This document shows, piece by piece, positions 1 to 64,000 of a DNA stretch of 64,000 nt. A program made the position numbers and the translations under genes. Position 1 is the first letter of the stretch. Every line of letters starts with the position of its first letter. The DNA is from Polyangiaceae bacterium (lineage in GTDB: Bacteria > Myxococcota_A > Polyangia > Polyangiales > Polyangiaceae), in assembly GCA_019637295.1 (NCBI GenBank), contig JAHBVX010000007.1:310001-374000 (forward strand), given 5' to 3'. The notes beneath the pieces were generated by a model, which did no database searches, had not been told where the DNA came from, and saw only the letters and a list, made by a program, of their open reading frames with translations.

Positions 1-94
1 CATCAGCCTCCCCGCCGACGTGGGGGACCAGCTCCAGGTCTGGTACAGCATCGGCGGAGAGGTGAGCCCGTCCCTGGTGGTTCAGGTCGAGTGA
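1..94 (+). CDS. C-terminal end of a truncated CDS
   Basis: An open frame enters from the left edge (codons begin at base 2) and stops at TGA 92-94, giving the last 30 residues, ending in SPSLVVQVE. High GC at third positions supports a real coding end. It is too short to identify a family; the alternation of hydrophobic and polar residues would suit a beta-strand-rich C-terminus. It ends 14 bases before the stop of the oppositely oriented lipoprotein gene, so the two are convergent. Confidence 0.5.
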   Translation, partial: ISLPADVGDQLQVWYSIGGEVSPSLVVQVE

Positions 95-107
95 CGGCGC
101 GCCGCGG

Positions 108-476
108 TCACCAGGTGCAGTTGTACTGAGACATCGCCTGCTTGGTCGTCTCGAGGGCTTGCTTGCAGCCCATCCCGAGTCCGGCCTTCGCCGCGGGGTT
201 CTGCGCGGAGGTCTTGTAGGTCTGTCGCATCTTGTCGATGGAGTCCTTGAGCGGCCCACGGGCGACTTCCGGCACGTTGGCTTCCACGCACTTCGAATAC
301 TTCTCCAAGTACTCGTCGCACTCGGGGACGCCGGTCGAGTCCCCGCTCGCTGCGGACGAGGTCGAGCTCGACTCGGTCGAGTCGCTCGAGCCGCCCGTGA
401 GCTTCTTGCACGCCAGCGAGGCCACGAGCACGACGCTCGCCGTCAACAGCACACTGATCCGCGAAGTCTTCTTCAT
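108..476 (-). CDS. Small putative lipoprotein
   Basis: This is a 122-residue predicted lipoprotein of unknown function. It starts with a lysine-containing n-region and a hydrophobic stretch ending in a lipobox (VASLAC, Cys at about residue 23). A Ser/Thr-rich linker follows (about 28-48), then a compact domain with four cysteines (ECDEY, SKCVE, GMGCKQ and YNCTW at the C-terminus), probably in disulfides. The start is supported by GGAG just upstream on the minus strand, and a TATAGA hexamer lies about 20 bases before the ATG. Short Cys-containing lipoproteins of this type are common in myxobacteria. No function is inferred beyond envelope location. Confidence 0.7.
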   Translation of the reverse strand: MKKTSRISVLLTASVVLVASLACKKLTGGSSDSTESSSTSSAASGDSTGVPECDEYLEKYSKCVEANVPEVARGPLKDSIDKMRQTYKTSAQNPAAKAGLGMGCKQALETTKQAMSQYNCTW

Positions 477-542
477 TCACTCCTCCGAGGCGGAACTCTA
501 TAGCAACCCTCGCGGTTGGCGAGAGCAAATCTCGCGTGGAGC

Positions 543-1964
543 TCACGATACCGTGCGCAGCACGCGCCGGCCGTCGCTGGGCCGGACCACCAGCGGTGGT
601 GGGAGCGGCAGCGCGACGTCGTCGTCGTGCTCGTCGACCACCTCCCCGAGTAGATCGTAGTCCGTAGCGCGCGTCACCTCTACCCGGCGCATCTGACCGG
701 GGTGCACCTCGCCGCCCGAGAGATACACCACGCCGTCGATCTCGGGGGCCTGACCCGCGTGGCGCCCCACCATTACCAGCTCGCTCTCTTCGCTCGGACC
801 TTCGACCAGCACGTCCAAGCGGGCGCCGACCAGCGCTCGGTTCTTGCGCTTGCTGATTCCGCGCTGCACTTGCATCAGCTTCTTGGCGCGTGCGCGCGCG
901 GTCTTGCGCTCGACCTTGTGCGCGAGCTCGAAGCTCTTGCTGGTGGGCTCGTCCGAGTAGAGGAACACTCCGACCCGGTCCAGCTCGGCAAAGCGCACGA
1001 AGCGGAGCAACTCGTCGAACTCGTCCTCCGACTCCCCCGGGTGGCCCACGATGAACGCCGAGCGCATCACCAGGCCGGGTACGCGCTTTCGTAGGCGTTC
1101 GACGAGTTGGTACAGCCGCGCGCCACCGTGGCCACGTCGCATGCGACGCAGCATGGCGTCGGCTGCGTGCTGCAGCGGCATGTCGACGTAGGGCAGCACC
1201 TTGGGGTGCTCGGCGAGCAGCTCGAGCAGCCCCTCGCCGAGGCGCTCGGGGTAGAGGTAGAACAGGCGCACCCAGCGCACGCCGGGGACGTCCGCGACGC
1301 GCCGGACCAGTGACTCGAGTGCGACTGGATCCGAAAAATCCCGTCCGTAGGCGACCGTGTCCTGGCTGACCAGGTTGATCTCGAGCACACCGGCGGCGAC
1401 GAGCCGCTCCACCTCGCGTACCACGTCGTCTGGGCTGCGGGAGCGCTGCTTGCCTCGTAGGGACGGGATGACGCAAAAGGAGCAGCTGCGGTTGCAGCCC
1501 TCGGCGATCTTCACGTAGGCGCTCGCTCCGCGGGTGCTCAGCACGCGCGGATCCTCCGCCCGCACGACCCAGTCCGCCGGGTGCCCAACGAGGCAGCGAG
1601 GCGCTCGCCCGGCCAACACCGGCTCGAGCTTGAGCATGTCGCTGGAGCCGAGGAAGTGATCGACCTCGGGGAGCCCCTCGGCGAGCTCGTCGGGGTGCCG
1701 CTGGCTGAGGCACCCAGCCACAACCAACTTCTGGAGCGTGCCGGACTTCTTCAGCTCGGCCAGCTCGAGGATGGTGTCGATGCTCTCCTTCTTCGCGGCG
1801 TCGATGAAGCCGCAGGTGTTGACGACGATGACGCTCGCCTGCAAGGCGTCGGCCACGTGACGATACCCGGCGCGGCTGGCGACACCGAGCATCACTTCGC
1901 TGTCCACGCGGTTCTTGGGACAGCCGAGGCTCACGAAGTGAATCGTGCGGGGACGCTTGGGCAT
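543..1964 (-). CDS. rimO: Ribosomal protein S12 methylthiotransferase RimO
   Basis: RimO is a radical SAM enzyme that adds a methylthio group to the conserved aspartate of ribosomal protein S12. The N-terminal UPF0004 domain carries three cluster cysteines (SLGCPKN, NTCGF, AGCLSQR). The radical SAM motif is C157-x3-C161-x2-C164 in EGCNRSCSFC. A C-terminal TRAM-like segment follows, then a Pro- and Asp-rich tail. SLGCPKNRVDSE points to RimO rather than MiaB. I chose the ATG at 1964 (473 aa). A GTG at 2015, overlapping the carA stop as GTGA, would add 17 residues and make the gene translationally coupled to carA, so it is a real alternative. The gene ends the pyrC-carA-rimO set. Confidence 0.9.
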   Translation of the reverse strand: MPKRPRTIHFVSLGCPKNRVDSEVMLGVASRAGYRHVADALQASVIVVNTCGFIDAAKKESIDTILELAELKKSGTLQKLVVAGCLSQRHPDELAEGLPEVDHFLGSSDMLKLEPVLAGRAPRCLVGHPADWVVRAEDPRVLSTRGASAYVKIAEGCNRSCSFCVIPSLRGKQRSRSPDDVVREVERLVAAGVLEINLVSQDTVAYGRDFSDPVALESLVRRVADVPGVRWVRLFYLYPERLGEGLLELLAEHPKVLPYVDMPLQHAADAMLRRMRRGHGGARLYQLVERLRKRVPGLVMRSAFIVGHPGESEDEFDELLRFVRFAELDRVGVFLYSDEPTSKSFELAHKVERKTARARAKKLMQVQRGISKRKNRALVGARLDVLVEGPSEESELVMVGRHAGQAPEIDGVVYLSGGEVHPGQMRRVEVTRATDYDLLGEVVDEHDDDVALPLPPPLVVRPSDGRRVLRTVS

Positions 1965-2011
1965 CGGAGGGCTCGCGAAAGCTACACGACGGAGCGAGGT
2001 CGGGCCAGGGC

Positions 2012-3132
<1,121 letters not shown>

Positions 3133-3136
<4 letters not shown>

Positions 3137-4446
3137 CCGGCGCTCCCGAGGCGATCGAGCACGAGCTGACCGCGCGCGAAGGTGGCGCGGATCCGGCCGC
3201 GTAGCTCGTGCTCGAGGAATGGAGTGTTACGCGCCTTGCTGGCCAGTGCGCTGTGCGCCGGCGTCCACAGGGCCGCGGGGTCGACGACGGTCAGCTCGGC
3301 GAGGGCGCCGACCTTCAATCGCGGGGGCTCGATGCCGGCGATGCGAGCTGGGCGCGTGGACATCGCGTCCACGAGTCGGGTGAGGGTGATGCCCTCTTGC
3401 CCCACCAAGCCGAGCAGCAGGGCGAAGCAGGGCTCGAGCCCCATCATGCCGGGCGAGGCCTCGGCGAACTCGCAGTCCTTCTCCAGGGAGCTGTGGGGTG
3501 CGTGGTCCGTGGCGATGGCGTCGATGGTGCCGTCGGCGAGGGCGGCGCGCAGGGCCGCGAGATCCGCCGCCTCGCGCAGCGGTGGGTTGACCTTGCACGC
3601 CGTGTCGTAGCCGATGACGGCGGCGTCCGTGAGGAGCAGGTGGTGCGGCGTCACCTCGGCGGTCACCGGGAGCCCGCGGCTCTTGGCTTCGCGCAGGATG
3701 CGCACGGCGCCGAGGGTGGAGACGTGCGCGACGTGATAGCGCGCACCGACGTACTCGGCGAGCAAGACGTCTCGCGCGACGATCACGTCCTCGGCCACGC
3801 GGGGCCAACCGCCCAGCCCCAAGCGGGCGCTCACGGCGCCCTCGTGCATCTGCGCACCGGCGGTCAGATCGTGATCTTCGGCGTGTTGGATCACCACCAG
3901 GTCGAAGGTCTTGGCGTACTCGAGCGCACGGCGCATGACCTGAGCGTTCATCACGCACACGCCGTCGTCGCTGACGCCGACCGCGCCCGCCTCGCGCAGT
4001 TCGCCCATCTCGGTCAGGTCCTGCCCGCGCTGTCCGACGGTGATGGCGGCGATGGGGTGCAGCGTTGGACCACCGACCTCGGCGGCGCGGGCGCGCATCA
4101 GCTCGGTGACCGCGCGCGTGTCGTTCACGGGCCGAGTGTTGGGCATCACGCACACGTGGGCGTAGCCTCCGGCGGCCGCTGCGCCGAGTCCGCTGGCGAT
4201 GTCTTCCTTGTACTCTTGCCCGGGCTCACGCAGATGCGCGTGCAGATCGACGAACGCGGGTAGCAGCCAGTGGCCCGTGACGTCTACGACGCGCACCCGC
4301 GCTGAGGGAGCGAGCCCGCTCCCGGCGCCGGCCCCGACATGCGTCAGCCGCCCGCGCTCGATGACGACGTCCGCGATCGCGTCCAGCTCCAGGGCCGGGT
4401 CGAACACGCGGCCGCCGCGCAGCACCAGCAGCTCCGGTTCCGTCAT
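3133..4446 (-). CDS. pyrC: Dihydroorotase (type I)
   Basis: PyrC catalyses the reversible cyclisation of N-carbamoyl-aspartate to dihydroorotate in pyrimidine synthesis. The 437-residue protein is a class I amidohydrolase with the metal-binding HxH in DLHAHLREPGQEYKED (about residues 66-82), the CVMPNTRP loop, GVSDDG, and the catalytic Asp in ATDHAPHS (about 310). I chose the ATG at 4446, where MTEPELLVLRGG begins the family's N-terminal beta strand. The longer open frame upstream is arginine-rich and overlaps the next gene. It is the first gene of the pyrC-carA-rimO set; pyrB is not next to it. Confidence 0.94.
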
Positions 4447-4490
4447 GGGCGGGGCCCTGATACCACGACGGGGCCCGAGGGAAAGTGGGC

Positions 4491-5819
4491 TCAGCGTCGG
4501 GAGGCGTTCCGCCGCAGGATGAGCGCGGTCCCGAGCAGCGCCGCGAGCAGCCACGCCGCCGGTCCTCCCTCGGGTCGTGGAGCGCGGCAGTCGCAGCCCG
4601 GGTCGTCTGTCGCAGGGGCCGGCCCGCCGGTGCCGCCATCGGCGGGCTCGCACGCGCCGAGGGTGTCGCACAGCCCGGGCCACAGGCCGACGCAGGGCGC
4701 GGTGGTCGAGCTCGCCTCACAGGCGAGGGGCCCGCCGACGGTCGTGAGCTTGAGCAGCGTCTCGAAGGCCGGTGCGCTGCTCGACGACAACGCCGCGGGA
4801 GTGAAGCCGAGCTCGAAGCCCTGCACGAACTGCGAGCCGCAGGCGTACAGGCCGGCGCTGGTCCAGGTCAGGCAGTTGATGGGGCCGTCATGGATGCGGG
4901 CGAACTGGTGGTCGCTGGTGCTGGCCAGATACAGTCCGAGGGTCGCGGGGTCGATGGGTGTCCCGCCCTTGGGATCGCCGTAGCCGAGCAGCACCGAGCC
5001 GCCGTCGGGCGACAGGGCGAAGCCGAGCATGCGTCCTTGCGCCGCGAATACTTCGGTGAAGCTCGCGCCGGAGTCCTGGGTGACGAGCAAGCGATTCTGC
5101 CCCGAGCCAGCGGTGCGCACGTACACGATCGACGGCTCGGTGGGATGCACAGCCCCGATGAAGGGGGAGCTCTGAATGTCTGCGCCTGGCACCGCGTGGG
5201 GCGTCCAGCTCTGGCCGCGATCCGTCGAGGTGTAGAACACGCCGACGCCCGCGGGACCGATGCCCGAGACGTAGATGCGGTCCGCGTCCGAGGGGGCTGG
5301 ATCCAGCGTCAGACCGAGGAGATCCGAGGGCAGCTCGCTGCCCAGCTGGGCGAAGGTGAGCCCCTCGTCCAGGGACTCCCAGACTCGGGTGTCGAACTGC
5401 CCGCCGCCCACGCCATTGGACGTCAAGACCAGCACGCGCTTGCGATCCACCGGAGAGACGGTGAGGTCGACGGCGTAGCGCCCTTCCAGCTTCGAGTCGG
5501 GGAACGAGAAGTTGCAGCCGCCGTCCGCGCTGCGCCGAAATCCGTCGAAGATACCGACGACGATCGCGCCGCTCAGGGTGGTTCCGACGGACGGGTCCTC
5601 GACCCCGCCGTAGCCGATGCTCTGCTCGCAGATCCAGCTCCAGCTCTGGCCGTGGTCGTCGCTCACGAGCAGGCCGTAGGTCGCGCGAAGCACCAATCGA
5701 TCCGGCGCCTTTGGGTCGACGATCAGCTGCTGGGCAAGCGGAAACCGGCCGTTCGCCAGCGCGGTGGTCGTGAGCGCGAATGTCAGGACAGCGAGCGAGC
5801 GCGCGATGCGGGAGTTCAT
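4491..5819 (-). CDS. Exported BNR/Asp-box repeat protein with MYXO-CTERM tail
   Basis: This 442-residue secreted protein is probably a seven-bladed beta-propeller of the BNR/sialidase or Ycf48-like type. After a signal peptide ending near TTALANG, Asp-box motifs recur: SDDHGQSW, SADGGCNF, SLDEGLTF, STDRGQSW and TQDSGASF. The C-terminus has a Cys-x-Cys (GCDCRAP), then a Gly/Pro segment, Trp, a hydrophobic helix and an Arg-rich end (LILRRNASRR). That is the layout of MYXO-CTERM sorting tails thought to be processed at the outer membrane. The start ATG at 5819 overlaps the stop of the GMC oxidoreductase gene as ATGA, so the two are likely co-translated. Substrate and function are unknown; Asp boxes are structural and do not prove sialidase activity. 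Confidence 0.8.
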   Translation of the reverse strand: MNSRIARSLAVLTFALTTTALANGRFPLAQQLIVDPKAPDRLVLRATYGLLVSDDHGQSWSWICEQSIGYGGVEDPSVGTTLSGAIVVGIFDGFRRSADGGCNFSFPDSKLEGRYAVDLTVSPVDRKRVLVLTSNGVGGGQFDTRVWESLDEGLTFAQLGSELPSDLLGLTLDPAPSDADRIYVSGIGPAGVGVFYTSTDRGQSWTPHAVPGADIQSSPFIGAVHPTEPSIVYVRTAGSGQNRLLVTQDSGASFTEVFAAQGRMLGFALSPDGGSVLLGYGDPKGGTPIDPATLGLYLASTSDHQFARIHDGPINCLTWTSAGLYACGSQFVQGFELGFTPAALSSSSAPAFETLLKLTTVGGPLACEASSTTAPCVGLWPGLCDTLGACEPADGGTGGPAPATDDPGCDCRAPRPEGGPAAWLLAALLGTALILRRNASRR

Positions 5820-7372
5820 GACGCCCGTCGAGCGAGGCGAGCGCGGCCCCGGGCGACGCGCTCGACGAGCTGCTCGCCGAGCAGCCATGCCACCGCGGAG
5901 ATCGAGTGTTGCGGGTTCACCCCGAGGTTCGTGGGGAACACGCTCGAGTCGGCTACGAACAAGCCCGAACAGTCGTGGACCTCGAGCTGCCGCGAGACCA
6001 CGCTGGTCGACTCTGCGCTGCCGAGCCGCGCGGTGCCGAACAAGTGCGCGGCGATGCAGTGGACCAGCCGGGGATCGTCCGGCAGGTCCGCGAGCGGCGC
6101 GAGCTGGTCCAGGTGTGTGATGCTGGGCGGCAGGCCGTGCACGCCGGGCAGCACCTCGCGAGCACCAGCCGCGAACAGCAGCTCCGCGAGTAGGAAGATG
6201 CCGCGCTTGAGCACCGCGACGTCCTCAGCCGCGAGTTGGTAGCGGATGTCCGTCCCGAACAGCCCTGCGCGCACGCCACCCTGGGCCTGTGCGCGTACCT
6301 GGACACCCCACACCGCCATGTGATCGTGACGCTCGAGCTGACGGGTGAGCGCGTGACCCAGACCGGGGAGCCGAGCCGCCAGCAGCTCGACGGGCATGGA
6401 CACCGTCTCGAGCTTCATGCGCTCTGCCCAGTGGTGCGTGCTCTCGTAGCCTTGGGTGGCTCCGACGGTCATGCGCACGGGCTGGTCGAAGACGCCCACC
6501 AACGCCGTGCCCGGGTGAGCTTGCAGCCTGCGACCCACCAGCCCCGAACGCCGCCCAAAGCCGCTCTTCGAGAGTAACAGTGGGGTTTGGATCGCGCTGG
6601 CGGCGAGCACCACCGCGTGGCGAGCGTGAACCCGGAGGGTCGGGCCGCGCTCCCGGGTCACCGGATCGACGAAGCGCGCGCGGACGCCCACCGCGCGGCC
6701 GCTCTGGCCGACGACGCGCTCGGCGCGACAGGTCGCGTACAAACGCGCACCCCGCTCGAGGGCGTGGGGGATCAGCGTGGCCAACATGCTCTGCTTCTGC
6801 CCGGTCGGGCAGCCCTGGTTGCAGTGAGCGCTGCCACGGCAGTCGATCACGCTCCGCCGAATGGCGTTGCCGCGCAGGCCGAGTTCGTCGAGGCCGCGAT
6901 GCAGCAGGCGGGCGTTGTTTCCCTGCACTGGCTCGGGAGTCGGGGAGACGCCGAGCAACTCGTCGAGCCGGTCCGAGGCTCGCATGAGCTCGGCGTAGGG
7001 CAGGGCGCTGCCCAGGTCGTGCTCCCGCTGCCAGGCCGCATGAATCGGCTCGGGCAGGCGATGAATGATCGCGCCATTGACCACGGTGGTGCCGCCCACG
7101 CAGCGCCCTTGAAGGATGGGCGTTACCGCGCGTCCGAGCGCCACCTGGAAGCCCCCGTCGCGCCACATCCGGCGCATCGAGCCGTACATGTCGCTGCGTA
7201 GTTCTTCGCTCCGCACGTAGGGCCCCTCCTCGAGCACGACCACGTCCAGACCAGCCTCGCACAATAGGTACGCGACGACGGCGCCGCTCGCGCCGCTGCC
7301 CACCACCACGACGTCGGCGGAGTCCTCGACGGCCGCCTCATCGCGTACGTCCGCGAGTGAGCGCACGGTCAC
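5816..7372 (-). CDS. GMC-family FAD oxidoreductase
   Basis: This 518-residue flavoprotein belongs to the glucose-methanol-choline oxidoreductase family. The FAD-binding GSGASG sits at residues 25-30 after a short N-terminus. LQGRCVGGTTVVNGA matches the GMC signature region. The C-terminal SSVFPTNLGVNPQHSISA corresponds to the family's conserved FAD/active-site block. A Cys cluster in GSAHCNQGCPTGQKQ resembles long-chain alcohol oxidases and cholesterol-oxidase-like enzymes. The GTG start at 7372 overlaps the upstream stop as GTGA. The upstream gene encodes a protein like the N-terminal part of fatty-alcohol oxidases, suggesting a two-subunit dehydrogenase. Alcohol, sterol or sugar substrates are all possible; the electron acceptor is unknown. 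Confidence 0.85.
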   Translation of the reverse strand: MTVRSLADVRDEAAVEDSADVVVVGSGASGAVVAYLLCEAGLDVVVLEEGPYVRSEELRSDMYGSMRRMWRDGGFQVALGRAVTPILQGRCVGGTTVVNGAIIHRLPEPIHAAWQREHDLGSALPYAELMRASDRLDELLGVSPTPEPVQGNNARLLHRGLDELGLRGNAIRRSVIDCRGSAHCNQGCPTGQKQSMLATLIPHALERGARLYATCRAERVVGQSGRAVGVRARFVDPVTRERGPTLRVHARHAVVLAASAIQTPLLLSKSGFGRRSGLVGRRLQAHPGTALVGVFDQPVRMTVGATQGYESTHHWAERMKLETVSMPVELLAARLPGLGHALTRQLERHDHMAVWGVQVRAQAQGGVRAGLFGTDIRYQLAAEDVAVLKRGIFLLAELLFAAGAREVLPGVHGLPPSITHLDQLAPLADLPDDPRLVHCIAAHLFGTARLGSAESTSVVSRQLEVHDCSGLFVADSSVFPTNLGVNPQHSISAVAWLLGEQLVERVARGRARLARRAS

Positions 7373-7803
7373 GGAGCGTCTCCCGGTGCGGCGTCGAGCC
7401 ACGCTGGCGCGGTGATGTCTCGGGGCTCGACGCCGAAGCGGGCCTGCGACTCGGGCAGTCCGAGCAACGCGAAGCTCGCGAGGGCCTTGAACAGCAGGGG
7501 CATCTCACGGACGACGTAGATGCGGTGCGCGGCGAGGGCGTCGAGGAGCAGCTGCCGCTCGCTGGCGGCGAGCCCGCCGAAACTCCGCGGTCTGCCCAGC
7601 ACGACCAGGGGGCACAGCCAGAGCAGCCACCCGAAGACCTTGACCCCGAGCAGCGTGGAGAGCGGGGCAGTCGCGATCAGGTCCTGGAGGAACGCCCCGA
7701 GCACGCGCTCGGGCCGCTCTACCCACGCGCCCGCCGGTAGGGTCGCGCTGCAGAGCGTGATCACCCGACGACGCTCGCCGCGTGTGAACAGCAACTGACG
7801 CAT
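7369..7803 (-). CDS. Gluconate 2-dehydrogenase subunit 3-like protein
   Basis: This 144-residue alpha-helical protein begins with LFTRGERRRVITLCSATLP, which resembles the N-terminal helix of gluconate 2-dehydrogenase subunit 3 and the N-terminal region of fatty-alcohol oxidases. A hydrophobic segment (GVKVFGWLLWLCPLVVLG) may contact the membrane. Its stop overlaps the GTG start of the GMC oxidoreductase, so the pair is probably made together, with this protein as an accessory or anchoring subunit. It starts at the ATG at 7803, six bases after the lipoprotein gene ends. The subunit assignment rests on context and weak similarity. Confidence 0.6.
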   Translation of the reverse strand: MRQLLFTRGERRRVITLCSATLPAGAWVERPERVLGAFLQDLIATAPLSTLLGVKVFGWLLWLCPLVVLGRPRSFGGLAASERQLLLDALAAHRIYVVREMPLLFKALASFALLGLPESQARFGVEPRDITAPAWLDAAPGDAP

Positions 7804-7808
7804 GGCGC

Positions 7809-8648
7809 TCAGGGGCAGTAGCCGATGGTGCCGTACTGACCGCCCGACAGAGGCGTACAGGTGCCGCCGCCGCAGTCTGCGCTCGAACAGCAGTACTTCT
7901 TGCAGACCCCAGGCTCGCCGGTGCAGCGGTAGCCACCGATGCAGTAGGGGCCCGTGCTGGCGTTGCTGCAGCTCTGGTTCGGCTGCGCGTTGTTGGGCGG
8001 CTCGAAGCAGAGGAACGTGCTCGTGCTCGGAGCCAGATCGCAGGCGTAGCCGGCGGTACACGACGCGTTGGTGAGCGGGTTGCACTGCAGCGTGACGCTC
8101 GGCAGGACGCAGCCCACGGGCAGTCCGCCGCCGCCCGCGCCGCCCGTGCCCCCGGCGCCGCCGACCGGGGGGCCGCCGCCGGTCCCGCCGAAGCCGCCCG
8201 TGGCGCCCGTGCCTCCGAAGCCACCGCTCGGTCCGCCGCCGAAGCCGCCGGCCCCGCCGAAGCCGCCCGCGGCGCCCGTGCCTCCGAAGCCACCGCTCGG
8301 TCCGCCGCCGAAGCCGCCGGCGACCCCGCCGAACCCCGCGGCGCCCCCGAACCCGCCCATGGGCGGCGAGCCTGCCGCTCCGCCGCCGCCGGCAGCGCCC
8401 GCCAGGCCGCCGCTGCCCGCGCCGCTCGACCCGGCGCTCGCGCCCACACCGCCAAAGCCGAAGCCGCCGGAGTTGTTGCCGCCGCTGCCCCCGCTCTCGC
8501 AGTAGCCCTGAGCGCCGCAGACCATGTTGTCCGGGCACGCGCCGCCGTCGTCGCAGGGCAGCGCTCCGCCACCGCTAGCGCCGGAGGAGCACCCCAGCGC
8601 CGCGCCGAGAGCGAGCCAGCACAGCGCGATCGATGTCGAGTGATTCAT
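7809..8648 (-). CDS. Gly-rich lipoprotein with Cys-rich C-terminal modules
   Basis: This is a 279-residue predicted lipoprotein. The lipobox is LGAALGC (Cys20). A small Cys module (PCDDGGACPDNMVCGAQGYC) follows, then about 120 residues of Gly/Ala/Phe linker. Two cysteine modules end the protein: an eight-Cys module starting GCVLPSVTLQCNP and a six-Cys module GVCKKYCCSSADC. The same two modules occur in reverse order in the lipoprotein at 22819-23658, so the two are paralogues by module shuffling. The linker contains a 69-base tandem duplication. The gene precedes the GMC oxidoreductase pair by five bases, so it may be a surface partner of that enzyme. No enzymatic motif is visible. Confidence 0.75.
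   Translation of the reverse strand: MNHSTSIALCWLALGAALGCSSGASGGGALPCDDGGACPDNMVCGAQGYCESGGSGGNNSGGFGFGGVGASAGSSGAGSGGLAGAAGGGGAAGSPPMGGFGGAAGFGGVAGGFGGGPSGGFGGTGAAGGFGGAGGFGGGPSGGFGGTGATGGFGGTGGGPPVGGAGGTGGAGGGGLPVGCVLPSVTLQCNPLTNASCTAGYACDLAPSTSTFLCFEPPNNAQPNQSCSNASTGPYCIGGYRCTGEPGVCKKYCCSSADCGGGTCTPLSGGQYGTIGYCP
8191..8322 (-). repeat. 69-base tandem duplication in lipoprotein linker
   Basis: Two nearly identical copies start at 8191 and 8260 and differ at very few bases. Each encodes a 23-residue Gly/Phe-rich unit containing GGFGGGPSGGFGGTGA. The period is a multiple of three, so copy-number change would keep the frame and alter only the spacer between lipid anchor and Cys modules. Confidence 0.8.
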
Positions 8649-8729
8649 GCGTGATCTCCCAAGCGGTGAAGCGGAGCCAAGGCTTGCACGCCTTCGTGCG
8701 CCCGTCGAGCCCGCGCCGGGGTCCGCCCC

Positions 8730-9686
8730 TCAGCCGCTGCCTCTGCCGTGCGGCTCTCGCCAGTCGATGATGGGTCCGCGCGGGACGATCCGGGTGGGGT
8801 TGATGGTGGGATGGCTCTCGAAGTAGTGCCGCTTGATGTGCTCGAGGTTCACCGTCGGGCCGATGCGCGGGTGCTGGGCCAGCTCGCGAGTGAAGGCCCA
8901 CAGGTTGGGGTAGTCCCGCAGTCGGCGGAGGTTGCACTTGAAGTGGTAGTGGTAGACCGAGTCGAAGCGGACCAGCGTGGTGAACAAGCACACGTCCGCC
9001 TCCGTGAGCTCGGCCCCAAGCAGGTAGCGCGACTTCGCCAGCCGAGCCTCGTACTGGTCGAGTGCCGAGAACAAGTCGCCCACGGCTTCGTCGTAGGCCG
9101 GTTGCTTGGTCGCGAAGCCCGCTCGGTACACGCCGTTGTTGATGGGCTCGTACATGGCGTCGATCTCGCGATCGATGTCCGCCTCGAGCGACGGGGGGCA
9201 GAGCTCGGGGCCGCGGCCCGCCACGCCGAGCTCGCGACCGAGCATGCGGATGATCTGTCGAGACTCGTTGTTGACGATGGTGTGAGTCTCGCGATCCCAG
9301 AGCACGGGAACGGTGACGCGACCGGTGTAGTTCTCGAGTGCCTGCACGTACAGGTCGCGCAAGAAGCGATGTCCCTCGACCGTGTCTCCGGTGGCGCCGC
9401 TGGCCGAGTCGTCGAAGCTCCAGCCGTCGTCGCCCATGAAGGGATGCACCACGCTCACGCTGACCGCGTCGTCGAGCTGGCGGAGCGCGCGCACGATCAG
9501 CGTGCGGTGCGCCCAAGGGCAAGCCAGGGAGACGTACAGGTGATAACGCCCGGCGAGCGCCGGAAACCGTGCGCCGGGCGCGCGTGACAGGGAGTCACGG
9601 AAGCGCGTCTCGTCGCGCAGGAAGCGGCCGGCCGCGTCGGCTTCGTACCACTCGGTCGACCACTGACCATCGATCAAGCGTCCCAT
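8730..9686 (-). CDS. Glutathionyl-hydroquinone reductase-like GST (YqjG/ECM4 family)
   Basis: This is an omega/Xi-class glutathione transferase-like protein of 318 residues, typical for glutathionyl-hydroquinone reductases. These enzymes reductively deglutathionylate quinone conjugates in the cytoplasm. The catalytic Cys56 lies in YVSLACPWAHR, followed by VVHPFMGDDGW and the VPVLWD-NNESRQIIRML block that builds the thioredoxin-fold glutathione site; the C-terminal half is helical. I chose the ATG at 9686, ten bases past the hutI stop. An upstream ATG at 9722 would overlap hutI. The gene could share a transcript with hutI, though the functions are not obviously linked. Confidence 0.85.
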   Translation of the reverse strand: MGRLIDGQWSTEWYEADAAGRFLRDETRFRDSLSRAPGARFPALAGRYHLYVSLACPWAHRTLIVRALRQLDDAVSVSVVHPFMGDDGWSFDDSASGATGDTVEGHRFLRDLYVQALENYTGRVTVPVLWDRETHTIVNNESRQIIRMLGRELGVAGRGPELCPPSLEADIDREIDAMYEPINNGVYRAGFATKQPAYDEAVGDLFSALDQYEARLAKSRYLLGAELTEADVCLFTTLVRFDSVYHYHFKCNLRRLRDYPNLWAFTRELAQHPRIGPTVNLEHIKRHYFESHPTINPTRIVPRGPIIDWREPHGRGSG

Positions 9687-9696
9687 GGTCGAGACA

Positions 9697-10980
9697 TCAG
9701 GCCGCTGGCAGGAGATGTCCACCCCGGGCGACCACGCGACCGTCGGCGACGACCACGCTCACGGGATTGTAGCCAAAAGCGTACCCCAGCCAGCGGTGAT
9801 CGGGGACGTCACACACGAGCACGTCGGCGCGGCGACCCGGCTCGAGGCAGCCGACTCGTTCTCCAAGGCCCACCGCCCAAGCGGCGTTGTAGGTCGCCGC
9901 CACGATGGCCTGCGCCACGCTGAGCTTCTGGGTGCGGCACGCGATGGCGATGGTCATGGGCATGCTCGGCGTGAACGACGAGCCGGGGTTCATGTCGGTG
10001 GCCAGCGCGACCGGGACCCCTGCGGCCACGAGTCGATCCCCCGGGGCATGGCGGTCGAGCCCCAGGTGAAACGCCACCGCAGGCAAGAGCACCGCCAACG
10101 GGCAGTTCGCCGCGCGACCGAGCTCGGCCAGCGTCTCGTCGTCCAGGTACTCGAGGTGGTCGATGCTCGTCGCGCCGAGCTGCAGTCCGAGGCGCGCCGC
10201 GCCGCTCGCGGAGAACTGCTCGGCGTGGAGCTTCAGTTCGAAGCCGAGGCCGCGAGCGGAGGTAAGCAGCCGGCGGGACTCCTCGAGCGTGAACGCCTCG
10301 TGCTCGCAGAACACGTCGAAGTAGCGCGCGAGCCCGCGCTGCCGCGCGATGAGAGCCGTGCGCTCGACCAGCTCGAGGTACCCCTCCCGGTCCGCGCGAT
10401 ACTCGGGCGCCAGGACATGCGCACCGAGATACGTCGCCACGACCTCGATGGGCAGCACCTGCCCGAGGCGCGCGATCACCTCGAGGAGCTTCAGCTCGCC
10501 CTCGCCGTCCAGGCAATAGCCGCTCTTGATCTCGACGCTGGTCGTGCCCGAGCCGATCGCCAGCGCCGCGAAGCGCCGGGCCGAGCCGAGCAGCACCTCG
10601 GCGGACGCCGCCCGGGTCTTCTTCACCGTGCTCAAGATGCCCCCGCCTTGACGCAAGATGTCGAGGTAGGAGACGCCCCCCATGCGCTTCTCCCACTCGT
10701 CCGCGCGGTCTCCCGCGAACACCAGGTGTGTGTGCGGATCGACGAAGCCCGGCAGCACCACACCGCCCTTGGCGTCGATGACCTCGCAGCCCGAGTGGCG
10801 GTGCTCCCGCCACACCCGATCGCTGGCGCCGACGTCCAGGATGTGGCCGCCGCCGATGGCGACCCCGCCGCCGCGCACGATGCCGAGCGAGCCTTGCTTC
10901 GACCCGCGCGCCGGCCCGGGGCCGAGGTCGCGCAGGGTGAGGACCTCCGCGGCGTTGACGATGAGCAGATCGACGGCCAT
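9697..10980 (-). CDS. hutI: Imidazolonepropionase
   Basis: HutI hydrolyses 4-imidazolone-5-propanoate to N-formimino-L-glutamate, the third step of histidine breakdown. The 427-residue amidohydrolase has the zinc-binding HxH in GFVDPHTHLVFAGDR (about residue 80), SGTTSVEIKSGY, a metal His in LKLHAEQF, and the catalytic Asp in ALATDMNPGSS. The ATG at 10980 gives the typical N-terminal strand MAVDLLIVNAAEVLT. The other hut genes (hutH, hutU, hutG) are not in the window, so the pathway is dispersed or continues elsewhere. Confidence 0.93.
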   Translation of the reverse strand: MAVDLLIVNAAEVLTLRDLGPGPARGSKQGSLGIVRGGGVAIGGGHILDVGASDRVWREHRHSGCEVIDAKGGVVLPGFVDPHTHLVFAGDRADEWEKRMGGVSYLDILRQGGGILSTVKKTRAASAEVLLGSARRFAALAIGSGTTSVEIKSGYCLDGEGELKLLEVIARLGQVLPIEVVATYLGAHVLAPEYRADREGYLELVERTALIARQRGLARYFDVFCEHEAFTLEESRRLLTSARGLGFELKLHAEQFSASGAARLGLQLGATSIDHLEYLDDETLAELGRAANCPLAVLLPAVAFHLGLDRHAPGDRLVAAGVPVALATDMNPGSSFTPSMPMTIAIACRTQKLSVAQAIVAATYNAAWAVGLGERVGCLEPGRRADVLVCDVPDHRWLGYAFGYNPVSVVVADGRVVARGGHLLPAA

Positions 10981-11062
10981 GTCGCGGGTCTGCACCCTAC
11001 TCGCGGGTCGCGGCGGAGTCGACTTGCCCGAGGTCGGTTGTGGCCGACTCGGGGCCTGCGCT

Positions 11063-11956
11063 ATGACAGAAACCGTGCCCAATCCGTCCGTGCTGAAGCT
11101 GCTGGCCTCGATAACCGATCGACTCGCGGCGGTAGATGCGCGGGTCGAAATCGGCGGCCTCGAGCCCAAGGATCCGCGACTGCTGTTCATCGAGCTGAAG
11201 CCGCAGGCGCGCATCGTCGTGGTGTTCGACTCGCCCCCCGACGACCGAGCGGCGAAGCTTGGGCTGCTCTCCGAGCTGGCGGCTGCCTTCGCGTTCACCG
11301 CCGATCTGTCCACCGATGCGGTCGGCCTTGGGCGAGAGCTGTCCTCGCGCCGCCTCGACGACGAGCTGGCCACTCTGGCGGACCGGGCAGGGGCCCTGCG
11401 CGGGGTCGTCATCGACACCCAGTCGCCGGTGCTGTGGGGCACGAGCGAGCTGCGGCGCGGTGACGAGGACGTCGACAGCGCGCTCGCGGCGGCCCGCTCG
11501 CTGACGACCGCCGAGCAGCACGGCGTCGATTTCGCCGAGCTGCTCGAGCTGGGGCGGGATGGTGCGCGGCGGCACCTGGAGGACCGAGGCCTCGATCCGA
11601 CCGTGGTCTCGTCCCTCGAGCGGTCCGCGGAGCGTGTCAGGCAGGGTAGCGTCCGCAGCGGCGCGGCGTGGCGGTCCTACCTGCTTCTGGCGCAAGCGAT
11701 CAGCGACGTCCGCCGGGACGGGGACTCGGGGGCCAGTCGCCGCTTGGTGAGTCGCGGCGGGTTCGGCTACCTGGCCCGCAGCTTCGCCAACATCTACTGG
11801 CTGGTGCTGGTATTCGACGGCAATTTCTCGGAGCTGGCGGCGGACGGCGCCCTGCTGCACGCGCTGCCCTTGATCGAGAAGTTGGTGCTCGCGCTGCCGC
11901 CGGTGGATCCGGTCGATCCTGGCGGAAAGGTCATCCGGCTTCCTCGGCCTACTTGA
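11063..11956 (+). CDS. Conserved myxobacterial-type protein, possibly with roadblock/LC7-like fold
   Basis: This is a 297-residue soluble protein with no sure family. Alternating strands and helices (ELKPQARIVVVFDSPPDD near the start, LRGVVIDTQSPVLWGTSE in the middle, IYWLVLVFDGNFSELAAD near the end) and a final LPLIEKLVLALPPVDP suggest one or two roadblock/LC7-like modules. Such modules often partner small GTPases in myxobacteria. The ATG at 11063 lies inside a TATGAC hexamer that resembles other -10 elements in this window, so a GTG at 11075 is a possible alternative start. The gene precedes the giant TPR gene by about 40 bases and may be co-transcribed with it. Confidence 0.6.
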   Translation: MTETVPNPSVLKLLASITDRLAAVDARVEIGGLEPKDPRLLFIELKPQARIVVVFDSPPDDRAAKLGLLSELAAAFAFTADLSTDAVGLGRELSSRRLDDELATLADRAGALRGVVIDTQSPVLWGTSELRRGDEDVDSALAAARSLTTAEQHGVDFAELLELGRDGARRHLEDRGLDPTVVSSLERSAERVRQGSVRSGAAWRSYLLLAQAISDVRRDGDSGASRRLVSRGGFGYLARSFANIYWLVLVFDGNFSELAADGALLHALPLIEKLVLALPPVDPVDPGGKVIRLPRPT

Positions 11957-11997
11957 CCTAGTCCTGGCCGTGTTAGGGTCGGCCAGGGCAGCTGACC

Positions 11998-12198
11998 ATG
12001 GCGAACGACGACCGCGAGCCCGAGCCTCCCGAACTCGACGAAGTCGAACCCGAAGCCATCGTGCCGGCGCCCCCGCGGCCGCCCCGGCCGCCGCGTGCGG
12101 CCGCGCGCTCCGGAAGCGACAGCCGCCGCCACCGCCACCCCGGCGCGGGCCAGCGAGCGTTCCGCCGCCCCGCGGCGAAGCCGGCCGCGGCCCCGTAG
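11998..12198 (+). CDS. Probable displaced N-terminus of the giant TPR protein
   Basis: This 66-codon frame begins at an ATG 41 bases after the preceding stop. It encodes an acidic, Pro-rich start (MANDDREPEPPELDEVEPEA) with strongly coding-like third positions for at least the first 35 codons. It ends at TAG 12196-12198, which overlaps by one base a GTG in the long TPR frame. The long TPR frame over the same bases reads as Arg/Pro/Ala-rich noise, whereas this frame looks native. A third frame looks coding-like at about 12105-12180 (APEATAAATATPARASERS). Likely explanations are one or two base errors in this GC repeat-rich stretch, a genuine frameshift, or re-initiation at TAGTG. Confidence 0.5.
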   Translation: MANDDREPEPPELDEVEPEAIVPAPPRPPRPPRAAARSGSDSRRHRHPGAGQRAFRRPAAKPAAAP

Positions 12199-15100
12199 TG
12201 CCAGCGGTGCGACACCCGGCCGAGCCCGGCTCGGATCCCCGCGCCACGGCCGGCGCGCCGCCGCCGCCGCCGCCGCCCCGGCAGGACCCGGCGGAGCACC
12301 TGCCGACGCGCATCGGCGTCGCGCCGCCGCCGGATCCGCGGGTCGCGCTCACCCGCGCCGCGATCGGGCGCCTGGAGGCCGCGCTGGCGAAGGCCAAGGA
12401 GCCCGCTCGCCGAGGACGCGTCCACTACGAGATCGCCCGCTTGCTCGAGAGCCCCCTCGGCCAGCTGGACGCTGCCTTCGACCACTACCAGAAGTCCCGG
12501 CAAAGCTGCCCCGATCACGTGCCGGCCATTCGCGGCAGCCGGCGCGTCGCGCTGGCGAAGAAGGAGTACGCTGCGGCCCTCGCCCTGTTCGACGAAGAGG
12601 TGCGCCTGACGGGCGAGCCGAACGCCCGCGCGCTCTTGCTGTACGAGAAGGGGCGCCTGCTCGAAGATCGCATGGGGCTGCGGCGCGAAGCGCACCAGGC
12701 CTACTCGTCCGCGCTGGAGCTCGAGCCCACCCTCGCGACGATTCTCAAAGCCGTCGAGCGCGTCGACATTGCCAACGAGTCCTGGGACGATCTGGACAAG
12801 ACCTATCAGTTCGCGGCCAACTCGGCGACGGGTGACACCAAGCTGCGCGCGGCGATCATCGCGTCCAGAGCACGCTTGGCGGAGACCGTGAAGTCGGACG
12901 CGCACGGCGCGAGCGAGCTGTATCGCGAGGCGCTGCTCTTCGATCAGCGTGCGCCCGGCGCCATCGAGGCGCTGAAGCGCTTGTTCACGACCAGCCGACG
13001 CTATCGCGATCTCGCCGAGACGCTGCAGCTCGAAGCGGAGCTGGCTCAGGACCCGGTGGTGCGCAGCCTGGCGTTGTATCGCACCGGACGGGTCCTCGCC
13101 GACCGTCTCGGGCACGTCGATGAGTCCATCTCGGCGTTCGAGCAGGCGGTGTCCGCTGCGCCCGACGAGACCCTCGTGCTCGAGGAGCTCGCGCGGCTGT
13201 ATGAAGTCTCCAAGCGCTGGGAAGATTTGGTGAAAACCCTCGAGCGCATCGCCGCGCGTGCCGAGAACGTCCCCAGCAAGGTGGGCTATTTCCACCGCAT
13301 CGCGCAGATTTGCGAGGACCGGCTCGGCGACGAAGGGCGCGCGAGCACGTGGTTGCGCCGCGCACTGGAGCTGGACCCCACGTTCCTGCCGGGGCTGGCT
13401 GCGCTAGGCAAGCTGCTCACCCGCCACAAGGACTGGCAGTCGTTGATCGCGATGCACCTGGGTGAGGCCAACGCGTCGCGGGACAGCGCGCGGCGCGCGG
13501 CGGCCCACTCGCGTGTCGCGGTGATCGCCGAGGAGCAACTCGGGGACACGGAGCAGGCGATGCTGCACCACTCCCGAGCCCTGGGACTGGCGCCGATGCT
13601 GCCGATGTCCTTCAAGGCGCTCACGCGGTTGCTCGCGGCGGCGGGCAAGCACCGCGAGCTGCTCGAACTGTACGAGCGCGCGGTCGACAGCGCCCCGGAT
13701 GCCGATACCCGCATCACCTACTTGTTCAAGATCGGGCGCACCTTCGAGGACGTGCTCTCGTCCCCGACCCAGGCGCTCAGCGCCTACCGTCGCATCCTGG
13801 AGGTCGAGCCCAAGCACCTCGGCGCGTTGCACGCGGCGGAGCGAGCGGCCGAGCGAGCCGGGCGCTTCAAGGATCTGGTGCTGCTGCTCGATCGGGAGGC
13901 CGAAGTGGTCACCGACGCTGGCCAGGTCGTCGCGCTCTGGCATCGCGCCGGCGAGATCCTCGAGGACCAGCTGTCGGACGAAGAGGCGGCGCTGGCGCGC
14001 TACCAGAAGGTGCTGAGCAAGAATCCGCGCTACGCGCCGGCGCTGGCGAGCCTCGGGCGGCTGTACTACCGCTCGAGTCGCTGGGAGGAGCTGCTCGGCG
14101 TATACAAGCTCGAGCTCGACCTCGCGCCCAAGGGACCCGACGCTTCGGCGCTGTTGTACAAGATGGGCGAGCTGTCCGAGGAGCGCATCGGCAAGGACGA
14201 CGAGGCCATCGCGCTGTACCGCCGGGCCATCGACATGGACCCGTTCAACACCGCCGCGCTCCACGCGCTGGGGCGCAAGCTCGCCGAGCGCAACTTGTGG
14301 GCGGAGCTGGTCAAGCTGCTCGAGCTCGAGCTGAGTGGGCTGAAGAACGCCGCCGAGCAAGCGCGCACCGGGTTCCGCTTGGGCGAGGTGTACGAGAGTC
14401 GCCTGAATCAGTCCGACAAGGCGCTGTCCGCGTACGAGCTAGCGCTGACTCGTGAGCCGGACTTTCGTCCAGCGCTCGACGGTCGGGCACGCCTGCTCTC
14501 GTCTTCGCGGGACTTCAAGCGCTTGGCCGAGGAGCTCGAGCGGGAAGCGACGACCATCAACACGGACCCACAGGTGGCCCTCGCGACGCTCTACCGACTC
14601 GGAGAGTTGTTTCGCGATCATCTCGACGACACGCCGCGCGCCATCGAGTGCTTCGAGGCGGTGCTCGCGCGGGATCCCGCCCACATCGGCGCGCTGCGTG
14701 CGCTGGAGCCGCTGTACGCGGAAGTGGGTCACTGGGAGGGGCTCGCGCAGGACTACACGCTGCAGGCGCGCGTGCTCGGTGACGTGGGCGCGAAGGTCGC
14801 TGCGCTCAAGGAGTTGGCGCGACTTCAGGAACATCGCTTGGGCGCGGGCCTCGACGTGCAGCGCGCGACCTACATCTCGATTCTGCAGCTCGTGCCGTCG
14901 GATCCGGGAGCGCTCGCGGCACTGGAGCGGATCGCGCTCGAGCTCGGCGACGCCCAGCTGCTCACCCACGTGGACGCCAAACTCGGTGCGCTCAGCGCGG
15001 TGGCGCTCGTGCAGTCGGCGCATCAGACTCGCCTGGCCGAGACCCTCGAGGCGGTCGGGGATGCCAGCGCCGCGGAGACCTATCGCTCGGCGCTGGCCCG

Positions 15101-17276
15101 GGATCCAGAGAACCTGGGCGCGGCCCAGGGCATCATCCGCTTGGCCGAGCAGTCGCGCGACGCGGGGCGCCTCACCGAGGCCGCAGACTTGGCTGCCCGC
15201 GTGCTCGACGACGCGAGTGAGGCGGCGCGCTTGCTCGGGCTGGCAGCGGACGTGCATGCCGGCGCCGGGGATGCCGCCGGCGCTGTCAGCTGCTTGGAGC
15301 GAGCGCTCGAGCTCGATCCGAACGACGCCCGCGCGGCCCTCGAACTGGAGCGCCTGCTGCTCGCCCTCGGCGAGGTCGATCGTCTCTTCGACGTGCTGTG
15401 CCAGGCCGCCCAGTGGGCAACTGATCTGGAGCGGCGAGCCGGACTCTGGATCACCGTCGCTCGCGTGCTAGCGGAGCAGAAGCACGACGTGCCGGCGGGG
15501 CTGGCCGCGCTGCACCGCGTGATTGACGAGCAGCCCGGTCACGTCGAGACGTTGATGGCGCTGGCGGGGCTCTATTCCCGGGACGGCCAGTGGGCGGAGG
15601 CCGTGGACCGGCTGAACCAGGCGTTGCGTCAGGGTCCTTCGCGCGAGATCCAGGTGGCTGCGCACGTCGAGCTCGCGCGCATCTTGCACGACCACCTCGG
15701 GGACGAGCTTCGCGCGCGCGCGAGCCTCGACCGCGTCATGGCCCTCGATCCCAAGAATCGCGCAGCGCTGCTGCGGCTGCTCCGCATCCAGCACCAGCGG
15801 GGCGAGGCGGCCGAGGCCGCGGAGACGGCCGCGCGTCTGGTCGCCGTCGCGATCGACGATCAGGAGCGCGCCGAGGCGCTGTCCGAGCTGGCGTCACTGC
15901 ACCGCGAACTCAAGGCGCCCGACCGTGCAGCGCACTCGTACGAGCAAGCGATCTCGCTGGTGGGGCTCGACGGTCGCGCGGCCAAGGAGTTCCGCGATTT
16001 GCTCCAGGAGCAGAAGCTGCTCGGGGACGACCCTCCGTATGCCCTCTACGTCAACGCGCTGATGGCCCACTTGCAGCTCCCGCGCCTCACGGATCCCGTG
16101 CGCGTGGAGATCCTGGCCGAGATATCGCGCGTTCAGGCCGACGAGATGGGTCGCATGGACCACGCGGTCGCCACGCTGGATCGAGCGCTCGCCAAGGCGC
16201 CTGGCTCCATCGAGCTGCGAGAGCTGCTCGTGGACCGACTGCGTGGCGCCGGCCAGCACGAGCGGGCGTTGTCCGAGCTGCGCCGACTGCTCGACAAGGA
16301 CGTGACCCGGGTGCAATCCTGGCGCGATCTCGCGCACACCTTTCGAGCTCTCGGTCGAGCCGAGGAGGCCGACACCGCCCTCGCGGCGGTCGTCGCCCTC
16401 GGTGCTGGCAACGACCTCGAGCTCTCCACGGTGTCGTCCCGACCCTCGCGCTGTGCGCGAGCTCACCCCGGCGCGTTCGACCCCGTGGTGCTGCGCGGCA
16501 TCGACCCGGTAGGTCCCTCGGACCCCACCGCAGATCTGATCGCGACCCTGGTCGAGGTGCTCGGCAAGATGCACCCACCGGAGCTCGAGCGCTACGGCCT
16601 GTCCACGAGGGATCGGCTGACGAGCCGGGCCGCGGTGCCGATTCGTCAGCTCGCGGAGCGAGTGGGTCGCGTCGTCGGCGTGGGTGAGTTCGATCTCTAC
16701 GTCCACCGCGCCCACGCTGGGTCCATCGAGATCGAACTGACGGATCCGCCGGCGCTCATGATCCCGGCCACGGTCACCCAATTGCCTGAGCCTTCCCAGG
16801 TGTTCCTGCTGGCTCGCGCGCTGATCAACGTGGCGCGCGGGCTGCACGTCGTGGGTCGCCTCAGCCCGCGCGAGATCGAGTTCTTGGTCATCGCCGCGGT
16901 GCGGGGCGTCGATCCCAGCTTCGGATTGGGCAGCGCTGACGAGGACTTCTTGAATGGGCACGCCCGCCGTCTGCAGAAGGCGCAGTCGCGGCGGGGACGT
17001 CGCGCCGCCGAGGAGGCGATCATGCCGCTGCTCGGCGCGCCCCGGATCGAGTTCGACGCATGGTCCGAGCGAGTACGCCGGACCGCTGCTCGAGCGTCCG
17101 TCGTGGTCGCCGACGATCTCCCGGGGGTCGTCACGCTACTGCGGCGCACGGAGGGAGATTTGGCGGGGCTGCGTGGCCAGGCGCTCACGCAGGGCATGGA
17201 CCTGGTGGCCGATCTGATGCGCTTCTCGGTCAGCGACGCGGGTCACGCGCTGCGGCGTCGCCTCGGGTACGCTTGA
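12198..17276 (+). CDS. Giant tetratricopeptide-repeat protein
   Basis: About 1,690 residues of continuous frame from a GTG at 12198; the open frame extends back to 11970. After a Pro-rich start there are dozens of 34-residue TPR-type helix pairs, with recurring patterns such as GRLLEDRMGLRREAHQAYSSALELEP and GELSEERIGKDDEAIALYRRAI spaced evenly to about residue 1,430. A non-TPR C-terminal domain of roughly 250 residues follows, with helical and strand segments (FLVIAAVRGVDPSFGLGSADEDF, RRRLGYA end). No signal peptide or membrane segment is visible in this frame, so a cytoplasmic scaffold is likely. The large number of GRLxEDRxG-type units resembles big TPR proteins common in myxobacteria. Partners are unknown. 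The N-terminus is uncertain because of apparent frameshifting. Confidence 0.85.
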   Translation: MPAVRHPAEPGSDPRATAGAPPPPPPPRQDPAEHLPTRIGVAPPPDPRVALTRAAIGRLEAALAKAKEPARRGRVHYEIARLLESPLGQLDAAFDHYQKSRQSCPDHVPAIRGSRRVALAKKEYAAALALFDEEVRLTGEPNARALLLYEKGRLLEDRMGLRREAHQAYSSALELEPTLATILKAVERVDIANESWDDLDKTYQFAANSATGDTKLRAAIIASRARLAETVKSDAHGASELYREALLFDQRAPGAIEALKRLFTTSRRYRDLAETLQLEAELAQDPVVRSLALYRTGRVLADRLGHVDESISAFEQAVSAAPDETLVLEELARLYEVSKRWEDLVKTLERIAARAENVPSKVGYFHRIAQICEDRLGDEGRASTWLRRALELDPTFLPGLAALGKLLTRHKDWQSLIAMHLGEANASRDSARRAAAHSRVAVIAEEQLGDTEQAMLHHSRALGLAPMLPMSFKALTRLLAAAGKHRELLELYERAVDSAPDADTRITYLFKIGRTFEDVLSSPTQALSAYRRILEVEPKHLGALHAAERAAERAGRFKDLVLLLDREAEVVTDAGQVVALWHRAGEILEDQLSDEEAALARYQKVLSKNPRYAPALASLGRLYYRSSRWEELLGVYKLELDLAPKGPDASALLYKMGELSEERIGKDDEAIALYRRAIDMDPFNTAALHALGRKLAERNLWAELVKLLELELSGLKNAAEQARTGFRLGEVYESRLNQSDKALSAYELALTREPDFRPALDGRARLLSSSRDFKRLAEELEREATTINTDPQVALATLYRLGELFRDHLDDTPRAIECFEAVLARDPAHIGALRALEPLYAEVGHWEGLAQDYTLQARVLGDVGAKVAALKELARLQEHRLGAGLDVQRATYISILQLVPSDPGALAALERIALELGDAQLLTHVDAKLGALSAVALVQSAHQTRLAETLEAVGDASAAETYRSALARDPENLGAAQGIIRLAEQSRDAGRLTEAADLAARVLDDASEAARLLGLAADVHAGAGDAAGAVSCLERALELDPNDARAALELERLLLALGEVDRLFDVLCQAAQWATDLERRAGLWITVARVLAEQKHDVPAGLAALHRVIDEQPGHVETLMALAGLYSRDGQWAEAVDRLNQALRQGPSREIQVAAHVELARILHDHLGDELRARASLDRVMALDPKNRAALLRLLRIQHQRGEAAEAAETAARLVAVAIDDQERAEALSELASLHRELKAPDRAAHSYEQAISLVGLDGRAAKEFRDLLQEQKLLGDDPPYALYVNALMAHLQLPRLTDPVRVEILAEISRVQADEMGRMDHAVATLDRALAKAPGSIELRELLVDRLRGAGQHERALSELRRLLDKDVTRVQSWRDLAHTFRALGRAEEADTALAAVVALGAGNDLELSTVSSRPSRCARAHPGAFDPVVLRGIDPVGPSDPTADLIATLVEVLGKMHPPELERYGLSTRDRLTSRAAVPIRQLAERVGRVVGVGEFDLYVHRAHAGSIEIELTDPPALMIPATVTQLPEPSQVFLLARALINVARGLHVVGRLSPREIEFLVIAAVRGVDPSFGLGSADEDFLNGHARRLQKAQSRRGRRAAEEAIMPLLGAPRIEFDAWSERVRRTAARASVVVADDLPGVVTLLRRTEGDLAGLRGQALTQGMDLVADLMRFSVSDAGHALRRRLGYA

Positions 17277-17301
17277 GGTTTCGCTGCCCGGCGGACCGCG
17301 C

Positions 17302-17307
17302 TAAGAC
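17302..17307 (+). promoter_or_regulatory. Candidate -10 element (TAAGAC)
   Basis: The hexamer TAAGAC follows GCGC and ends eight bases before the ATG of the S9 peptidase. Transcription starting about seven bases after it would give an almost leaderless mRNA. It is one of a series of similarly placed TAnnnT-like hexamers in the window; no clear -35 is visible. Confidence 0.35.
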
Positions 17308-17315
17308 CTTCCGGC

Positions 17316-19313
17316 ATGACCCGGTTCGCCAGCCTCTTCATGTTCGTCGCGCTCTCATGCGCGGGGCACCCCCTCGATCGTTCCGCGCTGCCACAGCCCG
17401 AGCGCGCCCCCCTCGCTGACATCGACGCCCGCCCCGCGGCGGACGACCCGGCGAGCCCGCTCGCTGCCGACGGCAAGACCGTCGTGCTCAGCGGCACGCC
17501 CGAGCTCCCTCGCGCGCTGCGCGAGCGCATGAATCAGTACCTGAACACCCGCTCGGCCACCCTCGAGTCGCTGTCCGAGGACGGCGCTCGGGTCGTCGTC
17601 ACCACGCGATTCGGCGAGACGGCGCAGGCTCATCTGGTGGAGCGCCCGGGCGGGGCGCGCACCCAGCTCACGTTCGACGAGGAGCCCGTCGGGCAGGTGA
17701 CCTTGGCCAAGGACGGCAAGAGCCTGCTATTCATGAGCGACGTGGGGGGCAACGAGCAGTATCAGCTCCGCCGCTTGGAGCTGGCGACGGGTCGCTCCAC
17801 GTTGCTGACGGACGGCAAGAGTCGCCATGGCGCCTACGTGGTCAGCCACGACGGCGGCCGCGTCGCCTACACCAGCAACGCGCGCAACGGTCGGGACATG
17901 GACGTCTGGCTGGGGGACGGCCGCACTCGTGAGTCGGGTAGCCTGTTTCTGGAGCGAGCCGGACACTGGTTTCCGGTCGAGTTCTCCCGCGACGGCAAGA
18001 AGTTGCTGCTCGGGGAGTACGTGTCCATCAACGACTCGCGGCTCTATCTCCTGGATACGGAGAGCAAGGTGGTCACGCGGTTGACGCCAGAAGCGCCCGC
18101 GGCGTCGTATCGCGCGGCGGCGCTGCACCCGGCGGGCAACCGCCTGTACGTCTCGACGGATCGGGAGGGCGAGTTCGTGGAGTTGTTCGAGGTCACCCTG
18201 GGGGCGGAGCCCAAGTGGAGGCCGCTGTCCCGGGGGATCCCGTGGAACGTCGAGGAGATGAAGCTCTCGCCCGACGGACGGACGCTCGCGTACGTGACGA
18301 ACGAAGAGGGCTACGGCGTGCTGCACCTGCTCGACACCGCGACCGGCAAGAGTCGCAAGGCGGCGGGCATCCCGCCGGGGGTGGTGCGCGGCATCCGCTT
18401 CGCCGGGCGCGCCGGGGTGCTCGGCTTCACGCTCGAGGGCGCGAGGGAGAACGGCGATGCGTTCACCCTCGACGTGGTCAGCGGGAAGGTCAGCCGCTAC
18501 ACCACGAGCGAAGTCGGGGGGCTCGATCCCAAGAGCTTCGCCGAGCCTACCCTGATCCGCTACCCGAGCTTCGACGGTCGCAAGATCCCGTCCTTTTACT
18601 ACCGGCCGAAGTCAGCCGGCCCTCATCCGGTGGTGATCTGGATCCACGGCGGCCCCGAGGCGCAGTCCAGGCCCGTGTTCTCGCCGCTCATCCAGTACCT
18701 GGCCAGCGAGAGCCAGATGGCCGTGTTGGTGCCCAACGTCCGCGGCTCGGATGGCTACGGCAAGAGCTACCTGCTGCTCGACAACGGCAAGCTGCGGGAG
18801 GACTCGGTCAAGGACATCGGCGCGTTGCTCGACTGGGTCGCCAAGCAGCCCGAGCTGGACGCTGGGCGCGCGGCAGTCGTGGGCGGCTCCTACGGGGGGT
18901 ACATGGTGCTCGCCTCGCTCATTCACTACGGCGCGCGGCTGCGCGCTGGGGTCGACGTGGTGGGCATCAGCAACTTCGTCACCTTCCTGGAGAACACCCA
19001 GGAGTACCGTCGGGACCTCAGACGCGCGGAGTACGGAGACGAGCGCGATCCGGACATGCGCAAGCACCTGACCGCCATCTCGCCCACGACCCGGGCCCAC
19101 GAGATCAAGAGCGCGCTGTTCGTGGCGCACGGCGCCAACGACCCGCGAGTTCCGCTCTCCGAGACGGACCAGATCGTCGAGGCGGTGCGCAAGAACGGCC
19201 AGAACGTGTGGTACATGGTGGCCAAGAACGAGGGGCACGGCTTCCGCCGCAAGGAGAACCGCGACCTGTTCAACCTGCTGACGGTGTCGTTCTTGGAGCA
19301 ACACCTGAAGTAG
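17316..19313 (+). CDS. S9 family prolyl-oligopeptidase-like serine peptidase, exported
   Basis: This 665-residue exported peptidase has an N-terminal beta-propeller (TolB/DPP-like; repeats such as LAKDGKSLLFMSDVGGNEQY and SHDGGRVAYTSNARNG) and a C-terminal alpha/beta-hydrolase domain. The catalytic Ser is in GGSYGGYM (about 525), Asp in ANDPRVP (about 607) and His in EGHGF (about 640). The oxyanion-side HGGPEAQSRP is present. The short signal ends in VALSCAG, which could be a lipobox, making it a probable lipoprotein. It likely cleaves short peptides after proline or other small residues in the envelope. It follows the TPR gene by 39 bases but has its own -10-like hexamer. Confidence 0.9.
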   Translation: MTRFASLFMFVALSCAGHPLDRSALPQPERAPLADIDARPAADDPASPLAADGKTVVLSGTPELPRALRERMNQYLNTRSATLESLSEDGARVVVTTRFGETAQAHLVERPGGARTQLTFDEEPVGQVTLAKDGKSLLFMSDVGGNEQYQLRRLELATGRSTLLTDGKSRHGAYVVSHDGGRVAYTSNARNGRDMDVWLGDGRTRESGSLFLERAGHWFPVEFSRDGKKLLLGEYVSINDSRLYLLDTESKVVTRLTPEAPAASYRAAALHPAGNRLYVSTDREGEFVELFEVTLGAEPKWRPLSRGIPWNVEEMKLSPDGRTLAYVTNEEGYGVLHLLDTATGKSRKAAGIPPGVVRGIRFAGRAGVLGFTLEGARENGDAFTLDVVSGKVSRYTTSEVGGLDPKSFAEPTLIRYPSFDGRKIPSFYYRPKSAGPHPVVIWIHGGPEAQSRPVFSPLIQYLASESQMAVLVPNVRGSDGYGKSYLLLDNGKLREDSVKDIGALLDWVAKQPELDAGRAAVVGGSYGGYMVLASLIHYGARLRAGVDVVGISNFVTFLENTQEYRRDLRRAEYGDERDPDMRKHLTAISPTTRAHEIKSALFVAHGANDPRVPLSETDQIVEAVRKNGQNVWYMVAKNEGHGFRRKENRDLFNLLTVSFLEQHLK

Positions 19314-19333
19314 CCGATCGAGCGCGCTGGCAT

Positions 19334-20221
19334 TCAGAACGGTGAAGCCGGCACGTCCACCAAGATGGACTCGAGGCTGCTCCACAAGGCACCGACGGTC
19401 TGGAAGCGATCTTCCGGCTGGGCGGCGAGGGCCTTGTGGACCCAGGCGTCGATGCTCTCGGGGAGGCTCCTGCGCAGCTGATGCAAGCTGGGGCGCTCGC
19501 CCTTCTGCGCCCACTCGCACAGGCCGAGCAGGCTCTGGGTGGGTGACGGCGTGCGCCCCGACAGGCAGCGGAACACGATCACTCCCAGTGAATACACGTC
19601 GATGCGGTGGTCCAGGTGCTTCACCCCGCGCCAGGCCTCGGGCGCGATGTAGCTCGGAGTGCCTGCCACCATGCCGTCGGCGGTGAGGCTATCGGCGCCC
19701 ATCACCTTCACCAAGCCGAAATCCATGAGCCTGACCCCGCCGCCGTGCTCTGGATCGACCACGAAGATGTTCCCCGGCTTCAGATCGCGATGGATGATGC
19801 CCTGGCCATGGGCGGCCTCGAGCGTGCGCGCGATGGGGCGCAAGAGCTCGAGAGTCTTCTGCGCCTTGAGGCGTCCCCCGGCGCGCTCCGCCTCCTTGAG
19901 GTAGCGCTCGAGCTCCCGTCCGTGCAAGAGCTCCATCACGATGTACGCCGAGCCGTCCGCCAGCCGGCCGAGCGCGTGGACGTACACCGCCGCCGTGCCC
20001 CGCAGGCGCGCCATGGCGATGGCCTCCCGCTCGAAGCGCTGGAGCAAAGCGGGGTCCGCCGCGCCGCGCTTGAGGAACTTGATCGCGACCTCGTCGCGGG
20101 TCTCGAGATCCCGAGCGCGAAACACCACGCCATAGGCGCCCGCGCCCCGTCGAGCCAGCAGGCGGTAGCGCCCCTCCACGACTTGGCCGGGTTCGAGCTC
20201 CATGGTCGAAGCGCTCATCAT
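19334..20221 (-). CDS. Hanks-type serine/threonine protein kinase
   Basis: A minimal 295-residue kinase with no transmembrane or sensor domain, so it is probably cytoplasmic. The Gly-rich loop reads ARRGAGAYGVVFRA, the ATP lysine is in VAIKFLKR, the catalytic loop is HRDLKPGN (about residue 142), the metal site is MDFGLVK, and the activation segment ends GTPSYIAPEAWRG. All key residues are present, so it should be active. Two adjacent ATGs (20221 and 20218) and a third at 20203 are possible starts. It lies 31 bases downstream of arsS on the same strand and may be co-transcribed, which would be an unusual association for arsenosugar genes. Confidence 0.9.
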   Translation of the reverse strand: MMSASTMELEPGQVVEGRYRLLARRGAGAYGVVFRARDLETRDEVAIKFLKRGAADPALLQRFEREAIAMARLRGTAAVYVHALGRLADGSAYIVMELLHGRELERYLKEAERAGGRLKAQKTLELLRPIARTLEAAHGQGIIHRDLKPGNIFVVDPEHGGGVRLMDFGLVKVMGADSLTADGMVAGTPSYIAPEAWRGVKHLDHRIDVYSLGVIVFRCLSGRTPSPTQSLLGLCEWAQKGERPSLHQLRRSLPESIDAWVHKALAAQPEDRFQTVGALWSSLESILVDVPASPF

Positions 20222-20252
20222 GGCACACTCGGCGCGCAGAGGTCCCGGCGCC

Positions 20253-21299
<1,047 letters not shown>

Positions 21300-21309
21300 G
21301 TCGGCTCAC

Positions 21310-21642
21310 TCACATCGATAGCTTGTCGGTCTGATTGCGCATCTGCAGTCCGTGAACGAGCGAGGCACCTCCACGGATGGCAGCAGCGACGTGGACCGAC
21401 TCCGTCATCTGCTCCACGTCCGCGCCGTGCTCGAGAGCGCTCTTGGAATAGGCGTCGATGCAGTAGGGGCACTGGATGGCGTGGGCGACGCCGAGTGCGA
21501 TCAGCGCCTTCTCGCGCGACGTCAGCGCGCCGGGACGAAACACCGCCTGGTACCAGGCGAAGAACTTCTCGGACAGCTCGGGGCAGTGCGCGCCGATCTC
21601 GGAGAAGCGGGCCAGATCGTGGGTGTCGTAGTAGTGGCTCAT
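21310..21642 (-). CDS. AhpD-like arsenosugar-associated peroxidase-family protein
   Basis: A 110-residue carboxymuconolactone decarboxylase/AhpD-fold protein with a redox CxxC (C58-P-Y-C61) in AIQCPYCIDAYSKSALE and the helical AHGADVEQMTESVHVAAAIRGGA segment. Proteins of this subtype are regularly encoded next to arsS and are annotated as arsenosugar-associated peroxidase-like. That context is exactly reproduced here, with arsS 10 bases downstream. It could reduce peroxides or supply thiols for arsenic chemistry; the substrate is not known. Its start ATG at 21642 lies about 100 bases from the divergent TM2 gene, so promoters for both lie between. Confidence 0.88.
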   Translation of the reverse strand: MSHYYDTHDLARFSEIGAHCPELSEKFFAWYQAVFRPGALTSREKALIALGVAHAIQCPYCIDAYSKSALEHGADVEQMTESVHVAAAIRGGASLVHGLQMRNQTDKLSM

Positions 21643-21730
21643 CGTGCTCCTATCGCGGGCGGGACCTTCCCTCGAGGTCGCGGCCCGAGCAGGGGTCGTT
21701 TCCGAGGTCGCGGGCCCGACGCGGCTCGAC

Positions 21731-21736
21731 TATACT
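21731..21736 (+). promoter_or_regulatory. Candidate -10 element (TATACT)
   Basis: TATACT is a close match to a sigma-70-type -10 and sits 10 bases before the ATG of the TM2 gene. This predicts a leader of only a few bases. It is the best consensus match among the hexamers of this kind in the window. Confidence 0.45.
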
Positions 21737-21746
21737 CGTCGGACCG

Positions 21747-22118
21747 ATGGTGGCTCCCGGCTCCCCGCACGGCTCGGGCTTTCAGCCCCCGGGCTACCCA
21801 GCCGCGGGCGGCCCCCCCCTCGGCTATGGCGCTCCCATGGCGCAGTACGGCCCGCAGCCCGGCGCGCCCTACGGCATCGATCCCAAGACGGGCATCGCGT
21901 TCTCCGACAAGCAGAAGCTGATCGGGTTTCTGCTGCAGTTCTTCCTGGGTGCCTTTGGCGCTGGCCGCTTCTACACGGGCCACGTGGCCATCGCCATCGC
22001 CCAGCTGATCGTCACCTGGTGCACCTGCGGGATTGGCGCTTTGTGGCCCACCATCGACGGGATCTTGATGCTCACCGGCTCGGTGACCGACGCTGATGGC
22101 CGGCCGCTGCGCGACTGA
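21747..22118 (+). CDS. TM2 domain membrane protein
   Basis: A 123-residue protein with a Pro/Gly/Tyr-rich cytoplasmic N-terminus (about 1-45: repeated GYP, GYGAP, QPGAPYG) followed by a TM2 domain. The motif KQKLIGFLLQFFLGAFGAGRFYTGHVAIAIAQLI contains the first membrane helix and the conserved G-x-GRFY turn. The second helix ends at WPTIDGILML. TM2 proteins are small inner-membrane proteins of unclear function; Pro/Gly-rich N-termini are common in them. It is divergent from the AhpD-like gene and stands alone upstream of the tRNA. Confidence 0.88.
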   Translation: MVAPGSPHGSGFQPPGYPAAGGPPLGYGAPMAQYGPQPGAPYGIDPKTGIAFSDKQKLIGFLLQFFLGAFGAGRFYTGHVAIAIAQLIVTWCTCGIGALWPTIDGILMLTGSVTDADGRPLRD

Positions 22119-22208
22119 CCGGGCGCGGAAACGAGTTGCCTCACCCCCGCTGAGTGCGCTAAGAGCCGCCGCTCGGGTCGATGACCGGCCCGTTCACGCG
22201 AACCACTC

Positions 22209-22292
22209 GCTGCCCTGGCGGAATTGGCAGACGCGCATGATTCAGGTTCATGTGCCCGAAAGGGTGTCCCGGTTCAAGTCCGGGGGGCAGCA
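22209..22292 (+). tRNA. tRNA-Leu(CAG)
   Basis: The 84-base gene folds as a class II tRNA. The acceptor strands GCTGCCC (22209-22215) and GGGCAGC (22285-22291) pair perfectly. The anticodon stem CATGA/TCATG encloses loop TTCAGGT with anticodon CAG. The long variable arm (TGCCC GAAA GGGTG) and the T arm CCCGG-TTCAAGT-CCGGG are complete. The discriminator is A. CCA is not encoded (next bases CCC). A TAAGAG hexamer at 22160-22165 may be its -10, giving a 40-base leader. Confidence 0.96.
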
Positions 22293-22342
22293 CCCACTCC
22301 CGTCGTGAACGGTCTTTACCCGTTGCCTGTCGGAGCGGCGCG

Positions 22343-22717
22343 GTGAAGCCGGTTGGCCGCGTCTCGCTCAGCGCGCTGAAGGCGGCCGGGCAGCTCCGCG
22401 TCAGCTACCCCCCCTTCGACGTGTGCGTGGTCTGGAGCGACGGTCGGGTCTACGCCATCGAGGACGCCTGCAATCACGCCGGCGCGAGCCTGGCCCAGGG
22501 GCGCGTGCGCGACGGCCTCATTCAGTGCCCCATGCACGGCTACCTGTTCGCGCTCGAGACGGGCGAGCTGGTCGCACCCCGAGGACTCTGCGCCGCCCAG
22601 CGGACCTTCCACGTCGCGCTCGAGGGGGACGACGCAGTTATCGCCGATCCGTTCGACCTCACGGTCACCGACGCCTCGCCTCCCGGTCCGGATCGGGGGG
22701 GCGATTTCTCCGATTGA
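22343..22717 (+). CDS. Rieske [2Fe-2S] ferredoxin-like protein
   Basis: A 124-residue soluble Rieske-type protein. Cluster ligands are C43-x-H45 in DACNHAG and C62-x2-H65 in QCPMHGYLF, separated by 16 residues, which fits ferredoxin-type Rieske proteins of dioxygenase systems or stand-alone carriers. No signal peptide or membrane helix precedes the domain, so it is cytoplasmic. The GTG at 22343 is chosen because longer versions would run into the tRNA-Leu. There is no adjacent oxygenase, so the partner is unknown. Confidence 0.85.
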   Translation: MKPVGRVSLSALKAAGQLRVSYPPFDVCVVWSDGRVYAIEDACNHAGASLAQGRVRDGLIQCPMHGYLFALETGELVAPRGLCAAQRTFHVALEGDDAVIADPFDLTVTDASPPGPDRGGDFSD

Positions 22718-22818
22718 ACGGGGCCGGACTTCGGTCCACACTCCCTCCTTCGGCTCGGCGGCGGCTCCCGAGCACTTCCCCGAGGCTCGCCGTCCCTTAT
22801 CCCTGGAGAACGCACGAC

Positions 22819-23658
22819 ATGAAACGAACTCTCGGACTCATGCTGGTCGCTAGCGCAACCACCGTCGTGATGGTGGGTGCGTGTAGCAGTAACAGCGGTG
22901 GCGGCAACGGGGGCACGGGCGGCGCCGGCGCTGGCAGTGGTACCGGCGGGTTCGTCAGCAACGACAGCGGTCTCGGCGGTTCGAGCGCGACCGGCGGCGG
23001 CGGCAGCGGCGCGACCGGCGGCGGTGGCGGCAGCTGTCAGGGTCTCTGCGGTCAGGCCTATCCGCCCGGCAGCGACGAGAACACGGCCGAGTGCTTCTGC
23101 GACAGCGAGTGCTCGAACTTCGGCGACTGTTGCCCCGACTACCAGACCGTGTGCGGCGGGGGCACCGGCGGCAGCGGCGGCTCGCAGGGCGGCGTGTGTC
23201 GCAAGTACTGTTGCTCGGCGGCGGACTGCGAGGCGAACGAGACCTGCACGGCGCTCAACGCCCAGATGGGGACCCTCGGCACCTGCGTCGCGGGCTCGGG
23301 CACCGGCGGCTCCGGCGGTACCGATAGTGGAACCGGCGGGTCGGCGGGCGCCGCGGGAGCCGCGGGCTCGGACGCCGGCGCGACGGACGCCGGGCCGGCC
23401 CCGGAAGCGGGCAGCGGCGGCAGCGGCACTGGCGGCGGCACCGGGGCGCATGGCGTGCCTACGGGCTGCATCCTGGCCCCCACCACGGTCAACTGTAACC
23501 CCGTGACGAACGCACCCTGCACCACCGGCCAGGCCTGCGATCTGAGCAACCAGAACGCGTTCCAGTGCTTCGACCCGCCGAACACCCAGCAGGCGGGCGA
23601 GAGCTGCAACAACTCGAGCGGCCCGTTCTGCGTCGGCGGCTACGCCTGCGCGCAGTGA
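22819..23658 (+). CDS. Lipoprotein with somatomedin-B-like domain and Cys-rich modules
   Basis: A 279-residue predicted lipoprotein (lipobox MVGAC, Cys22) with a Gly/Ser/Thr linker to about residue 70. Residues 73-112 carry eight cysteines (73, 77, 92, 94, 98, 104, 105, 112) in the spacing of a somatomedin-B domain, including CFCDSEC and DCCPDY. Then come a six-Cys module (127-156, GVCRKYCCSAADC), a second Gly/Ala linker, and an eight-Cys C-terminal module (217-277, GCILAPTTVNCNP). The last two modules are shared, in the opposite order, with the lipoprotein at 7809-8648. SMB domains bind proteins in animals; a surface binding role is an inference. A GGAG lies 11 bases before the ATG. A terminator hairpin follows. 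Confidence 0.8.
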   Translation: MKRTLGLMLVASATTVVMVGACSSNSGGGNGGTGGAGAGSGTGGFVSNDSGLGGSSATGGGGSGATGGGGGSCQGLCGQAYPPGSDENTAECFCDSECSNFGDCCPDYQTVCGGGTGGSGGSQGGVCRKYCCSAADCEANETCTALNAQMGTLGTCVAGSGTGGSGGTDSGTGGSAGAAGAAGSDAGATDAGPAPEAGSGGSGTGGGTGAHGVPTGCILAPTTVNCNPVTNAPCTTGQACDLSNQNAFQCFDPPNTQQAGESCNNSSGPFCVGGYACAQ

Positions 23659-23673
23659 CGCGCGCGCGACGCG

Positions 23674-23698
23674 GGCTCCGGGGTGTGGCCCCGGAGCC
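23674..23698 (+). terminator. Terminator-like hairpin after SMB lipoprotein gene
   Basis: A perfect 10-base inverted repeat, GGCTCCGGGG and CCCCGGAGCC with a five-base loop, sits 15 bases after the stop codon. No T tract follows, as is common in very GC-rich genomes, so it may act as a weak or Rho-assisted terminator. Confidence 0.5.
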
Positions 23699-23765
23699 TC
23701 GCGCGGGCTCGGCGCTCGCGAGAGGGTTGTTTCCGAATCGGCGCCGGTGATTTAGGCTGCTGCCC

Positions 23766-24653
23766 GTGGAGCCCTCCGACGGACGCAAGCCACCCGCCTC
23801 GCTCGCGAGCATGCAGGTGGACGTCACGGCGCGGCTCGGCGCGCAGGCGCCGGCGACGCCGACCGGTCTGCCGGTGCTCGACCGCCTGCTCGGAGGCGGG
23901 CTGCGCACCGGCATGTTGGTCGCCATCAGCGGCGCAACCGGCATCGGAAAGACCGCGCTGGCCCTCAACCTCGCCTACATGGCTGCCCGCTCCAAGGCCG
24001 CGGTCTTGTTCGCGAGCGCCACGCTGGACGAGACGGAGATTGTCGCGCGCCTCGCCTCGCGGGCGCTGCACCGCGAGTACCCGGAGTCCCGCACCTCGTA
24101 TGGCGCCATCTTCACCGGACAAGCGTGGCAGGACGCGGCCACCCGGGGGCCGGTCAGCAGCGCCGTGGACACGGTCGCCAAGAAAGTCGGGGCGCTGCTG
24201 CACTTCCACCGCGCCGATCCCTTCGAGAGCACGACCCTGCTGCGCCGCGCCGCGGGGGAGCTGTGGGACCGACACGATCGAGTGGTCGTGGTGGTCGATG
24301 GGATCGAGGCCTGGGCCGCCCACTGCGGCGGGGACGCCGGGCGCGCCGCGCAGGCCAATTCGAGCCTCGACAGCCGAGTCTCGGTCGTGGCTCACGAGCT
24401 CGCGCGGTTGGGGCGAGGGGCCGCCGTCGTGGTCACCGTCAGCGGTCGGCACGCCGAGCTCGTCGCCCCTGCCGCCACCTTCTCGGCAGAGATGCGGGGC
24501 CTTTCCAGCGGCCTGGCCGCCACCGAGCAGGCGCTCGCGCTGGGCGCCCGCCCGGTCGACCTGCGGGTACGGAAGAACCAGCTCGGTCCAACGGGCATCG
24601 TGCCGCTCCGGTTCGTGGCCGGCGCGGCCACGTTCGAAGAGCGCGCGCCGTGA
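23766..24653 (+). CDS. DnaB/RecA-like P-loop ATPase without N-terminal helicase domain
   Basis: A 295-residue ATPase resembling the C-terminal motor of replicative DnaB helicases. TGLPVLDRLLGGGLRTGMLVAISGATGIGKTALALNLAYMAA contains the Walker A GATGIGKT (about residues 56-63). VVVVVDGIEAWAA is a Walker B-like strand (about 177), and a basic strand end LRVRKNQLGPTGIVPLRF matches the KNRxGxxG region of DnaB/KaiC-type proteins. The DnaB N-terminal primase-binding domain is missing, so it is not the replicative helicase. The GTG at 23766 follows a TAGGCT hexamer at 23753. A regulatory or repair role is possible; the function is unknown. Confidence 0.75.
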   Translation: MEPSDGRKPPASLASMQVDVTARLGAQAPATPTGLPVLDRLLGGGLRTGMLVAISGATGIGKTALALNLAYMAARSKAAVLFASATLDETEIVARLASRALHREYPESRTSYGAIFTGQAWQDAATRGPVSSAVDTVAKKVGALLHFHRADPFESTTLLRRAAGELWDRHDRVVVVVDGIEAWAAHCGGDAGRAAQANSSLDSRVSVVAHELARLGRGAAVVVTVSGRHAELVAPAATFSAEMRGLSSGLAATEQALALGARPVDLRVRKNQLGPTGIVPLRFVAGAATFEERAP

Positions 24654-24706
24654 GGCGCGCGCGGCCCGGGCGTTCAGCGCGGAACTGCGCTAGGCTGGAG
24701 GGCAGC

Positions 24707-25852
24707 TTGAGTCAGGGAGCGCGACTTCTGGGACGGCATCACGCAGCGTTGCTCGGGTGCGTGGCGGCGGCAGTCGGCGCGTGGGCAGGCTGTGGCTCGG
24801 ACGCGACCGCGCCGCCTGGCTCGTCGCTGGGGGGCAGCGGCGGCTCGGGCAACGTCGGCGGCGACGCATCGGCGGGTACCGGCGCGACCATCGACGTGCA
24901 GGTCCCGGATGCGCTCGATCCGGAGACCGCATGCAGCGTGATCACCGAGCAGGCCCAGAGCACGCCGCTGCACCTGTACGTGATGCTCGACAAGTCGAGC
25001 AGCATGGCGGGCAATCAGTGGGACTCGGCCGAGCTCGGGCTGACGGCTTTCGTGAACGCGCCGAGCTCGGCGGGCGTGTCGGTGGGGCTCAAGCTGTTCC
25101 CACGGCCGGGCAGCAGCGTACCGGCGTGCGACCAGCAAGAGTACGCCAAGCCGGACGTCCCCTTCGGTACGCTGCCGGCCAACGCGCAAGCGATCATCAG
25201 CTTCATGGCGAGCGCCAGCCCCAACGGGCTGGGCACGCCGACCTACCCCGCCCTCGGCGGTGCCATCCTCAAGGGCGTCGAGCTCCGACAGAACAACCCC
25301 GGGCACACCGCGGCCGTGCTGCTCGTCACCGACGGCGAGCCGCAGGGGCCGGCCGCGAGCTGCAGCGGGGTCGATCCCGAAGACTGGGCCGCGATCGCTG
25401 GCTTGGCGGCTGCTGGCGCCGCGTTCGACCCGCCGGTGCTGACCTACGTGGTGGGTCTGCCGGGCGTCGATCAGAGCTTCGCCAATCAGATCGCGCAGGC
25501 GGGAGGGACCGCCTCGGCCATCTTGGTCTCGCAGACCAACGTCGCCAAGGAGTTCGAGGAGGCGCTGGCCAAGGTGCGCGGCCAGGCGCTGCCCTGCGAG
25601 TTCGAGATGCCCGCGCAGGTCACGAGCGGGCAGTACGATCCGGACAAGGTGAATGTGGTGCTCGACGCTGGCGGCAAGATCACCAAGATCTTGCAGACCA
25701 CAGACTGCACCGCCGGCGCGGGTTGGTACTACGATGACCCGCTCGATCCGAAGAAGATCCTGCTCTGCCCGGCGATTTGCAGCGACGTCAAGCAGGACTA
25801 CACCGCCAAGCTCGACATCTTGCTCGGCTGCAAGACCGAGACGGTGCGCTGA
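24707..25852 (+). CDS. VWA-domain lipoprotein
   Basis: A 381-residue lipoprotein starting at a TTG (24707) with a good GGAGG five bases upstream. It is rescued from a much longer frame that is noise before this point. The signal ends in VGAWAGC; a short Gly/Ser linker follows. A von Willebrand A domain begins at about residue 85 with an intact MIDAS motif (MLDKSSSM, Asp95) and LLVTDGEPQG. The C-terminal part has several Cys pairs and ends LGCKTETVR. It probably mediates metal-dependent protein binding at the surface. It lies 53 bases after the DnaB-like ATPase gene with its own TAGGCT hexamer (24691-24696). Confidence 0.82.
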   Translation: MSQGARLLGRHHAALLGCVAAAVGAWAGCGSDATAPPGSSLGGSGGSGNVGGDASAGTGATIDVQVPDALDPETACSVITEQAQSTPLHLYVMLDKSSSMAGNQWDSAELGLTAFVNAPSSAGVSVGLKLFPRPGSSVPACDQQEYAKPDVPFGTLPANAQAIISFMASASPNGLGTPTYPALGGAILKGVELRQNNPGHTAAVLLVTDGEPQGPAASCSGVDPEDWAAIAGLAAAGAAFDPPVLTYVVGLPGVDQSFANQIAQAGGTASAILVSQTNVAKEFEEALAKVRGQALPCEFEMPAQVTSGQYDPDKVNVVLDAGGKITKILQTTDCTAGAGWYYDDPLDPKKILLCPAICSDVKQDYTAKLDILLGCKTETVR

Positions 25853-25890
25853 AGCGCGGCGCAGGGCACGCCTAGCCGCAGAGGCCCGAG

Positions 25891-27132
25891 ATGGAGCGGA
25901 GCCGAGTCATCCTGCACGCCGACATGGACGCGTTCTTCGCGTCCGTCGAGCAGCGCGATCGCCCCGAGCTGCGCGGTCGTCCGGTGATCGTGGGCGCGAC
26001 GAGCGCGCGGGGCGTCGTGGCGGCAGCGAGCTACGAAGCGCGTGAGTTCGGCGTGCAGAGCGCCATGCCCGGGTTTCGCGCTCGCGAGCTGTGTCCGGGG
26101 GGCGTCTTCCTGCGCAGTGACATGCGAAAGTACGCGCGGGTCAGCGAGCAGGTGCAGCGGGTGTTCGAGGAGTTCACCGACGCCGTGCAGCCGCTGGCTC
26201 TCGACGAGGCCTTCCTGGACGTGACGGGCTCGGTCGCGTTGTTCGGCGGCGTGCTCCCGCTCGCGCGCCTCCTCAAACGGCGGGTGCGCGAGGAGACTGG
26301 GCTGGTCGTCAGCGTTGGAGTCGGTCCCTCCAAGCTGGTGGCCAAGCTGGCTTGCACCCTGGGCAAGCCAGACGGACTCTTGATCGTCCCCGAGCACGCC
26401 GTGCGGCCGCTGCTCGATCCCTTGCCGGTGCGCCGGCTGTTCGGCGTGGGCCCGGTGCTCGCCGCGGAGCTCGAGCGCGCGGGGTTTCTCAGCGTCGGCG
26501 CCCTGGCAACAGCCGACGTGGCCCGACTCACCCGCGTGGTCGGCGCGCGCGCGAACGAGCTCGTGGCGCTGGCGCGGGGGGAGGACCCTCGTCCGGTCGA
26601 GGCGGAGCGAGCCCCGAAATCCTATGGTGAGGAGAACACCTTCGAGCGCGACGTCAGCGCTCGCGACGTGATCACCGCCGCGCTCACCGCGCACGCGGAG
26701 GCGGTGGCCCGGCGCCTACGGCACGACGGCTACGTTGCCCGCACCATCACCGTCAAGGCCAAGCTCGGACGTGCTCGCGGCCAGCGCCTCGCGCGCACAC
26801 CTGTGCTCGGCGGCGAGCCGCTCTATCCGGTGGTCACCCGGCGAACGACGCTACACCTAGCCACGGACGACGGGGCGGAGATCGCCCAGGTGGCGGTGAA
26901 GTGCTACGACGCCCTGGGGCTCGCTGAGCCCGTTCGCCTGCTCGGCGTGACCGCGTCGAACCTACAGCAGCGTGCCGCCGAGCAACTCGAGCTGTTCGCG
27001 TCGAATCGACGTCGCGCGCTCGGCCCCGCGCTGGACGCCATCGCTCGACGGTTCGGAAACGACGCCGTGCGCCGCGCCGTGGACAGCCCGGAGAAGCTCA
27101 CCCCGTCACTGCTCAAGAAGCGCGGAGAGTGA
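25891..27132 (+). CDS. dinB: DNA polymerase IV
   Basis: DinB is a Y-family translesion polymerase. The 413-residue protein has the catalytic DMDAFFASVEQ near the N-terminus, the acidic pair in PLALDEAFLDVTGS (about 105), an HhH segment (LFGVGPVLAAELERAGF) and a little-finger domain. EQLELF (about 370) fits the beta-clamp binding motif, so the enzyme should be clamp-dependent. It is a normal complete gene; no LexA-like palindrome was noticed in the short upstream gap, and no partner imuA/imuB genes are adjacent. Confidence 0.95.
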   Translation: MERSRVILHADMDAFFASVEQRDRPELRGRPVIVGATSARGVVAAASYEAREFGVQSAMPGFRARELCPGGVFLRSDMRKYARVSEQVQRVFEEFTDAVQPLALDEAFLDVTGSVALFGGVLPLARLLKRRVREETGLVVSVGVGPSKLVAKLACTLGKPDGLLIVPEHAVRPLLDPLPVRRLFGVGPVLAAELERAGFLSVGALATADVARLTRVVGARANELVALARGEDPRPVEAERAPKSYGEENTFERDVSARDVITAALTAHAEAVARRLRHDGYVARTITVKAKLGRARGQRLARTPVLGGEPLYPVVTRRTTLHLATDDGAEIAQVAVKCYDALGLAEPVRLLGVTASNLQQRAAEQLELFASNRRRALGPALDAIARRFGNDAVRRAVDSPEKLTPSLLKKRGE

Positions 27133-27209
27133 AGCGGGGTGGTGCGTGCCTGCTTGGCGGAAGATCAGCCGACAGCTCTCGAGCGCCCGCGCGCGTCGAT
27201 CGACGCGGG

Positions 27210-28013
27210 TCACGGCGGCTGGGCGAAGAGTGCGGTGTAGTTGGCTTCGAGTCGCGCCTGTACCTCGGCGAGCGAAACGCCCCACAGCTCGGACGCATAC
27301 AGCGCGGTGTCGCGCACGAAGGCGGGCTCGTTCGGGTAGCTCTTGTCGGGTGACAGGTAGGGGCAGTCCGTCTCGAGCAGTACGCGCTCCCGCGGCAAGG
27401 AGCGCAGCATCGCCGTGAAGGCCTCGTTCTTGCGAGCGTTGGCCGGGATGCTCAGGTAGTGGCCGTGCTCGGCGATGCGCCGCGCGAGCTTGACCCGGCC
27501 GCCGAAGCAATGCCAGTTCACGCGGGCAGCGCCCATCTCCAGCAGAATCTCGAAGCAGCGCGCTTCGCGCTTGCGGGTGTGGACGATGATGGGCTTGTCC
27601 GCGTCGAGGGCGATCGTGACCAGCTCGCGGAACACGGCCTCCTGCGCCGCCCACAGGCCCTCGGGTACCCAGTAGCCGTCGAGCCCGATCTCGCCGACCG
27701 CGAAGGCCTCGTGCACGTGGTCCCTGACCCAGTCGACCCCGGCCCGGGGGGAGACGGGCTCGTCGTCTCGCGGGTACTCGACGCCCAGGTGGACCATCTC
27801 TTGGAGCACCGCGTCCACCGGGTAGAGACCGAAGGCCGGCCGCACCAGGGCGCTCCGCTTCGCGAGCGCGGCGACGCGCTCGTTGTCGCGCGGGTTGAGA
27901 CCGTTGCACACGATGCTCGTGACGCCAGCGTCCGCTGCACGCTGCAGCACGGCGTCGACCTGCGGCAAGAGGTCCGGGTGGGTCAGGTGTGCATGTACGT
28001 CGAAGAGGCCCAT
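27210..28013 (-). CDS. TatD-family metal-dependent hydrolase/DNase
   Basis: A 267-residue TatD-type TIM-barrel nuclease. Metal ligands appear in order: FDVHAHLTH (HxH, residues about 4-9), AVGEIGLDGYW (Glu), PIIVHTRK (His), NWHCFGG (His) and LLETDCPYL (Asp). These enzymes act in DNA repair or turnover. The ATG at 28013 is chosen because the longer frame upstream overlaps the zinc-ribbon gene. TatD here lies 38 bases downstream of that small membrane protein on the same strand, so they may be co-transcribed. It is convergent with dinB. Confidence 0.9.
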   Translation of the reverse strand: MGLFDVHAHLTHPDLLPQVDAVLQRAADAGVTSIVCNGLNPRDNERVAALAKRSALVRPAFGLYPVDAVLQEMVHLGVEYPRDDEPVSPRAGVDWVRDHVHEAFAVGEIGLDGYWVPEGLWAAQEAVFRELVTIALDADKPIIVHTRKREARCFEILLEMGAARVNWHCFGGRVKLARRIAEHGHYLSIPANARKNEAFTAMLRSLPRERVLLETDCPYLSPDKSYPNEPAFVRDTALYASELWGVSLAEVQARLEANYTALFAQPP

Positions 28014-28051
28014 CGCTCGCCCTGGTCTTGTGCCACGTCCACGGGCCGGGG

Positions 28052-28333
28052 TCACCGGCGGGTCAACAGCGACAGGACGACGAGCAGGAGCAGCAGTGCG
28101 GCGATGGGCCAGAGCAAGAGCCGCAGCACCGGCGCCCACCGCGAGCTCAGCTCGCCGGCGCCCTCGGCCGCGCAGTCGCGGCAAATGGCATAGACCTCGA
28201 CGCTTCCCTCGCTGATGACGCAGCAGTCTCCGCACAGCGGCGCGTGACATCTCAGACAAGGGCCCGCGGCGACGCCGCCGCAGTGTTTGCAGGTCGCGTT
28301 CGCAGCGCCATCGTCGTGGCTCGCCAGCTCCAT
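28052..28333 (-). CDS. Small zinc-ribbon/B-box-like membrane protein
   Basis: A 93-residue tail-anchored-like protein. Residues about 15-55 hold nine cysteines and a histidine (CKHCGG, CLRCHAPLCGDCC, CRDC), consistent with a B-box or double zinc-ribbon domain. A single membrane helix (LLLWPIAALLLLLVVLSLL) ends the protein. The function is unknown; similar B-box-plus-TM proteins occur in myxobacteria and planctomycetes. The start ATG at 28333 faces the divergent lipoprotein gene across 90 bases. Confidence 0.72.
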   Translation of the reverse strand: MELASHDDGAANATCKHCGGVAAGPCLRCHAPLCGDCCVISEGSVEVYAICRDCAAEGAGELSSRWAPVLRLLLWPIAALLLLLVVLSLLTRR

Positions 28334-28423
28334 GGCCCCGAGAGCGTAGACCAGAAGCCGGGCCGCAGCGATCGGGGTGACCGCGATCGGGCTTGCTCCG
28401 GCTGCGGACACGGAGGATGCTCG

Positions 28424-29203
28424 ATGACGATGAAGCTCGGAAGTCTCGTGCTCGGGACGGTTGCCTCGACCGCGCTGTCGTGCGCGGGGTACCGGGGCGG
28501 CGCCATCTACGACGGCGTGAGCCGCACCGCCATGGTCTCGCCCACGGAGGTTCGCGATCTCGAGGAGCTGCCGTCGGGCTATGAGCGCCTGGGCGACGTG
28601 CGCGCGCACTGCACGCGCTACGAGGGGTCGCTGCCGCCGGACGGCGCGCCGCTGTCGGACGTGGACTGCGACGAGGCACGCCTGGTCGCCGCGCTGCGAG
28701 AGCGGGCCGCTGAGGCGGGGGGCGAGCTGCTCATCGGGCGGCGCTGCGGCTCACGCGTGCTGCATCGCGATGACGCCACGACGCGCTACGGCGTGACCTG
28801 CTCGGCCGAGGTCGCCCGGCCGGGGGCGAAGCTCCTCGCCGCGCGTCCGCTAGGGCCTCCGGCAGGGGAGGTGTCCGCGCCTCCAGCCCGGGAGGCCTGG
28901 CGTGTGCACGTTCGCTTCGCTCGTAACCCGGGCGTCGCGCGGCGCGCGCCCCGCGCGCCGGACCGGGTACGAGAGGTCGCCCTCGTGCCCGTCAGCCATG
29001 TGCGCCTGGGCGACGTGGTGACCGAGTGCGACGACGGCTGCAGCGAGGCGGCGACGCGTCAGGGCGTGCTGGTCGCGGCGGCCCGGCTGGGGGCGACGGA
29101 CGTCGCGGACGTTCGCTGCGCGCGCCTTGGAGAGGGCTTCTCGTGCCAGGGCACCGCCGCGGCCTACGAGGTGGACCCCGAGCTTTACCCCGACGCTCGC
29201 TGA
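28424..29203 (+). CDS. Lipoprotein with duplicated Cys-containing domain
   Basis: A 259-residue predicted lipoprotein (signal ending TALSC). The ATG at 28424 is set by GGAGG at 28412-28416. Two copies of a module are visible: YERLGDVRAHCTRY...ALRERAAEAGGELLIGRRC (about 45-105) and HVRLGDVVTECDDGC...ATRQGVLVAAARLGATDVADVRC (about 190-245), separated by a Pro/Arg-rich linker. The LGDV-AHC-(n)-A-GA-x-IxxxxC pattern resembles small YbjQ- or DUF4156-like lipoprotein folds, but I do not assign a family. It runs into the histidine phosphatase gene after 13 bases. Confidence 0.65.
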   Translation: MTMKLGSLVLGTVASTALSCAGYRGGAIYDGVSRTAMVSPTEVRDLEELPSGYERLGDVRAHCTRYEGSLPPDGAPLSDVDCDEARLVAALRERAAEAGGELLIGRRCGSRVLHRDDATTRYGVTCSAEVARPGAKLLAARPLGPPAGEVSAPPAREAWRVHVRFARNPGVARRAPRAPDRVREVALVPVSHVRLGDVVTECDDGCSEAATRQGVLVAAARLGATDVADVRCARLGEGFSCQGTAAAYEVDPELYPDAR

Positions 29204-29216
29204 GCGAGGCGCTCTG

Positions 29217-29885
29217 ATGGAGTTCTTGCTCGTTCGACATGGCGAGAGCGAAGGCAATCGCGATGGCATCATGCAGGGCTCGGGTGAGTACCCGCTCACC
29301 GACCTGGGCCGCGCGCAGGCGGATCAGCTCGCGCGCTTCCTTCTGGAGCGGCGCATCAGCTGGTCGCATGCCTTCAGCTCACCGCTGCTCCGAGCCCGAG
29401 CCACGTGCGACGCGCTCGTCGCCGCGGGCGTGGGTCCGGCCGCCGGGGTAGACCCGGACCTGCGTGAGATCTCCGCGGGCTCTCTGGAGGGCCTCAATCG
29501 CGAGCAGATCGTGGCCTTGCATCCCACGTTCATGTCGCGCGGGATCGAGGGGCTCGGAGACTTCTCCGAGTACGGCGGAGAGAGCTACGACCAGATGCAG
29601 CAGCGCGTGGAGCAGTTGATCGCGCGGCACGCGCCGCCGGCGCGACGCCGGAGCGATGACCGCGTACTCTTCGTCAGCCACGGCGGCCTCTTGTTCCAGC
29701 TCGTCAAGCGGCTGGTGTGCTTGCCGGTGCCTCGGGTGTTGATCCTGCGCCTCGGCAACTGCTGCGCGACCTTGATCCGCATGCGTGAGCGCCGCGGCCT
29801 GTTCTTGGGCGAGATCGCCTGGCACGTACCGCTCGAGCTGACCGGACCAGTGGCCGAGTCCGACGGCGGCGCGCTCTTCCGCTGA
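29217..29885 (+). CDS. Histidine phosphatase family protein (phosphoglycerate mutase-like)
   Basis: A 222-residue branch-1 histidine phosphatase. The phosphohistidine motif is FLLVRHGESEGNRDG at the N-terminus, the supporting Arg/Glu are in PLLRARATCDAL and EISAGSLEGLNREQI, and the second His is in LFVSHGGLLFQLV. The LEG and SHGG features suit small-molecule or broad-specificity phosphatases such as CobC/GpmB relatives. The ATG at 29217 is used; the longer frame overlaps the lipoprotein gene. The substrate is unknown. Confidence 0.88.
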   Translation: MEFLLVRHGESEGNRDGIMQGSGEYPLTDLGRAQADQLARFLLERRISWSHAFSSPLLRARATCDALVAAGVGPAAGVDPDLREISAGSLEGLNREQIVALHPTFMSRGIEGLGDFSEYGGESYDQMQQRVEQLIARHAPPARRRSDDRVLFVSHGGLLFQLVKRLVCLPVPRVLILRLGNCCATLIRMRERRGLFLGEIAWHVPLELTGPVAESDGGALFR

Positions 29886-29888
29886 GCG

Positions 29889-30581
29889 TCAGGGCTTCTT
29901 CTTGACGCCCTCGAGCGCGGCCCGCAGCCGCGGCGGCAGGGACACGGGCTTGAAGCGAGGCACCGGCACGCTCTGGAGGTCCGCCGAGTCCAGGGAGACG
30001 GGCTGCTCGGTGTCCGGCGGATCCGATGGCGGCGCGTGGCTGATGATGTTGGGCAGAGTTCGCGCGGCGTCGCCGAAGACCGGTATGAGACTGCGGCTCA
30101 CCGCCGACATGCTCGGCGGAACGCTGCGGCTACGGGAGAGCGGGGTGGCCAGCAGCTCCACCCGACGCTCTTCGACTCCACCTTGGATCTCGAGCGGCAG
30201 CACCAGCTCCGGATGCGCCAACAGCGCGCGGGCGAACTCCGCGAACGAGACGTCGATGCGCAGCGGCCCGAGGATCCGGGCGTGGCTGAGCCCGTCGTCG
30301 ACCAACAGCTCGAGCACGCTGACCTCCGTGTCCCCAATCAGGCGAACCCGAAGCTCGCCGTCCAGCCAGTCTCGATGCGCCATGTGCGCCAAGACCACCA
30401 AGATCTTGGGCGCGCCGCGGCCCGGCTTGGCCACCCGGGTCATGTGCTCGACGAGGGCGAGCGTCTTCTGGCGCGGGGAGGGCTCCGACCAGCTGCGCGC
30501 CGCGGCCAACGCTTCCTCGATCACGTCGTCCGTTACCGCGAGACACGAGGGGACGTGGCTGAAGTCCAAACCGTCGCTCAT
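29889..30581 (-). CDS. Uncharacterised cytoplasmic protein
   Basis: A 230-residue protein I do not recognise. The first 70 residues are helical and end with APKILVVLAHMAHRDWLDGELRVRLIGD. The centre has strand-rich segments (LRIDVSFAEFARALLAHPELVLPLEIQ), and the last 70 residues are Pro/Ser-rich, ending in a basic tail (LEGVKKKP). It has no signal or membrane helix. High coding bias and an ATG start after 84 bases of divergent intergenic DNA support it as a real gene. It stops four bases from the convergent phosphatase gene. Confidence 0.6.
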   Translation of the reverse strand: MSDGLDFSHVPSCLAVTDDVIEEALAAARSWSEPSPRQKTLALVEHMTRVAKPGRGAPKILVVLAHMAHRDWLDGELRVRLIGDTEVSVLELLVDDGLSHARILGPLRIDVSFAEFARALLAHPELVLPLEIQGGVEERRVELLATPLSRSRSVPPSMSAVSRSLIPVFGDAARTLPNIISHAPPSDPPDTEQPVSLDSADLQSVPVPRFKPVSLPPRLRAALEGVKKKP

Positions 30582-30665
30582 CCTGGTGTCGCAGGATAGC
30601 GCAGCCAGGTCGAGCTGACGGCACATTCCGGGAGCGCGGTGGTATGCTTCGCGCGCGACCAAGCC

Positions 30666-32036
30666 ATGCCCGTCCTCGATTTCGTCTCCGGCACGCTCGA
30701 GCTGCGTGGCGTGGCTCCCGAGCTCGCGCAGCGAGTCCCCGGCATGCGCTACGATCCGCGCGACGACTGCCACCGGGCGCGCGGCCTCGAGTACGCCGGG
30801 ATCGTGCGGGCCCTTCGCCGGGAAGGGGTCGAGTTCGACGATCGGGCCCGGCGCTACTCGGAGCTGGCTGCCGGCCAAGCCGTGCATCGCGAGCCGCGGG
30901 TCTACCAATCCGAGGCCCTCGCTGCCTGGAACGCCGCCGCGGGTCGGGGGGTGGTGGTGTTGCCCACCGGGGCCGGCAAGAGCCACGTCGCCAGCATGGC
31001 GATCGAGGCCAAGCGGCGCTCGGCGTTGGTGGTGGTGCCCACCCTCGACCTAGTTCGGCAGTGGTACGACCTCTTGCGCGTCGGGTTCGGCTGCGATGTT
31101 GGCGTCGTTGGTGGGGGTGAGCACCAGGTGTTGCCGTTGACGGTCACGACCTACGACTCCGCCTATCTGCACATGGAGCACTTGGGCGCGCGGTTCGGGC
31201 TGGTCGTGTTCGACGAGTGCCATCACCTGCCGGGCCCCAGCTACAGGCTCGCGGCCGAGTCGTGCATCGCACCTTATCGTCTCGGGCTCTCCGCCACTCC
31301 CGAGCGCGGCGACGGACTGGACGCGGATCTGGACGACTTGATCGGCCCGATCGTGTTCGAGAAGCACATCCACGAGCTGAGCGGTCGATACCTCGCCGAG
31401 TACGACACCCAGCGGATCGAGATCGAGCTGTCCGATGCAGCGCGCGAGGAGTACGCCGAAGCCCGCGCGACCTACACGGCGTTCTTGCGCGCGCAGGGCA
31501 TCCGCATGAGTTCGCCGCGCGGGTTCTCCGACTTCATCATGCGCTCGAGTCGCAGCGAGCAGGGCCAGCGCGCCATGGCAGCTTACCGCCGGCAACGGGA
31601 GATCGCCTTCGCCGCACCCGAGAAGCTGGACGTGCTCGAGACGCTGATCGTGGAGCATCGCGGTGAACGCATGCTCGTGTTCACGCAAGACAACCGCACC
31701 GCTTACCTCGTGTCGCGTCGCTTTCTCGTGCCCGTCATCACGCACCAGACCAAGGTGCGCGAGCGCAGCGACATCTTGCAGCGCTTCTCCAGCGGAGAGT
31801 GGCCCATCGTCGCGACCAGCAAGGTGCTGAACGAAGGCGTAGACGTGCCCGAGGCGAGCGTCGCCGTGGTCATTTCGGGCAGTGGTTCGGTGCGCGAGCA
31901 CGTTCAGCGACTTGGGCGCATCCTTCGCCCTCGAGACGACAAGCGGGCCGTGCTGTACGAGATCGTGACCAGAGGAACCGGGGAGACCTTCACCAGCGAA
32001 CGGCGCCGCGAGCACGCGGCGTACCGCGAGGCCTGA
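30666..32036 (+). CDS. XPB/Rad25-like superfamily 2 DNA helicase
   Basis: A 456-residue SF2 helicase of the bacterial/archaeal XPB type. A short N-terminal damage-recognition-like domain (DYDPRDDC, GIVRALRREGVEF) precedes Walker A LPTGAGKSHV (about 105), the DECH box (VVFDECHHLP), LGLSATPERGDGLD and motif VI QRLGRILRPRDDKR. RGFSDF and the thumb-like insert follow the XPB layout. Archaeal XPB works with the nuclease Bax1, and a DUF790/Bax1 gene follows here after ten bases. The pair probably unwinds and cuts damaged DNA. The start ATG follows a TATGCT hexamer (30643-30648). Confidence 0.9.
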   Translation: MPVLDFVSGTLELRGVAPELAQRVPGMRYDPRDDCHRARGLEYAGIVRALRREGVEFDDRARRYSELAAGQAVHREPRVYQSEALAAWNAAAGRGVVVLPTGAGKSHVASMAIEAKRRSALVVVPTLDLVRQWYDLLRVGFGCDVGVVGGGEHQVLPLTVTTYDSAYLHMEHLGARFGLVVFDECHHLPGPSYRLAAESCIAPYRLGLSATPERGDGLDADLDDLIGPIVFEKHIHELSGRYLAEYDTQRIEIELSDAAREEYAEARATYTAFLRAQGIRMSSPRGFSDFIMRSSRSEQGQRAMAAYRRQREIAFAAPEKLDVLETLIVEHRGERMLVFTQDNRTAYLVSRRFLVPVITHQTKVRERSDILQRFSSGEWPIVATSKVLNEGVDVPEASVAVVISGSGSVREHVQRLGRILRPRDDKRAVLYEIVTRGTGETFTSERRREHAAYREA

Positions 32037-32046
32037 GAGGAGCGCC

Positions 32047-33279
32047 ATGCTGACCGCCGAGTTGGTGCGCGCAAGGCGCCGCGGTAAGACCCTCGAGCTG
32101 TTGCCCCTGGGCGCGAAGGAGCACGCGGGCGCCGTCGAGCTTGCCGAGTCCTTGCTCTGCGCAGCGCGTGGCGCCGTGGGTCGTACTCGAGCGGAACTGT
32201 TCGAGGCCTTTGCCGCCACCTCTGCCTCTGCGGCCCAGCGCAAGCTGAAGGATGGGCTCGTCAAGCTGCTCGAGGATGTCCTCGAGTTCGAGCAGGTCTC
32301 AGCCATCGAGCCCGCGGAGCTGCGGCAGGAGCTGTTCTCCGCGGCCGCCGCGGCCCGTCGCGCCGAGAGCGCCTTCGAGCGAGCGGCGCTGATCCGGAGC
32401 GCGGCCTCGCGTCGAGAGGTGGACGACGCGGAGATCGAGCGCGCGCTGTACTCGGACCTGAAGAGCGAGCACCGCGTCGTTGGCCTCGCGCCGCTGACCG
32501 TGGACGAGCTGCTCGAGCGCTACCAGAGGCAGGGGCCCCAAGCCGTGCTGATGCGCGCGGTGCGGGTGGTGGCGGAGGTGACCGGGGGCTCGGCGCTCTC
32601 GTATCGCACGTTGTTCGCCAAGCTGAAGTTTCGACGCCTGCTGTTTCGCGTCGAGCCCGTCGCCGACGGCTACCGCCTCACGATCGACGGCCCCTTCAGC
32701 CTGTTCGAGGCCGTCACCAAGTACGGACTCGCGCTGGCGCTGACCTTGCCCGCGCTCGAGTCCGCCGGCGCGCTCCGTCTAGTCGCCGAGGTGGTCTGGG
32801 GTCCGCGCCGGGAGCGCCTGACGTTCGAGTACCGGCACGCGGCGCCCGGAGCTGCGCCGACGCCGCCCCCGATCCTCGACGAGGCCCAGCGGCTGATCGA
32901 CGCCTTCGAGCGCCTGGGTGGTCCCTGGCGCGCGGAGTCGTCGAGCTTGATCCTGCAGCAACCTGGCGTGGGCGTGCTGGTGCCGGACCTGCGCTTCGTG
33001 CACGGGCCGTCGGGCACCGAGGTCTACGTAGAGCTGGTCGGCTTCTGGAGTCGCGAGGCCGTGTTCAAGCGCCTCGACATGGCGGCCTCGGGGCTGTCGG
33101 TGCCGATCGTGTTTGCGGTGAGCGAGCGGCTGCGGGTCAGCGAAGAGCTGCTGGAGGACGTCCCCGCGGCGAGCCTGTACACCTACAAGGCCAGCGTGAG
33201 CCCGCGAGGGTTGGAGCGTCGACTGGACGCGGTCCGACGGGATGCCGTCAAGGCGCCGCGTCCGCGGCGTCGGCGCTAG
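32047..33279 (+). CDS. DUF790/Bax1-type nuclease partner of XPB
   Basis: A 410-residue DUF790 protein, the family of archaeal Bax1, which binds XPB and cleaves DNA. MLTAELVRARRRGKTLELLPL at the start is characteristic. A long helical middle follows, then a PD-(D/E)XK-like C-terminal region where LVPDLRFVHGPSGTEVYVELVGFWSREAVFKRLD supplies the acidic and lysine residues (about 315-350). GGAG precedes the ATG by a few bases, and the gene is ten bases after the helicase, so the two form a single unit. Its 3' end overlaps the convergent CehA/McbA gene by 32 bases. Confidence 0.87.
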   Translation: MLTAELVRARRRGKTLELLPLGAKEHAGAVELAESLLCAARGAVGRTRAELFEAFAATSASAAQRKLKDGLVKLLEDVLEFEQVSAIEPAELRQELFSAAAAARRAESAFERAALIRSAASRREVDDAEIERALYSDLKSEHRVVGLAPLTVDELLERYQRQGPQAVLMRAVRVVAEVTGGSALSYRTLFAKLKFRRLLFRVEPVADGYRLTIDGPFSLFEAVTKYGLALALTLPALESAGALRLVAEVVWGPRRERLTFEYRHAAPGAAPTPPPILDEAQRLIDAFERLGGPWRAESSSLILQQPGVGVLVPDLRFVHGPSGTEVYVELVGFWSREAVFKRLDMAASGLSVPIVFAVSERLRVSEELLEDVPAASLYTYKASVSPRGLERRLDAVRRDAVKAPRPRRRR

Positions 33280-35788
33280 CCTCGCGCGCTGGGGGAGCGA
33301 GCGTGCCCTCGGCGAAGCCGTCGCCGCCGCGGTCGATCCAGATCGGGTTCGTGAACGCGATGGGCTTGGCGCCCAGGCCCGGCAACACGACGTCCAGAGG
33401 CCGGTCACCGCGCACGATCACGATGATCCAGGAGTCGCTGGCGATGGGCACCTGCGTCTGCCAAGCCAAGCGCACCAGGTTCGCGCGCGGCGGCGGCACC
33501 TGAGTCACCGCGGCCCGCTCGCCGTTCACCCAGATCTCGGCGCGGGTGATGTCCACCCACGCGGGTGCGCGGACGCTGACCTGCACGTTGATCGCGTCGT
33601 CCTCCGTGACGGCGACGTCCCCGGGGCCGGCGCCCCCGGCTCGCGCTTCGATGAACGGCCCGTTGGTGACCAGCACGCGACCGAAGCGCAGGGCGGAGAC
33701 GATCTCCTCGCCGCTGACCCGTCCGGCGCGGTCGTCGGCTACTCGCAGGTAGTTGCGAGGGTAGCCGACCCACTCACGGCTGAGCCGATGCGAGTCCGAG
33801 TTGCCGAGGGCGGTGTAACGCCTGCCGGCGCGCAAGAGCGCGATCCACTCGAGGAGGTTTCTCTCGACCACCTCGTCTTTGCCCAGCTCGAAGCCGTTGA
33901 GCACTTCGATGGCGTCGAAATCGAAGGAGAAGCCTTCGGCACTGGCCTGGGCGGTGGCGGGCTCGAGCCCGCCTCGATTGAAGTAGCCGATGTCGCCCAT
34001 GCGCGGATGATTGACCTGCAAGACTACGCCGGGCGACAGCGTGCGGATCTCCGCGAACAGGTCCCGCGGCGCGATGTTCGCCAGCAGGGGCAAGGGCGTG
34101 CCCACCGGGTAGGGGAAGGCGTTGAAGTGTCCCCACTCGCTGGTGGTGACCTCCAGGCCGGAGAAGGTCGCTAGCCGCTCGCTCGTTCCGAGCGTCGCCA
34201 CGAGGGGCGCGTAGTCCGTCACGTGGTTGTGATCCGTAGGCACCGCGATCTCGACGCCCTCCGCCACCAGCGACACGACGCGATCTTCCAGCGAGATCGT
34301 CGAGTCGTGGCTGGGCGCGGCATGGACGTGAAAGTCCGCGCTGATCCAGCCTGGGGTGTCGACGACGCGGTACAACTCCGCCCGCACCGTCGCCCCGAGC
34401 TCCGGGCCCACCGTCACCACCGACTCCCAGAGCCCGAACTCGGGACCGTGGGTGAAGACGAGACGGTACTGGCCCGGGGGCAGTTGGATCCTACCTTCAC
34501 CCGCCAGGGTGTAGCCGATGTTGCCAGCGCCCTGCGCGCGCTCCGCCGGGCCCAGAGAGGGCGTCTTCGTGGGCGGTACGCCGGTGACGATCCAGCGAGC
34601 GGACAGTGGCCGCCCGGTCGAGTCGGCCACCGTGTAGCGCAGCGTGCCGGGCTCTGGTGCGATCAGGCGCGTCGCGATGGGCTGCTCCCCGGGCTCGACG
34701 CGGACGTTGGTCGCGTCCTCTCCGCCCGGGGCCTTCAGCACCAGGGTGTAGTCCCCTGCCGGCAGTGGCAGCTCGAAGCGCCCTCCCGCTCCGGCGCGAA
34801 CGCTGAGCACGGGTCGACCGTCGGGGTGTCGCGCCTCCACCGTGGCCCAAGCCGGCGCGGGCTTGAGCGTCCCACGCACCAGGCGCGTCGGTTTGCCGGT
34901 CGCCTGCCAGGCGGGCGCCGCCACGGCAGCGAGGCCACCGCGGGCGACCAGCAACCGCCGCCGGACGTCCTGGTACGCGCCGGGCGCCAAGTCCAACGCC
35001 GCCGTGAGCGCGCGCTGCTCCGTCGGTCCGATCAGGTCGAAGCGGAAGTCGGTGTCGGCTCCGTCGGGGTAGGCCACTGCGACGGACAGTTCGCGCCCCC
35101 GCCGCGCGATCCACGGTACGCGCGCGCGCGTCGGCCCTTCGACGAAGCCGAGTCGCGGCGCGAAGGTGGGCGCGCCGGGCCAGCTCACCGAGTCCCCCAC
35201 CGCGACCGCGCGCAGCAGGTTGCGCGAGGTGTTGCGCACGCGTGTCGTGACCTCCACGGCGCCCTTCTGCGGCAGCGCATCGAAGGTCGTCTCCAGGCTG
35301 ACGCTGCGGTCAGCGTTGTCGTGGGTCGTCACCAGCACGGGTCGCTCCCCGCGCATGGCCGGCGCGACGCGGCGCGGCGTCAGCTCCTGGCGCACCCCTT
35401 GGATGTCGACCGCGGGGCCCAGGCCGAACAGCACGTCGTCCGCGAGGCGCTCGGTCACCAGCTCGGTCAGGTTCCCGTGCCGCAGCTGCCGCTCGGTGCC
35501 CGCCGCGTCCGAGCCGATCACGAGCCTGAGCCCGCGGGTCTCGAGCAGCCAGTCACCCGCTGTGGCCTGGACGGCGGGGCCTGTGGCGTCGGAGTCGGGT
35601 TGGACGCGGCTGACGGTGACTCCCCCGCCGGACAGGGGCAGCGCGAGGGTCTCGGACGGGTCCCGAGGACGGAACAGAAATCCGAGCACCACCAGCCCGG
35701 CCGCAGAGGTCAGCCCGATGGTCAACGGCAGCAGCGCGCGCCGGCGTCGCAGGTTCGTCGAAGGCGGACTCACGAGGCTCGGGACCAT
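33248..35788 (-). CDS. CehA/McbA-family PHP-domain metallohydrolase, membrane anchored
   Basis: An 846-residue protein. An N-terminal membrane helix (about 15-37, after RRRRALLP) anchors it. A large beta-rich exported region follows, with carboxypeptidase-regulatory-like repeats such as FELPLPAGDYTLVLKAPGG and IQLPPGQYRLVF. The C-terminal third is a PHP domain with metal ligands in ISADFHVHAAPSHDS, VPTDHNHVTDY, QVNHPRMG and LGNSDSHRL, typical of CehA/McbA hydrolases. The ATG at 35788 is preferred; one at 35818 would add ten residues. The substrate is unknown; a phosphoester or carbamate is typical of the family. It overlaps the Bax1 gene tail to tail. Confidence 0.85.
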   Translation of the reverse strand: MVPSLVSPPSTNLRRRRALLPLTIGLTSAAGLVVLGFLFRPRDPSETLALPLSGGGVTVSRVQPDSDATGPAVQATAGDWLLETRGLRLVIGSDAAGTERQLRHGNLTELVTERLADDVLFGLGPAVDIQGVRQELTPRRVAPAMRGERPVLVTTHDNADRSVSLETTFDALPQKGAVEVTTRVRNTSRNLLRAVAVGDSVSWPGAPTFAPRLGFVEGPTRARVPWIARRGRELSVAVAYPDGADTDFRFDLIGPTEQRALTAALDLAPGAYQDVRRRLLVARGGLAAVAAPAWQATGKPTRLVRGTLKPAPAWATVEARHPDGRPVLSVRAGAGGRFELPLPAGDYTLVLKAPGGEDATNVRVEPGEQPIATRLIAPEPGTLRYTVADSTGRPLSARWIVTGVPPTKTPSLGPAERAQGAGNIGYTLAGEGRIQLPPGQYRLVFTHGPEFGLWESVVTVGPELGATVRAELYRVVDTPGWISADFHVHAAPSHDSTISLEDRVVSLVAEGVEIAVPTDHNHVTDYAPLVATLGTSERLATFSGLEVTTSEWGHFNAFPYPVGTPLPLLANIAPRDLFAEIRTLSPGVVLQVNHPRMGDIGYFNRGGLEPATAQASAEGFSFDFDAIEVLNGFELGKDEVVERNLLEWIALLRAGRRYTALGNSDSHRLSREWVGYPRNYLRVADDRAGRVSGEEIVSALRFGRVLVTNGPFIEARAGGAGPGDVAVTEDDAINVQVSVRAPAWVDITRAEIWVNGERAAVTQVPPPRANLVRLAWQTQVPIASDSWIIVIVRGDRPLDVVLPGLGAKPIAFTNPIWIDRGGDGFAEGTLAPPAREASADAADAAP

Positions 35789-35846
35789 AGCCCCACCCCA
35801 CCGGGATCGGAGAGGCATTCTGCCGCGTCCGTGCTATCGAGCCCGG

Positions 35847-36227
35847 GTGAATCGCGGCGAGCTCCTCTTGCTGCTCGGCTTGGGGGTCGCGCTCGCGCTG
35901 CTCGTCGCTCGACCCGCCGACCCGCCGCGGGCGGATCTCTGCGGCCCCGAGTGGACGCTCGACCCTCCACGTCCGAGCGCTGGGGGGGACCTCGTCGTCA
36001 CCTACACGCACCCCGAGCCCCTCCGCTACGTCGATCTCAAGGTCGATGGGCCCGTCGCTCCGGGTGTCACGCTGGCGGATCTCGCGCTGCTCGAGCGCCG
36101 CGCGTGGACCTACGTCGTCACCGGACTGGCGCCGGGACGCTACCAGCTGAGGCTGTGGGGCGGCCGGCCGCACGCGCGGGTCTCGAACTGTCAGCTCGAG
36201 GTCCGCCCGGCCGAGGGGACGAAGTAG
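35847..36227 (+). CDS. Small exported or membrane-anchored protein
   Basis: A 126-residue protein with an N-terminal hydrophobic helix (LLLLLGLGVALALLVA) followed by a compact beta-rich domain (LVVTYTHPEPLRYVDLKVDG, WTYVVTGLAPGRYQLRLWGG) with one Cys pair (LCGPE, SNCQLE). The GAPGxYxLRL pattern suggests an immunoglobulin- or CNA-B-like fold. The GTG at 35847 follows a TATCGA hexamer at 35835-35840. The stop codon ends exactly one base before the 3' end of the convergent tRNA-Phe gene. The function is unknown. Confidence 0.65.
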   Translation: MNRGELLLLLGLGVALALLVARPADPPRADLCGPEWTLDPPRPSAGGDLVVTYTHPEPLRYVDLKVDGPVAPGVTLADLALLERRAWTYVVTGLAPGRYQLRLWGGRPHARVSNCQLEVRPAEGTK

Positions 36228-36300
36228 TGTCCAGGGACAGAATCGAACTGTCGACACGTGGATTTTCAATCCACTGCTCTACCGACTGAGCTACCTGGAC
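36228..36300 (-). tRNA. tRNA-Phe(GAA)
   Basis: A complete 73-base tRNA on the minus strand. It begins GTCCAGG at 36300, has the D-arm AGCTCAGTCGGTAGAGCA, the anticodon stem GTGGA/TCCAC with loop TTGAAAA (anticodon GAA) and the T-loop GTTCGATTC. The acceptor strand CCTGGAC and discriminator A end at 36228. CCA is not encoded. The 3' end abuts the stop codon of the convergent small-protein gene. Confidence 0.97.
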
Positions 36301-36440
36301 GGGGGACGCGAAGGAGTATCGCAAAGCCGGGGGGCCTGGCAACCCTCGCGAACGACTCGGTGGGTCCGCGAGCGCCCGGCCAGCGCGGGGGCCGCCAACT
36401 GCTTGGGATTCTGGCGCCACCCCGACTATCCTCCCGCATC

Positions 36441-37520
36441 GTGGTCAGTCTGGGACCGGGACCGGGAGCGAATCCCTACGCCTCCGAGGCGTATCTGCAT
36501 CAGCTGCTGTCCAAGGCCATCAACGCCGGCGCCCGGGATGTCCACCTGAAGGTGGGGCAGCCTCCGGGGGCGCGCGTGCGAGGTTCGATCGTGTACTTTC
36601 GAGTCGACAAGATCCGACCCGAGGACACCGAGGCGGTGGCGCGGCACCTGATCAAGGATCCGGCGCTGCGTGCGGACCTGACCGCCTTCAACGAGTACGA
36701 CACCTCCTACGCGGCCTCCGGCATCGGCCGCTTCCGCGTCAACGTCTACCGCCAGCGCGGCACGCTCGCGGTGGTGATGCGCGCCATCCCCTTCGATGTC
36801 CCGCGGCTGGACGGGCTGGGGGTGCCCGACGCGGTTCGGGAGTTGGCGGAGCGGGAGCGGGGGCTCGTGCTCTGCGTGGGCGCTGCCGGTAACGGCAAGA
36901 GCACCACCCTGGCCGCGATGATCGCGCACATGAACGAGCATCTGTCGCGGCATGTCGTGACCATCGAAGACCCCATCGAGTATCTGCACACCGACGGGCG
37001 GTGCTCCATCAGCCAGCGGGAGATCGGTATCGACACGGACAGCTTCGCAGACGCCCTGCGCGCAGCGCTGCGACAGGATCCGGACGTGATCCAAGTGGGC
37101 GAGATCCGCGACGCGATCACCATGGAAATCGCGCTCAAGGCCGCGGAGACGGGGCACTTGGTGCTCTCCACGCTGCACACGCCGGACGTCGCGCGCACGG
37201 TCAATCGCGTGGTGGCGCTGACTCAGGGCGATCCCGAGGACATCCGCGAGCGGCTCGGGGACGTGCTGCAGGGCGTGCTCGCCCAGCGGCTGCTGCCCCG
37301 GGCGGACGCCAAGGGGGTGGTGCTGGCCTCCGAGCTCCTGGTCGCCACTGGCTCGGTGCGAGAGTCGATCAAGCGGCCCGTCGGTAATCCGCCGCTCAAG
37401 GAGCTGATGGAGTCGGGGCAAGGCATGTACGGGATGCAGACCTTCGAGATGAGCATCAAACAGCTGTTGCGGGATGGCTTGGTGGACCGCGAGGTCGCGC
37501 GGGCGGCGATCGGGTTTTGA
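36441..37520 (+). CDS. PilT/PilU-family type IV pilus retraction ATPase
   Basis: A 359-residue type II/IV secretion ATPase. The N-terminal PAS-like domain (HQLLSKAINAGARDVHLKVGQPPGARVRG) is typical of PilT. Walker A is GAAGNGKST (about 147), the Asp box includes VVTIEDPIEYLH, Walker B is DVIQVGEIRD and the His box is TGHLVLSTLHT. The AIRNLIRE-like retraction motif of canonical PilT is not evident near the C-terminus, so it is closer to PilU or an accessory PilT paralogue. The GTG at 36441 follows a TATCCT hexamer (36427-36432). No other pilus genes are adjacent, as usual for extra PilT copies in gliding myxobacteria. Confidence 0.88.
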   Translation: MVSLGPGPGANPYASEAYLHQLLSKAINAGARDVHLKVGQPPGARVRGSIVYFRVDKIRPEDTEAVARHLIKDPALRADLTAFNEYDTSYAASGIGRFRVNVYRQRGTLAVVMRAIPFDVPRLDGLGVPDAVRELAERERGLVLCVGAAGNGKSTTLAAMIAHMNEHLSRHVVTIEDPIEYLHTDGRCSISQREIGIDTDSFADALRAALRQDPDVIQVGEIRDAITMEIALKAAETGHLVLSTLHTPDVARTVNRVVALTQGDPEDIRERLGDVLQGVLAQRLLPRADAKGVVLASELLVATGSVRESIKRPVGNPPLKELMESGQGMYGMQTFEMSIKQLLRDGLVDREVARAAIGF

Positions 37521-37586
37521 CTGCTCCCGGGGCGGGTCCGAGCCAGGCCTTGTCGTCGCGCCCCGACGCGCGGTAGACCAAGCGCC

Positions 37587-38546
37587 ATGATCGAGCTTCG
37601 CCACGATTGGACCCGCGAGGAAGTCAGGCGCATCCATGACCTGCCCCTGTTCGAGCTGCTCGATCGCGCCCGGGCGGTCCACCGCAGCGTCTTCGCCGAC
37701 AACGAAGTCCAGCTGTGCACGCTGCTCAGCGTCAAGACCGGCGGCTGTCCGGAGGACTGCGCGTACTGCCCGCAGTCCGCTCACTACGAGACGCAGGTGC
37801 AGCGGGAGCCTACGCTGGACGTGGCCGAGGTCGTGGCTGCCGCGCGCCGCGCGCGGCAGGCTGGAGCGACCCGCTTCTGCATGGGGGCGGCCTGGCGAGA
37901 GGTGAAAGAGGGCGCGGCCTTCGACGACGTCATCGACATGGTGCGGGAGGTCAAGGCGCTAGGACTCGAGACCTGCGTGACCCTCGGCATGTTGAGCGTC
38001 GAGCAGGCTCGTCGTCTGAAGGAGGCGGGGCTCGACGCCTATAACCACAATTTGGACACCAGTCCCGAGTTCTACCGCTCGATCATCTCGACTCGAACCT
38101 TCGATCAGCGGCTCGCTACCCTGGGCGCGGTACGCGAGGCCGGGATCAGCGTGTGTACGGGCGGGATCATCGGCATGGGGGAGAGCATCGACGACCGCTG
38201 TGGGCTGCTGGTCAAGCTCGCGAGCCTCACGCCGCACCCAGAGAGCGTACCCATCAACGCCTTGGTGCGAGTGGAGGGTACGCCGCTCGCGGCGCTGCCG
38301 CCGATTGATCCACTCGAGCTGGTGCGCATGATCGCGACGGCGCGAGTTCTGATGCCGCGCGCCCGGGTGCGGCTCAGCGCGGGGCGCACGGAGCTGCCGC
38401 GGGAGGCGCAGCTCTTGTGTCTGTTCGCGGGCGCCAACAGCATCTTCTACGGGGATCGCCTGCTCACGACGGACAACCCGGAGCCTGATCAGGACTCGGA
38501 CCTACTGCAGAGCGCCGGCCTCGTCGCGCTGGCGCCAGCGAGCTGA
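37587..38546 (+). CDS. bioB: Biotin synthase
   Basis: BioB is the radical SAM enzyme inserting sulfur into dethiobiotin. The 319-residue protein has the 4Fe-4S motif C54-x3-C58-x2-C61 in [16 protein letters not shown], the family [11 protein letters not shown] and [11 protein letters not shown] segments, and conserved residues for the 2Fe-2S cluster including the Arg in [14 protein letters not shown]. The length is standard. No other bio genes are adjacent. A TAGACC hexamer lies at 37574-37579. The 3' end overlaps the convergent glycosyltransferase-like gene by 45 bases. Confidence 0.95.
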
Positions 38547-40064
38547 GGGTCGTCGGGCGTCGAGGGGTCGCAGCGCATCTCGCGTCAATCGCTCGAGACG
38601 GGTGACCCAGATGGTGCGCACCACGCGGCCCGAACGGCGAACGTCCACGCGACTGACCTCAGTCACCATGCGGTCCGGCAGCTCCCGCGCGGGCTCGAGG
38701 TCGAAGCGGCTGTCGTGCACGAACAAGAGCACGGGCTCCTCGAGCCAGCGCTGCCGGGGTAGCCAGCGATCGAAGTCGTCCGGGCGCTTGCCGTTGCAGC
38801 CTACGCGCGCGCGCGCGCCGAGGTGAGCTTGTGCTTGCGCGCAGACGATCCAGTGCGGACCTATCACCACGGCAGCGCGCAGCGTCTCGCTGGTCGCCCG
38901 GGCGAGGGCGTCGTCGAGTAGGCGGCCCCCTGGGCCCCAGGCGAGCAGATCGTTGGCTAGATCGTAGCGCGGTCGATAGCGCTCGCCGAGCAGTCGCAGC
39001 GGCCAGTCGGTGGCGACCCAAGCGAAGGCCAGCGCGACCACCGCGGCGCCGGTGCCTACGCACGCGCGCACGACGCCGCGGGAGAGCGCGGGTGCACGCG
39101 CCGCGTGGACGGCCAGCGCGAGGTAGGCCGGCGCCAGCCAGTGTGGCTCGGCGACTCGAGACCAGAGGCACAGGACAGCGAGCGGTAGGGCGGGGCCGAG
39201 GGTGCTCCACCACAAGAAGCGGGACACCGCGTCGGCGTCGCGACGGCGCCAGAGGTCTCGGCCGACGACGAAGGCGCCATACAAGAACGGAGGTGTCACG
39301 TACAGGAGCTGGCCCCCCACGAGCGCGCCCAGGTTCCTGAGGGAGAAGCCGGCCCGCTCTTGCGAGTCGACCAGCCGGTGCTGCAGCAGGGGGAATCCCT
39401 GAGAGGACTCCCACGCGAGCCAGGGAACGAGGAGCAGCGCGAACACGCCGAGCGCGGCCCAGGGCGCAATGGTGCGCAGCCGGGCGCGCTCGGAGCGAGC
39501 GAGCCAAGCGACGGTGAAGCCGACCAGCAGCAGTCCGCCGCTGACCTTCGACAAGGTCGCCAGCCCGGCCGCCGCGGCGAAGACCAGCGTTGCCAGCAAG
39601 CTGCGCACAGAGCGCGGGTCACTGCGCAGCGCGAGCGCCCCCGCGCCGAGCGCCACGAGCCAGGCGAGGGCCAGCGGCAGATCCGGGGTGAGGCCGAACA
39701 GGCCCACCGCGATCTCGGGTACGAGCAAGAGCGCGAGCGCGGTACGAGCGGCGGCTTCTCGCGCGGCGCCGGCGGCTCGGGCAGCCAGCAGCCCGACCCA
39801 GGGGACGGCGGTGGCCAGGATCGCGGTCGCCGTGTGCGCGCTGGACGGCGACGGAGCGCCGCCGTTGCCGATGACGCGAGCCAGCGCCCCTATCAATCCC
39901 GGGTGGTCGAGGTAGCCGGGCTGTGGAAAGAGCGCGTAGGCCGCGTAGAGCGCCTCGGCGTCTCCGAAGCCCACCCGGGCGCTGAGCTGCATGCGCAGCC
40001 CGAGCAGCGCCGCCGACAGCAGGACGCAGGCTCGCAGCGCGGACGACCCCCGAGCCTCGGTCAA
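38502..40064 (-). CDS. ArnT/GT39-like multi-spanning glycosyltransferase
   Basis: A 520-residue integral membrane protein of the dolichol-phosphate-mannosyltransferase/ArnT-like (GT39/GT83) type. The first luminal loop carries the catalytic acidic pair region [33 protein letters not shown], typical of PMT_2 enzymes. About ten hydrophobic helices follow to about residue 390, then a soluble C-terminal domain ([28 protein letters not shown]). The TTG at 40064 overlaps the lpxB stop as TTGA, implying co-translation with LpxB. That context supports transfer of a sugar to lipid A or a related envelope lipid. Donor and acceptor are not determined. Confidence 0.8.
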
Positions 40065-41239
40065 GCGTCGGCCTCGAGCCACGGCGCGAGCAGCGCGGCG
40101 ATGCGCTCCGGTGGGCTCGAGCCCAGCGCTCGGGCGGCAGCGCCCGGCTCGAGCCGGGCGCGGACGCGAGCGCAGGCTGCTCGGCCCGCCTCGGGTGCGT
40201 CCAACCAGCGGGACGCCTCGTCCGCCAACGCGTCCGAGGTCACTTCGTCCCCCAGCAGCTCGGGGAACACTCGCTCGCCCAAGACGACGTTGGGCAGGCC
40301 GATGTGTGGCGTGCGGACCAAGCGGCGTGCGACGAGCTCGGTGACCGGGCCGGGCCGATAGACGACCACCGGCGGTACGCCGAGCACCGCGCACTGTAGC
40401 GTCGCGGTCCCGCTGCTCACCAGCGCGACGTCGAACGCTCCCAGCATCCTCGCGGGCGGTAGCGACGAGCTCTCGAGCCCAGCTTCCTGGCAGCGCCGCG
40501 AGATGAGCTTGACGATGCTGCTATCGAGGGTGGGGGCGATCAGCACCCGAGCATCGATGGCGCCGCGCTCGGCGCGCAGCGTCGCGATGGCCTCCAGCAT
40601 CGACTCGAGGTGCGCCTTGACTTCGGCGCTGCGGCTACCGGGCAGCAGCGCGACCACCTCCGCCAGCGGCGTGAGCCCGAGCCGGTCCCGCGCGATCTGC
40701 CGGGGCAGGGGTTCGTCGGCGAGGGACGGATGACCGACATACGTCGCGTTCGCGCCGGCGCCCTGCCACAGCGCTTCTTCGAACGGCAGGATCACGGCGA
40801 AGCGGTCGGCTGACTCGGCCAGCGAGTGGATGCGGCCGCTGCGCCAGGCCCATACCTGCGGCGGGCTGGCCCACAGAACCCGGACGCCCAGTCGGCGCAG
40901 TCGGAGGCCGAGCGTCGCGTTGAGCTCCGAGTTGCCGACGAGCAGCGCTGCGCGTGGCCTACGCGCGCGGGCCGCCGCGAGCAAGCGGTGTGCGGCGAGC
41001 ACTACCACGGGCGCGTTGCGCAACGCGCCGCCCACGCCCATGGCCGCGCGGCTGGTCAGATCCCCCACGCGCTCGCTGCCCGCCGCGGCGAGCTTGGGAC
41101 CGATCAGGCCGAAGGCCTCGGTGCCCAGCGTCCGCACGACAGGCGCGGCGATGTCGTCGCCCGAGGCCTCGCCCACGGAGACCAGCAGCCCGGAACTCGA
41201 GCTGCCGCTGGCCCTTCGGCTGTGACCGCTCAGGATCAC
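40061..41239 (-). CDS. lpxB: Lipid-A-disaccharide synthase
   Basis: LpxB joins 2,3-diacylglucosamine-1-phosphate and UDP-diacylglucosamine to make the lipid A disaccharide. The 392-residue length is normal. Family features are LLVSVGEASGDD near the N-terminus (usually AGExSGD), ASPPQVWAWRSGRIHSLAESADRFAVILPFE, YVGHPSLAD, LLPGSRSAEV, and SSGTATLQCAVLGVPPVVVYR. The GTG start at 41239 overlaps the upstream lipoprotein stop as GTGA, and the 3' end overlaps the GT39-like gene. The usual neighbours lpxD, fabZ and lpxA are absent, so the gene sits in an unusual set. Confidence 0.92.
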   Translation of the reverse strand: MILSGHSRRASGSSSSGLLVSVGEASGDDIAAPVVRTLGTEAFGLIGPKLAAAGSERVGDLTSRAAMGVGGALRNAPVVVLAAHRLLAAARARRPRAALLVGNSELNATLGLRLRRLGVRVLWASPPQVWAWRSGRIHSLAESADRFAVILPFEEALWQGAGANATYVGHPSLADEPLPRQIARDRLGLTPLAEVVALLPGSRSAEVKAHLESMLEAIATLRAERGAIDARVLIAPTLDSSIVKLISRRCQEAGLESSSLPPARMLGAFDVALVSSGTATLQCAVLGVPPVVVYRPGPVTELVARRLVRTPHIGLPNVVLGERVFPELLGDEVTSDALADEASRWLDAPEAGRAACARVRARLEPGAAARALGSSPPERIAALLAPWLEADA

Positions 41240-42438
41240 GGCTGCGGGACGTTGGGTCGGATCTGCTGCACGTTGACCGTGCCCGGGAAGATTTCGATCG
41301 ACTTCTGCGCAAACTTCACCGGAGCCGCGGAGGAGGAGTCGATGCGCCCCCAATACTCCACCCGTAGCTTCTTGTTTGCGTCCGCGCCGCTCACGTTGCC
41401 CGGCGCATTGGCGATCACGAACAGCGCCTGGCGCCGGTCGGTGAAGCTGCACTTGGGGTTCGGTAGCTGAGCGTCGAAGTAGACGTAGCGCACGTCCCGA
41501 TCACAGGACCCGGGCACCACCTCTTCGTTCGTCACCTCGTCGAAGAAACGCACTCGCGCTCCGCCCACGTCCTTGCCGGCACAGTCGCGCACTGGACCGG
41601 TGATGATGGCGAGATCTTCCGGTGGCTTCCAGCCCGGGATGGGCACCACGAAGGTGGCCAGCTGCGAGTACAGATCCGGCGACAGGGTCGCTCCCGTGAC
41701 CTTGCCCGGCGGTTTGGGAACCGGGTAGCCGAAGCCGATGAACTCCTTTGCTACGCCGGGCTTCTCCTTGACGCGGTAGGAGAGAAACTCGCTGGCTGGA
41801 TGGGGGAAGTAGAATTGGCCGTTGTTGAGCGCTGGGTCGCTCGGGTTGGCCGGCCCCTTGGTGAACGCGGTGTGGAACGGGGTCTTGCCGACGATGCTCT
41901 CGCCCTCGAACAGCTCCACCTCGATGTCGACGACTGGGTTGCTGCTCGAGAAGTCCTCTACCTCGAACACGTTCTGCGTCGAGGCGCCGCCGCTGCCCCC
42001 CGCCCCGGCGCTACCGGCCGAGCCCGCGCTCCCGGCCGCTCCGGCGGAACCCGCCGCGCCCGCGCTGCCGCCAGCACCACCGGTAGACGCATCCGCGCCG
42101 CCGCCGCCACCGGTCCCGGCGTCGGTCGCGCCGGTGAGGCACGACCAGTCGGGCGCGAGCACGGTGTCGTTCGGGCCGCGCACGACCATCACCGGCAGCT
42201 CGGTGGCGCAGCACTCGGCCGGCGCGCCCGGCTTGCACTCGCCCGGGAACTCGAGCGGGGTGGGTCCGCAACTACCGGCCTCGGAGCCGCCAGACCCGCC
42301 GCCGGTGCCGCCGGTCGCGGCCTTGCCGCCTTCATCGCTCGAGCACGACGCGGCGAGCGCGGCGGCGACGGCGCCCAGGGCCCAACACCAAGTCAGTACT
42401 GATTTTCGCACGGCAAAGCCCTCCAGAGTTCGAGACAT
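41236..42438 (-). CDS. Gly/Ala-linker lipoprotein coupled to lpxB
   Basis: A 400-residue predicted lipoprotein. The signal ends ALAASC (lipobox), followed by a Gly/Ser/Thr stretch, a short Cys region (CGPTPLEFPGECKPGAPAECC), a second linker of about 45 Gly/Ala/Ser residues (about 108-155) and a roughly 240-residue beta-rich domain (VFEVEDFSSSNPVVDIEVELFEG, FVVPIPGWKPPEDLAIITG) resembling carboxypeptidase-regulatory-like folds. GTG at 42411 is an alternative start (VRKSVLTWCW). Its stop overlaps lpxB as GTGA, an unexpected coupling. The function is unknown; an outer-membrane location is likely. Confidence 0.7.
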   Translation of the reverse strand: MSRTLEGFAVRKSVLTWCWALGAVAAALAASCSSDEGGKAATGGTGGGSGGSEAGSCGPTPLEFPGECKPGAPAECCATELPVMVVRGPNDTVLAPDWSCLTGATDAGTGGGGGADASTGGAGGSAGAAGSAGAAGSAGSAGSAGAGGSGGASTQNVFEVEDFSSSNPVVDIEVELFEGESIVGKTPFHTAFTKGPANPSDPALNNGQFYFPHPASEFLSYRVKEKPGVAKEFIGFGYPVPKPPGKVTGATLSPDLYSQLATFVVPIPGWKPPEDLAIITGPVRDCAGKDVGGARVRFFDEVTNEEVVPGSCDRDVRYVYFDAQLPNPKCSFTDRRQALFVIANAPGNVSGADANKKLRVEYWGRIDSSSAAPVKFAQKSIEIFPGTVNVQQIRPNVPQP

Positions 42439-42469
42439 TATCTGCTATTCCCTGGGCAAGTGGGGAAAT

Positions 42470-43378
42470 CTATCGCCGGCGGCGCCGGCCCAGGCTCGCG
42501 GCGGCGAGGCCGAGCGCGCCGAGCAGCCACCAGGGGCTCGACTGACCTTCGGCTCCGGTCGCGGCCGCGCCGCAGCTCGAGCTGTCCTTCTGGGTGCGAT
42601 CGCACAGGCTGCGCGGACTGCAGCAGTCCGAGCTGAAGCCGTGGCGAGGTTCGCTGCTGCACGGTCGCTCGCTGCCCGGCGGGAACAGCGCGCAGATGCC
42701 GGCGACGTCGTCCGGCTCCAGCGTGCGCAGGCCGATCTGACCGACCTTGTAGGAGGCGTACATGGTCGCGTCGGTGTCGCACGAGTGCGACAGGCCGAGA
42801 AAGTGCCCGGCCTCGTGGGTGACGATCGAGTCGAGATCCGCTTGCACTCCCGTGTCCCCGACGGTGATGCTGTTCTGCAGCGAGTTCACCTCCACGTCCG
42901 CGTCGAAGATCTCGCCGGTCTTGACGTTGAAGGTGATGGTGGTGAGCGCGAGGGTGGACGCGGCACCGACATACGGCCAGTAGTCGTCGCGGAACATCCA
43001 GATGTTCGAGTTGCCAACGCGCTGGTTGTACTCCTGGCGATTACAGCTGACCGCGCCGTAGTCGTATACCTGCAGCGACGGGCCATTGCCGCCACCACAG
43101 TCGACCGCCATCCAGCGGGCGTAGGAGCCCGCGATGGTGTTCCGAGCGGTCTCGAAGTCGATCCCGCGCAGGGGCGAGCCAGCTTGATGCACGGAGAACG
43201 ACACGCATCGGCTCGCCCAGAACAGCGGCTTGCCGCCCTCCAGACAGTAGTCGCAGTCGGCGCTCGGGGTGCACTGCCCCGGACCACAGGTCGTCGTGCG
43301 GCAGAAGGCCGCCGCGCTCGTCGCGGTGCCAGTGACCAGCAGCGCGGCGCACAGTCCGAGCACGCTAGCGGCGCGCAT
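42470..43378 (-). CDS. Matrixin-like zinc metalloprotease with MYXO-CTERM tail
   Basis: A 302-residue secreted metzincin. A signal peptide ends near SAAAFC. A Cys-rich start follows (CRTTTCGPGQC), then a matrixin domain with the zinc motif H188-E-A-G-H192-F-L-G-L-S-H198 and the Met-turn DATMYASY about nine residues later. All zinc ligands are intact, so it should be active. The C-terminus (DSSSCGAAATGAEG, then WWLLGALGLAAASLGRRRRR) matches the MYXO-CTERM layout, implying surface anchoring or sorting. The gene start overlaps the upstream partner gene by 14 bases. A role in cleaving prey or surface proteins is inferred. Confidence 0.9.
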   Translation of the reverse strand: MRAASVLGLCAALLVTGTATSAAAFCRTTTCGPGQCTPSADCDYCLEGGKPLFWASRCVSFSVHQAGSPLRGIDFETARNTIAGSYARWMAVDCGGGNGPSLQVYDYGAVSCNRQEYNQRVGNSNIWMFRDDYWPYVGAASTLALTTITFNVKTGEIFDADVEVNSLQNSITVGDTGVQADLDSIVTHEAGHFLGLSHSCDTDATMYASYKVGQIGLRTLEPDDVAGICALFPPGSERPCSSEPRHGFSSDCCSPRSLCDRTQKDSSSCGAAATGAEGQSSPWWLLGALGLAAASLGRRRRR

Positions 43379-43940
43379 GTTTCCACGCCTCGGCGATTCG
43401 CCGCCGGCCTTCGTCGAGCGGCTGTCGGTGGAGGCGCTCGACGGCGCTCTGCCCCGTGCGCCCGACGAGCTCGGGCATGCGCGGACTGCGCGCGAGGCGC
43501 GGCACCCGGCTGGGGTCGTTGCGTACCGGATAATGGCCCTGCGCCATGGCCGAGACGTGCAGCGCGCCGCCGCTGGCCTCCATCAGGAGCAACACCGCGC
43601 GTTCACCCAGCAGCAAAAAGGCTTCGCCATGGACGATCTGCCCGACGTCCCCGACGCGGCCGCCGAGGGTACGCACCAGGACCTCCGAGCCGAGATCGCT
43701 GCCGGCGATCACGTCCTCCACGTGCACTCGGGTCGTCGTGATGATTCGCCGCTGCTCACCGATCGTCTCCCAGCGGCTCTCGGCGGCGAGCGCCCGACCG
43801 ACCAGCGCGACCCGGCTCATGGCGCACAGCGGCTCGAGCTCCAGCGGACGCGCGAGGCTGGCCGCGGCGCGTCCGGCCCAGGTAGCGCTGCCGGCCGCGC
43901 ACAGGAGCCAAGAGAGTACCGCTCGCCGGCTGCTGCTCAT
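43365..43940 (-). CDS. Exported protein paired with matrixin
   Basis: A 191-residue exported protein. The N-terminus MSSSRRAVLSWLLCAAGSATWAGRAAAS is a signal peptide with a Tat-like SRRxxL but no full twin-arginine consensus. The body has strands VALVGRALAAESRWETI, RRIITTTRVHVEDVIAG and VHGEAFLLLGERAVLLLMEASGGALHVSAMAQGHYPV, which look like a small beta domain, and the C-terminus is a basic helix. It overlaps the matrixin start by 14 bases and is probably co-expressed, perhaps as an inhibitor, chaperone or anchor. The family is not recognised. Confidence 0.7.
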   Translation of the reverse strand: MSSSRRAVLSWLLCAAGSATWAGRAAASLARPLELEPLCAMSRVALVGRALAAESRWETIGEQRRIITTTRVHVEDVIAGSDLGSEVLVRTLGGRVGDVGQIVHGEAFLLLGERAVLLLMEASGGALHVSAMAQGHYPVRNDPSRVPRLARSPRMPELVGRTGQSAVERLHRQPLDEGRRRIAEAWKHARR

Positions 43941-44053
43941 CGGCCAGTAGGCTAGCGCGAAAGCGTAGCCGCGACCAGGCTCCTACGCTCGACCCGACCA
44001 GACCTTGCCGACCCTGCGTGCGACGTGTATGCCGCCAGGCCGAAGAGGACAGC

Positions 44054-44758
44054 GTGCTGGTCGCAGAAAGTCTCAGAAAAGAGTACGGAGAGGTGGTCGC
44101 TCTGCACGGGCTGGAGCTGGCGGTGCGCGCGGGCGAGGTGTTCTGCCTGCTGGGCGCCAACGGTGCGGGCAAGACCACCACCATCCAGCTGTTCCTCGGC
44201 TTCATCGCGCCGACCTCGGGCAAGGCGACCATCGATGGGCTCGACGTGGCCGAGCGGCCCCTCGAGACCAAGTCCCGCATCGCCTACATCCCGGAGAACG
44301 TGATGCTCTACCCCAACCTCACGGGCATGGAGAACTTGCGCTTCTTCACCACCCTCGCTGGCCGCGGCGAGCTCTCGGACGCGGAGCTCGGCGAGATGCT
44401 CGTCCGCGCTGGGCTCGCGCGGGACGCCCACCCGAGGCGAGTCGGGACCTATTCCAAGGGCATGCGCCAGAAGGTTGGAATCGCCATGGCCATGGCCAAG
44501 CGCGCCAAGGCACTCTTGCTGGACGAGCCCACGAGCGGCCTCGATCCCAAGGCATCGAACGAGTTCTCTGGCCTGCTCAGCAGGCTACGCGATGACGGCG
44601 TCGCGATCTTGATGGCGACGCACGACATCTTCCGATCGAAGGAGGACGGCGACCGGGTGGGGATCATGAAGCATGGGCAGCTGGTGGCCACTCACGCCAC
44701 CGCGGACCTGAGTCACGCGGATCTCGAGCGGGTCTACCTCGAGCACATGCACGACTGA
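44054..44758 (+). CDS. ABC transporter ATP-binding protein
   Basis: A 234-residue ABC ATPase of the ABC-2 exporter type. Walker A is LGANGAGKTTT (about residue 35), the Q-loop area is IAYIPENVMLYPNLTGMEN, the signature is TYSKGMRQKVGIA (about 135, with K in place of G in the usual SGGxxQ), and Walker B is ALLLDEPTSGLDPK, followed by the H-loop MATHDIF. The GTG at 44054 has GAGG seven bases upstream; another GTG at 44018 would add 12 residues. It forms an operon with the next two permease genes. Drug, copper (NosDFY-like) or lipid export are possible. Confidence 0.9.
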   Translation: MLVAESLRKEYGEVVALHGLELAVRAGEVFCLLGANGAGKTTTIQLFLGFIAPTSGKATIDGLDVAERPLETKSRIAYIPENVMLYPNLTGMENLRFFTTLAGRGELSDAELGEMLVRAGLARDAHPRRVGTYSKGMRQKVGIAMAMAKRAKALLLDEPTSGLDPKASNEFSGLLSRLRDDGVAILMATHDIFRSKEDGDRVGIMKHGQLVATHATADLSHADLERVYLEHMHD

Positions 44759-44762
44759 CGTG

Positions 44763-46214
44763 ATGGCCGACCGAACTAGCCAGCGCTCCGTCCATCGCGC
44801 CCTGATCCTGAAGGAGCTGCGGGAGATCTCCCGGGACGGACGCTTTCGCGTGGCGGGGGCGGTGGTGCTCGCCCTGCTCCTCGCCACGTTGGCCTTCGGG
44901 GCACGTGAGCAGCAGAGCGTGAAGGCGGAGCGAGCCGCCGCCCAGGCCACCGCGGACGATCACTTCCGCGCGCAGGACGAGAAGAACCCACACGTCGCAG
45001 CGCACTACGGCACCTACGTGTTCAAGCCGAGCGGCGTGCTGGCGTTCGTCAACCCGGGCGTGGATGCGTTCGTCGGGGTGTCGCTCAAGCTCGAGGCGCA
45101 CAAGCGCAACCCGTTGGAGGGCGCCAAGGCGCGCGACGGCACCGCGCTCTCGCGCTTCAGTCGCCTGAGCGTCGCGCAGGTCATCGAGCTGCTCGTCCCG
45201 CTGCTCCTGATCGGGATCGGCTTCGGCGTCTGGACCAGCGAGCGCGAGCGCGGCACCTTGCGACAGCTCGCCAGCCTCGGGGTGGCTCCCCGGGCGCTGC
45301 TCCTCGGCAAGCTGCTCGGGCTGCTCGGGGCGATGGCGCTCTTGCTCGTACCCGCGGGGCTGCTCGGGACGGCCATCGTGGCGCTGCTGGTGGACTTGGG
45401 TGGTCCCGGCACGCTGCCGCGCGGGTTGGCGCTCGTGGCAGGCTACGCGGTCTACATCCTGGCGTGGGTCCTGCTCACGCTGTTGGTCTCGGCGCACGCG
45501 AGCTCGTCTCGTGCCGCGCTCGTCACGTTGCTCGGCTTGTGGGTCGTGGGCGGCCTGGTCGTGCCCCGCCTCGCGGCGGACGCCGCGGTCGCCGCGGCGC
45601 GTGCGCCAACCTCCGCACGAGTCGCGGCGAACGTGCGGGAGAGCCTCACTCGCGGGCTGCCGGGAGGGCCCGACCGTGAGGCTCGGGTCAGCGAGCTGAC
45701 GGAGAAGCTCCTGGAGCGACACGGCTTCCTGGGCGCGGAGACGCTGATGGACGCCTCGCTCCTGAGCGGGCTCGAGCTGCAGGCAGAGGCGGCGTTCGAG
45801 AACGAGGTGATCGATCACCACTTCGCGGTGCTCGCCCGGGCGCTGGACCGCCAAGACCGGTTCTTGCAGCTCTTCGGCGCGTTGTCCCCGGTCGTCGCCG
45901 TGCGCTCCCTGTCGATGGCCCTCGCGGGGACCGACGGCGCGCATCATCGACACTTCTCCGACAGCGCCGAGCGCCATCGGCGTGAACTAGTCGAGTTGCT
46001 CAACACGGAGTTCGCCGAGCGGGGCGGCGCCCTCGGTTTCGACTACAAGGCGGGGCGTGAGCTATGGGCGAAGGCGCCGGTGCTGCGCTACGAGCAGCCA
46101 ACCCTGGGCTGGGTCCTCGGGCGGCAGTGGCCGAGCGTGGCGCTGCTCGTCGGGTGGCTCGTGCTCGCCGGCGCCGGCGCCCTGCGAGCCGTGCGCCGAA
46201 TGAGGGTGGTGTAG
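44763..46214 (+). CDS. ABC-2/DUF3526-type transporter permease, first copy
   Basis: A 483-residue membrane protein. One N-terminal helix (about 28-47) precedes a large extracytoplasmic segment, then about four helices (VIELLVPLLLIGIGFGVW, MALLLVPAGLLGTAIVALLV, YAVYILAWVLLTLLV, AALVTLLGLWVVGGLVVP). A second large domain follows (about 275-440) and one last helix near the end. The layout and the SERERGTLRQLASLG loop fit ABC-2 permeases with a DUF3526 domain. A GTG at 44760 is an equivalent start. It lies four bases after the ATPase gene. Confidence 0.85.
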   Translation: MADRTSQRSVHRALILKELREISRDGRFRVAGAVVLALLLATLAFGAREQQSVKAERAAAQATADDHFRAQDEKNPHVAAHYGTYVFKPSGVLAFVNPGVDAFVGVSLKLEAHKRNPLEGAKARDGTALSRFSRLSVAQVIELLVPLLLIGIGFGVWTSERERGTLRQLASLGVAPRALLLGKLLGLLGAMALLLVPAGLLGTAIVALLVDLGGPGTLPRGLALVAGYAVYILAWVLLTLLVSAHASSSRAALVTLLGLWVVGGLVVPRLAADAAVAAARAPTSARVAANVRESLTRGLPGGPDREARVSELTEKLLERHGFLGAETLMDASLLSGLELQAEAAFENEVIDHHFAVLARALDRQDRFLQLFGALSPVVAVRSLSMALAGTDGAHHRHFSDSAERHRRELVELLNTEFAERGGALGFDYKAGRELWAKAPVLRYEQPTLGWVLGRQWPSVALLVGWLVLAGAGALRAVRRMRVV

Positions 46215-46218
46215 CGCC

Positions 46219-47637
46219 ATGTTCTGGGCCGTGTTTCGCGTCGAGGGTTTGTCTCTGGTGCGGGATCGCGCGGTGTGGGCGGTCCTGCTCGGGTTCGCGC
46301 TGGTGGTGGTCTATGCCGCGCTCAGTGGCGGGGCGCTGGCGCAGGCCGAGCGACGGGCGCACAGCGAGCTCCTGACGGAAGAGCGCGCGCGCTTCGCGGC
46401 GCTGCAGGACGAGCTCGTCGCCATCGAGCGCGGCGGCCCGGTGCGACACCTGACCGATCCGCGCGACCCGCACATCGTGGGCCGGGAGCTCGGACGGCGC
46501 GTGGCGACTCTGCCGCCGGGCCCCCTCGCTGCCGTCAGCGTAGGCCAGCGGGATCTGTTGCCCACCGCCATCATCGTCACCACCGAGGCGCGTCTGGGTG
46601 ATAGCGGCGCAGACGACGCCGCGGGCCTGGCTCGACGCGTGACCGGCGCCTTCGATCTGGCCTTCGTACTCGTGTTCCTGCTGCCTCTGGTGGTCATCGC
46701 GTTGTCCTTCGACGTGCTCAGCGCCGAGCGTGAGCGCGGCACCCTCGCGTTGGTGCTGGCGCAGCCGATCCGTCTGGGCACCTTCGTGCTGGCCAAGACC
46801 GCGCTGCGGGCCGCGGTGTTGCTGGTCGTCGTGCTCGCCGCGGGCATCGTCGCACCGCTCGTTGCGGGCGGGGGTCTGTCCGGCGCGGATGTCGGCGCGA
46901 ACGTGCTGGGCTACGCGGGCTTGCTCGTGGGCTACACCGCGTTCTGGTTCTGCCTGGCCGTGTTGGTCAACGCCTTCGGCAGCTCGTCGTCGGGCAACGC
47001 GCTGTCACTGGTGGGCGTGTGGTTGCTGCTCGTGGTGGTGGTGCCCGGGCTCACGAGCGTCGTCGTCGACACGCTCCACCCTGCGCCCTCGCGGGTCGAG
47101 CTGGTCAATCGAGCGCGGGATGCGGCGCGTGAGGCCGAAGCCGAGGTCAGCGAGCTGGAGGGGGATCACGGGGCAGCCCCGGCCTCGGCGGATCGGGACG
47201 TCGCTCGCCGCGCGGTGCACGTGCAGGGCCAGCTGGAGAGCCGGGTGGAGCCGGTGATCGCGGCCTTCCACGCGCAGCTGGCGCGGCAACAGGCGCTCGT
47301 GGACCGGCTGCGCTTCCTGTCGCCCGCCATCGTCGCCTTCGAGGGGATGAGCGATGTGTCGGGCAGTGGGGTGACACGTCACCAGCAGTTCTCCGCAGCG
47401 GTTTCCGAGCTGCACGCGGAGCACAAGCGCTTCTTCTTCGCGCGCATCGAGCAGGGGGCGCGGCTCACCTCCGCAGACTACGAGCGAATGCCGCGCTTCG
47501 AGCGGCGGGAACCGCCCCCCTCCGCGCTGCTCTGGCGGGTAGGCAGCGGATTGCTCGGTCTGCTCGTGCCGGCGGGTTTGATGGTGGTGCTCTCGCTGCG
47601 AGGCTTTCGCGGCCTGCTCAGTCGCGGATTGAGATGA
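46219..47637 (+). CDS. ABC-2/DUF3526-type transporter permease, second copy
   Basis: A 472-residue paralogue of the preceding permease with the same topology: an N-terminal helix (AVWAVLLGFALVVVYAALSG), a periplasmic segment, a four-helix block around LVFLLPLVVIALSFDVLSAERERGTLALVLAQP, a long loop and a terminal helix (LLGLLVPAGLMVVLSL). The shared SAERERGTL sequence in both permeases marks the same cytoplasmic coupling loop. They likely form a heterodimer served by one ATPase. The start is four bases after the first permease. The 3' end overlaps the convergent FKBP gene by 20 bases. Confidence 0.85.
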   Translation: MFWAVFRVEGLSLVRDRAVWAVLLGFALVVVYAALSGGALAQAERRAHSELLTEERARFAALQDELVAIERGGPVRHLTDPRDPHIVGRELGRRVATLPPGPLAAVSVGQRDLLPTAIIVTTEARLGDSGADDAAGLARRVTGAFDLAFVLVFLLPLVVIALSFDVLSAERERGTLALVLAQPIRLGTFVLAKTALRAAVLLVVVLAAGIVAPLVAGGGLSGADVGANVLGYAGLLVGYTAFWFCLAVLVNAFGSSSSGNALSLVGVWLLLVVVVPGLTSVVVDTLHPAPSRVELVNRARDAAREAEAEVSELEGDHGAAPASADRDVARRAVHVQGQLESRVEPVIAAFHAQLARQQALVDRLRFLSPAIVAFEGMSDVSGSGVTRHQQFSAAVSELHAEHKRFFFARIEQGARLTSADYERMPRFERREPPPSALLWRVGSGLLGLLVPAGLMVVLSLRGFRGLLSRGLR

Positions 47638-48286
47638 GTTCCACGTCGAACACCAGCGTTCCGGCGGGCTTGCCCGGCGCGCCCTTGTAGGCGAGCTGTT
47701 CCGGGATCCAGAGGCGTCGCTCTTCGCCCTCCACCATCAGGCCCAGCCCCTCGGTCCAACCCGGGATCACGCGGTTCAGCGGGAACTGTGCCGGCTGCCC
47801 GCGAGGAATCGAGCTGTCGAAGGAGCGCCCGTCCGTCGTCCACCCGGTGTAGTGCACCGTGACGATGCTGGTCGGGCTGGGCTTGCGAGTGCCGCTGCCC
47901 GGCTTGAGCACGCGGGAGGCCAGCCCGCTCGGCGTCTTGGCGGCGTCCGGGGGCACGATGGCCACGTCGAGCGGCGCTGGCGGTGCTGCCTTGGGCGCCT
48001 CACCGCCCACCATGCGCGTGGCGCCGATCTCGGCCATCACCTGCTGATAAGAGGCGACGCGACCGTCGCGGTGATGACAGTGGTTGCGGTGGCAGAGGGT
48101 CCAACCCGGCGGAGGGTTGTTCGGGTCGAACACGACCTCGCCGCTGGCCGTCGCGGTGGCGGTCGCTGCTGCCGCAGTCGAGCGCGGTCGCGCAGGCCGC
48201 TTGGAGTCCTCGGGATCGGTGGCGGGGCAGGCGGGCAGGGCCAGGCACAAAGCCAGCGTCAGCGGGCGGGTGGAGTCTCTCATCAT
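47618..48286 (-). CDS. FKBP-type peptidyl-prolyl isomerase lipoprotein
   Basis: A 222-residue predicted lipoprotein (lipobox ALPAC) with an FKBP domain at about 120-222. The active-site core is present: IVTVHYTGWTTDGRSFDSS, FPLNRVIPGWTEGLGLMVEGEERRLWIPEQLAYKG and TLVFDVELISI. Before it, a His/Cys-rich segment (WTLCHRNHCHHRDG, about 65-78) could bind metal, an unusual addition. It probably folds outer-membrane or surface proteins in the periplasm. ATG at 48286, with a second ATG three bases in. It is divergent from glnD. Confidence 0.88.
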   Translation of the reverse strand: MMRDSTRPLTLALCLALPACPATDPEDSKRPARPRSTAAAATATATASGEVVFDPNNPPPGWTLCHRNHCHHRDGRVASYQQVMAEIGATRMVGGEAPKAAPPAPLDVAIVPPDAAKTPSGLASRVLKPGSGTRKPSPTSIVTVHYTGWTTDGRSFDSSIPRGQPAQFPLNRVIPGWTEGLGLMVEGEERRLWIPEQLAYKGAPGKPAGTLVFDVELISIRD

Positions 48287-48361
48287 GTATGGCGGGGTTT
48301 TAAGCCATGAAGTGCCGTGGGGGGCAAGCAGTGATGGCGAGCCCTGCGGGGGGGCCTTTGC

Positions 48362-48367
48362 TATAAC
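48362..48367 (+). promoter_or_regulatory. Candidate -10 element (TATAAC) for glnD
   Basis: TATAAC lies 20 bases before the glnD ATG. It is a close match to a vegetative -10. The roughly 100-base gap between the divergent FKBP gene and glnD must hold promoters for both. Confidence 0.4.
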
Positions 48368-48387
48368 CCCCGGGCGACCACCTGCCC

Positions 48388-51069
48388 ATGACCCAGACCA
48401 CCCCGAACGCGCCCCTGCTCCAGCGTGTCGCGCCGAGCCTTGGAGACGAGATCCGCGGCTACCTGCAGCGCCACCGCGAGGCGGTCGAAGCCATGATTCG
48501 ACGCGGCGGGCCCGAGGCGGGGCTCGCGGCTGCGCACACCTGGTCACGGGCCTTCGATGGGCTGTTGTGCTCCCTGTACGCGGCCCTCGGTGGGGTGACT
48601 CGGCGCGAGGGGCCGTGGAGCACCTGCACCCTGGCAGCCGTCGGCAGCTATGGCCGCGGCGCCATCGCGTTCGCCAGCGATCTCGATTTGCGGCTCTTGT
48701 GTCCCAAGCAAGAGACCGGCGTTAGCGAGTCCTTGGCCGAGGCGCTGCTCTATCCCCTGTGGGACGCGAACCTCACCGTTGGCCATCAAGTGGTCACGGC
48801 GGACGAGATGATCGACCTCGCGCGAGAGGATCTGCCTACCGCCACCACGCTGCTCGACTGGCGCGTCGTGGCGGGCGACGCAAAGTCGAGCGAGGGGCTG
48901 CTTCGCCGCGCCTTCGAGGGCTTGTTCGGGCTGGGCAACGTGCAGAGCTTCCTCGACCGTCTGGCCCAGAGCGCGGGGGAGCGCCACGAACGCTACGGTG
49001 GGAGCGTCTATCTGCTCGAGCCCGACGTCCGCAACGGCCCCGGCGGGCTGCGCGACCTCGACGTCGCGTGTTGGGCGGCGCGCGCGCGCTACCGCGTGCG
49101 TGACTTGAAGGCTCTGGTGGCTCTCGGCGTGCTGGTGCCACGGGAGCACACCCGAATCGCCGAAGCGCAGGAGTTCCTGTTCCGCATTCGCAACCTGCTC
49201 CACGTGCACGCGGCTCGGCGCTCGGATCGGCTCAGCTTCGACCGGCAGGAGCAGCTGGCTTCGGATCTGGGCTACGGCGGTGGCGGCCCGGAGGTCGAGC
49301 GCTTCATGAGCGACTACTACCGCCATGCCCGGGAGCTCGAGCGCGCCCGAGACATGATCTTGGCACGCGCCGCGCCGCCACCCACTCGCAGGCCGCACGT
49401 GGTCCGCCTCGGGCGCAGCTTGTTGCGGCTCGGGGATTCCATCACCCTCGCTCACCCTGGAGCGCTCGATGGCGAGCCGGCGCTGGCCTTGCGCTTGTAC
49501 GACGAAGCCGTGCGGCGACAGCTGCCGGTGCACGACTACGCTCGCGACGCCGTGGCGCGCGCCGCGACGCGGGCGGACTTCTGCCAGCGGCTACGCGAGA
49601 GCGAGGAGGCGAATCGACTGTTCGTGAAGCTGTGCACGACCGCCAAGCTCACGCGCTTCAAGAACGGCTCGGTGCTGGGTGAGCTTCACGACGTCGGGCT
49701 GCTCACCGCCATGATCCCCGAATTCTTGCCGGTGGTCGGTCGCGTCCATCACGACGTGTATCACGTGTACACGGTCGACGCGCACTCGGTCGCCGCCGTG
49801 GACCGCCTGCGTGCCCTGGTGCGAGGCGACCTGGCGCAGGAGTACCCGCTCGCGGCGCGGATCGCCGCGGAGATTGGTCGTCCCTCGGTGCTGTATCTGG
49901 CCACGCTGCTACATGACGTGGGCAAGGACATCGGTGGACGCAATCACTCCGAGCGTGGCGCCGAGCTCGCAGCGGTCATCCTGGGGCGCTTGGGCTTCTC
50001 GCCGGAGGACACGCGCGAGGTACAGCACTTGGTGACCAAGCATCTGCGCATGTACCACGTCGCCACACGCCGCGACATCGATGACCCCGGGACGCTCCAG
50101 GCGTTCGCACGCGAAGTGAACGGCCGAGAAGGCTTGCGCGAGCTGTACCTGCTCACCATCGCGGACGTGAGCACCACCAGCCCCACCGCGATGAATAGCT
50201 GGAAGGCGCGCATGCTGGACGAGTTGTTGCGCGCGACGGAGAGTTGGCTCGGCAGCGGCGCGCCGCGCAGCGACGCTCAAGAAGAGAAGCGCAATGGAGT
50301 GCTCGGCGCGAGCGAGCTCTCGCCGAAGGAGCGCGGCCAACTCGAGCAGTTCTTGCGCGCGATGCCGGAGCGATATCTCACGGCAAACGACGTGCGCGAC
50401 ATCGCGCGACACGCGCGCTTCGCGGTTGCGGCGGGGGCGCAGCCCTTCCGGGTCGAAGCGCTCGCGTCTGCGGACGAGCACGTGGAGCTGGCCTTCGCTG
50501 CAGACGATCGCCCCGGCCTGCTCGCGATGGTCACTGCGGCGCTCGCCGCTGCGCGCCTCGACGTCGTCGGGGCGCAGATCTACGTCTGGACCGACGACGC
50601 CGGCCGCGCTCGCGCCTTGGATCTGTTCTGGGTGCGCGGCGGCGACGATGCGCAGGCCGTGCGCACGCAGCTGCCTCGCATCCTGCGGGACCTCGAGCGA
50701 CTGTGGTCACACGAGGTCGCTCCCGCCGAGCTCGTGCAGAGCCGCACCCTCGCCCGCGGCTGGGGCCGCAGGACGCCCACGGTGGCGACCGAGGTCTCCT
50801 TCGATCACCAGGCCTCCGCCCACACCGTGCTCGAGGTCATCACCCGGGACCGGCCCGCCCTCTTGTTCTGGTTGGCTCACACCTTGCAGGACGCGGGGCT
50901 CAGCATCGCCGTGGCCAAGATCAACACCGAGGGGGCTAGCGTCGCCGACGTCTTCTACGTGACGGACGCTTCCGGGTCCAAGATTGACGACCCGGCGCGC
51001 ATCGAAGAGATTCGGACTCGCATCACGCAGACGATTGCGCGCCTGCAGAACTCGGAGAACACCGGATGA
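48388..51069 (+). CDS. glnD: [Protein-PII] uridylyltransferase / uridylyl-removing enzyme
   Basis: GlnD senses glutamine and modifies PII proteins to control nitrogen metabolism. The 893-residue protein has the family order: nucleotidyltransferase domain (VGSYGRGAIAFASDLDLRLL, about 85-105, with the GS and DxD residues), a helical GlnE-like region, an HD domain (LLHDVGKDIGGRNHSERGAELA, about 506), and two C-terminal ACT domains (LAFAADDRPGLLAMVTAAL at about 700 and LEVITRDRPALLFWLAHTL at about 815). All key residues are intact, so both activities are expected. Its stop overlaps the next gene's ATG as ATGA. Confidence 0.95.
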   Translation: MTQTTPNAPLLQRVAPSLGDEIRGYLQRHREAVEAMIRRGGPEAGLAAAHTWSRAFDGLLCSLYAALGGVTRREGPWSTCTLAAVGSYGRGAIAFASDLDLRLLCPKQETGVSESLAEALLYPLWDANLTVGHQVVTADEMIDLAREDLPTATTLLDWRVVAGDAKSSEGLLRRAFEGLFGLGNVQSFLDRLAQSAGERHERYGGSVYLLEPDVRNGPGGLRDLDVACWAARARYRVRDLKALVALGVLVPREHTRIAEAQEFLFRIRNLLHVHAARRSDRLSFDRQEQLASDLGYGGGGPEVERFMSDYYRHARELERARDMILARAAPPPTRRPHVVRLGRSLLRLGDSITLAHPGALDGEPALALRLYDEAVRRQLPVHDYARDAVARAATRADFCQRLRESEEANRLFVKLCTTAKLTRFKNGSVLGELHDVGLLTAMIPEFLPVVGRVHHDVYHVYTVDAHSVAAVDRLRALVRGDLAQEYPLAARIAAEIGRPSVLYLATLLHDVGKDIGGRNHSERGAELAAVILGRLGFSPEDTREVQHLVTKHLRMYHVATRRDIDDPGTLQAFAREVNGREGLRELYLLTIADVSTTSPTAMNSWKARMLDELLRATESWLGSGAPRSDAQEEKRNGVLGASELSPKERGQLEQFLRAMPERYLTANDVRDIARHARFAVAAGAQPFRVEALASADEHVELAFAADDRPGLLAMVTAALAAARLDVVGAQIYVWTDDAGRARALDLFWVRGGDDAQAVRTQLPRILRDLERLWSHEVAPAELVQSRTLARGWGRRTPTVATEVSFDHQASAHTVLEVITRDRPALLFWLAHTLQDAGLSIAVAKINTEGASVADVFYVTDASGSKIDDPARIEEIRTRITQTIARLQNSENTG

Positions 51070-52070
51070 ATCAGAGGGACGTGTTCGCTCTACTATCGGT
51101 CGTCGGTTTGGTCTTCGGTTGCGCGGGCGCAGCGCCGCCCCCGGACGACCCGACGAATCCCCCGCCGCTCGACGACCCCCCGGGGGATGTCGTGCCCGCG
51201 TCGAGCGCCCTGGTCAAGGAGGGCATGGACGCCATCGGCGCTGGTGACTTCGCGAAGGCCAAGCAGGTCCTCGAGCGCGCTCACGCAGAGAACCCGAAGG
51301 ATCCACAGGCCGCGTACTACCTGGGCGTGGCTCAGGACAACCTCGGCGACGGGGCGGCGGCCAAGCTGAGCTATCAGAAGGCGCTCACCCTCGATCCGAA
51401 GCTGATCGAGGCCACCGTCAACCTGTCCGCGCTCTTGCTCGAGGCGGAGGGGGGCGGGGCCGAGGCGCTCGCGCTGGTGGACAAGGCGCTCGCCCACGCG
51501 CCGCGGGACGTGCGGCTGCTGACCAATCGCGCGTTGGCGTTGGAGGCGACCGGCGACATGGGCAAGGCGGTGGACGCCTACAAGCAAGCCATCGCGGCCG
51601 GCTCCGACAGCCTCGAGCTGCGCATCGCGCTCGGACAGCTCCTGGCCCAGACCGGCAAGAAGGAGGACGCCAAGGGCATCCTGCGCGAGGTCCTGGCCTC
51701 GGCCACCCAGCCCGAAATGCTCGCGTCCATGGCGGACGCGTTCGGGCGACTCGGCGCCTTCGCCGACTGCGTCGCCGCGCTGGACAAGGCCATCGCCAAG
51801 GACGAGAAGCCGGTGCTGTACGTGCGGCGGGGCGTCTGCCGCCACGAGGCCAAGGACGACCCGGGCGCGCAGGCGGACTACGAGAAGGCCGTCCAGCTCG
51901 ACCCCAAGTTCTCGCCCGCCTACTTCTACCTCGGGCAGCACCTGCGAAAGGTCGGGAAGAAGAAGGAAGCCATCGCGGCGCTACAGAAGGCCGTCGAGCT
52001 CGCGGGTGACCAGGGCGTGGGCCCCGCCGCGCAGAAGGCGCTCGCGGATCTGCAGGGCAAGAAGAAGTAA
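51066..52070 (+). CDS. TPR-repeat lipoprotein
   Basis: A 334-residue lipoprotein (signal ending LVFGC, Cys19) with a Pro/Asp-rich linker (about 24-45), then six or more TPRs, for example GDFAKAKQVLERAHAENPKDPQAAYYLGVAQDNLGD and PGAQADYEKAVQLDPKFSPAYFYLGQHLRKVGK, ending in a Lys-rich tail. Translational coupling to glnD (ATGA at 51066-51069) is clear, though a functional link is not known. It probably acts as a periplasmic scaffold. It is convergent with parB across 18 bases. Confidence 0.88.
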   Translation: MNQRDVFALLSVVGLVFGCAGAAPPPDDPTNPPPLDDPPGDVVPASSALVKEGMDAIGAGDFAKAKQVLERAHAENPKDPQAAYYLGVAQDNLGDGAAAKLSYQKALTLDPKLIEATVNLSALLLEAEGGGAEALALVDKALAHAPRDVRLLTNRALALEATGDMGKAVDAYKQAIAAGSDSLELRIALGQLLAQTGKKEDAKGILREVLASATQPEMLASMADAFGRLGAFADCVAALDKAIAKDEKPVLYVRRGVCRHEAKDDPGAQADYEKAVQLDPKFSPAYFYLGQHLRKVGKKKEAIAALQKAVELAGDQGVGPAAQKALADLQGKKK

Positions 52071-52088
52071 GCCAGCGCTCACCAGCGC

Positions 52089-52976
52089 TCAGAGCAACAG
52101 CTCGAGCAGTCGATCGAGCTCGTCGAGGCTGGAGTACTGGATCGACAGCTCGCCGCGCCCCTCTCGGTCGTGCACCTGGCAGCGGGTGCCGAAGCGCTTC
52201 TCGAGGCGGTGCTCGAGATCACGCACCGCCGCGGTCTTGCCGCCGCGCCCCGCTTCCTTACCGTCCGCCGCCTTCTTGCTGGCGCGCACCAGCGCCTCGG
52301 TCTGCCGCACGTTGAGCCGTCCCTTGACGACCTTGTCGGCCAGGTGAGTCATCGCTAGCTCGTCCGCGGCGCCGAGCAGCGCGCGTCCGTGGCCTTCGCT
52401 CAGCACGCCGCCGATGACGAGCTTGCGGACGTGACCTGGGAGCTTGAGCAAGCGCAGGGCGTTGGCGACCGTCGAGCGATCTTTGCCCACCCGCTTGGCC
52501 ACCGTGTCTTGGGTGTAGCCGTGGTCCCGCACCAAGCGGTCGAGCGCCTCGGCGAACTCGATGGGATCGAGATCCGCGCGCTGGATGTTCTCGATCAACG
52601 CCAGCTCGAAGGCGCTCTGCTCGCTGACGTCACGCACCACCACCAAGACCTCGCGCAGCCCGGCGCGTTGAGCTGCGCGCCAGCGCCGTTCGCCGGCGAT
52701 CAACTCGAACGCGTCGTGCCCGCGTCGGCGAACCACCAGCGGCTCGATGATGCCGTGCTCGCGGATCGAATCCGCCAGCTCCTCCAGCTTCAGCTCGTCG
52801 ATGTGCTGTCGGGGCTGGCCCTTCTGCGGTCGGATCTTCTCGACGGCGCACAAGAACACGTTGCCCTCGCCGTAGCTCGTGGCCGGCGCGGTGGCGGTGG
52901 CGGTGGGACCCTTCACGGCCAGGAGCGCGTCGAGCCCCCGGCCGAGGCCCCGCGGGGGCTTGCCCGGTCCGGTCAC
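52089..52976 (-). CDS. parB: Chromosome partitioning protein ParB
   Basis: ParB binds parS sites and spreads as a CTP-dependent clamp for chromosome segregation. The 295-residue protein has a short N-terminal [11 protein letters not shown] box (ParA interaction), the ParB/Srx CTPase region ([44 protein letters not shown]), a helix-turn-helix ([28 protein letters not shown]), and a C-terminal dimerisation segment. The GTG start at 52976 overlaps the parA stop as GTGA. The usual rsmG (gidB) neighbour is not in the window. Confidence 0.95.
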
Positions 52977-53740
52977 GGACCGTCCTCGATCACCTCGCGA
53001 GCCAGCGCCAGGTAGCCCTGTGAGCCGCGGCAACCGACGTCGTACAGCAGCGCCGGAAGCCCGTGGGATGGCGCCTCGCTGAGCCGCACGTTGCGGGGAA
53101 TCACCGAGTCGAAGACGCGGAAGTGCTTGCGGACCTGCGCGGCGACCTCGTGCGCGAGGCGGTTTCGCGGATCCCACATGGTCAGGATGATGCCCTCCAC
53201 CTGCAGCCCGGGATTGAGCGAGTGCTTCACACGGTCGATCGTGGCCATCAAGTAGGTGATGCCCTCGAGCGCGTAGTACTCGGGCTGCAGGGGAACGATC
53301 ACTCGGTCGGCCGCGACCAATACGTTGAGCGTGAGCACGCCCAGTGAGGGAGGGGAGTCGATGATCACGTACTCGTAGCGGCTGAGATCTGCCGCTGCGA
53401 GCAGCGAGCGCAGGTGAGTCCCGCGGGCGTCACTGTCGAATAGCTCGTATTCGACCGCTGTCAGATCCTGACTCGCCGGCGCGACGTCGAGGGCGCCGAG
53501 CGGTGTGGAGCGGATGATGTCACCCAGCGACGCTTCGCCGATCATCGCCTCGTAGATGGTTCGCTCCACGCTACCGGGCGCGTGCCCGACGCCGCTGGAC
53601 GCGTTCGCCTGGGGGTCGAGATCGCAGAGCAACGTCCGACGCTCGGCTGCCGCCAGGCTGGCGGCGAGGTTGACCGCGGTGGTGGTCTTGCCGACGCCAC
53701 CCTTCTGATTCGCGATCGCGATCACCTTCGGACGGGACAT
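52973..53740 (-). CDS. parA: Chromosome partitioning ATPase ParA
   Basis: ParA/Soj is the deviant Walker ATPase that moves ParB-parS complexes along the nucleoid. The 255-residue protein begins [21 protein letters not shown] (deviant Walker A with the signature Lys), has Walker B in [13 protein letters not shown], and the C-terminal [12 protein letters not shown]. It has no DNA-binding N-terminal extension, so it is a chromosomal Soj-type ParA. parB follows directly with a 4-base overlap. The ATG at 53740 faces 326 bases of DNA leading to the small protein genes. Confidence 0.95.
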
Positions 53741-53849
53741 GAAGTTCTCCAGACCCTCTTATCGAAATGCGGCGGCGGCTTCTCGTTTTCTTGGTCGGGC
53801 GTGAACCATGTCGTACTGTGTGTGTAGATGTAGGTGCGGGTAGGCAAGA

Positions 53850-54041
53850 GTGGGACTCAAGACAGAAGATCGACTCGGACAGCGCCTGCGCGCGGTGCTC
53901 GCCGCCCCGGATGACCGGGCCGTCGGGCGGCGCGAGCGGGTGCTCCGGGGAGCCTTCTACCGTCATCCCGAGCCCCACGCGGCGCCCCCGTCAACCTCCC
54001 CCGCGGCCGACCATCGACCCTGGGGCTCCCGCCACCGCTGA
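53850..54041 (+). CDS. Possible small protein upstream of the acidic small protein
   Basis: A 63-residue frame from GTG 53850 with good third-position GC: LKTEDRLGQRLRAVLAAPDD is a plausible helix, followed by a basic, then Pro-rich end. It lies in the otherwise gene-free interval between parA and the next gene, with no strong ribosome site. Three overlapping frames are open here, so it may be fortuitous. Confidence 0.3.
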   Translation: MGLKTEDRLGQRLRAVLAAPDDRAVGRRERVLRGAFYRHPEPHAAPPSTSPAADHRPWGSRHR

Positions 54042-54066
54042 AACTCCCGAGGAGCACAAGACGAAC

Positions 54067-54252
54067 ATGCGCCACCCTGCCTACCCTAGCTTTGCAGACT
54101 TCCAGCGTGAGGAGATCCGTCCCTCGATGCGAATCGGATGGTCGACGGACGAGCTCGAGGAAGGCTCGTCACGCGAGCTCGACTTCGACGTTGACCCCTG
54201 GGAAGCCGCGCTCGACGCGGCCGTCTACGAAGAGGACGACGAGGAAGAGTGA
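54067..54252 (+). CDS. Small acidic protein
   Basis: A 61-residue protein with net strong negative charge: an aromatic start (RHPAYPSFADFQREEIRPSM), then DELEEGSSRELDFDVDPWEA and a run of seven acidic residues at the end (EEDDEEE). GAGGAG at 54049-54054 lies 12 bases before the ATG. It is too short and simple to assign. The acidic tail suggests binding to a basic partner. It is followed by a 13-base inverted repeat. Confidence 0.55.
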   Translation: MRHPAYPSFADFQREEIRPSMRIGWSTDELEEGSSRELDFDVDPWEAALDAAVYEEDDEEE

Positions 54253-54273
54253 GCTGACTCGACCGACACCGCT

Positions 54274-54301
54274 TGGTCCCCCTCCCGGGACTCGAACCCC
54301 C
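54274..54301 (-). other. tRNA-3'-end-like sequence
   Basis: On the minus strand the order is a G run, TTCGAGT, CCCGG, GAGGGGG, A, CCA. Those are the lengths and order of a tRNA T-loop, T-stem strand, seven-base acceptor strand, discriminator and CCA. The 5' T-stem strand (GGGGG) pairs only partly, and no matching 5' half or anticodon arm was found upstream. It could be a tRNA relic or an old attachment-site remnant, or chance. Confidence 0.25.
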
Positions 54302-54325
54302 GTGGGCTGCCTCCCGCGGGGGTTC
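54294..54325 (+). terminator. 13-base inverted repeat, terminator-like
   Basis: GAACCCCCGTGGG (54294-54306) and CCCGCGGGGGTTC (54313-54325) pair over 13 positions, one of them G-U, around a six-base loop. AT-rich ACTTAATTT follows on the plus strand. It lies 41 bases after the small acidic gene and may end its transcript. Its left arm overlaps a tRNA-like T-loop on the minus strand. Confidence 0.5.
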
Positions 54326-54360
54326 ACTTAATTTGTCCGGCCCGCGGGCCGAAGTTGCGC

Positions 54361-54366
54361 TATCAT
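54361..54366 (+). promoter_or_regulatory. Candidate -10 element (TATCAT)
   Basis: TATCAT ends seven bases before the ATG of the esterase-like lipoprotein and follows GCGC. The predicted transcript would start at or next to the start codon. Confidence 0.35.
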
Positions 54367-54373
54367 CGAGCGG

Positions 54374-55441
54374 ATGAGGCGGTCAATCATGCTCGGGCTG
54401 GGTCTGGCGCTGCTGGGCTGCGGTGGCGACGACTCGGCAGCGGCGGCTCCAGCGACCAAGGACTCCGGCGCCGGAGGTGCGGGCGCCGGCGGACAGGCCG
54501 GCGGCGGGGCGGGTGGCGCGGTCGGGGGCAGCGGCGGTCAGCCCAGCGGCGGCGGCGGCGGCCAGTCGACCGGCGGGGGCGCAGGCACGGCGGGCGCGGG
54601 CGGAGGCGTAGCGGTCAACTGTCCGGCGCCGAAGCCGCCTGGTACCAGCACCTTCAACGTGACCAGCAGCGGCACCGGGCGCAGCGCGCGGCTCGTGATC
54701 CCGGCTTCCTACGACGCCACGAAGACCGTGCCGCTAGTGCTCGTGCTGCACGGCTACACCGAGACGGCTCAGCAGATCGAGACCATCAGCAAGATGACTC
54801 CGGTCGCCGAGCAGTATGGCTTCGTGGTCGCCTATCCGAGCGGCATCAGCAACGCGTGGAATGCTGGCAAGTGCTGTGGTTCGGCGTCCCTACTCAACCG
54901 ACCGGACGTGAAGTTCTTGAGCGACCTGATCGATGCACTCGGGCAAGAGCTGTGCATCGATCCCAAGCGCATCTACGCGGCGGGCTTCTCCAACGGCGCG
55001 ATGCTCTCCAACCGGCTTGGGTGCGAGTTGTCGGGTCGCTTCGCCGCGATCGCTCCCGTCGCTGGCCCCATCGCCATCGACGGCTGCTCTCCGACCCGCG
55101 CCATGCCCATCATTCAATTCCACGGCACCAGCGACGGCGTGGTTCCCTACAACGGTGGGGGTCTCGGCGGCGCCATCAGCCTGCCGGCCAACACCGACTT
55201 CTGGCGCAACAACAACGGCTGCACGGACGCCGCGCCCACCCAGGTGTTCCAGAACGGGGACAGCACCTGCGTCGAGTACCAGTCCTGCACCGGCGGCGCG
55301 GCGGTACGCACCTGCACCGTGGACGGCGGCGGTCACCAATGGCCCGGCGGCACCAGCGCCGGCGCCGGCGGCAAGCTGACCCAGGACATCAAGGCCAGCG
55401 AAGAGATGGCGAAGTTCTTCCTCGCCCACTCGCTGCCCTGA
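54374..55441 (+). CDS. PHB-depolymerase/LpqC-like esterase lipoprotein
   Basis: A 355-residue lipoprotein (lipobox ALLGC) with a Gly/Ala/Ser linker of about 65 residues, then an alpha/beta-hydrolase of the polyhydroxybutyrate depolymerase/feruloyl esterase (LpqC, ChbP) type. Catalytic residues are Ser206 in AAGFSNGAML, Asp in FHGTSDGVVPY (about 258) and His in DGGGHQWPGG (about 320). The oxyanion region is LVLHGYTETA. NWNAGKCCG-like and other Cys positions suggest disulfides. It likely hydrolyses polyester or aromatic esters at the surface; the substrate is uncertain. Confidence 0.87.
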   Translation: MRRSIMLGLGLALLGCGGDDSAAAAPATKDSGAGGAGAGGQAGGGAGGAVGGSGGQPSGGGGGQSTGGGAGTAGAGGGVAVNCPAPKPPGTSTFNVTSSGTGRSARLVIPASYDATKTVPLVLVLHGYTETAQQIETISKMTPVAEQYGFVVAYPSGISNAWNAGKCCGSASLLNRPDVKFLSDLIDALGQELCIDPKRIYAAGFSNGAMLSNRLGCELSGRFAAIAPVAGPIAIDGCSPTRAMPIIQFHGTSDGVVPYNGGGLGGAISLPANTDFWRNNNGCTDAAPTQVFQNGDSTCVEYQSCTGGAAVRTCTVDGGGHQWPGGTSAGAGGKLTQDIKASEEMAKFFLAHSLP

Positions 55442-55445
55442 GCCG

Positions 55446-57119
55446 TCAGTGCACGTTGCCCACGAGCCAGGCGAACGCGGGCACCAGGACCTCTTCTGGC
55501 GAGGCGCCGCCGTGGCGAGCTGCGGTCGTGCCCCTGCCCATGGGCTCGATCAGCGCGCCGTGATCCGAGAAGACCATGACCAGCGTGCGCGGCGCTTGCT
55601 TGGAGAAGTGCTCCGCGAGCGCCTCGGCGGTGTCGCTGGCGACCGCGTCGAGGCGTTCGAGCAGTGGGCCGCCGGGCACGCTCATCGCAGCCTCGACCAG
55701 ATCGAGCTTGAGCACCTCCCGTTGTCCCGCGCGGATGCGACGTGGCGTCGAGGCGGCGCGGCCGCGAGCGACGGGGATCTCCGAGTCCGACTCGCGCGGC
55801 GAGTCCTTCAGCCCCGCGGGTCCCTTGCCCAGAAGCGCGAGCTGTACCTCCGTCCGGGTCGGTAGAGCCGACCACAGCAGCAGACGTTCGGTCAGCGCCG
55901 CCCGTTGCCCGAGCTGGCGTTTCAGTAGCTCGTTCACGCGCAAGCCCAGGTCGAAGCGCATGCCGTCCACGAGCAACAGCTGAACGGAGCGCGCGCCGTG
56001 CAGCCGCGCGACGCGCAGGGCGATGTCCGGCACGTCCAGCACCATCGTCGGGCGCTTGCCGCGCACGCGCAGCGCGTCGAAGGCCTCCGAGTAGCTCTTC
56101 TCGAAGCTCTTTGCCCAGACCTCCGCCACGGACTCGGCGCGCCCATCGGTGACGCCGCGAGCGATCGCGTCGCACAGCGGCACGTACGCTGAGACGAACA
56201 GGCGTTCGATGACGGCCAGTGGCTTGGGGCCGCGAGTAGCCTCGAGCTCGCTCATCCACTGCTCGCACTGCGACTCCGTTGGCCCCGACTCGCCCGCCGA
56301 GCTCTGCGGTGCCGGCTCGAGCGCCTCGGTCTCGGGCGGCTCGCCCGGTGGCTCCGCGGACTGCGCGGACGGGGCCGGCTCGGGCTCTGCGGTCGTGGGC
56401 GCTGCCGAGTCCACGAAAGGAGCGAGGTCGATCTCGACGACCGGCGGCACGCGGTCGCTGTCGACGTGCTCGTCGAACAACGCGGCCATGGCCTTGGCCA
56501 GCGCGGCGGCGTCGTGGGCATCGTCGGTCGGCTCGACGCGGTCGCCGCGGGTCACGGCCGGCGGCGGCTCGCTGAGCTCCATCGCCTGGGCGCTGGCGCG
56601 CACCTCGGGCTGGGGCGAGACCACGCGGGCGTCGGCGGGATCCGGCGTGAGATCGTCCGGTGGAGGACCGACCAGGCGCCGCAGGGACACCGGCTCGTCG
56701 TAGATGGACAGGTAGCGATCCGAGGCGTCGAGCAGGAGCCGAACCGGACGCTCGCTGGCCGCGCTCAGCCACCAGCGCAGTACGGCGCTGTCTTCGGCGT
56801 CGAGCGCACCGGCAAGATTGGCGATGCCCTGCAGCGACTCGAAGCGCAGCTCGAGCCCAACCGCACCGGCGTGCCGCGCCCTGTACAGTTGATCCGACAG
56901 CGAGGCGTCCAGATCGCTCGACGCACCCACGCCCGGCGGAGCGGCGCCGCGCCGATCGAGGGCCTCCTCGACGGCGCTCTCGATGACGAGCGCCAAGCGA
57001 CCTCGCGCGGCCGGTGACGGGGCGGGGACTGCGACCACGAGCACCGTGTCGCTCTCGTGAGTGGGACCCTTGACGTTGCGCCCCGGTTCGATGAATCGGA
57101 CTTCACCGCGGGCGGGCAT
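55446..57119 (-). CDS. PglZ-domain protein (orphan)
   Basis: About 557 residues. The N-terminal 190 residues form an unknown domain (GRLALVIESAVEEAL, RPVRLLLDASDRYLSIYD). A long acidic/Pro linker follows (about 205-300), and the C-terminal third is a PglZ-type alkaline-phosphatase-fold domain: LLLVDGMRFDLG (about 384), SALPTRTEVQLALLGKG, VMVFSDHGALIEP and AARHGGASPEEVLVPAFAWL (about 535). These match the metal and nucleophile sites of PglZ phosphodiesterases known from BREX and Pgl phage defence. No other BREX/Pgl genes are present. The start is uncertain: ATG at 57119, with ATG at 57152 as alternative. It is convergent with the esterase gene. Confidence 0.8.
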   Translation of the reverse strand: MPARGEVRFIEPGRNVKGPTHESDTVLVVAVPAPSPAARGRLALVIESAVEEALDRRGAAPPGVGASSDLDASLSDQLYRARHAGAVGLELRFESLQGIANLAGALDAEDSAVLRWWLSAASERPVRLLLDASDRYLSIYDEPVSLRRLVGPPPDDLTPDPADARVVSPQPEVRASAQAMELSEPPPAVTRGDRVEPTDDAHDAAALAKAMAALFDEHVDSDRVPPVVEIDLAPFVDSAAPTTAEPEPAPSAQSAEPPGEPPETEALEPAPQSSAGESGPTESQCEQWMSELEATRGPKPLAVIERLFVSAYVPLCDAIARGVTDGRAESVAEVWAKSFEKSYSEAFDALRVRGKRPTMVLDVPDIALRVARLHGARSVQLLLVDGMRFDLGLRVNELLKRQLGQRAALTERLLLWSALPTRTEVQLALLGKGPAGLKDSPRESDSEIPVARGRAASTPRRIRAGQREVLKLDLVEAAMSVPGGPLLERLDAVASDTAEALAEHFSKQAPRTLVMVFSDHGALIEPMGRGTTAARHGGASPEEVLVPAFAWLVGNVH

Positions 57120-57314
57120 GGAGGAGGAGATCTCGGCGTTCGCCCAGGTCATCCCCACCCAGTGCCAACAGTTGGGGGCGATGGCCCAGTTTTCTGCGGA
57201 CGGTGCCGGGGCCAGAACCCGTGGCAAGACGGTCGGCCGCGCGGTGCTTGTCAAGCCAAACCGACTTCACTGCGGACGCTCTCCGAAACCGCGTTTGGCC
57301 CGAAGGTTGCCCTG

Positions 57315-57340
57315 TTGACGTTGCCTGCGCGGATAAATAA
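57315..57340 (+). promoter_or_regulatory. Candidate promoter of structured RNA
   Basis: TTGACG at 57315-57320 resembles a -35 element and GATAAATAA at 57332-57340 is the most AT-rich run nearby. The spacing is short for the best pairing (about 12-13 bases) and 17 with a weak TAACGT, so the exact -10 is unsure. It lies directly before the structured region. Confidence 0.4.
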
Positions 57341-57590
57341 CGTGGGTGTTGGTTCCCTCTGCAGGGTCCGAGAGGAGCGCAGTAACGAATCCCGACAAGC
57401 CGTCGAACCAGGGTGACGAGTCTCAGACCAAGAGCTAAGCCCGGAACATCTCACCGGGACAGCCGGCGGCCGGAGAAAGTCTCCCACCTAGCCGAAGCCT
57501 AGGGGTTCGAACTACGCAATTCATTCCCACGGCCCAGGCGGTCAGGAACCATGAACGGGTCGGCAGTCATGCCGGCCCGTTCGGCTATTT
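57341..57590 (+). ncRNA. Structured non-coding RNA, possibly 6S RNA
   Basis: No protein gene fits 57120-57654, yet this stretch is full of local hairpins: CCTCT/AGAGG, CCCGG/CCGGG, GGAGA-AAG-TCTCC and CCTAG/CTAGG. CGTGGG at the 5' end pairs with CCCACG near 57526-57531. Around that pair a longer imperfect closing stem can form, giving a ~190-base rod with an internal open region containing GGGGTTCGAACTACGC. Length and closing-stem layout suit 6S RNA (SsrS), the RNA polymerase decoy. The sequence match is not decisive; a long structured leader of the next gene is the main alternative. Confidence 0.45.
57553..57582 (+). terminator. Strong hairpin terminator
   Basis: GAACGGGTCGGCA and TGCCGGCCCGTTC pair over 13 positions (one G-U) with loop GTCA, followed by TATTT. 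It probably ends the structured RNA. Confidence 0.65.
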
Positions 57591-57620
57591 GCGCGGCGGT
57601 ATGCGCGGAGCCCTTTTTTT
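57583..57620 (+). terminator. Second hairpin with T7 tract
   Basis: GGCT (57583-57586) and GCGC pair with GCGC and AGCC (57609-57612), immediately followed by C and seven Ts (57614-57620). The T run is striking in this GC-rich genome and marks an intrinsic terminator in tandem with the previous hairpin. Confidence 0.5.
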
Positions 57621-57654
57621 GCGCGCGCCACTCGACTACGGTCTTTGCGAAGTC

Positions 57655-58431
57655 ATGGGTGCTGGGAACAGGACGCTCGTACGGTTCGGAGCGCTCGGCG
57701 TGGCGTTGGCCCTCGGGCTATTGGCCAACGCCGCAGGTGCTGCCAAGATCAAAGGCAAGGTCGCGGGCTTTCATGCCCTGCTCAATCCCGTGTGGGAGGA
57801 AGCCAAGGACCCCAAACGCAGGGGCTACTCCTTCCGCGAGCCGGTCCCGACGGTGCGCTCCGAGATGCGCCGGCTGTTCCCGCACATTCCCAAGGAGCTG
57901 TGCATCGCAGCCCTGGCGAGCAGCCCGCAGAAGCCTTCCCCCACGCCGATCTTGATCCGCATCGGCGGCGGCCGCACGACGCCGGTCACCATCGTGGTCC
58001 CGCCCGGGACGCAGCTACAGTTCCGCAACACCGACCCGTTCAAGCACCGCTTGTACGGCGTCGGGATCAAGACCTTCGGTCCGGCGGACATGGCCCGGGG
58101 CGCGACGCGGGACTGGACCGTGCCCGCGCCTGGGTCCTACGAGATCCGCGACGAGCTCGCGCCATCACTTCGCTTCTGGGTGATCGCCGAGCCGAACGTG
58201 GCGGGCATCGGCTACCCCTCGCTGAAGGGTGACTTTCTGCTCAACGTGCCCGAGGACGGCGAGTACACCGTTCAAGCCTTCTTCTCTGGCAAGAAGGTGG
58301 GTCCCGCCAAGACCGTGACGTTGCGGGGTGACGCGGACATCTCGCGCGAGCCGATCAAGGTCGCGGAGGAGAAGAAGGCGGACGACAAGGGCAAGGGCAA
58401 GGACAAGGGCGAGGAAAAGAAGGACAACTGA
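57655..58431 (+). CDS. Exported cupredoxin-like protein
   Basis: A 258-residue periplasmic protein (signal ending ANAAGA, about residue 25). A beta-rich region (VTIVVPPGTQLQFRNTDPFKHRLYGVG, about 105-130, then GSYEIRDELAPSLRFWVIAEPNV) resembles plastocyanin-like/methylamine-utilisation proteins, though the copper-site residues are not clearly conserved. LNVPEDGEYTVQAFFSGKKVGPAKTV follows, and the C-terminus is a Lys/Asp/Glu tail (about 240-258). I use the ATG at 57655, since the longer frame includes the terminator. Its stop TGA overlaps the next ATG by one base (TGATG). It stands first in the 57.7-61.6 kb gene set. Confidence 0.75.
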   Translation: MGAGNRTLVRFGALGVALALGLLANAAGAAKIKGKVAGFHALLNPVWEEAKDPKRRGYSFREPVPTVRSEMRRLFPHIPKELCIAALASSPQKPSPTPILIRIGGGRTTPVTIVVPPGTQLQFRNTDPFKHRLYGVGIKTFGPADMARGATRDWTVPAPGSYEIRDELAPSLRFWVIAEPNVAGIGYPSLKGDFLLNVPEDGEYTVQAFFSGKKVGPAKTVTLRGDADISREPIKVAEEKKADDKGKGKDKGEEKKDN

Positions 58432-60077
58432 TGCTGTTGTCACGATTTTGGTACGTGGTGTTGGCGCTCCTGCTCGGCGCGGCCGTGGCGGTGCTCAACA
58501 TCGCGACGAGCATGTACAACCGCGCCGGCACGCGGGCGATGGGCGAGGGGCTCTCCGCCGATGGACAGGTCGTCAGCTGGTATCTGAAAGACGACGCGCG
58601 GCAGCGCTCGGCGCAGCTGATCCAGTTCGCGCTCGAGGCGGACATCGCCAAGTTTCTCGCCAAGAGCAGCGAGAACGAGAAGGAGGTCCCGTCCGACGCC
58701 AAAGAGAAGGTGCGCGCCGCGCTCAAGAAGATCCACGACGGTATCCCGGAAGAGTTCAACTTCGACGCCGTGTTCGCCGTCGACCAGCACGGACGGGTCG
58801 TCGCCCATCTGGGCTACGAGCAGGCCAGCGGGATGGAGGACTTCGAACTCGGCGGCTATCCGGTCGTCGCGGACGCGCTGCACGGCTACATCCGCGACGA
58901 CACGCTGGTGCTCGATCGCATCTACCGCGTCGTGACCCGGCCGGTGGAGTTCGATCTCGGCCAGCTGCCGGCGGGCGCCATCGTGGGCGCTCGCATCGTG
59001 GATGATCGGTTCGCGCGGGAGCTGTCGAAGCGCACCAACGCGGCGGTGGCGTTCTATACCAAGGGGCAGCGGGTGGCGTCGGGCGCGCCCGAGGGCTTCG
59101 ACCGCAGCCAGATGGACCAGATCGTCGCCGATCTGCCCAAGATCGACGAGGACGAGGACTACCGGAACGTTGGACGCAGCGGCATCCGCCTGCTGGGCGA
59201 GGCGCTCGGCGTGCAGTACACTCGCCTGCCGGGCGAGGCGTGGGAGCTCGGCGCGGGCTTCGCAGTGGGGCGCCTGCCGTCGCAGGTCAACGGCCCTCTG
59301 GGCTTCTTCAAGCGCGCGGACGACCGTGACAAGCAGGGCGCGAACGTGCCGCTGGTGGTCGGCATCGCCGCGCTCGCCATGTTCCTCGGTCTGGTGTTCA
59401 CGCTGTTCGAGCACTCCCGACCCTTGTCGGGCTTTCGGAAGGAAGCCCTGAGGCTCGCCAAGGGCGAGACGGATCAGCTCGCACCCAGCAAGTTTCGCGG
59501 CATCTATCGGAAGATCGCGTCGGATCTGAACGATGGCATCGACCAGGTGGCGGCGAAGGGTGGGGTGCCCCGCCGCGCCGCGGATCTCAAGCAGGTGCTG
59601 GGGGATCTGCCCGCGGAACCGCAGATGAGCGCGTTCAGCTTCCCCGGCAGCACCCAGGAGGACGTCGTCAGCGCGGAGCCCGTGAGCGTGCCGGAGCCGT
59701 CCTCACCCGTGCAGGTCGTCAAGCCGCGGCCCCCGCCACGGCGACCGGGCTCGGGTTCGCTCGAGACCACCATGCAGTCGGAGGGCACCGCGGAGGGCCA
59801 GCCCCATCGCCCGCCGCCACCGCGCCGCCCCGGCCCCAGCGCCGCGGACGGACTCGGCGCAGACGACGCCGAGTGGCGCCGCGTGTTCGACGAGTTCGTG
59901 GCCACGAAGCAGCAGTGCGGTGAGAACATCGACGGCTTCACGTTCGAGAAGTTCGAGGTCACGCTGAAGAAGAACCGCGACGCGCTGGTCCAGCGGCACG
60001 GCGCCGCACGCGTGAAGTTCAGCGTGTACGTCAAGGACGGCAAGGCTGCGCTCAAGGCCAGCCCCATCAAGGAGTGA
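58431..60077 (+). CDS. MXAN_5187-like two-TM membrane protein
   Basis: A 548-residue inner-membrane protein. An N-terminal helix (about 6-25) and a second at about 303-322 flank a 280-residue periplasmic domain (VFAVDQHGRVVAHLGYEQASGM is Cache/PAS-like). A HAMP-like segment follows the second helix (LRLAKGETDQLAPSKFRGIYRKIASDLND), then a Pro-rich linker and a C-terminal domain (WRRVFDEFVATKQQCGENIDGFTFEKFEVTLKKNRDALVQRHG) matching the MXAN_5187 C-terminal type seen in myxobacteria. It probably senses a periplasmic ligand; no kinase or MCP output is present. It is one-base coupled to the previous gene. Confidence 0.8.
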   Translation: MLLSRFWYVVLALLLGAAVAVLNIATSMYNRAGTRAMGEGLSADGQVVSWYLKDDARQRSAQLIQFALEADIAKFLAKSSENEKEVPSDAKEKVRAALKKIHDGIPEEFNFDAVFAVDQHGRVVAHLGYEQASGMEDFELGGYPVVADALHGYIRDDTLVLDRIYRVVTRPVEFDLGQLPAGAIVGARIVDDRFARELSKRTNAAVAFYTKGQRVASGAPEGFDRSQMDQIVADLPKIDEDEDYRNVGRSGIRLLGEALGVQYTRLPGEAWELGAGFAVGRLPSQVNGPLGFFKRADDRDKQGANVPLVVGIAALAMFLGLVFTLFEHSRPLSGFRKEALRLAKGETDQLAPSKFRGIYRKIASDLNDGIDQVAAKGGVPRRAADLKQVLGDLPAEPQMSAFSFPGSTQEDVVSAEPVSVPEPSSPVQVVKPRPPPRRPGSGSLETTMQSEGTAEGQPHRPPPPRRPGPSAADGLGADDAEWRRVFDEFVATKQQCGENIDGFTFEKFEVTLKKNRDALVQRHGAARVKFSVYVKDGKAALKASPIKE

Positions 60078-60081
60078 GAGC

Positions 60082-61602
60082 ATGAGGTTCGCTCGCGGGT
60101 CGATGGTTGCGGGCGCGCTCTGCTTCGCGTCTGCGGCTCAGGCGACCGACGTGCAGCAGTTCCCCGGCCAGGGCACGCAGGGCCTGGGACGCGGGGGCGC
60201 GTGGGTGGCGCGCGCCACCGGGCCGCTCGCGACCTACTACAACCCCGCGGGTCTTGCCGGGCAGCTGACCGGCGTGACCGCGGACGTGGCGCTGGCCATC
60301 ACGAACACCTGTTTCGAGCGAGCGGGGCAGGGGAGTCGTCTCGACTTCGGGGGTGACGGCGTGCCGTACCCTGGCGAGGTATGCGACGACAGCCCGGTGC
60401 AGCCGCTGCCGTCGCTCGGCGGTGTGCTGCGGGTGACCGAACGACTGGGCCTCGGGCTGATGGTGGCTCCGCCCACGCTGTACGGTGCGCGCAGCTTTCC
60501 AGACACCGTGGCAGGGAAGAACGCCATCGGCATCGACGTCCAGCTCCCAGCCCCCACGCGCTACCTGCTCCTCGAGTCGAAGGGCATCGTGCTGAACACG
60601 ACGCTCGGTGCTGGGTTCGAACTCATGGACGACGTGCGGGTCGGCGCCGGGTTCGTCTGGGGGCTCGCCAGCTACACCCTGGCCAACGCGAACCAGAGCG
60701 TGGCGCCCCGCGTGGCGGCCTCGGACGGACTCTACCTCGATCCGGTGACCAGCGACGTGCGCGCGCAGATCGACGTGTCGGATCTGTTCATGCCCGGGTT
60801 CGTGGTCGGCGTGCTGGTGTCGCCGCACCCGATGCTCGACGTTGGCCTGCGCGTGAAGGCACAGGAGGCATTCGATGGTCGTGGCGACCTCGAGACCCGC
60901 GCCAACTACTGGTCGCCGAACGGAGTCTCGAAGGACCCCGTCGTGGGCAGCAGCAGCGAGTCCGGTGAAGATCTCGCTCACTTTCGCCTGCCGAACCCGC
61001 TCGAAGTCCAGGTCGGCGTGCGTTTCCACCTGCCCCGGGAGGGCACCGCGGCCAAGGACGACGAGCGCGATCCCCTCGAGGACGACGTGTTCGACGTCGA
61101 GATCGATCTGTCCTACGCGCGCAACAGCGCCTACGACGCCGCGAGGCTGCGCTTCCCCGAGTCCCCCATCATCCTGGTGAAGGGGACGGGTGGGCGCGTC
61201 CCGCAGAACGGCGACGTGCCCCTGCGCATGCGCGGGGACACGCTGGGCCTGCGCGTCGGCGGGGACGTGACCGTCATTCCCGGCACCTTGGCCCTGCGCG
61301 CCGGAGGTTGGTACGAGCCGGACGTGCAGCGCCCCGAGTCCATCCAGCTCAGCATGCTCGGCAGCCGGCGCATCGGGGTCGCGCTTGGCGGCCAGTATCG
61401 CCTCGGCCCAGTAGACCTCGAGGCCGCGGCCATGCACGTCATGTTCGCCGACGTGGACAACGCTGGACGGGGGCGAACGCGAGTGGTCAGCGGGGACGCG
61501 ACCACCCAACCCACCCCCTTCCGCTCCCCCTACGGCATCAACGGCGGCCGCATCAGCCAGAGCTCCACCATCGTGTCGCTGGGCGGCACGATGCGGTTCT
61601 GA
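60082..61602 (+). CDS. FadL/OmpP1-family outer membrane porin
   Basis: A 506-residue outer-membrane beta-barrel. A signal ends at AQAT; the FadL N-terminal hatch is recognisable in QGTQGLGRGGAWVARATGPLATYYNPAGLAGQ. Alternating beta strands run to the end, which is the typical final aromatic (STIVSLGGTMRF). FadL proteins import long-chain fatty acids or other hydrophobic compounds. The gene starts five bases after the MXAN_5187-like gene, so it shares that transcript. The ligand is not known. Confidence 0.87.
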   Translation: MRFARGSMVAGALCFASAAQATDVQQFPGQGTQGLGRGGAWVARATGPLATYYNPAGLAGQLTGVTADVALAITNTCFERAGQGSRLDFGGDGVPYPGEVCDDSPVQPLPSLGGVLRVTERLGLGLMVAPPTLYGARSFPDTVAGKNAIGIDVQLPAPTRYLLLESKGIVLNTTLGAGFELMDDVRVGAGFVWGLASYTLANANQSVAPRVAASDGLYLDPVTSDVRAQIDVSDLFMPGFVVGVLVSPHPMLDVGLRVKAQEAFDGRGDLETRANYWSPNGVSKDPVVGSSSESGEDLAHFRLPNPLEVQVGVRFHLPREGTAAKDDERDPLEDDVFDVEIDLSYARNSAYDAARLRFPESPIILVKGTGGRVPQNGDVPLRMRGDTLGLRVGGDVTVIPGTLALRAGGWYEPDVQRPESIQLSMLGSRRIGVALGGQYRLGPVDLEAAAMHVMFADVDNAGRGRTRVVSGDATTQPTPFRSPYGINGGRISQSSTIVSLGGTMRF

Positions 61603-61633
61603 GGCCGGCACCCTCAGTCCAGGATTCAAGCGA

Positions 61634-62599
61634 ATGAGCGAACCACGCCTGCACGACGTCTTGATCATCGGCTCGGGTCCCGCGGGTCTCACCGCGGCCA
61701 TCTACGCAGCGCGCGCGAACCTCTCGCCGCTCTGTGTGGAGGGGTTCAACGCGGGCGGGCTGATCCCCGGCGGGCAGCTCATGTTCACCACGGACGTGGA
61801 GAACTACCCCGGATTTCCGGAGAAGGTCAGCGGTCAGGACTTGATGCTTCGGTTTCGCCAGCAGGCCGAGCGTCAGGGCGCCGAGCTCATCACCGCAGAC
61901 GCCCAGAAGGTCGATCTGTCCGCCCGGCCCTTCAAGGTCTGGGTCGGTGAAGACGAGAACGAGCTGCACCTCGCCAAGACGCTGATCATCGCCACCGGCG
62001 CTCGCGCGAACTACCTCGGGCTCGAGAGCGAGGAGCGCCTGAAGAACCGCGGTGTGAGCGCCTGCGCGGTGTGCGATGGAGCGCTCTTCCGCGGACAAGA
62101 CGTGGTCGTGGTGGGTGGCGGGGACACGGCGATGGAGGAGGCGAGCTACCTGGCTGGGCTGTGCCGCCACGTCACGCTCATCCATCGTCGAGACGAGTTC
62201 CGCGCTAGCCAGGTGATGCAGCGGCGTGTGCGGAACAATCCCAAGATCACGGTGCTCACGAGTCACGTGGTCAGCGAGGTGCTCGGCGTCGAGCGCGAGG
62301 AGGTGACCGGCGTTCGCGTACGAGACCTGGCGACCGGCGCCGAGCGCGACCTCGCCTGCTCCGCCATGTTCGTGGCGATTGGGCACACGCCGCTCACGGA
62401 TCTGTTCAAAGGGCAGCTCGACGTACACGACAACGGCTATCTCCGAGTGACACCGGGCACGACGAGCACCAGCGTGCCGGGAGTGTTTGCCGCGGGGGAC
62501 GTCGCGGACTTCGTGTATCGGCAGGCCGTGACGGCGGCGGGCACGGGCTGCATGGCAGCCCTCGAGGCCGAGCGGTTCCTGCAGGCTCACGGGCACTGA
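61634..62599 (+). CDS. trxB: Thioredoxin-disulfide reductase
   Basis: TrxB is the NADPH flavoenzyme that reduces thioredoxin. The 321-residue protein has FAD-binding IGSGPAGLTAAIYAARA at the start, the redox CxxC in VSACAVCDGALFRGQ (about 141-144), NADPH-binding VVGGGDTAMEEASYL, and the C-terminal GVFAAGDVADFVYRQAVTAAGTGCMAA. All catalytic features are present. It is followed by the uracil-DNA glycosylase gene after one base. Confidence 0.95.
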   Translation: MSEPRLHDVLIIGSGPAGLTAAIYAARANLSPLCVEGFNAGGLIPGGQLMFTTDVENYPGFPEKVSGQDLMLRFRQQAERQGAELITADAQKVDLSARPFKVWVGEDENELHLAKTLIIATGARANYLGLESEERLKNRGVSACAVCDGALFRGQDVVVVGGGDTAMEEASYLAGLCRHVTLIHRRDEFRASQVMQRRVRNNPKITVLTSHVVSEVLGVEREEVTGVRVRDLATGAERDLACSAMFVAIGHTPLTDLFKGQLDVHDNGYLRVTPGTTSTSVPGVFAAGDVADFVYRQAVTAAGTGCMAALEAERFLQAHGH

Positions 62600-62600
62600 C

Positions 62601-63407
62601 ATGGCGGCGCCGGCCGACGACCCAAGCCGCGAGCTGTTGCAGCTCGCGCGCGCGCTGTCCGTCCAGCTCGACCGCCTGCAGGCCAGCGGCGCCACCGGCC
62701 TGCCGCCCGCTGTCCGCGAGCGCGGCGCCGCGGTGTCGACGCCCGCCGCGTCGGTCGCGCCGCAACCGGCGCCGCTCACCCCCACGCCCAACTCGGCGGG
62801 AGGGCCGCCGCCCCTGAGCCCCGAGGAGCGGCTGTCGTCGCTCAGCGTCATCGCAGCCGAGGTGAGCGAGTGTGTCGCGTGTCGACTGCACCAGCGGCGC
62901 ACGCAGACCGTGTTCGCCCGCGGCAACGGGTCCAGCGGCCTGTGCTTCGTCGGCGAGGGCCCGGGGGCGGAAGAAGACGCGCAGGGCCTGCCGTTCGTGG
63001 GCAAGGCCGGCCAGCTGCTCGACAAGATGATCGAGGCGATGGGCTTCTCCCCCGCGGACGTGTACGTCGCCAACATCGTGAAGTGTCGGCCGCCGGACAA
63101 CCGCAAGCCCGAGCCTGACGAGATGAAGACCTGCGTGGGCTATCTCGAGCGTCAGCTCGAGCTCGTGCGCCCGCAGGTGATCGTAGCCTTGGGCGCGACC
63201 GCCGCGACGGGACTGCTCGGCACCACCGTCGGGATCACGCGGCTGCGTGGGCAGTGGAAGCTCTACCGCGGGCGCGTGCCCGTCATGCCCACCTTCCACC
63301 CGGCTTATCTCCTGCGTCAGCCGGCGGCCAAGCGCGACGTGTGGAGCGATTTGCGCGCGGTGGTGGAGCAGATGGGGCGTAGGCTGCCTGAGCCGAAGTC
63401 GCGATGA
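62601..63407 (+). CDS. Family 4 uracil-DNA glycosylase
   Basis: A 268-residue iron-sulfur uracil-DNA glycosylase. The N-terminal 85 residues are a disordered Ala/Pro region, then Fe-S Cys in SECVACRLHQRRT (about 92 and 95), the active-site GEGPGAEEDAQGLPFVGKAGQLL, NIVKCRPPDNRKPEPDE (third and fourth Cys region), and VPVMPTFHPAYLLR with the catalytic His. It removes uracil from DNA. It begins one base after trxB and its stop overlaps the DUF2085 gene as ATGA. Confidence 0.93.
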   Translation: MAAPADDPSRELLQLARALSVQLDRLQASGATGLPPAVRERGAAVSTPAASVAPQPAPLTPTPNSAGGPPPLSPEERLSSLSVIAAEVSECVACRLHQRRTQTVFARGNGSSGLCFVGEGPGAEEDAQGLPFVGKAGQLLDKMIEAMGFSPADVYVANIVKCRPPDNRKPEPDEMKTCVGYLERQLELVRPQVIVALGATAATGLLGTTVGITRLRGQWKLYRGRVPVMPTFHPAYLLRQPAAKRDVWSDLRAVVEQMGRRLPEPKSR

Positions 63408-63901
63408 CCGACGGTGCCCTGCCCGCAGCCGGCGGCGCGCTCGCGCGCTTTCGCGAGGGTCCGTGGCCGGGACGGCTAGTGCGCGCACTGCTCCTGGTGG
63501 TCGGGGTCTCGCCGCTGCTGCCGGGGCTGCTCGGCGTCATCGGCCTCTTGCCGCTGGCGAGTCCTCTCGATTGGTGGTTCGAGTTTCAGTGCCACCGCGA
63601 GAGCGCGCGCTCGCTGTCCCTCGCGGGACACGTGCTGCCCGTATGCTCGCGCTGCTTCGGGATCTACGCGGGCCTTGGCCTCGGCGCGCTGGTGCTGAAG
63701 CCGAGGCTCGACGTCTGGCCGCTCAGGATCTGGGTAGGCCTGGCGGCCCTGGTCATGATCCTGGACGTGGCCACCGAGCTGCTCGGCATGCGCCCCGAGT
63801 GGGCCCCGCTGCGGGTGGCGACGGGGATCTTCCTCTCGTACCCGGTGGGGGTGTCGCTCGTGTGGGCCGCTCGGCCCGCCGAACCCGCCCCGGCTCCCTG
63901 A
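63404..63901 (+). CDS. DUF2085 membrane protein
   Basis: A 165-residue membrane protein with about four helices. The DUF2085 signature is present: FQCHRESARSLSLAGHVLPVCSRCFGIYAGLGLG (about residues 62-95), with CHxxxxRS and CxRCxGIY. The function is unknown; the Cys/His could bind metal. The ATGA overlap with the glycosylase gene shows coupling. Confidence 0.85.
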   Translation: MTDGALPAAGGALARFREGPWPGRLVRALLLVVGVSPLLPGLLGVIGLLPLASPLDWWFEFQCHRESARSLSLAGHVLPVCSRCFGIYAGLGLGALVLKPRLDVWPLRIWVGLAALVMILDVATELLGMRPEWAPLRVATGIFLSYPVGVSLVWAARPAEPAPAP

Positions 63902-63937
63902 GCTGCGAAGCAGTTCACTTTCTCGCGGAACGCTGCC

Positions 63938-63943
63938 TAAGAT
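63938..63943 (+). promoter_or_regulatory. Candidate -10 element (TAAGAT)
   Basis: TAAGAT lies 12 bases before the ATG of the last, truncated gene, in the same arrangement as the other TAnnnT-like hexamers. Confidence 0.35.
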
Positions 63944-63955
63944 GCGGCGAGGGCC

Positions 63956-64000
63956 ATGGAAATATTCACGATCGTCATGATTGCCGGGAGCGTCCTGGTC
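63956..64000 (+). CDS. Start of a membrane protein, truncated by window edge
   Basis: Fifteen codons from ATG 63956 encode a hydrophobic start (MEIFTIVMIAGSVLV), with GAGG shortly upstream. It looks like the first membrane helix of an inner-membrane protein, for example a MotA/TolQ/ExbB-type channel, but there is too little sequence to say. Confidence 0.55.
   Translation, partial: MEIFTIVMIAGSVLV

Follow-up and report, generated by a model that had tools for sequence, protein, structure and literature searches.

A somatomedin-B domain in a predicted lipoprotein of a Polyangiaceae bacterium and its occurrence in Myxococcota

The predicted lipoprotein P0001 of a Polyangiaceae bacterium carries a bona fide somatomedin-B (SMB) domain, both by sequence and by predicted fold. 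SMB is regarded as an extracellular module of animals, and PRG4 is an example of an SMB-domain protein. The domain is of a known kind; what is new is the bacterial lipoprotein architecture in which it sits, and its expansion. The window, which is the whole stretch of 64,000 nucleotides that was analysed, contains the following features of the P0001 gene and of a paralogue.

22819..23658, + strand: P0001 gene with an ATG start, encoding a predicted lipoprotein of 279 amino acids (ORF translation, Pfam)
22819..22884, + strand: predicted signal peptide and lipobox VGA-C, with the candidate lipid-anchor Cys22 and Ser at +2 (sequence reading)
22885..23031, + strand: tether, residues 23-71 (G/A/S/T/N/D = 94%)
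23032..23157, + strand: Somatomedin_B (SMB) domain, residues 72-113, eight Cys (Pfam, profiles, predicted fold)
23158..23193, + strand: short Gly-rich linker, residues 114-125 (sequence)
23194..23292, + strand: Cys-rich K module (VCRKYCCSAADC..GTLGTCV), residues 126-158, six Cys, without a Pfam family (sequence, module-order comparison)
23293..23457, + strand: Gly/Ala/Asp-rich linker, residues 159-213 (sequence)
23458..23655, + strand: Cys-rich N module (GC..CNPVTN..GPFCVGGYAC), residues 214-279, eight Cys (sequence, module-order comparison)
23674..23698, + strand: perfect 10-bp GC hairpin with a 5-base loop, 15 bases past the P0001 stop, without a T run (sequence)
7809..8648, - strand: paralogous predicted lipoprotein with the N and K modules in the usual N-K order and no SMB (module comparison, predicted model)

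Several elements of this layout had been put forward in the initial annotation. The lipid anchor proposed there agrees with a signal-peptide-like N-terminus followed by a putative lipobox (V-G-A-C22) with Ser at +2, as read in the sequence; under the +2 rule, Ser at this position marks a lipoprotein of the outer-membrane type. The flexible Gly linker is borne out by composition, with Gly, Ala, Ser, Thr, Asn, and Asp accounting for 94% of residues 23-71, and the eight cysteines of the domain are exactly where they had been placed (residues 73, 77, 92, 94, 98, 104, 105, and 112), within which the motifs CFCDSEC and DCCPDY are present. Beyond these eight, residues 126-279 contain 14 further Cys in two modules. 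No NCBIfam family was found for P0001, no Rfam families were found at 21900-23900, a promoter scan revealed no sigma-70-like promoter for the gene, and a scan around it revealed no consensus terminator. The region holding the 3' hairpin (23659-23718) has a fold z-score of -3.42, and the hairpin is a possible U-less terminator.

Identity of the somatomedin-B domain

A search against the Pfam Somatomedin_B profile (PF01033), which had been proposed as a check on the domain, gave a significant match at residues 72-113 of P0001 (38.3 bits against a cut-off of 23.1; E 1.7e-9). In a Pfam scan at E values up to 1, Somatomedin_B was the sole match, and none of the other domains of vitronectin, ENPP, or EndoU proteins (hemopexin repeats, phosphodiesterase, and EndoU) was found in P0001. 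Therefore, P0001 is not filed in any of these whole-protein families. The SMB cysteine spacing that had been claimed, C-x3-C...CxC-x3-C-x5-CC-x6-C, is present at residues 73-112, and its columns align with those of EndoU and ENPP domains. The likeness to PF01033 thus comprises a score above the cut-off, eight Cys in register, the predicted fold, and conserved Asp, Gly, and aromatic residues. In contrast to animal SMB domains, that of P0001 is bacterial and lies behind a lipobox and a Gly-rich tether, and bacterial SMB domains have partner domains unlike the animal ones; additionally, its first loop is long, with 14 residues between Cys77 and Cys92. Of the residues that contact PAI-1 and uPAR in vitronectin, the Asp after CxC is kept in P0001 (D95), and the Leu immediately before the next Cys is replaced by Glu97, a partial match that counts against the binding role proposed below.

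When the whole of P0001 was compared to PDB sequences with phmmer, EndoU was the top match (E 2e-4), and ENPP2 and ENPP1 matched weakly (E 0.08 and above). A bacterial-only profile, built from 47 SMB domains of the source genome and related bacterial genomes and containing no animal sequences, matched 43 PDB sequences at E values up to 0.01, every one of them an animal SMB protein: EndoU (the best, at 1.2e-15), ENPP1, ENPP2, ENPP3, venom phosphodiesterase, vitronectin (2.2e-7), and SUSD2. The agreement extends to non-Cys residues, where P0001 is identical to four animal SMB domains at 18 of 72 compared positions; shuffled sequences have a mean of 4.7 such identities, and 8 of 20,000 reach 18. 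This test, like the domain tree described below, used four of the six animal domains from the PDB profile search and omitted the second ENPP1 and ENPP2 domains on account of a first Cys spacing other than C-x3-C. The possibility that the SMB assignment is a chance Cys-rich match is rejected on the reciprocal profile matches (43/43) together with the shuffle test; the Pfam score and the 20 matches in the source genome, against none in 14 control genomes, also argue against it.

Animal contamination was considered separately and is also rejected, since the gene is in a contig of 461,715 bases amid bacterial-type genes, and a genome of the same genus also has SMB.

Across 187 distinct SMB domains, the conserved positions are mainly Cys, Gly, Asp, and aromatic ones, with variable residues between them. 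All eight Cys are present in 165 of these domains, 21 have end gaps only, and one has end gaps plus a replaced Cys, although Cys conservation is biased upward here because the survey profile was built from domains picked by the eight-Cys pattern. AlphaFold2, applied to the bacterial SMB alignment, predicted a 53-residue model of moderate confidence (mean pLDDT 77.6). This structure prediction, also suggested beforehand, led to SMB-bearing proteins: among the best 50 of 123 Foldseek matches, all are vitronectin or ENPP/venom phosphodiesterase chains, and the top match is the vitronectin SMB from the complex with PAI-1 (1oc0_B; probability 1.00, TM 0.79 by target length). The chain is short, and the best Foldseek E value is 0.016, with none at 0.001 or below. 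VIA-align placed ENPP3 first (Z 5.6, rmsd 3.4, 45 residues aligned), and Z values up to 5.6 are in the range that the tool calls common, so that the match supports an SMB fold without proving it. Overall, the earlier reading of an SMB domain is supported, and its fold is that of a predicted model.

An alternative, already disfavoured and considered very improbable, is that the motif is a convergent eight-Cys mini-protein and not a homologue of animal SMB. Cys-rich profiles can draw in Cys-rich repeats, and one protein of the source genome matches Toxin_12 and Dickkopf_N. Additionally, a tree of 63 SMB domains (four of them animal; 35 columns) has 2 of 60 inner branches starred and indicates neither descent nor the direction of any transfer, and an AU test rejects neither the source-genome SMB domains (p 0.186) nor the animal ones (p 0.458) as one clade. 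However, the non-Cys agreement with animal domains is beyond that of shuffled sequences, the reciprocal profile search returned SMB proteins throughout, and the fold match is to SMB.

Partner domains and the proposed role

The contexts of SMB were compared in 113 non-redundant SMB proteins, which remained after 8 of 121 were dropped for domain sharing and some of which are cut by locus ends. In Pfam, 94 of the 113 pass E 1e-5 for Somatomedin_B and 19 do not. Partner families include SNase (4), Peptidase_S8 (4), TGase_elicitor (4), PAD (3), SpoIID (3), and Trypsin_2 (3), with single cases of M36, M4, M57, M15, and M12-like peptidases, CAP, beta-lactamase, LTD, Kazal, and Antistasin, among others; the frames scanned run from stop to stop, and a few assignments (MJ1316, PPDK_N) are doubtful. 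Families were assigned to loci by reading the sequences together with the Pfam tallies. For instance, SMB is C-terminal in subtilase-like proteins of named Corallococcus and Myxococcus strains (L110, L152, and L165) and in trypsin-like proteins of Acidobacteria (L129 and L133), and it is N-terminal of PAD, SNase, and CAP. As its placement is C-terminal, N-terminal, or internal, SMB moves as an independent unit. Two or more SMB domains are present in 50 of the 113 proteins, and the last SMB lies within 5 residues of the ORF end in 44.

Ten SMB proteins of the source genome were searched with Pfam, and Somatomedin_B was found in nine, with PAD, SpoIID, LTD, and TGase_elicitor as partners; some copies, such as the triple-SMB protein at L053, have no other Pfam domain. 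The protein at L060:4612-5709 has no Somatomedin_B match in Pfam at E 0.1, yet it was matched in the genome search at E 1.1e-4. This locus (C11:41000-52000) contains a lipoprotein-like ORF with tandem CCSGL-type Cys repeats that match Toxin_12 and Dickkopf_N and with an SMB-pattern domain at its end, and a second SMB ORF overlaps the first downstream, in another frame. At L052 and L053 (C25:269000-300000 of the source genome), a stretch of about 22 kb encodes three SMB proteins, one having three tandem SMB domains and one having SpoIID plus two SMB domains. The PAD proteins at L051 (C20:167000-178000 of the source genome), L041, and L049 have one or two SMB domains in front, with PAD at E 3e-86 in L051. 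In a TMED198 MAG, SMB is inside a sequence of the beta-lactamase-type serine hydrolase kind (L153, a locus assigned by eye).

It is proposed, at about even odds, that P0001 is a non-enzymatic lipoprotein whose tethered SMB knot is a protein-binding module at the outer membrane. We infer that Sec would export P0001, that Cys22 would receive the lipid, and that the protein would then be sorted to the outer membrane and stand at or close to the cell surface, with its Cys oxidised in the periplasm. The SMB knot would provide a stiff binding surface, resistant to proteases, on a flexible tether, and could thereby capture a partner protein, be it a secreted enzyme, a matrix component, or the surface of another cell. 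Similarly, where SMB sits beside a secreted hydrolase, it would bring that enzyme to targets of the same sort. A display module is suggested because SMB joins many partner domains, many of which are extracellular-type enzymes. By loose patterns, a MYXO-CTERM-like tail ends 4 of the 113 SMB proteins and a lipobox-like stretch precedes the first SMB in 60 of them, which suggests two ways to an exposed place. The vitronectin SMB binds PAI-1 with a Kd of about 1 nM according to PMC5613068, and this is counted in favour of a binding role. P0001 is like vitronectin in being non-enzymatic, in having SMB near its N-terminus, and in its top fold match, but in Pfam it has PF01033 only and no other vitronectin domain. 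Secreted enzymes of the ENPP, EndoU, and DNase1L5 type have SMB attached to an extracellular hydrolase (PMC9208542), as do many of the bacterial relatives; P0001 differs from these in having no enzyme domain in Pfam, and the bacterial enzymes belong to other families (such as S8, M36, M4, PAD, SNase, and SpoIID).

The main rival to a binding module is a ligand-free disulfide cap with a stability role, which is possible but clearly the less favoured of the two. Here, four disulfides in about 40 residues would stiffen or protect the protein, and the domain in P0001 would be a spacer or shield. PMC9208542 calls SMB function uncertain and states that the C-terminal SMB of DNase1L5 was required to produce active recombinant DNase, which fits a folding or stability role. 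A last SMB at the very end of 44 of the 113 proteins also favours a cap, as does the conservation of Cys, Gly, Asp, and aromatic residues with variable residues between them across the 187 domains. However, variable residues on a fixed scaffold fit diversified binding too, Pfam indicates no catalytic domain in P0001 that would need protection, and the position of SMB in its host proteins varies, with repeats in 50 of the 113. The same 44 proteins ending within 5 residues of an SMB could alternatively mean that SMB, like MYXO-CTERM, is a C-terminal tag that sorts proteins for export to the surface. This is scarcely credible and was rejected, as SMB is non-terminal in P0001 and in the PAD, SNase, CAP, and beta-lactamase-type proteins, and four SMB proteins have a separate MYXO-CTERM-like tail.

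Vitronectin SMB affects proteolysis indirectly, by stabilising PAI-1, and bacterial SMB could regulate surface proteolysis by inhibiting or activating secreted peptidases or by acting as their cofactor. Peptidase hosts are indeed prominent in a set of 56 proteins (four S8, three Trypsin_2, and one each of M36, M4, M57, M15, and M12-like), in which the inhibitor domains Kazal and Antistasin also occur once each. Even so, a proteolytic role is improbable: other hosts, in a set of 57 proteins and in the source genome, carry nuclease, PAD, SpoIID, CAP, or LTD, and neither P0001 nor the triple-SMB protein at L053 has any other Pfam domain.

The second Cys-rich domain and the gene neighbourhood

Other lipoprotein-like ORFs from genomes of the same family also contain the K and N modules of P0001, which there make up an N-K domain with the motif CNPVTN..GPFC..KFCC..DC..GTLGxC (window 7809-8648 and 23194-23655; L062-L088). 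The N-K order is found in 22 of 25 distinct N-module ORFs, among which one has SMB in front and three have two N-K units. The K-N order is found in the other three, namely P0001, L065 (in the same-genus genome, without SMB), and L088 (in the source genome, without SMB), although the 25 ORFs are a small and biased set, lying in loci that were fetched with P0001 itself (its own copy in L001 aside). The paralogue in the window has no Pfam family, and the predicted model of its N-K unit is a 106-residue domain with a mean pLDDT of 90.9 and a pTM of 0.82, which suggests that N-K is one compact unit. The unit has no match among PDB sequences, and a fold search gave no significant match (best E 0.52), an absence that does not imply a new fold. 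Based on this one prediction and the small, biased set of ORFs, P0001 looks like a permuted N-K domain (K-N) to which an SMB has been added.

The genes around P0001 are of ordinary kinds. Those upstream encode a protein kinase, a radical SAM/DUF3641 protein, a CMD protein, and a Rieske protein, and those downstream encode a DnaB/KaiC-like ATPase, a protein rich in Gly, and a DNA polymerase IV-type protein. All four relatives searched have the ATPase, at 64-69% identity, and in three of them the Gly-rich protein (24653-25852, + strand) lies beside it, at about 60% identity. The Gly-rich protein has no Pfam match at E 0.001; it looks secreted and, by eye, resembles a von Willebrand A-type protein with a DKSSSM motif. 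About 6 kb separates the Rieske gene from the ATPase gene in the same-genus genome. No match to P0001 was found in the 12-14 kb around the ATPase of the four relatives, in a search that masked low-complexity sequence and that a diverged copy could escape. Likewise, no full-length relative of P0001 was found in 60 genomes of the family at E values up to 1e-8, which yielded partial relatives only, and no synteny was seen with the same-genus partial relative or with two others in the family. Therefore, P0001 seems to be a lineage-specific addition within a conserved neighbourhood.

At the DNA level, P0001 has 59 matches in its own genome, itself included, the majority of them in Gly linkers. They are not counted as evidence for recombination, because GC-rich Gly codons would by themselves produce such matches.

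Spread among genomes and implications

The initial annotation had regarded SMB as mainly an animal domain, and this view needs correction, as the domain is common in Myxococcota, where it was found in 88 of 377 genomes and 63 of 234 genera. A six-frame search of the source genome (7.65 Mb) gave 20 PF01033 matches, all above the cut-off, distributed over 14 ORFs, some of which contain two or three domains; 14 control genomes gave none. The per-genome counts in Myxococcota are lower bounds, as 19 candidates were scored per genome. Within the family of the source organism the distribution is patchy: five genomes from two genera carry 14 to 19 matches each, a single match is present in each of two others, and at least 20 genomes have none. 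In the phylum around an Acidobacteria match, SMB was found in 3 of 149 genomes, including the genome on which that search was centred, and in the phylum around a Desulfobacterales match it was found in 1 of 148, the centring genome itself. A scan of one genome per species yielded 130 confirmed SMB stretches, of which 80 were kept. By their titles, these comprise 42 from myxobacteria, 18 from Deltaproteobacteria, 13 labelled only Proteobacteria or bacterium, and 7 others, from Acidobacteria (2), Woesearchaeota (2), Thermoanaerobaculia, Thermodesulfovibrionia, and Desulfobacterales. All ten genomes behind ten chosen SMB loci have PF01033 above the cut-off. The two Woesearchaeota contigs (L134 and L158) are from archaeal MAGs whose genomes also score above the Pfam cut-off, and MAG contamination is possible.

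Among the titles listed in searches of a library of open papers, none is on bacterial SMB domains, and no paper there pairs somatomedin B with myxobacteria or somatomedin with Sorangium or Myxococcus. Protein databases may well already list bacterial SMB members. Among known myxobacterial proteins, TraA of Myxococcus xanthus, a polymorphic surface receptor, is comparable as a cell-surface recognition protein. TraA has a Cys-rich region, and its domains are not known to match those of P0001.

The abundance of SMB in the source genome suggests that these bacteria build mosaic exported proteins from animal-like modules. More tentatively, and with rather less than even confidence, some Myxococcota, including the genus of the source organism, may have a counterpart of animal extracellular mosaics, of which P0001 would be a recent shuffling product. 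The latter is suggested by the lack of a full-length relative in 60 genomes, the lack of a match in four relatives, and the permuted second domain. The kit would consist of SMB, the unnamed N-K domain, and other Cys-rich repeats, shuffled between Gly-rich low-complexity tethers. Its modules would be carried on lipoproteins and secreted enzymes, with each SMB a diversified binder for contact with other cells, matrix, or prey. The presence of SMB in 88 of 377 Myxococcota genomes, frequently in multiple copies and on proteins with features of peptidases, PAD, nucleases, or lipoproteins, means either that an animal-type module has been widely reused by bacteria or that the module is older than animals, and the ligands of bacterial SMB domains are a testable question in culturable myxobacteria.
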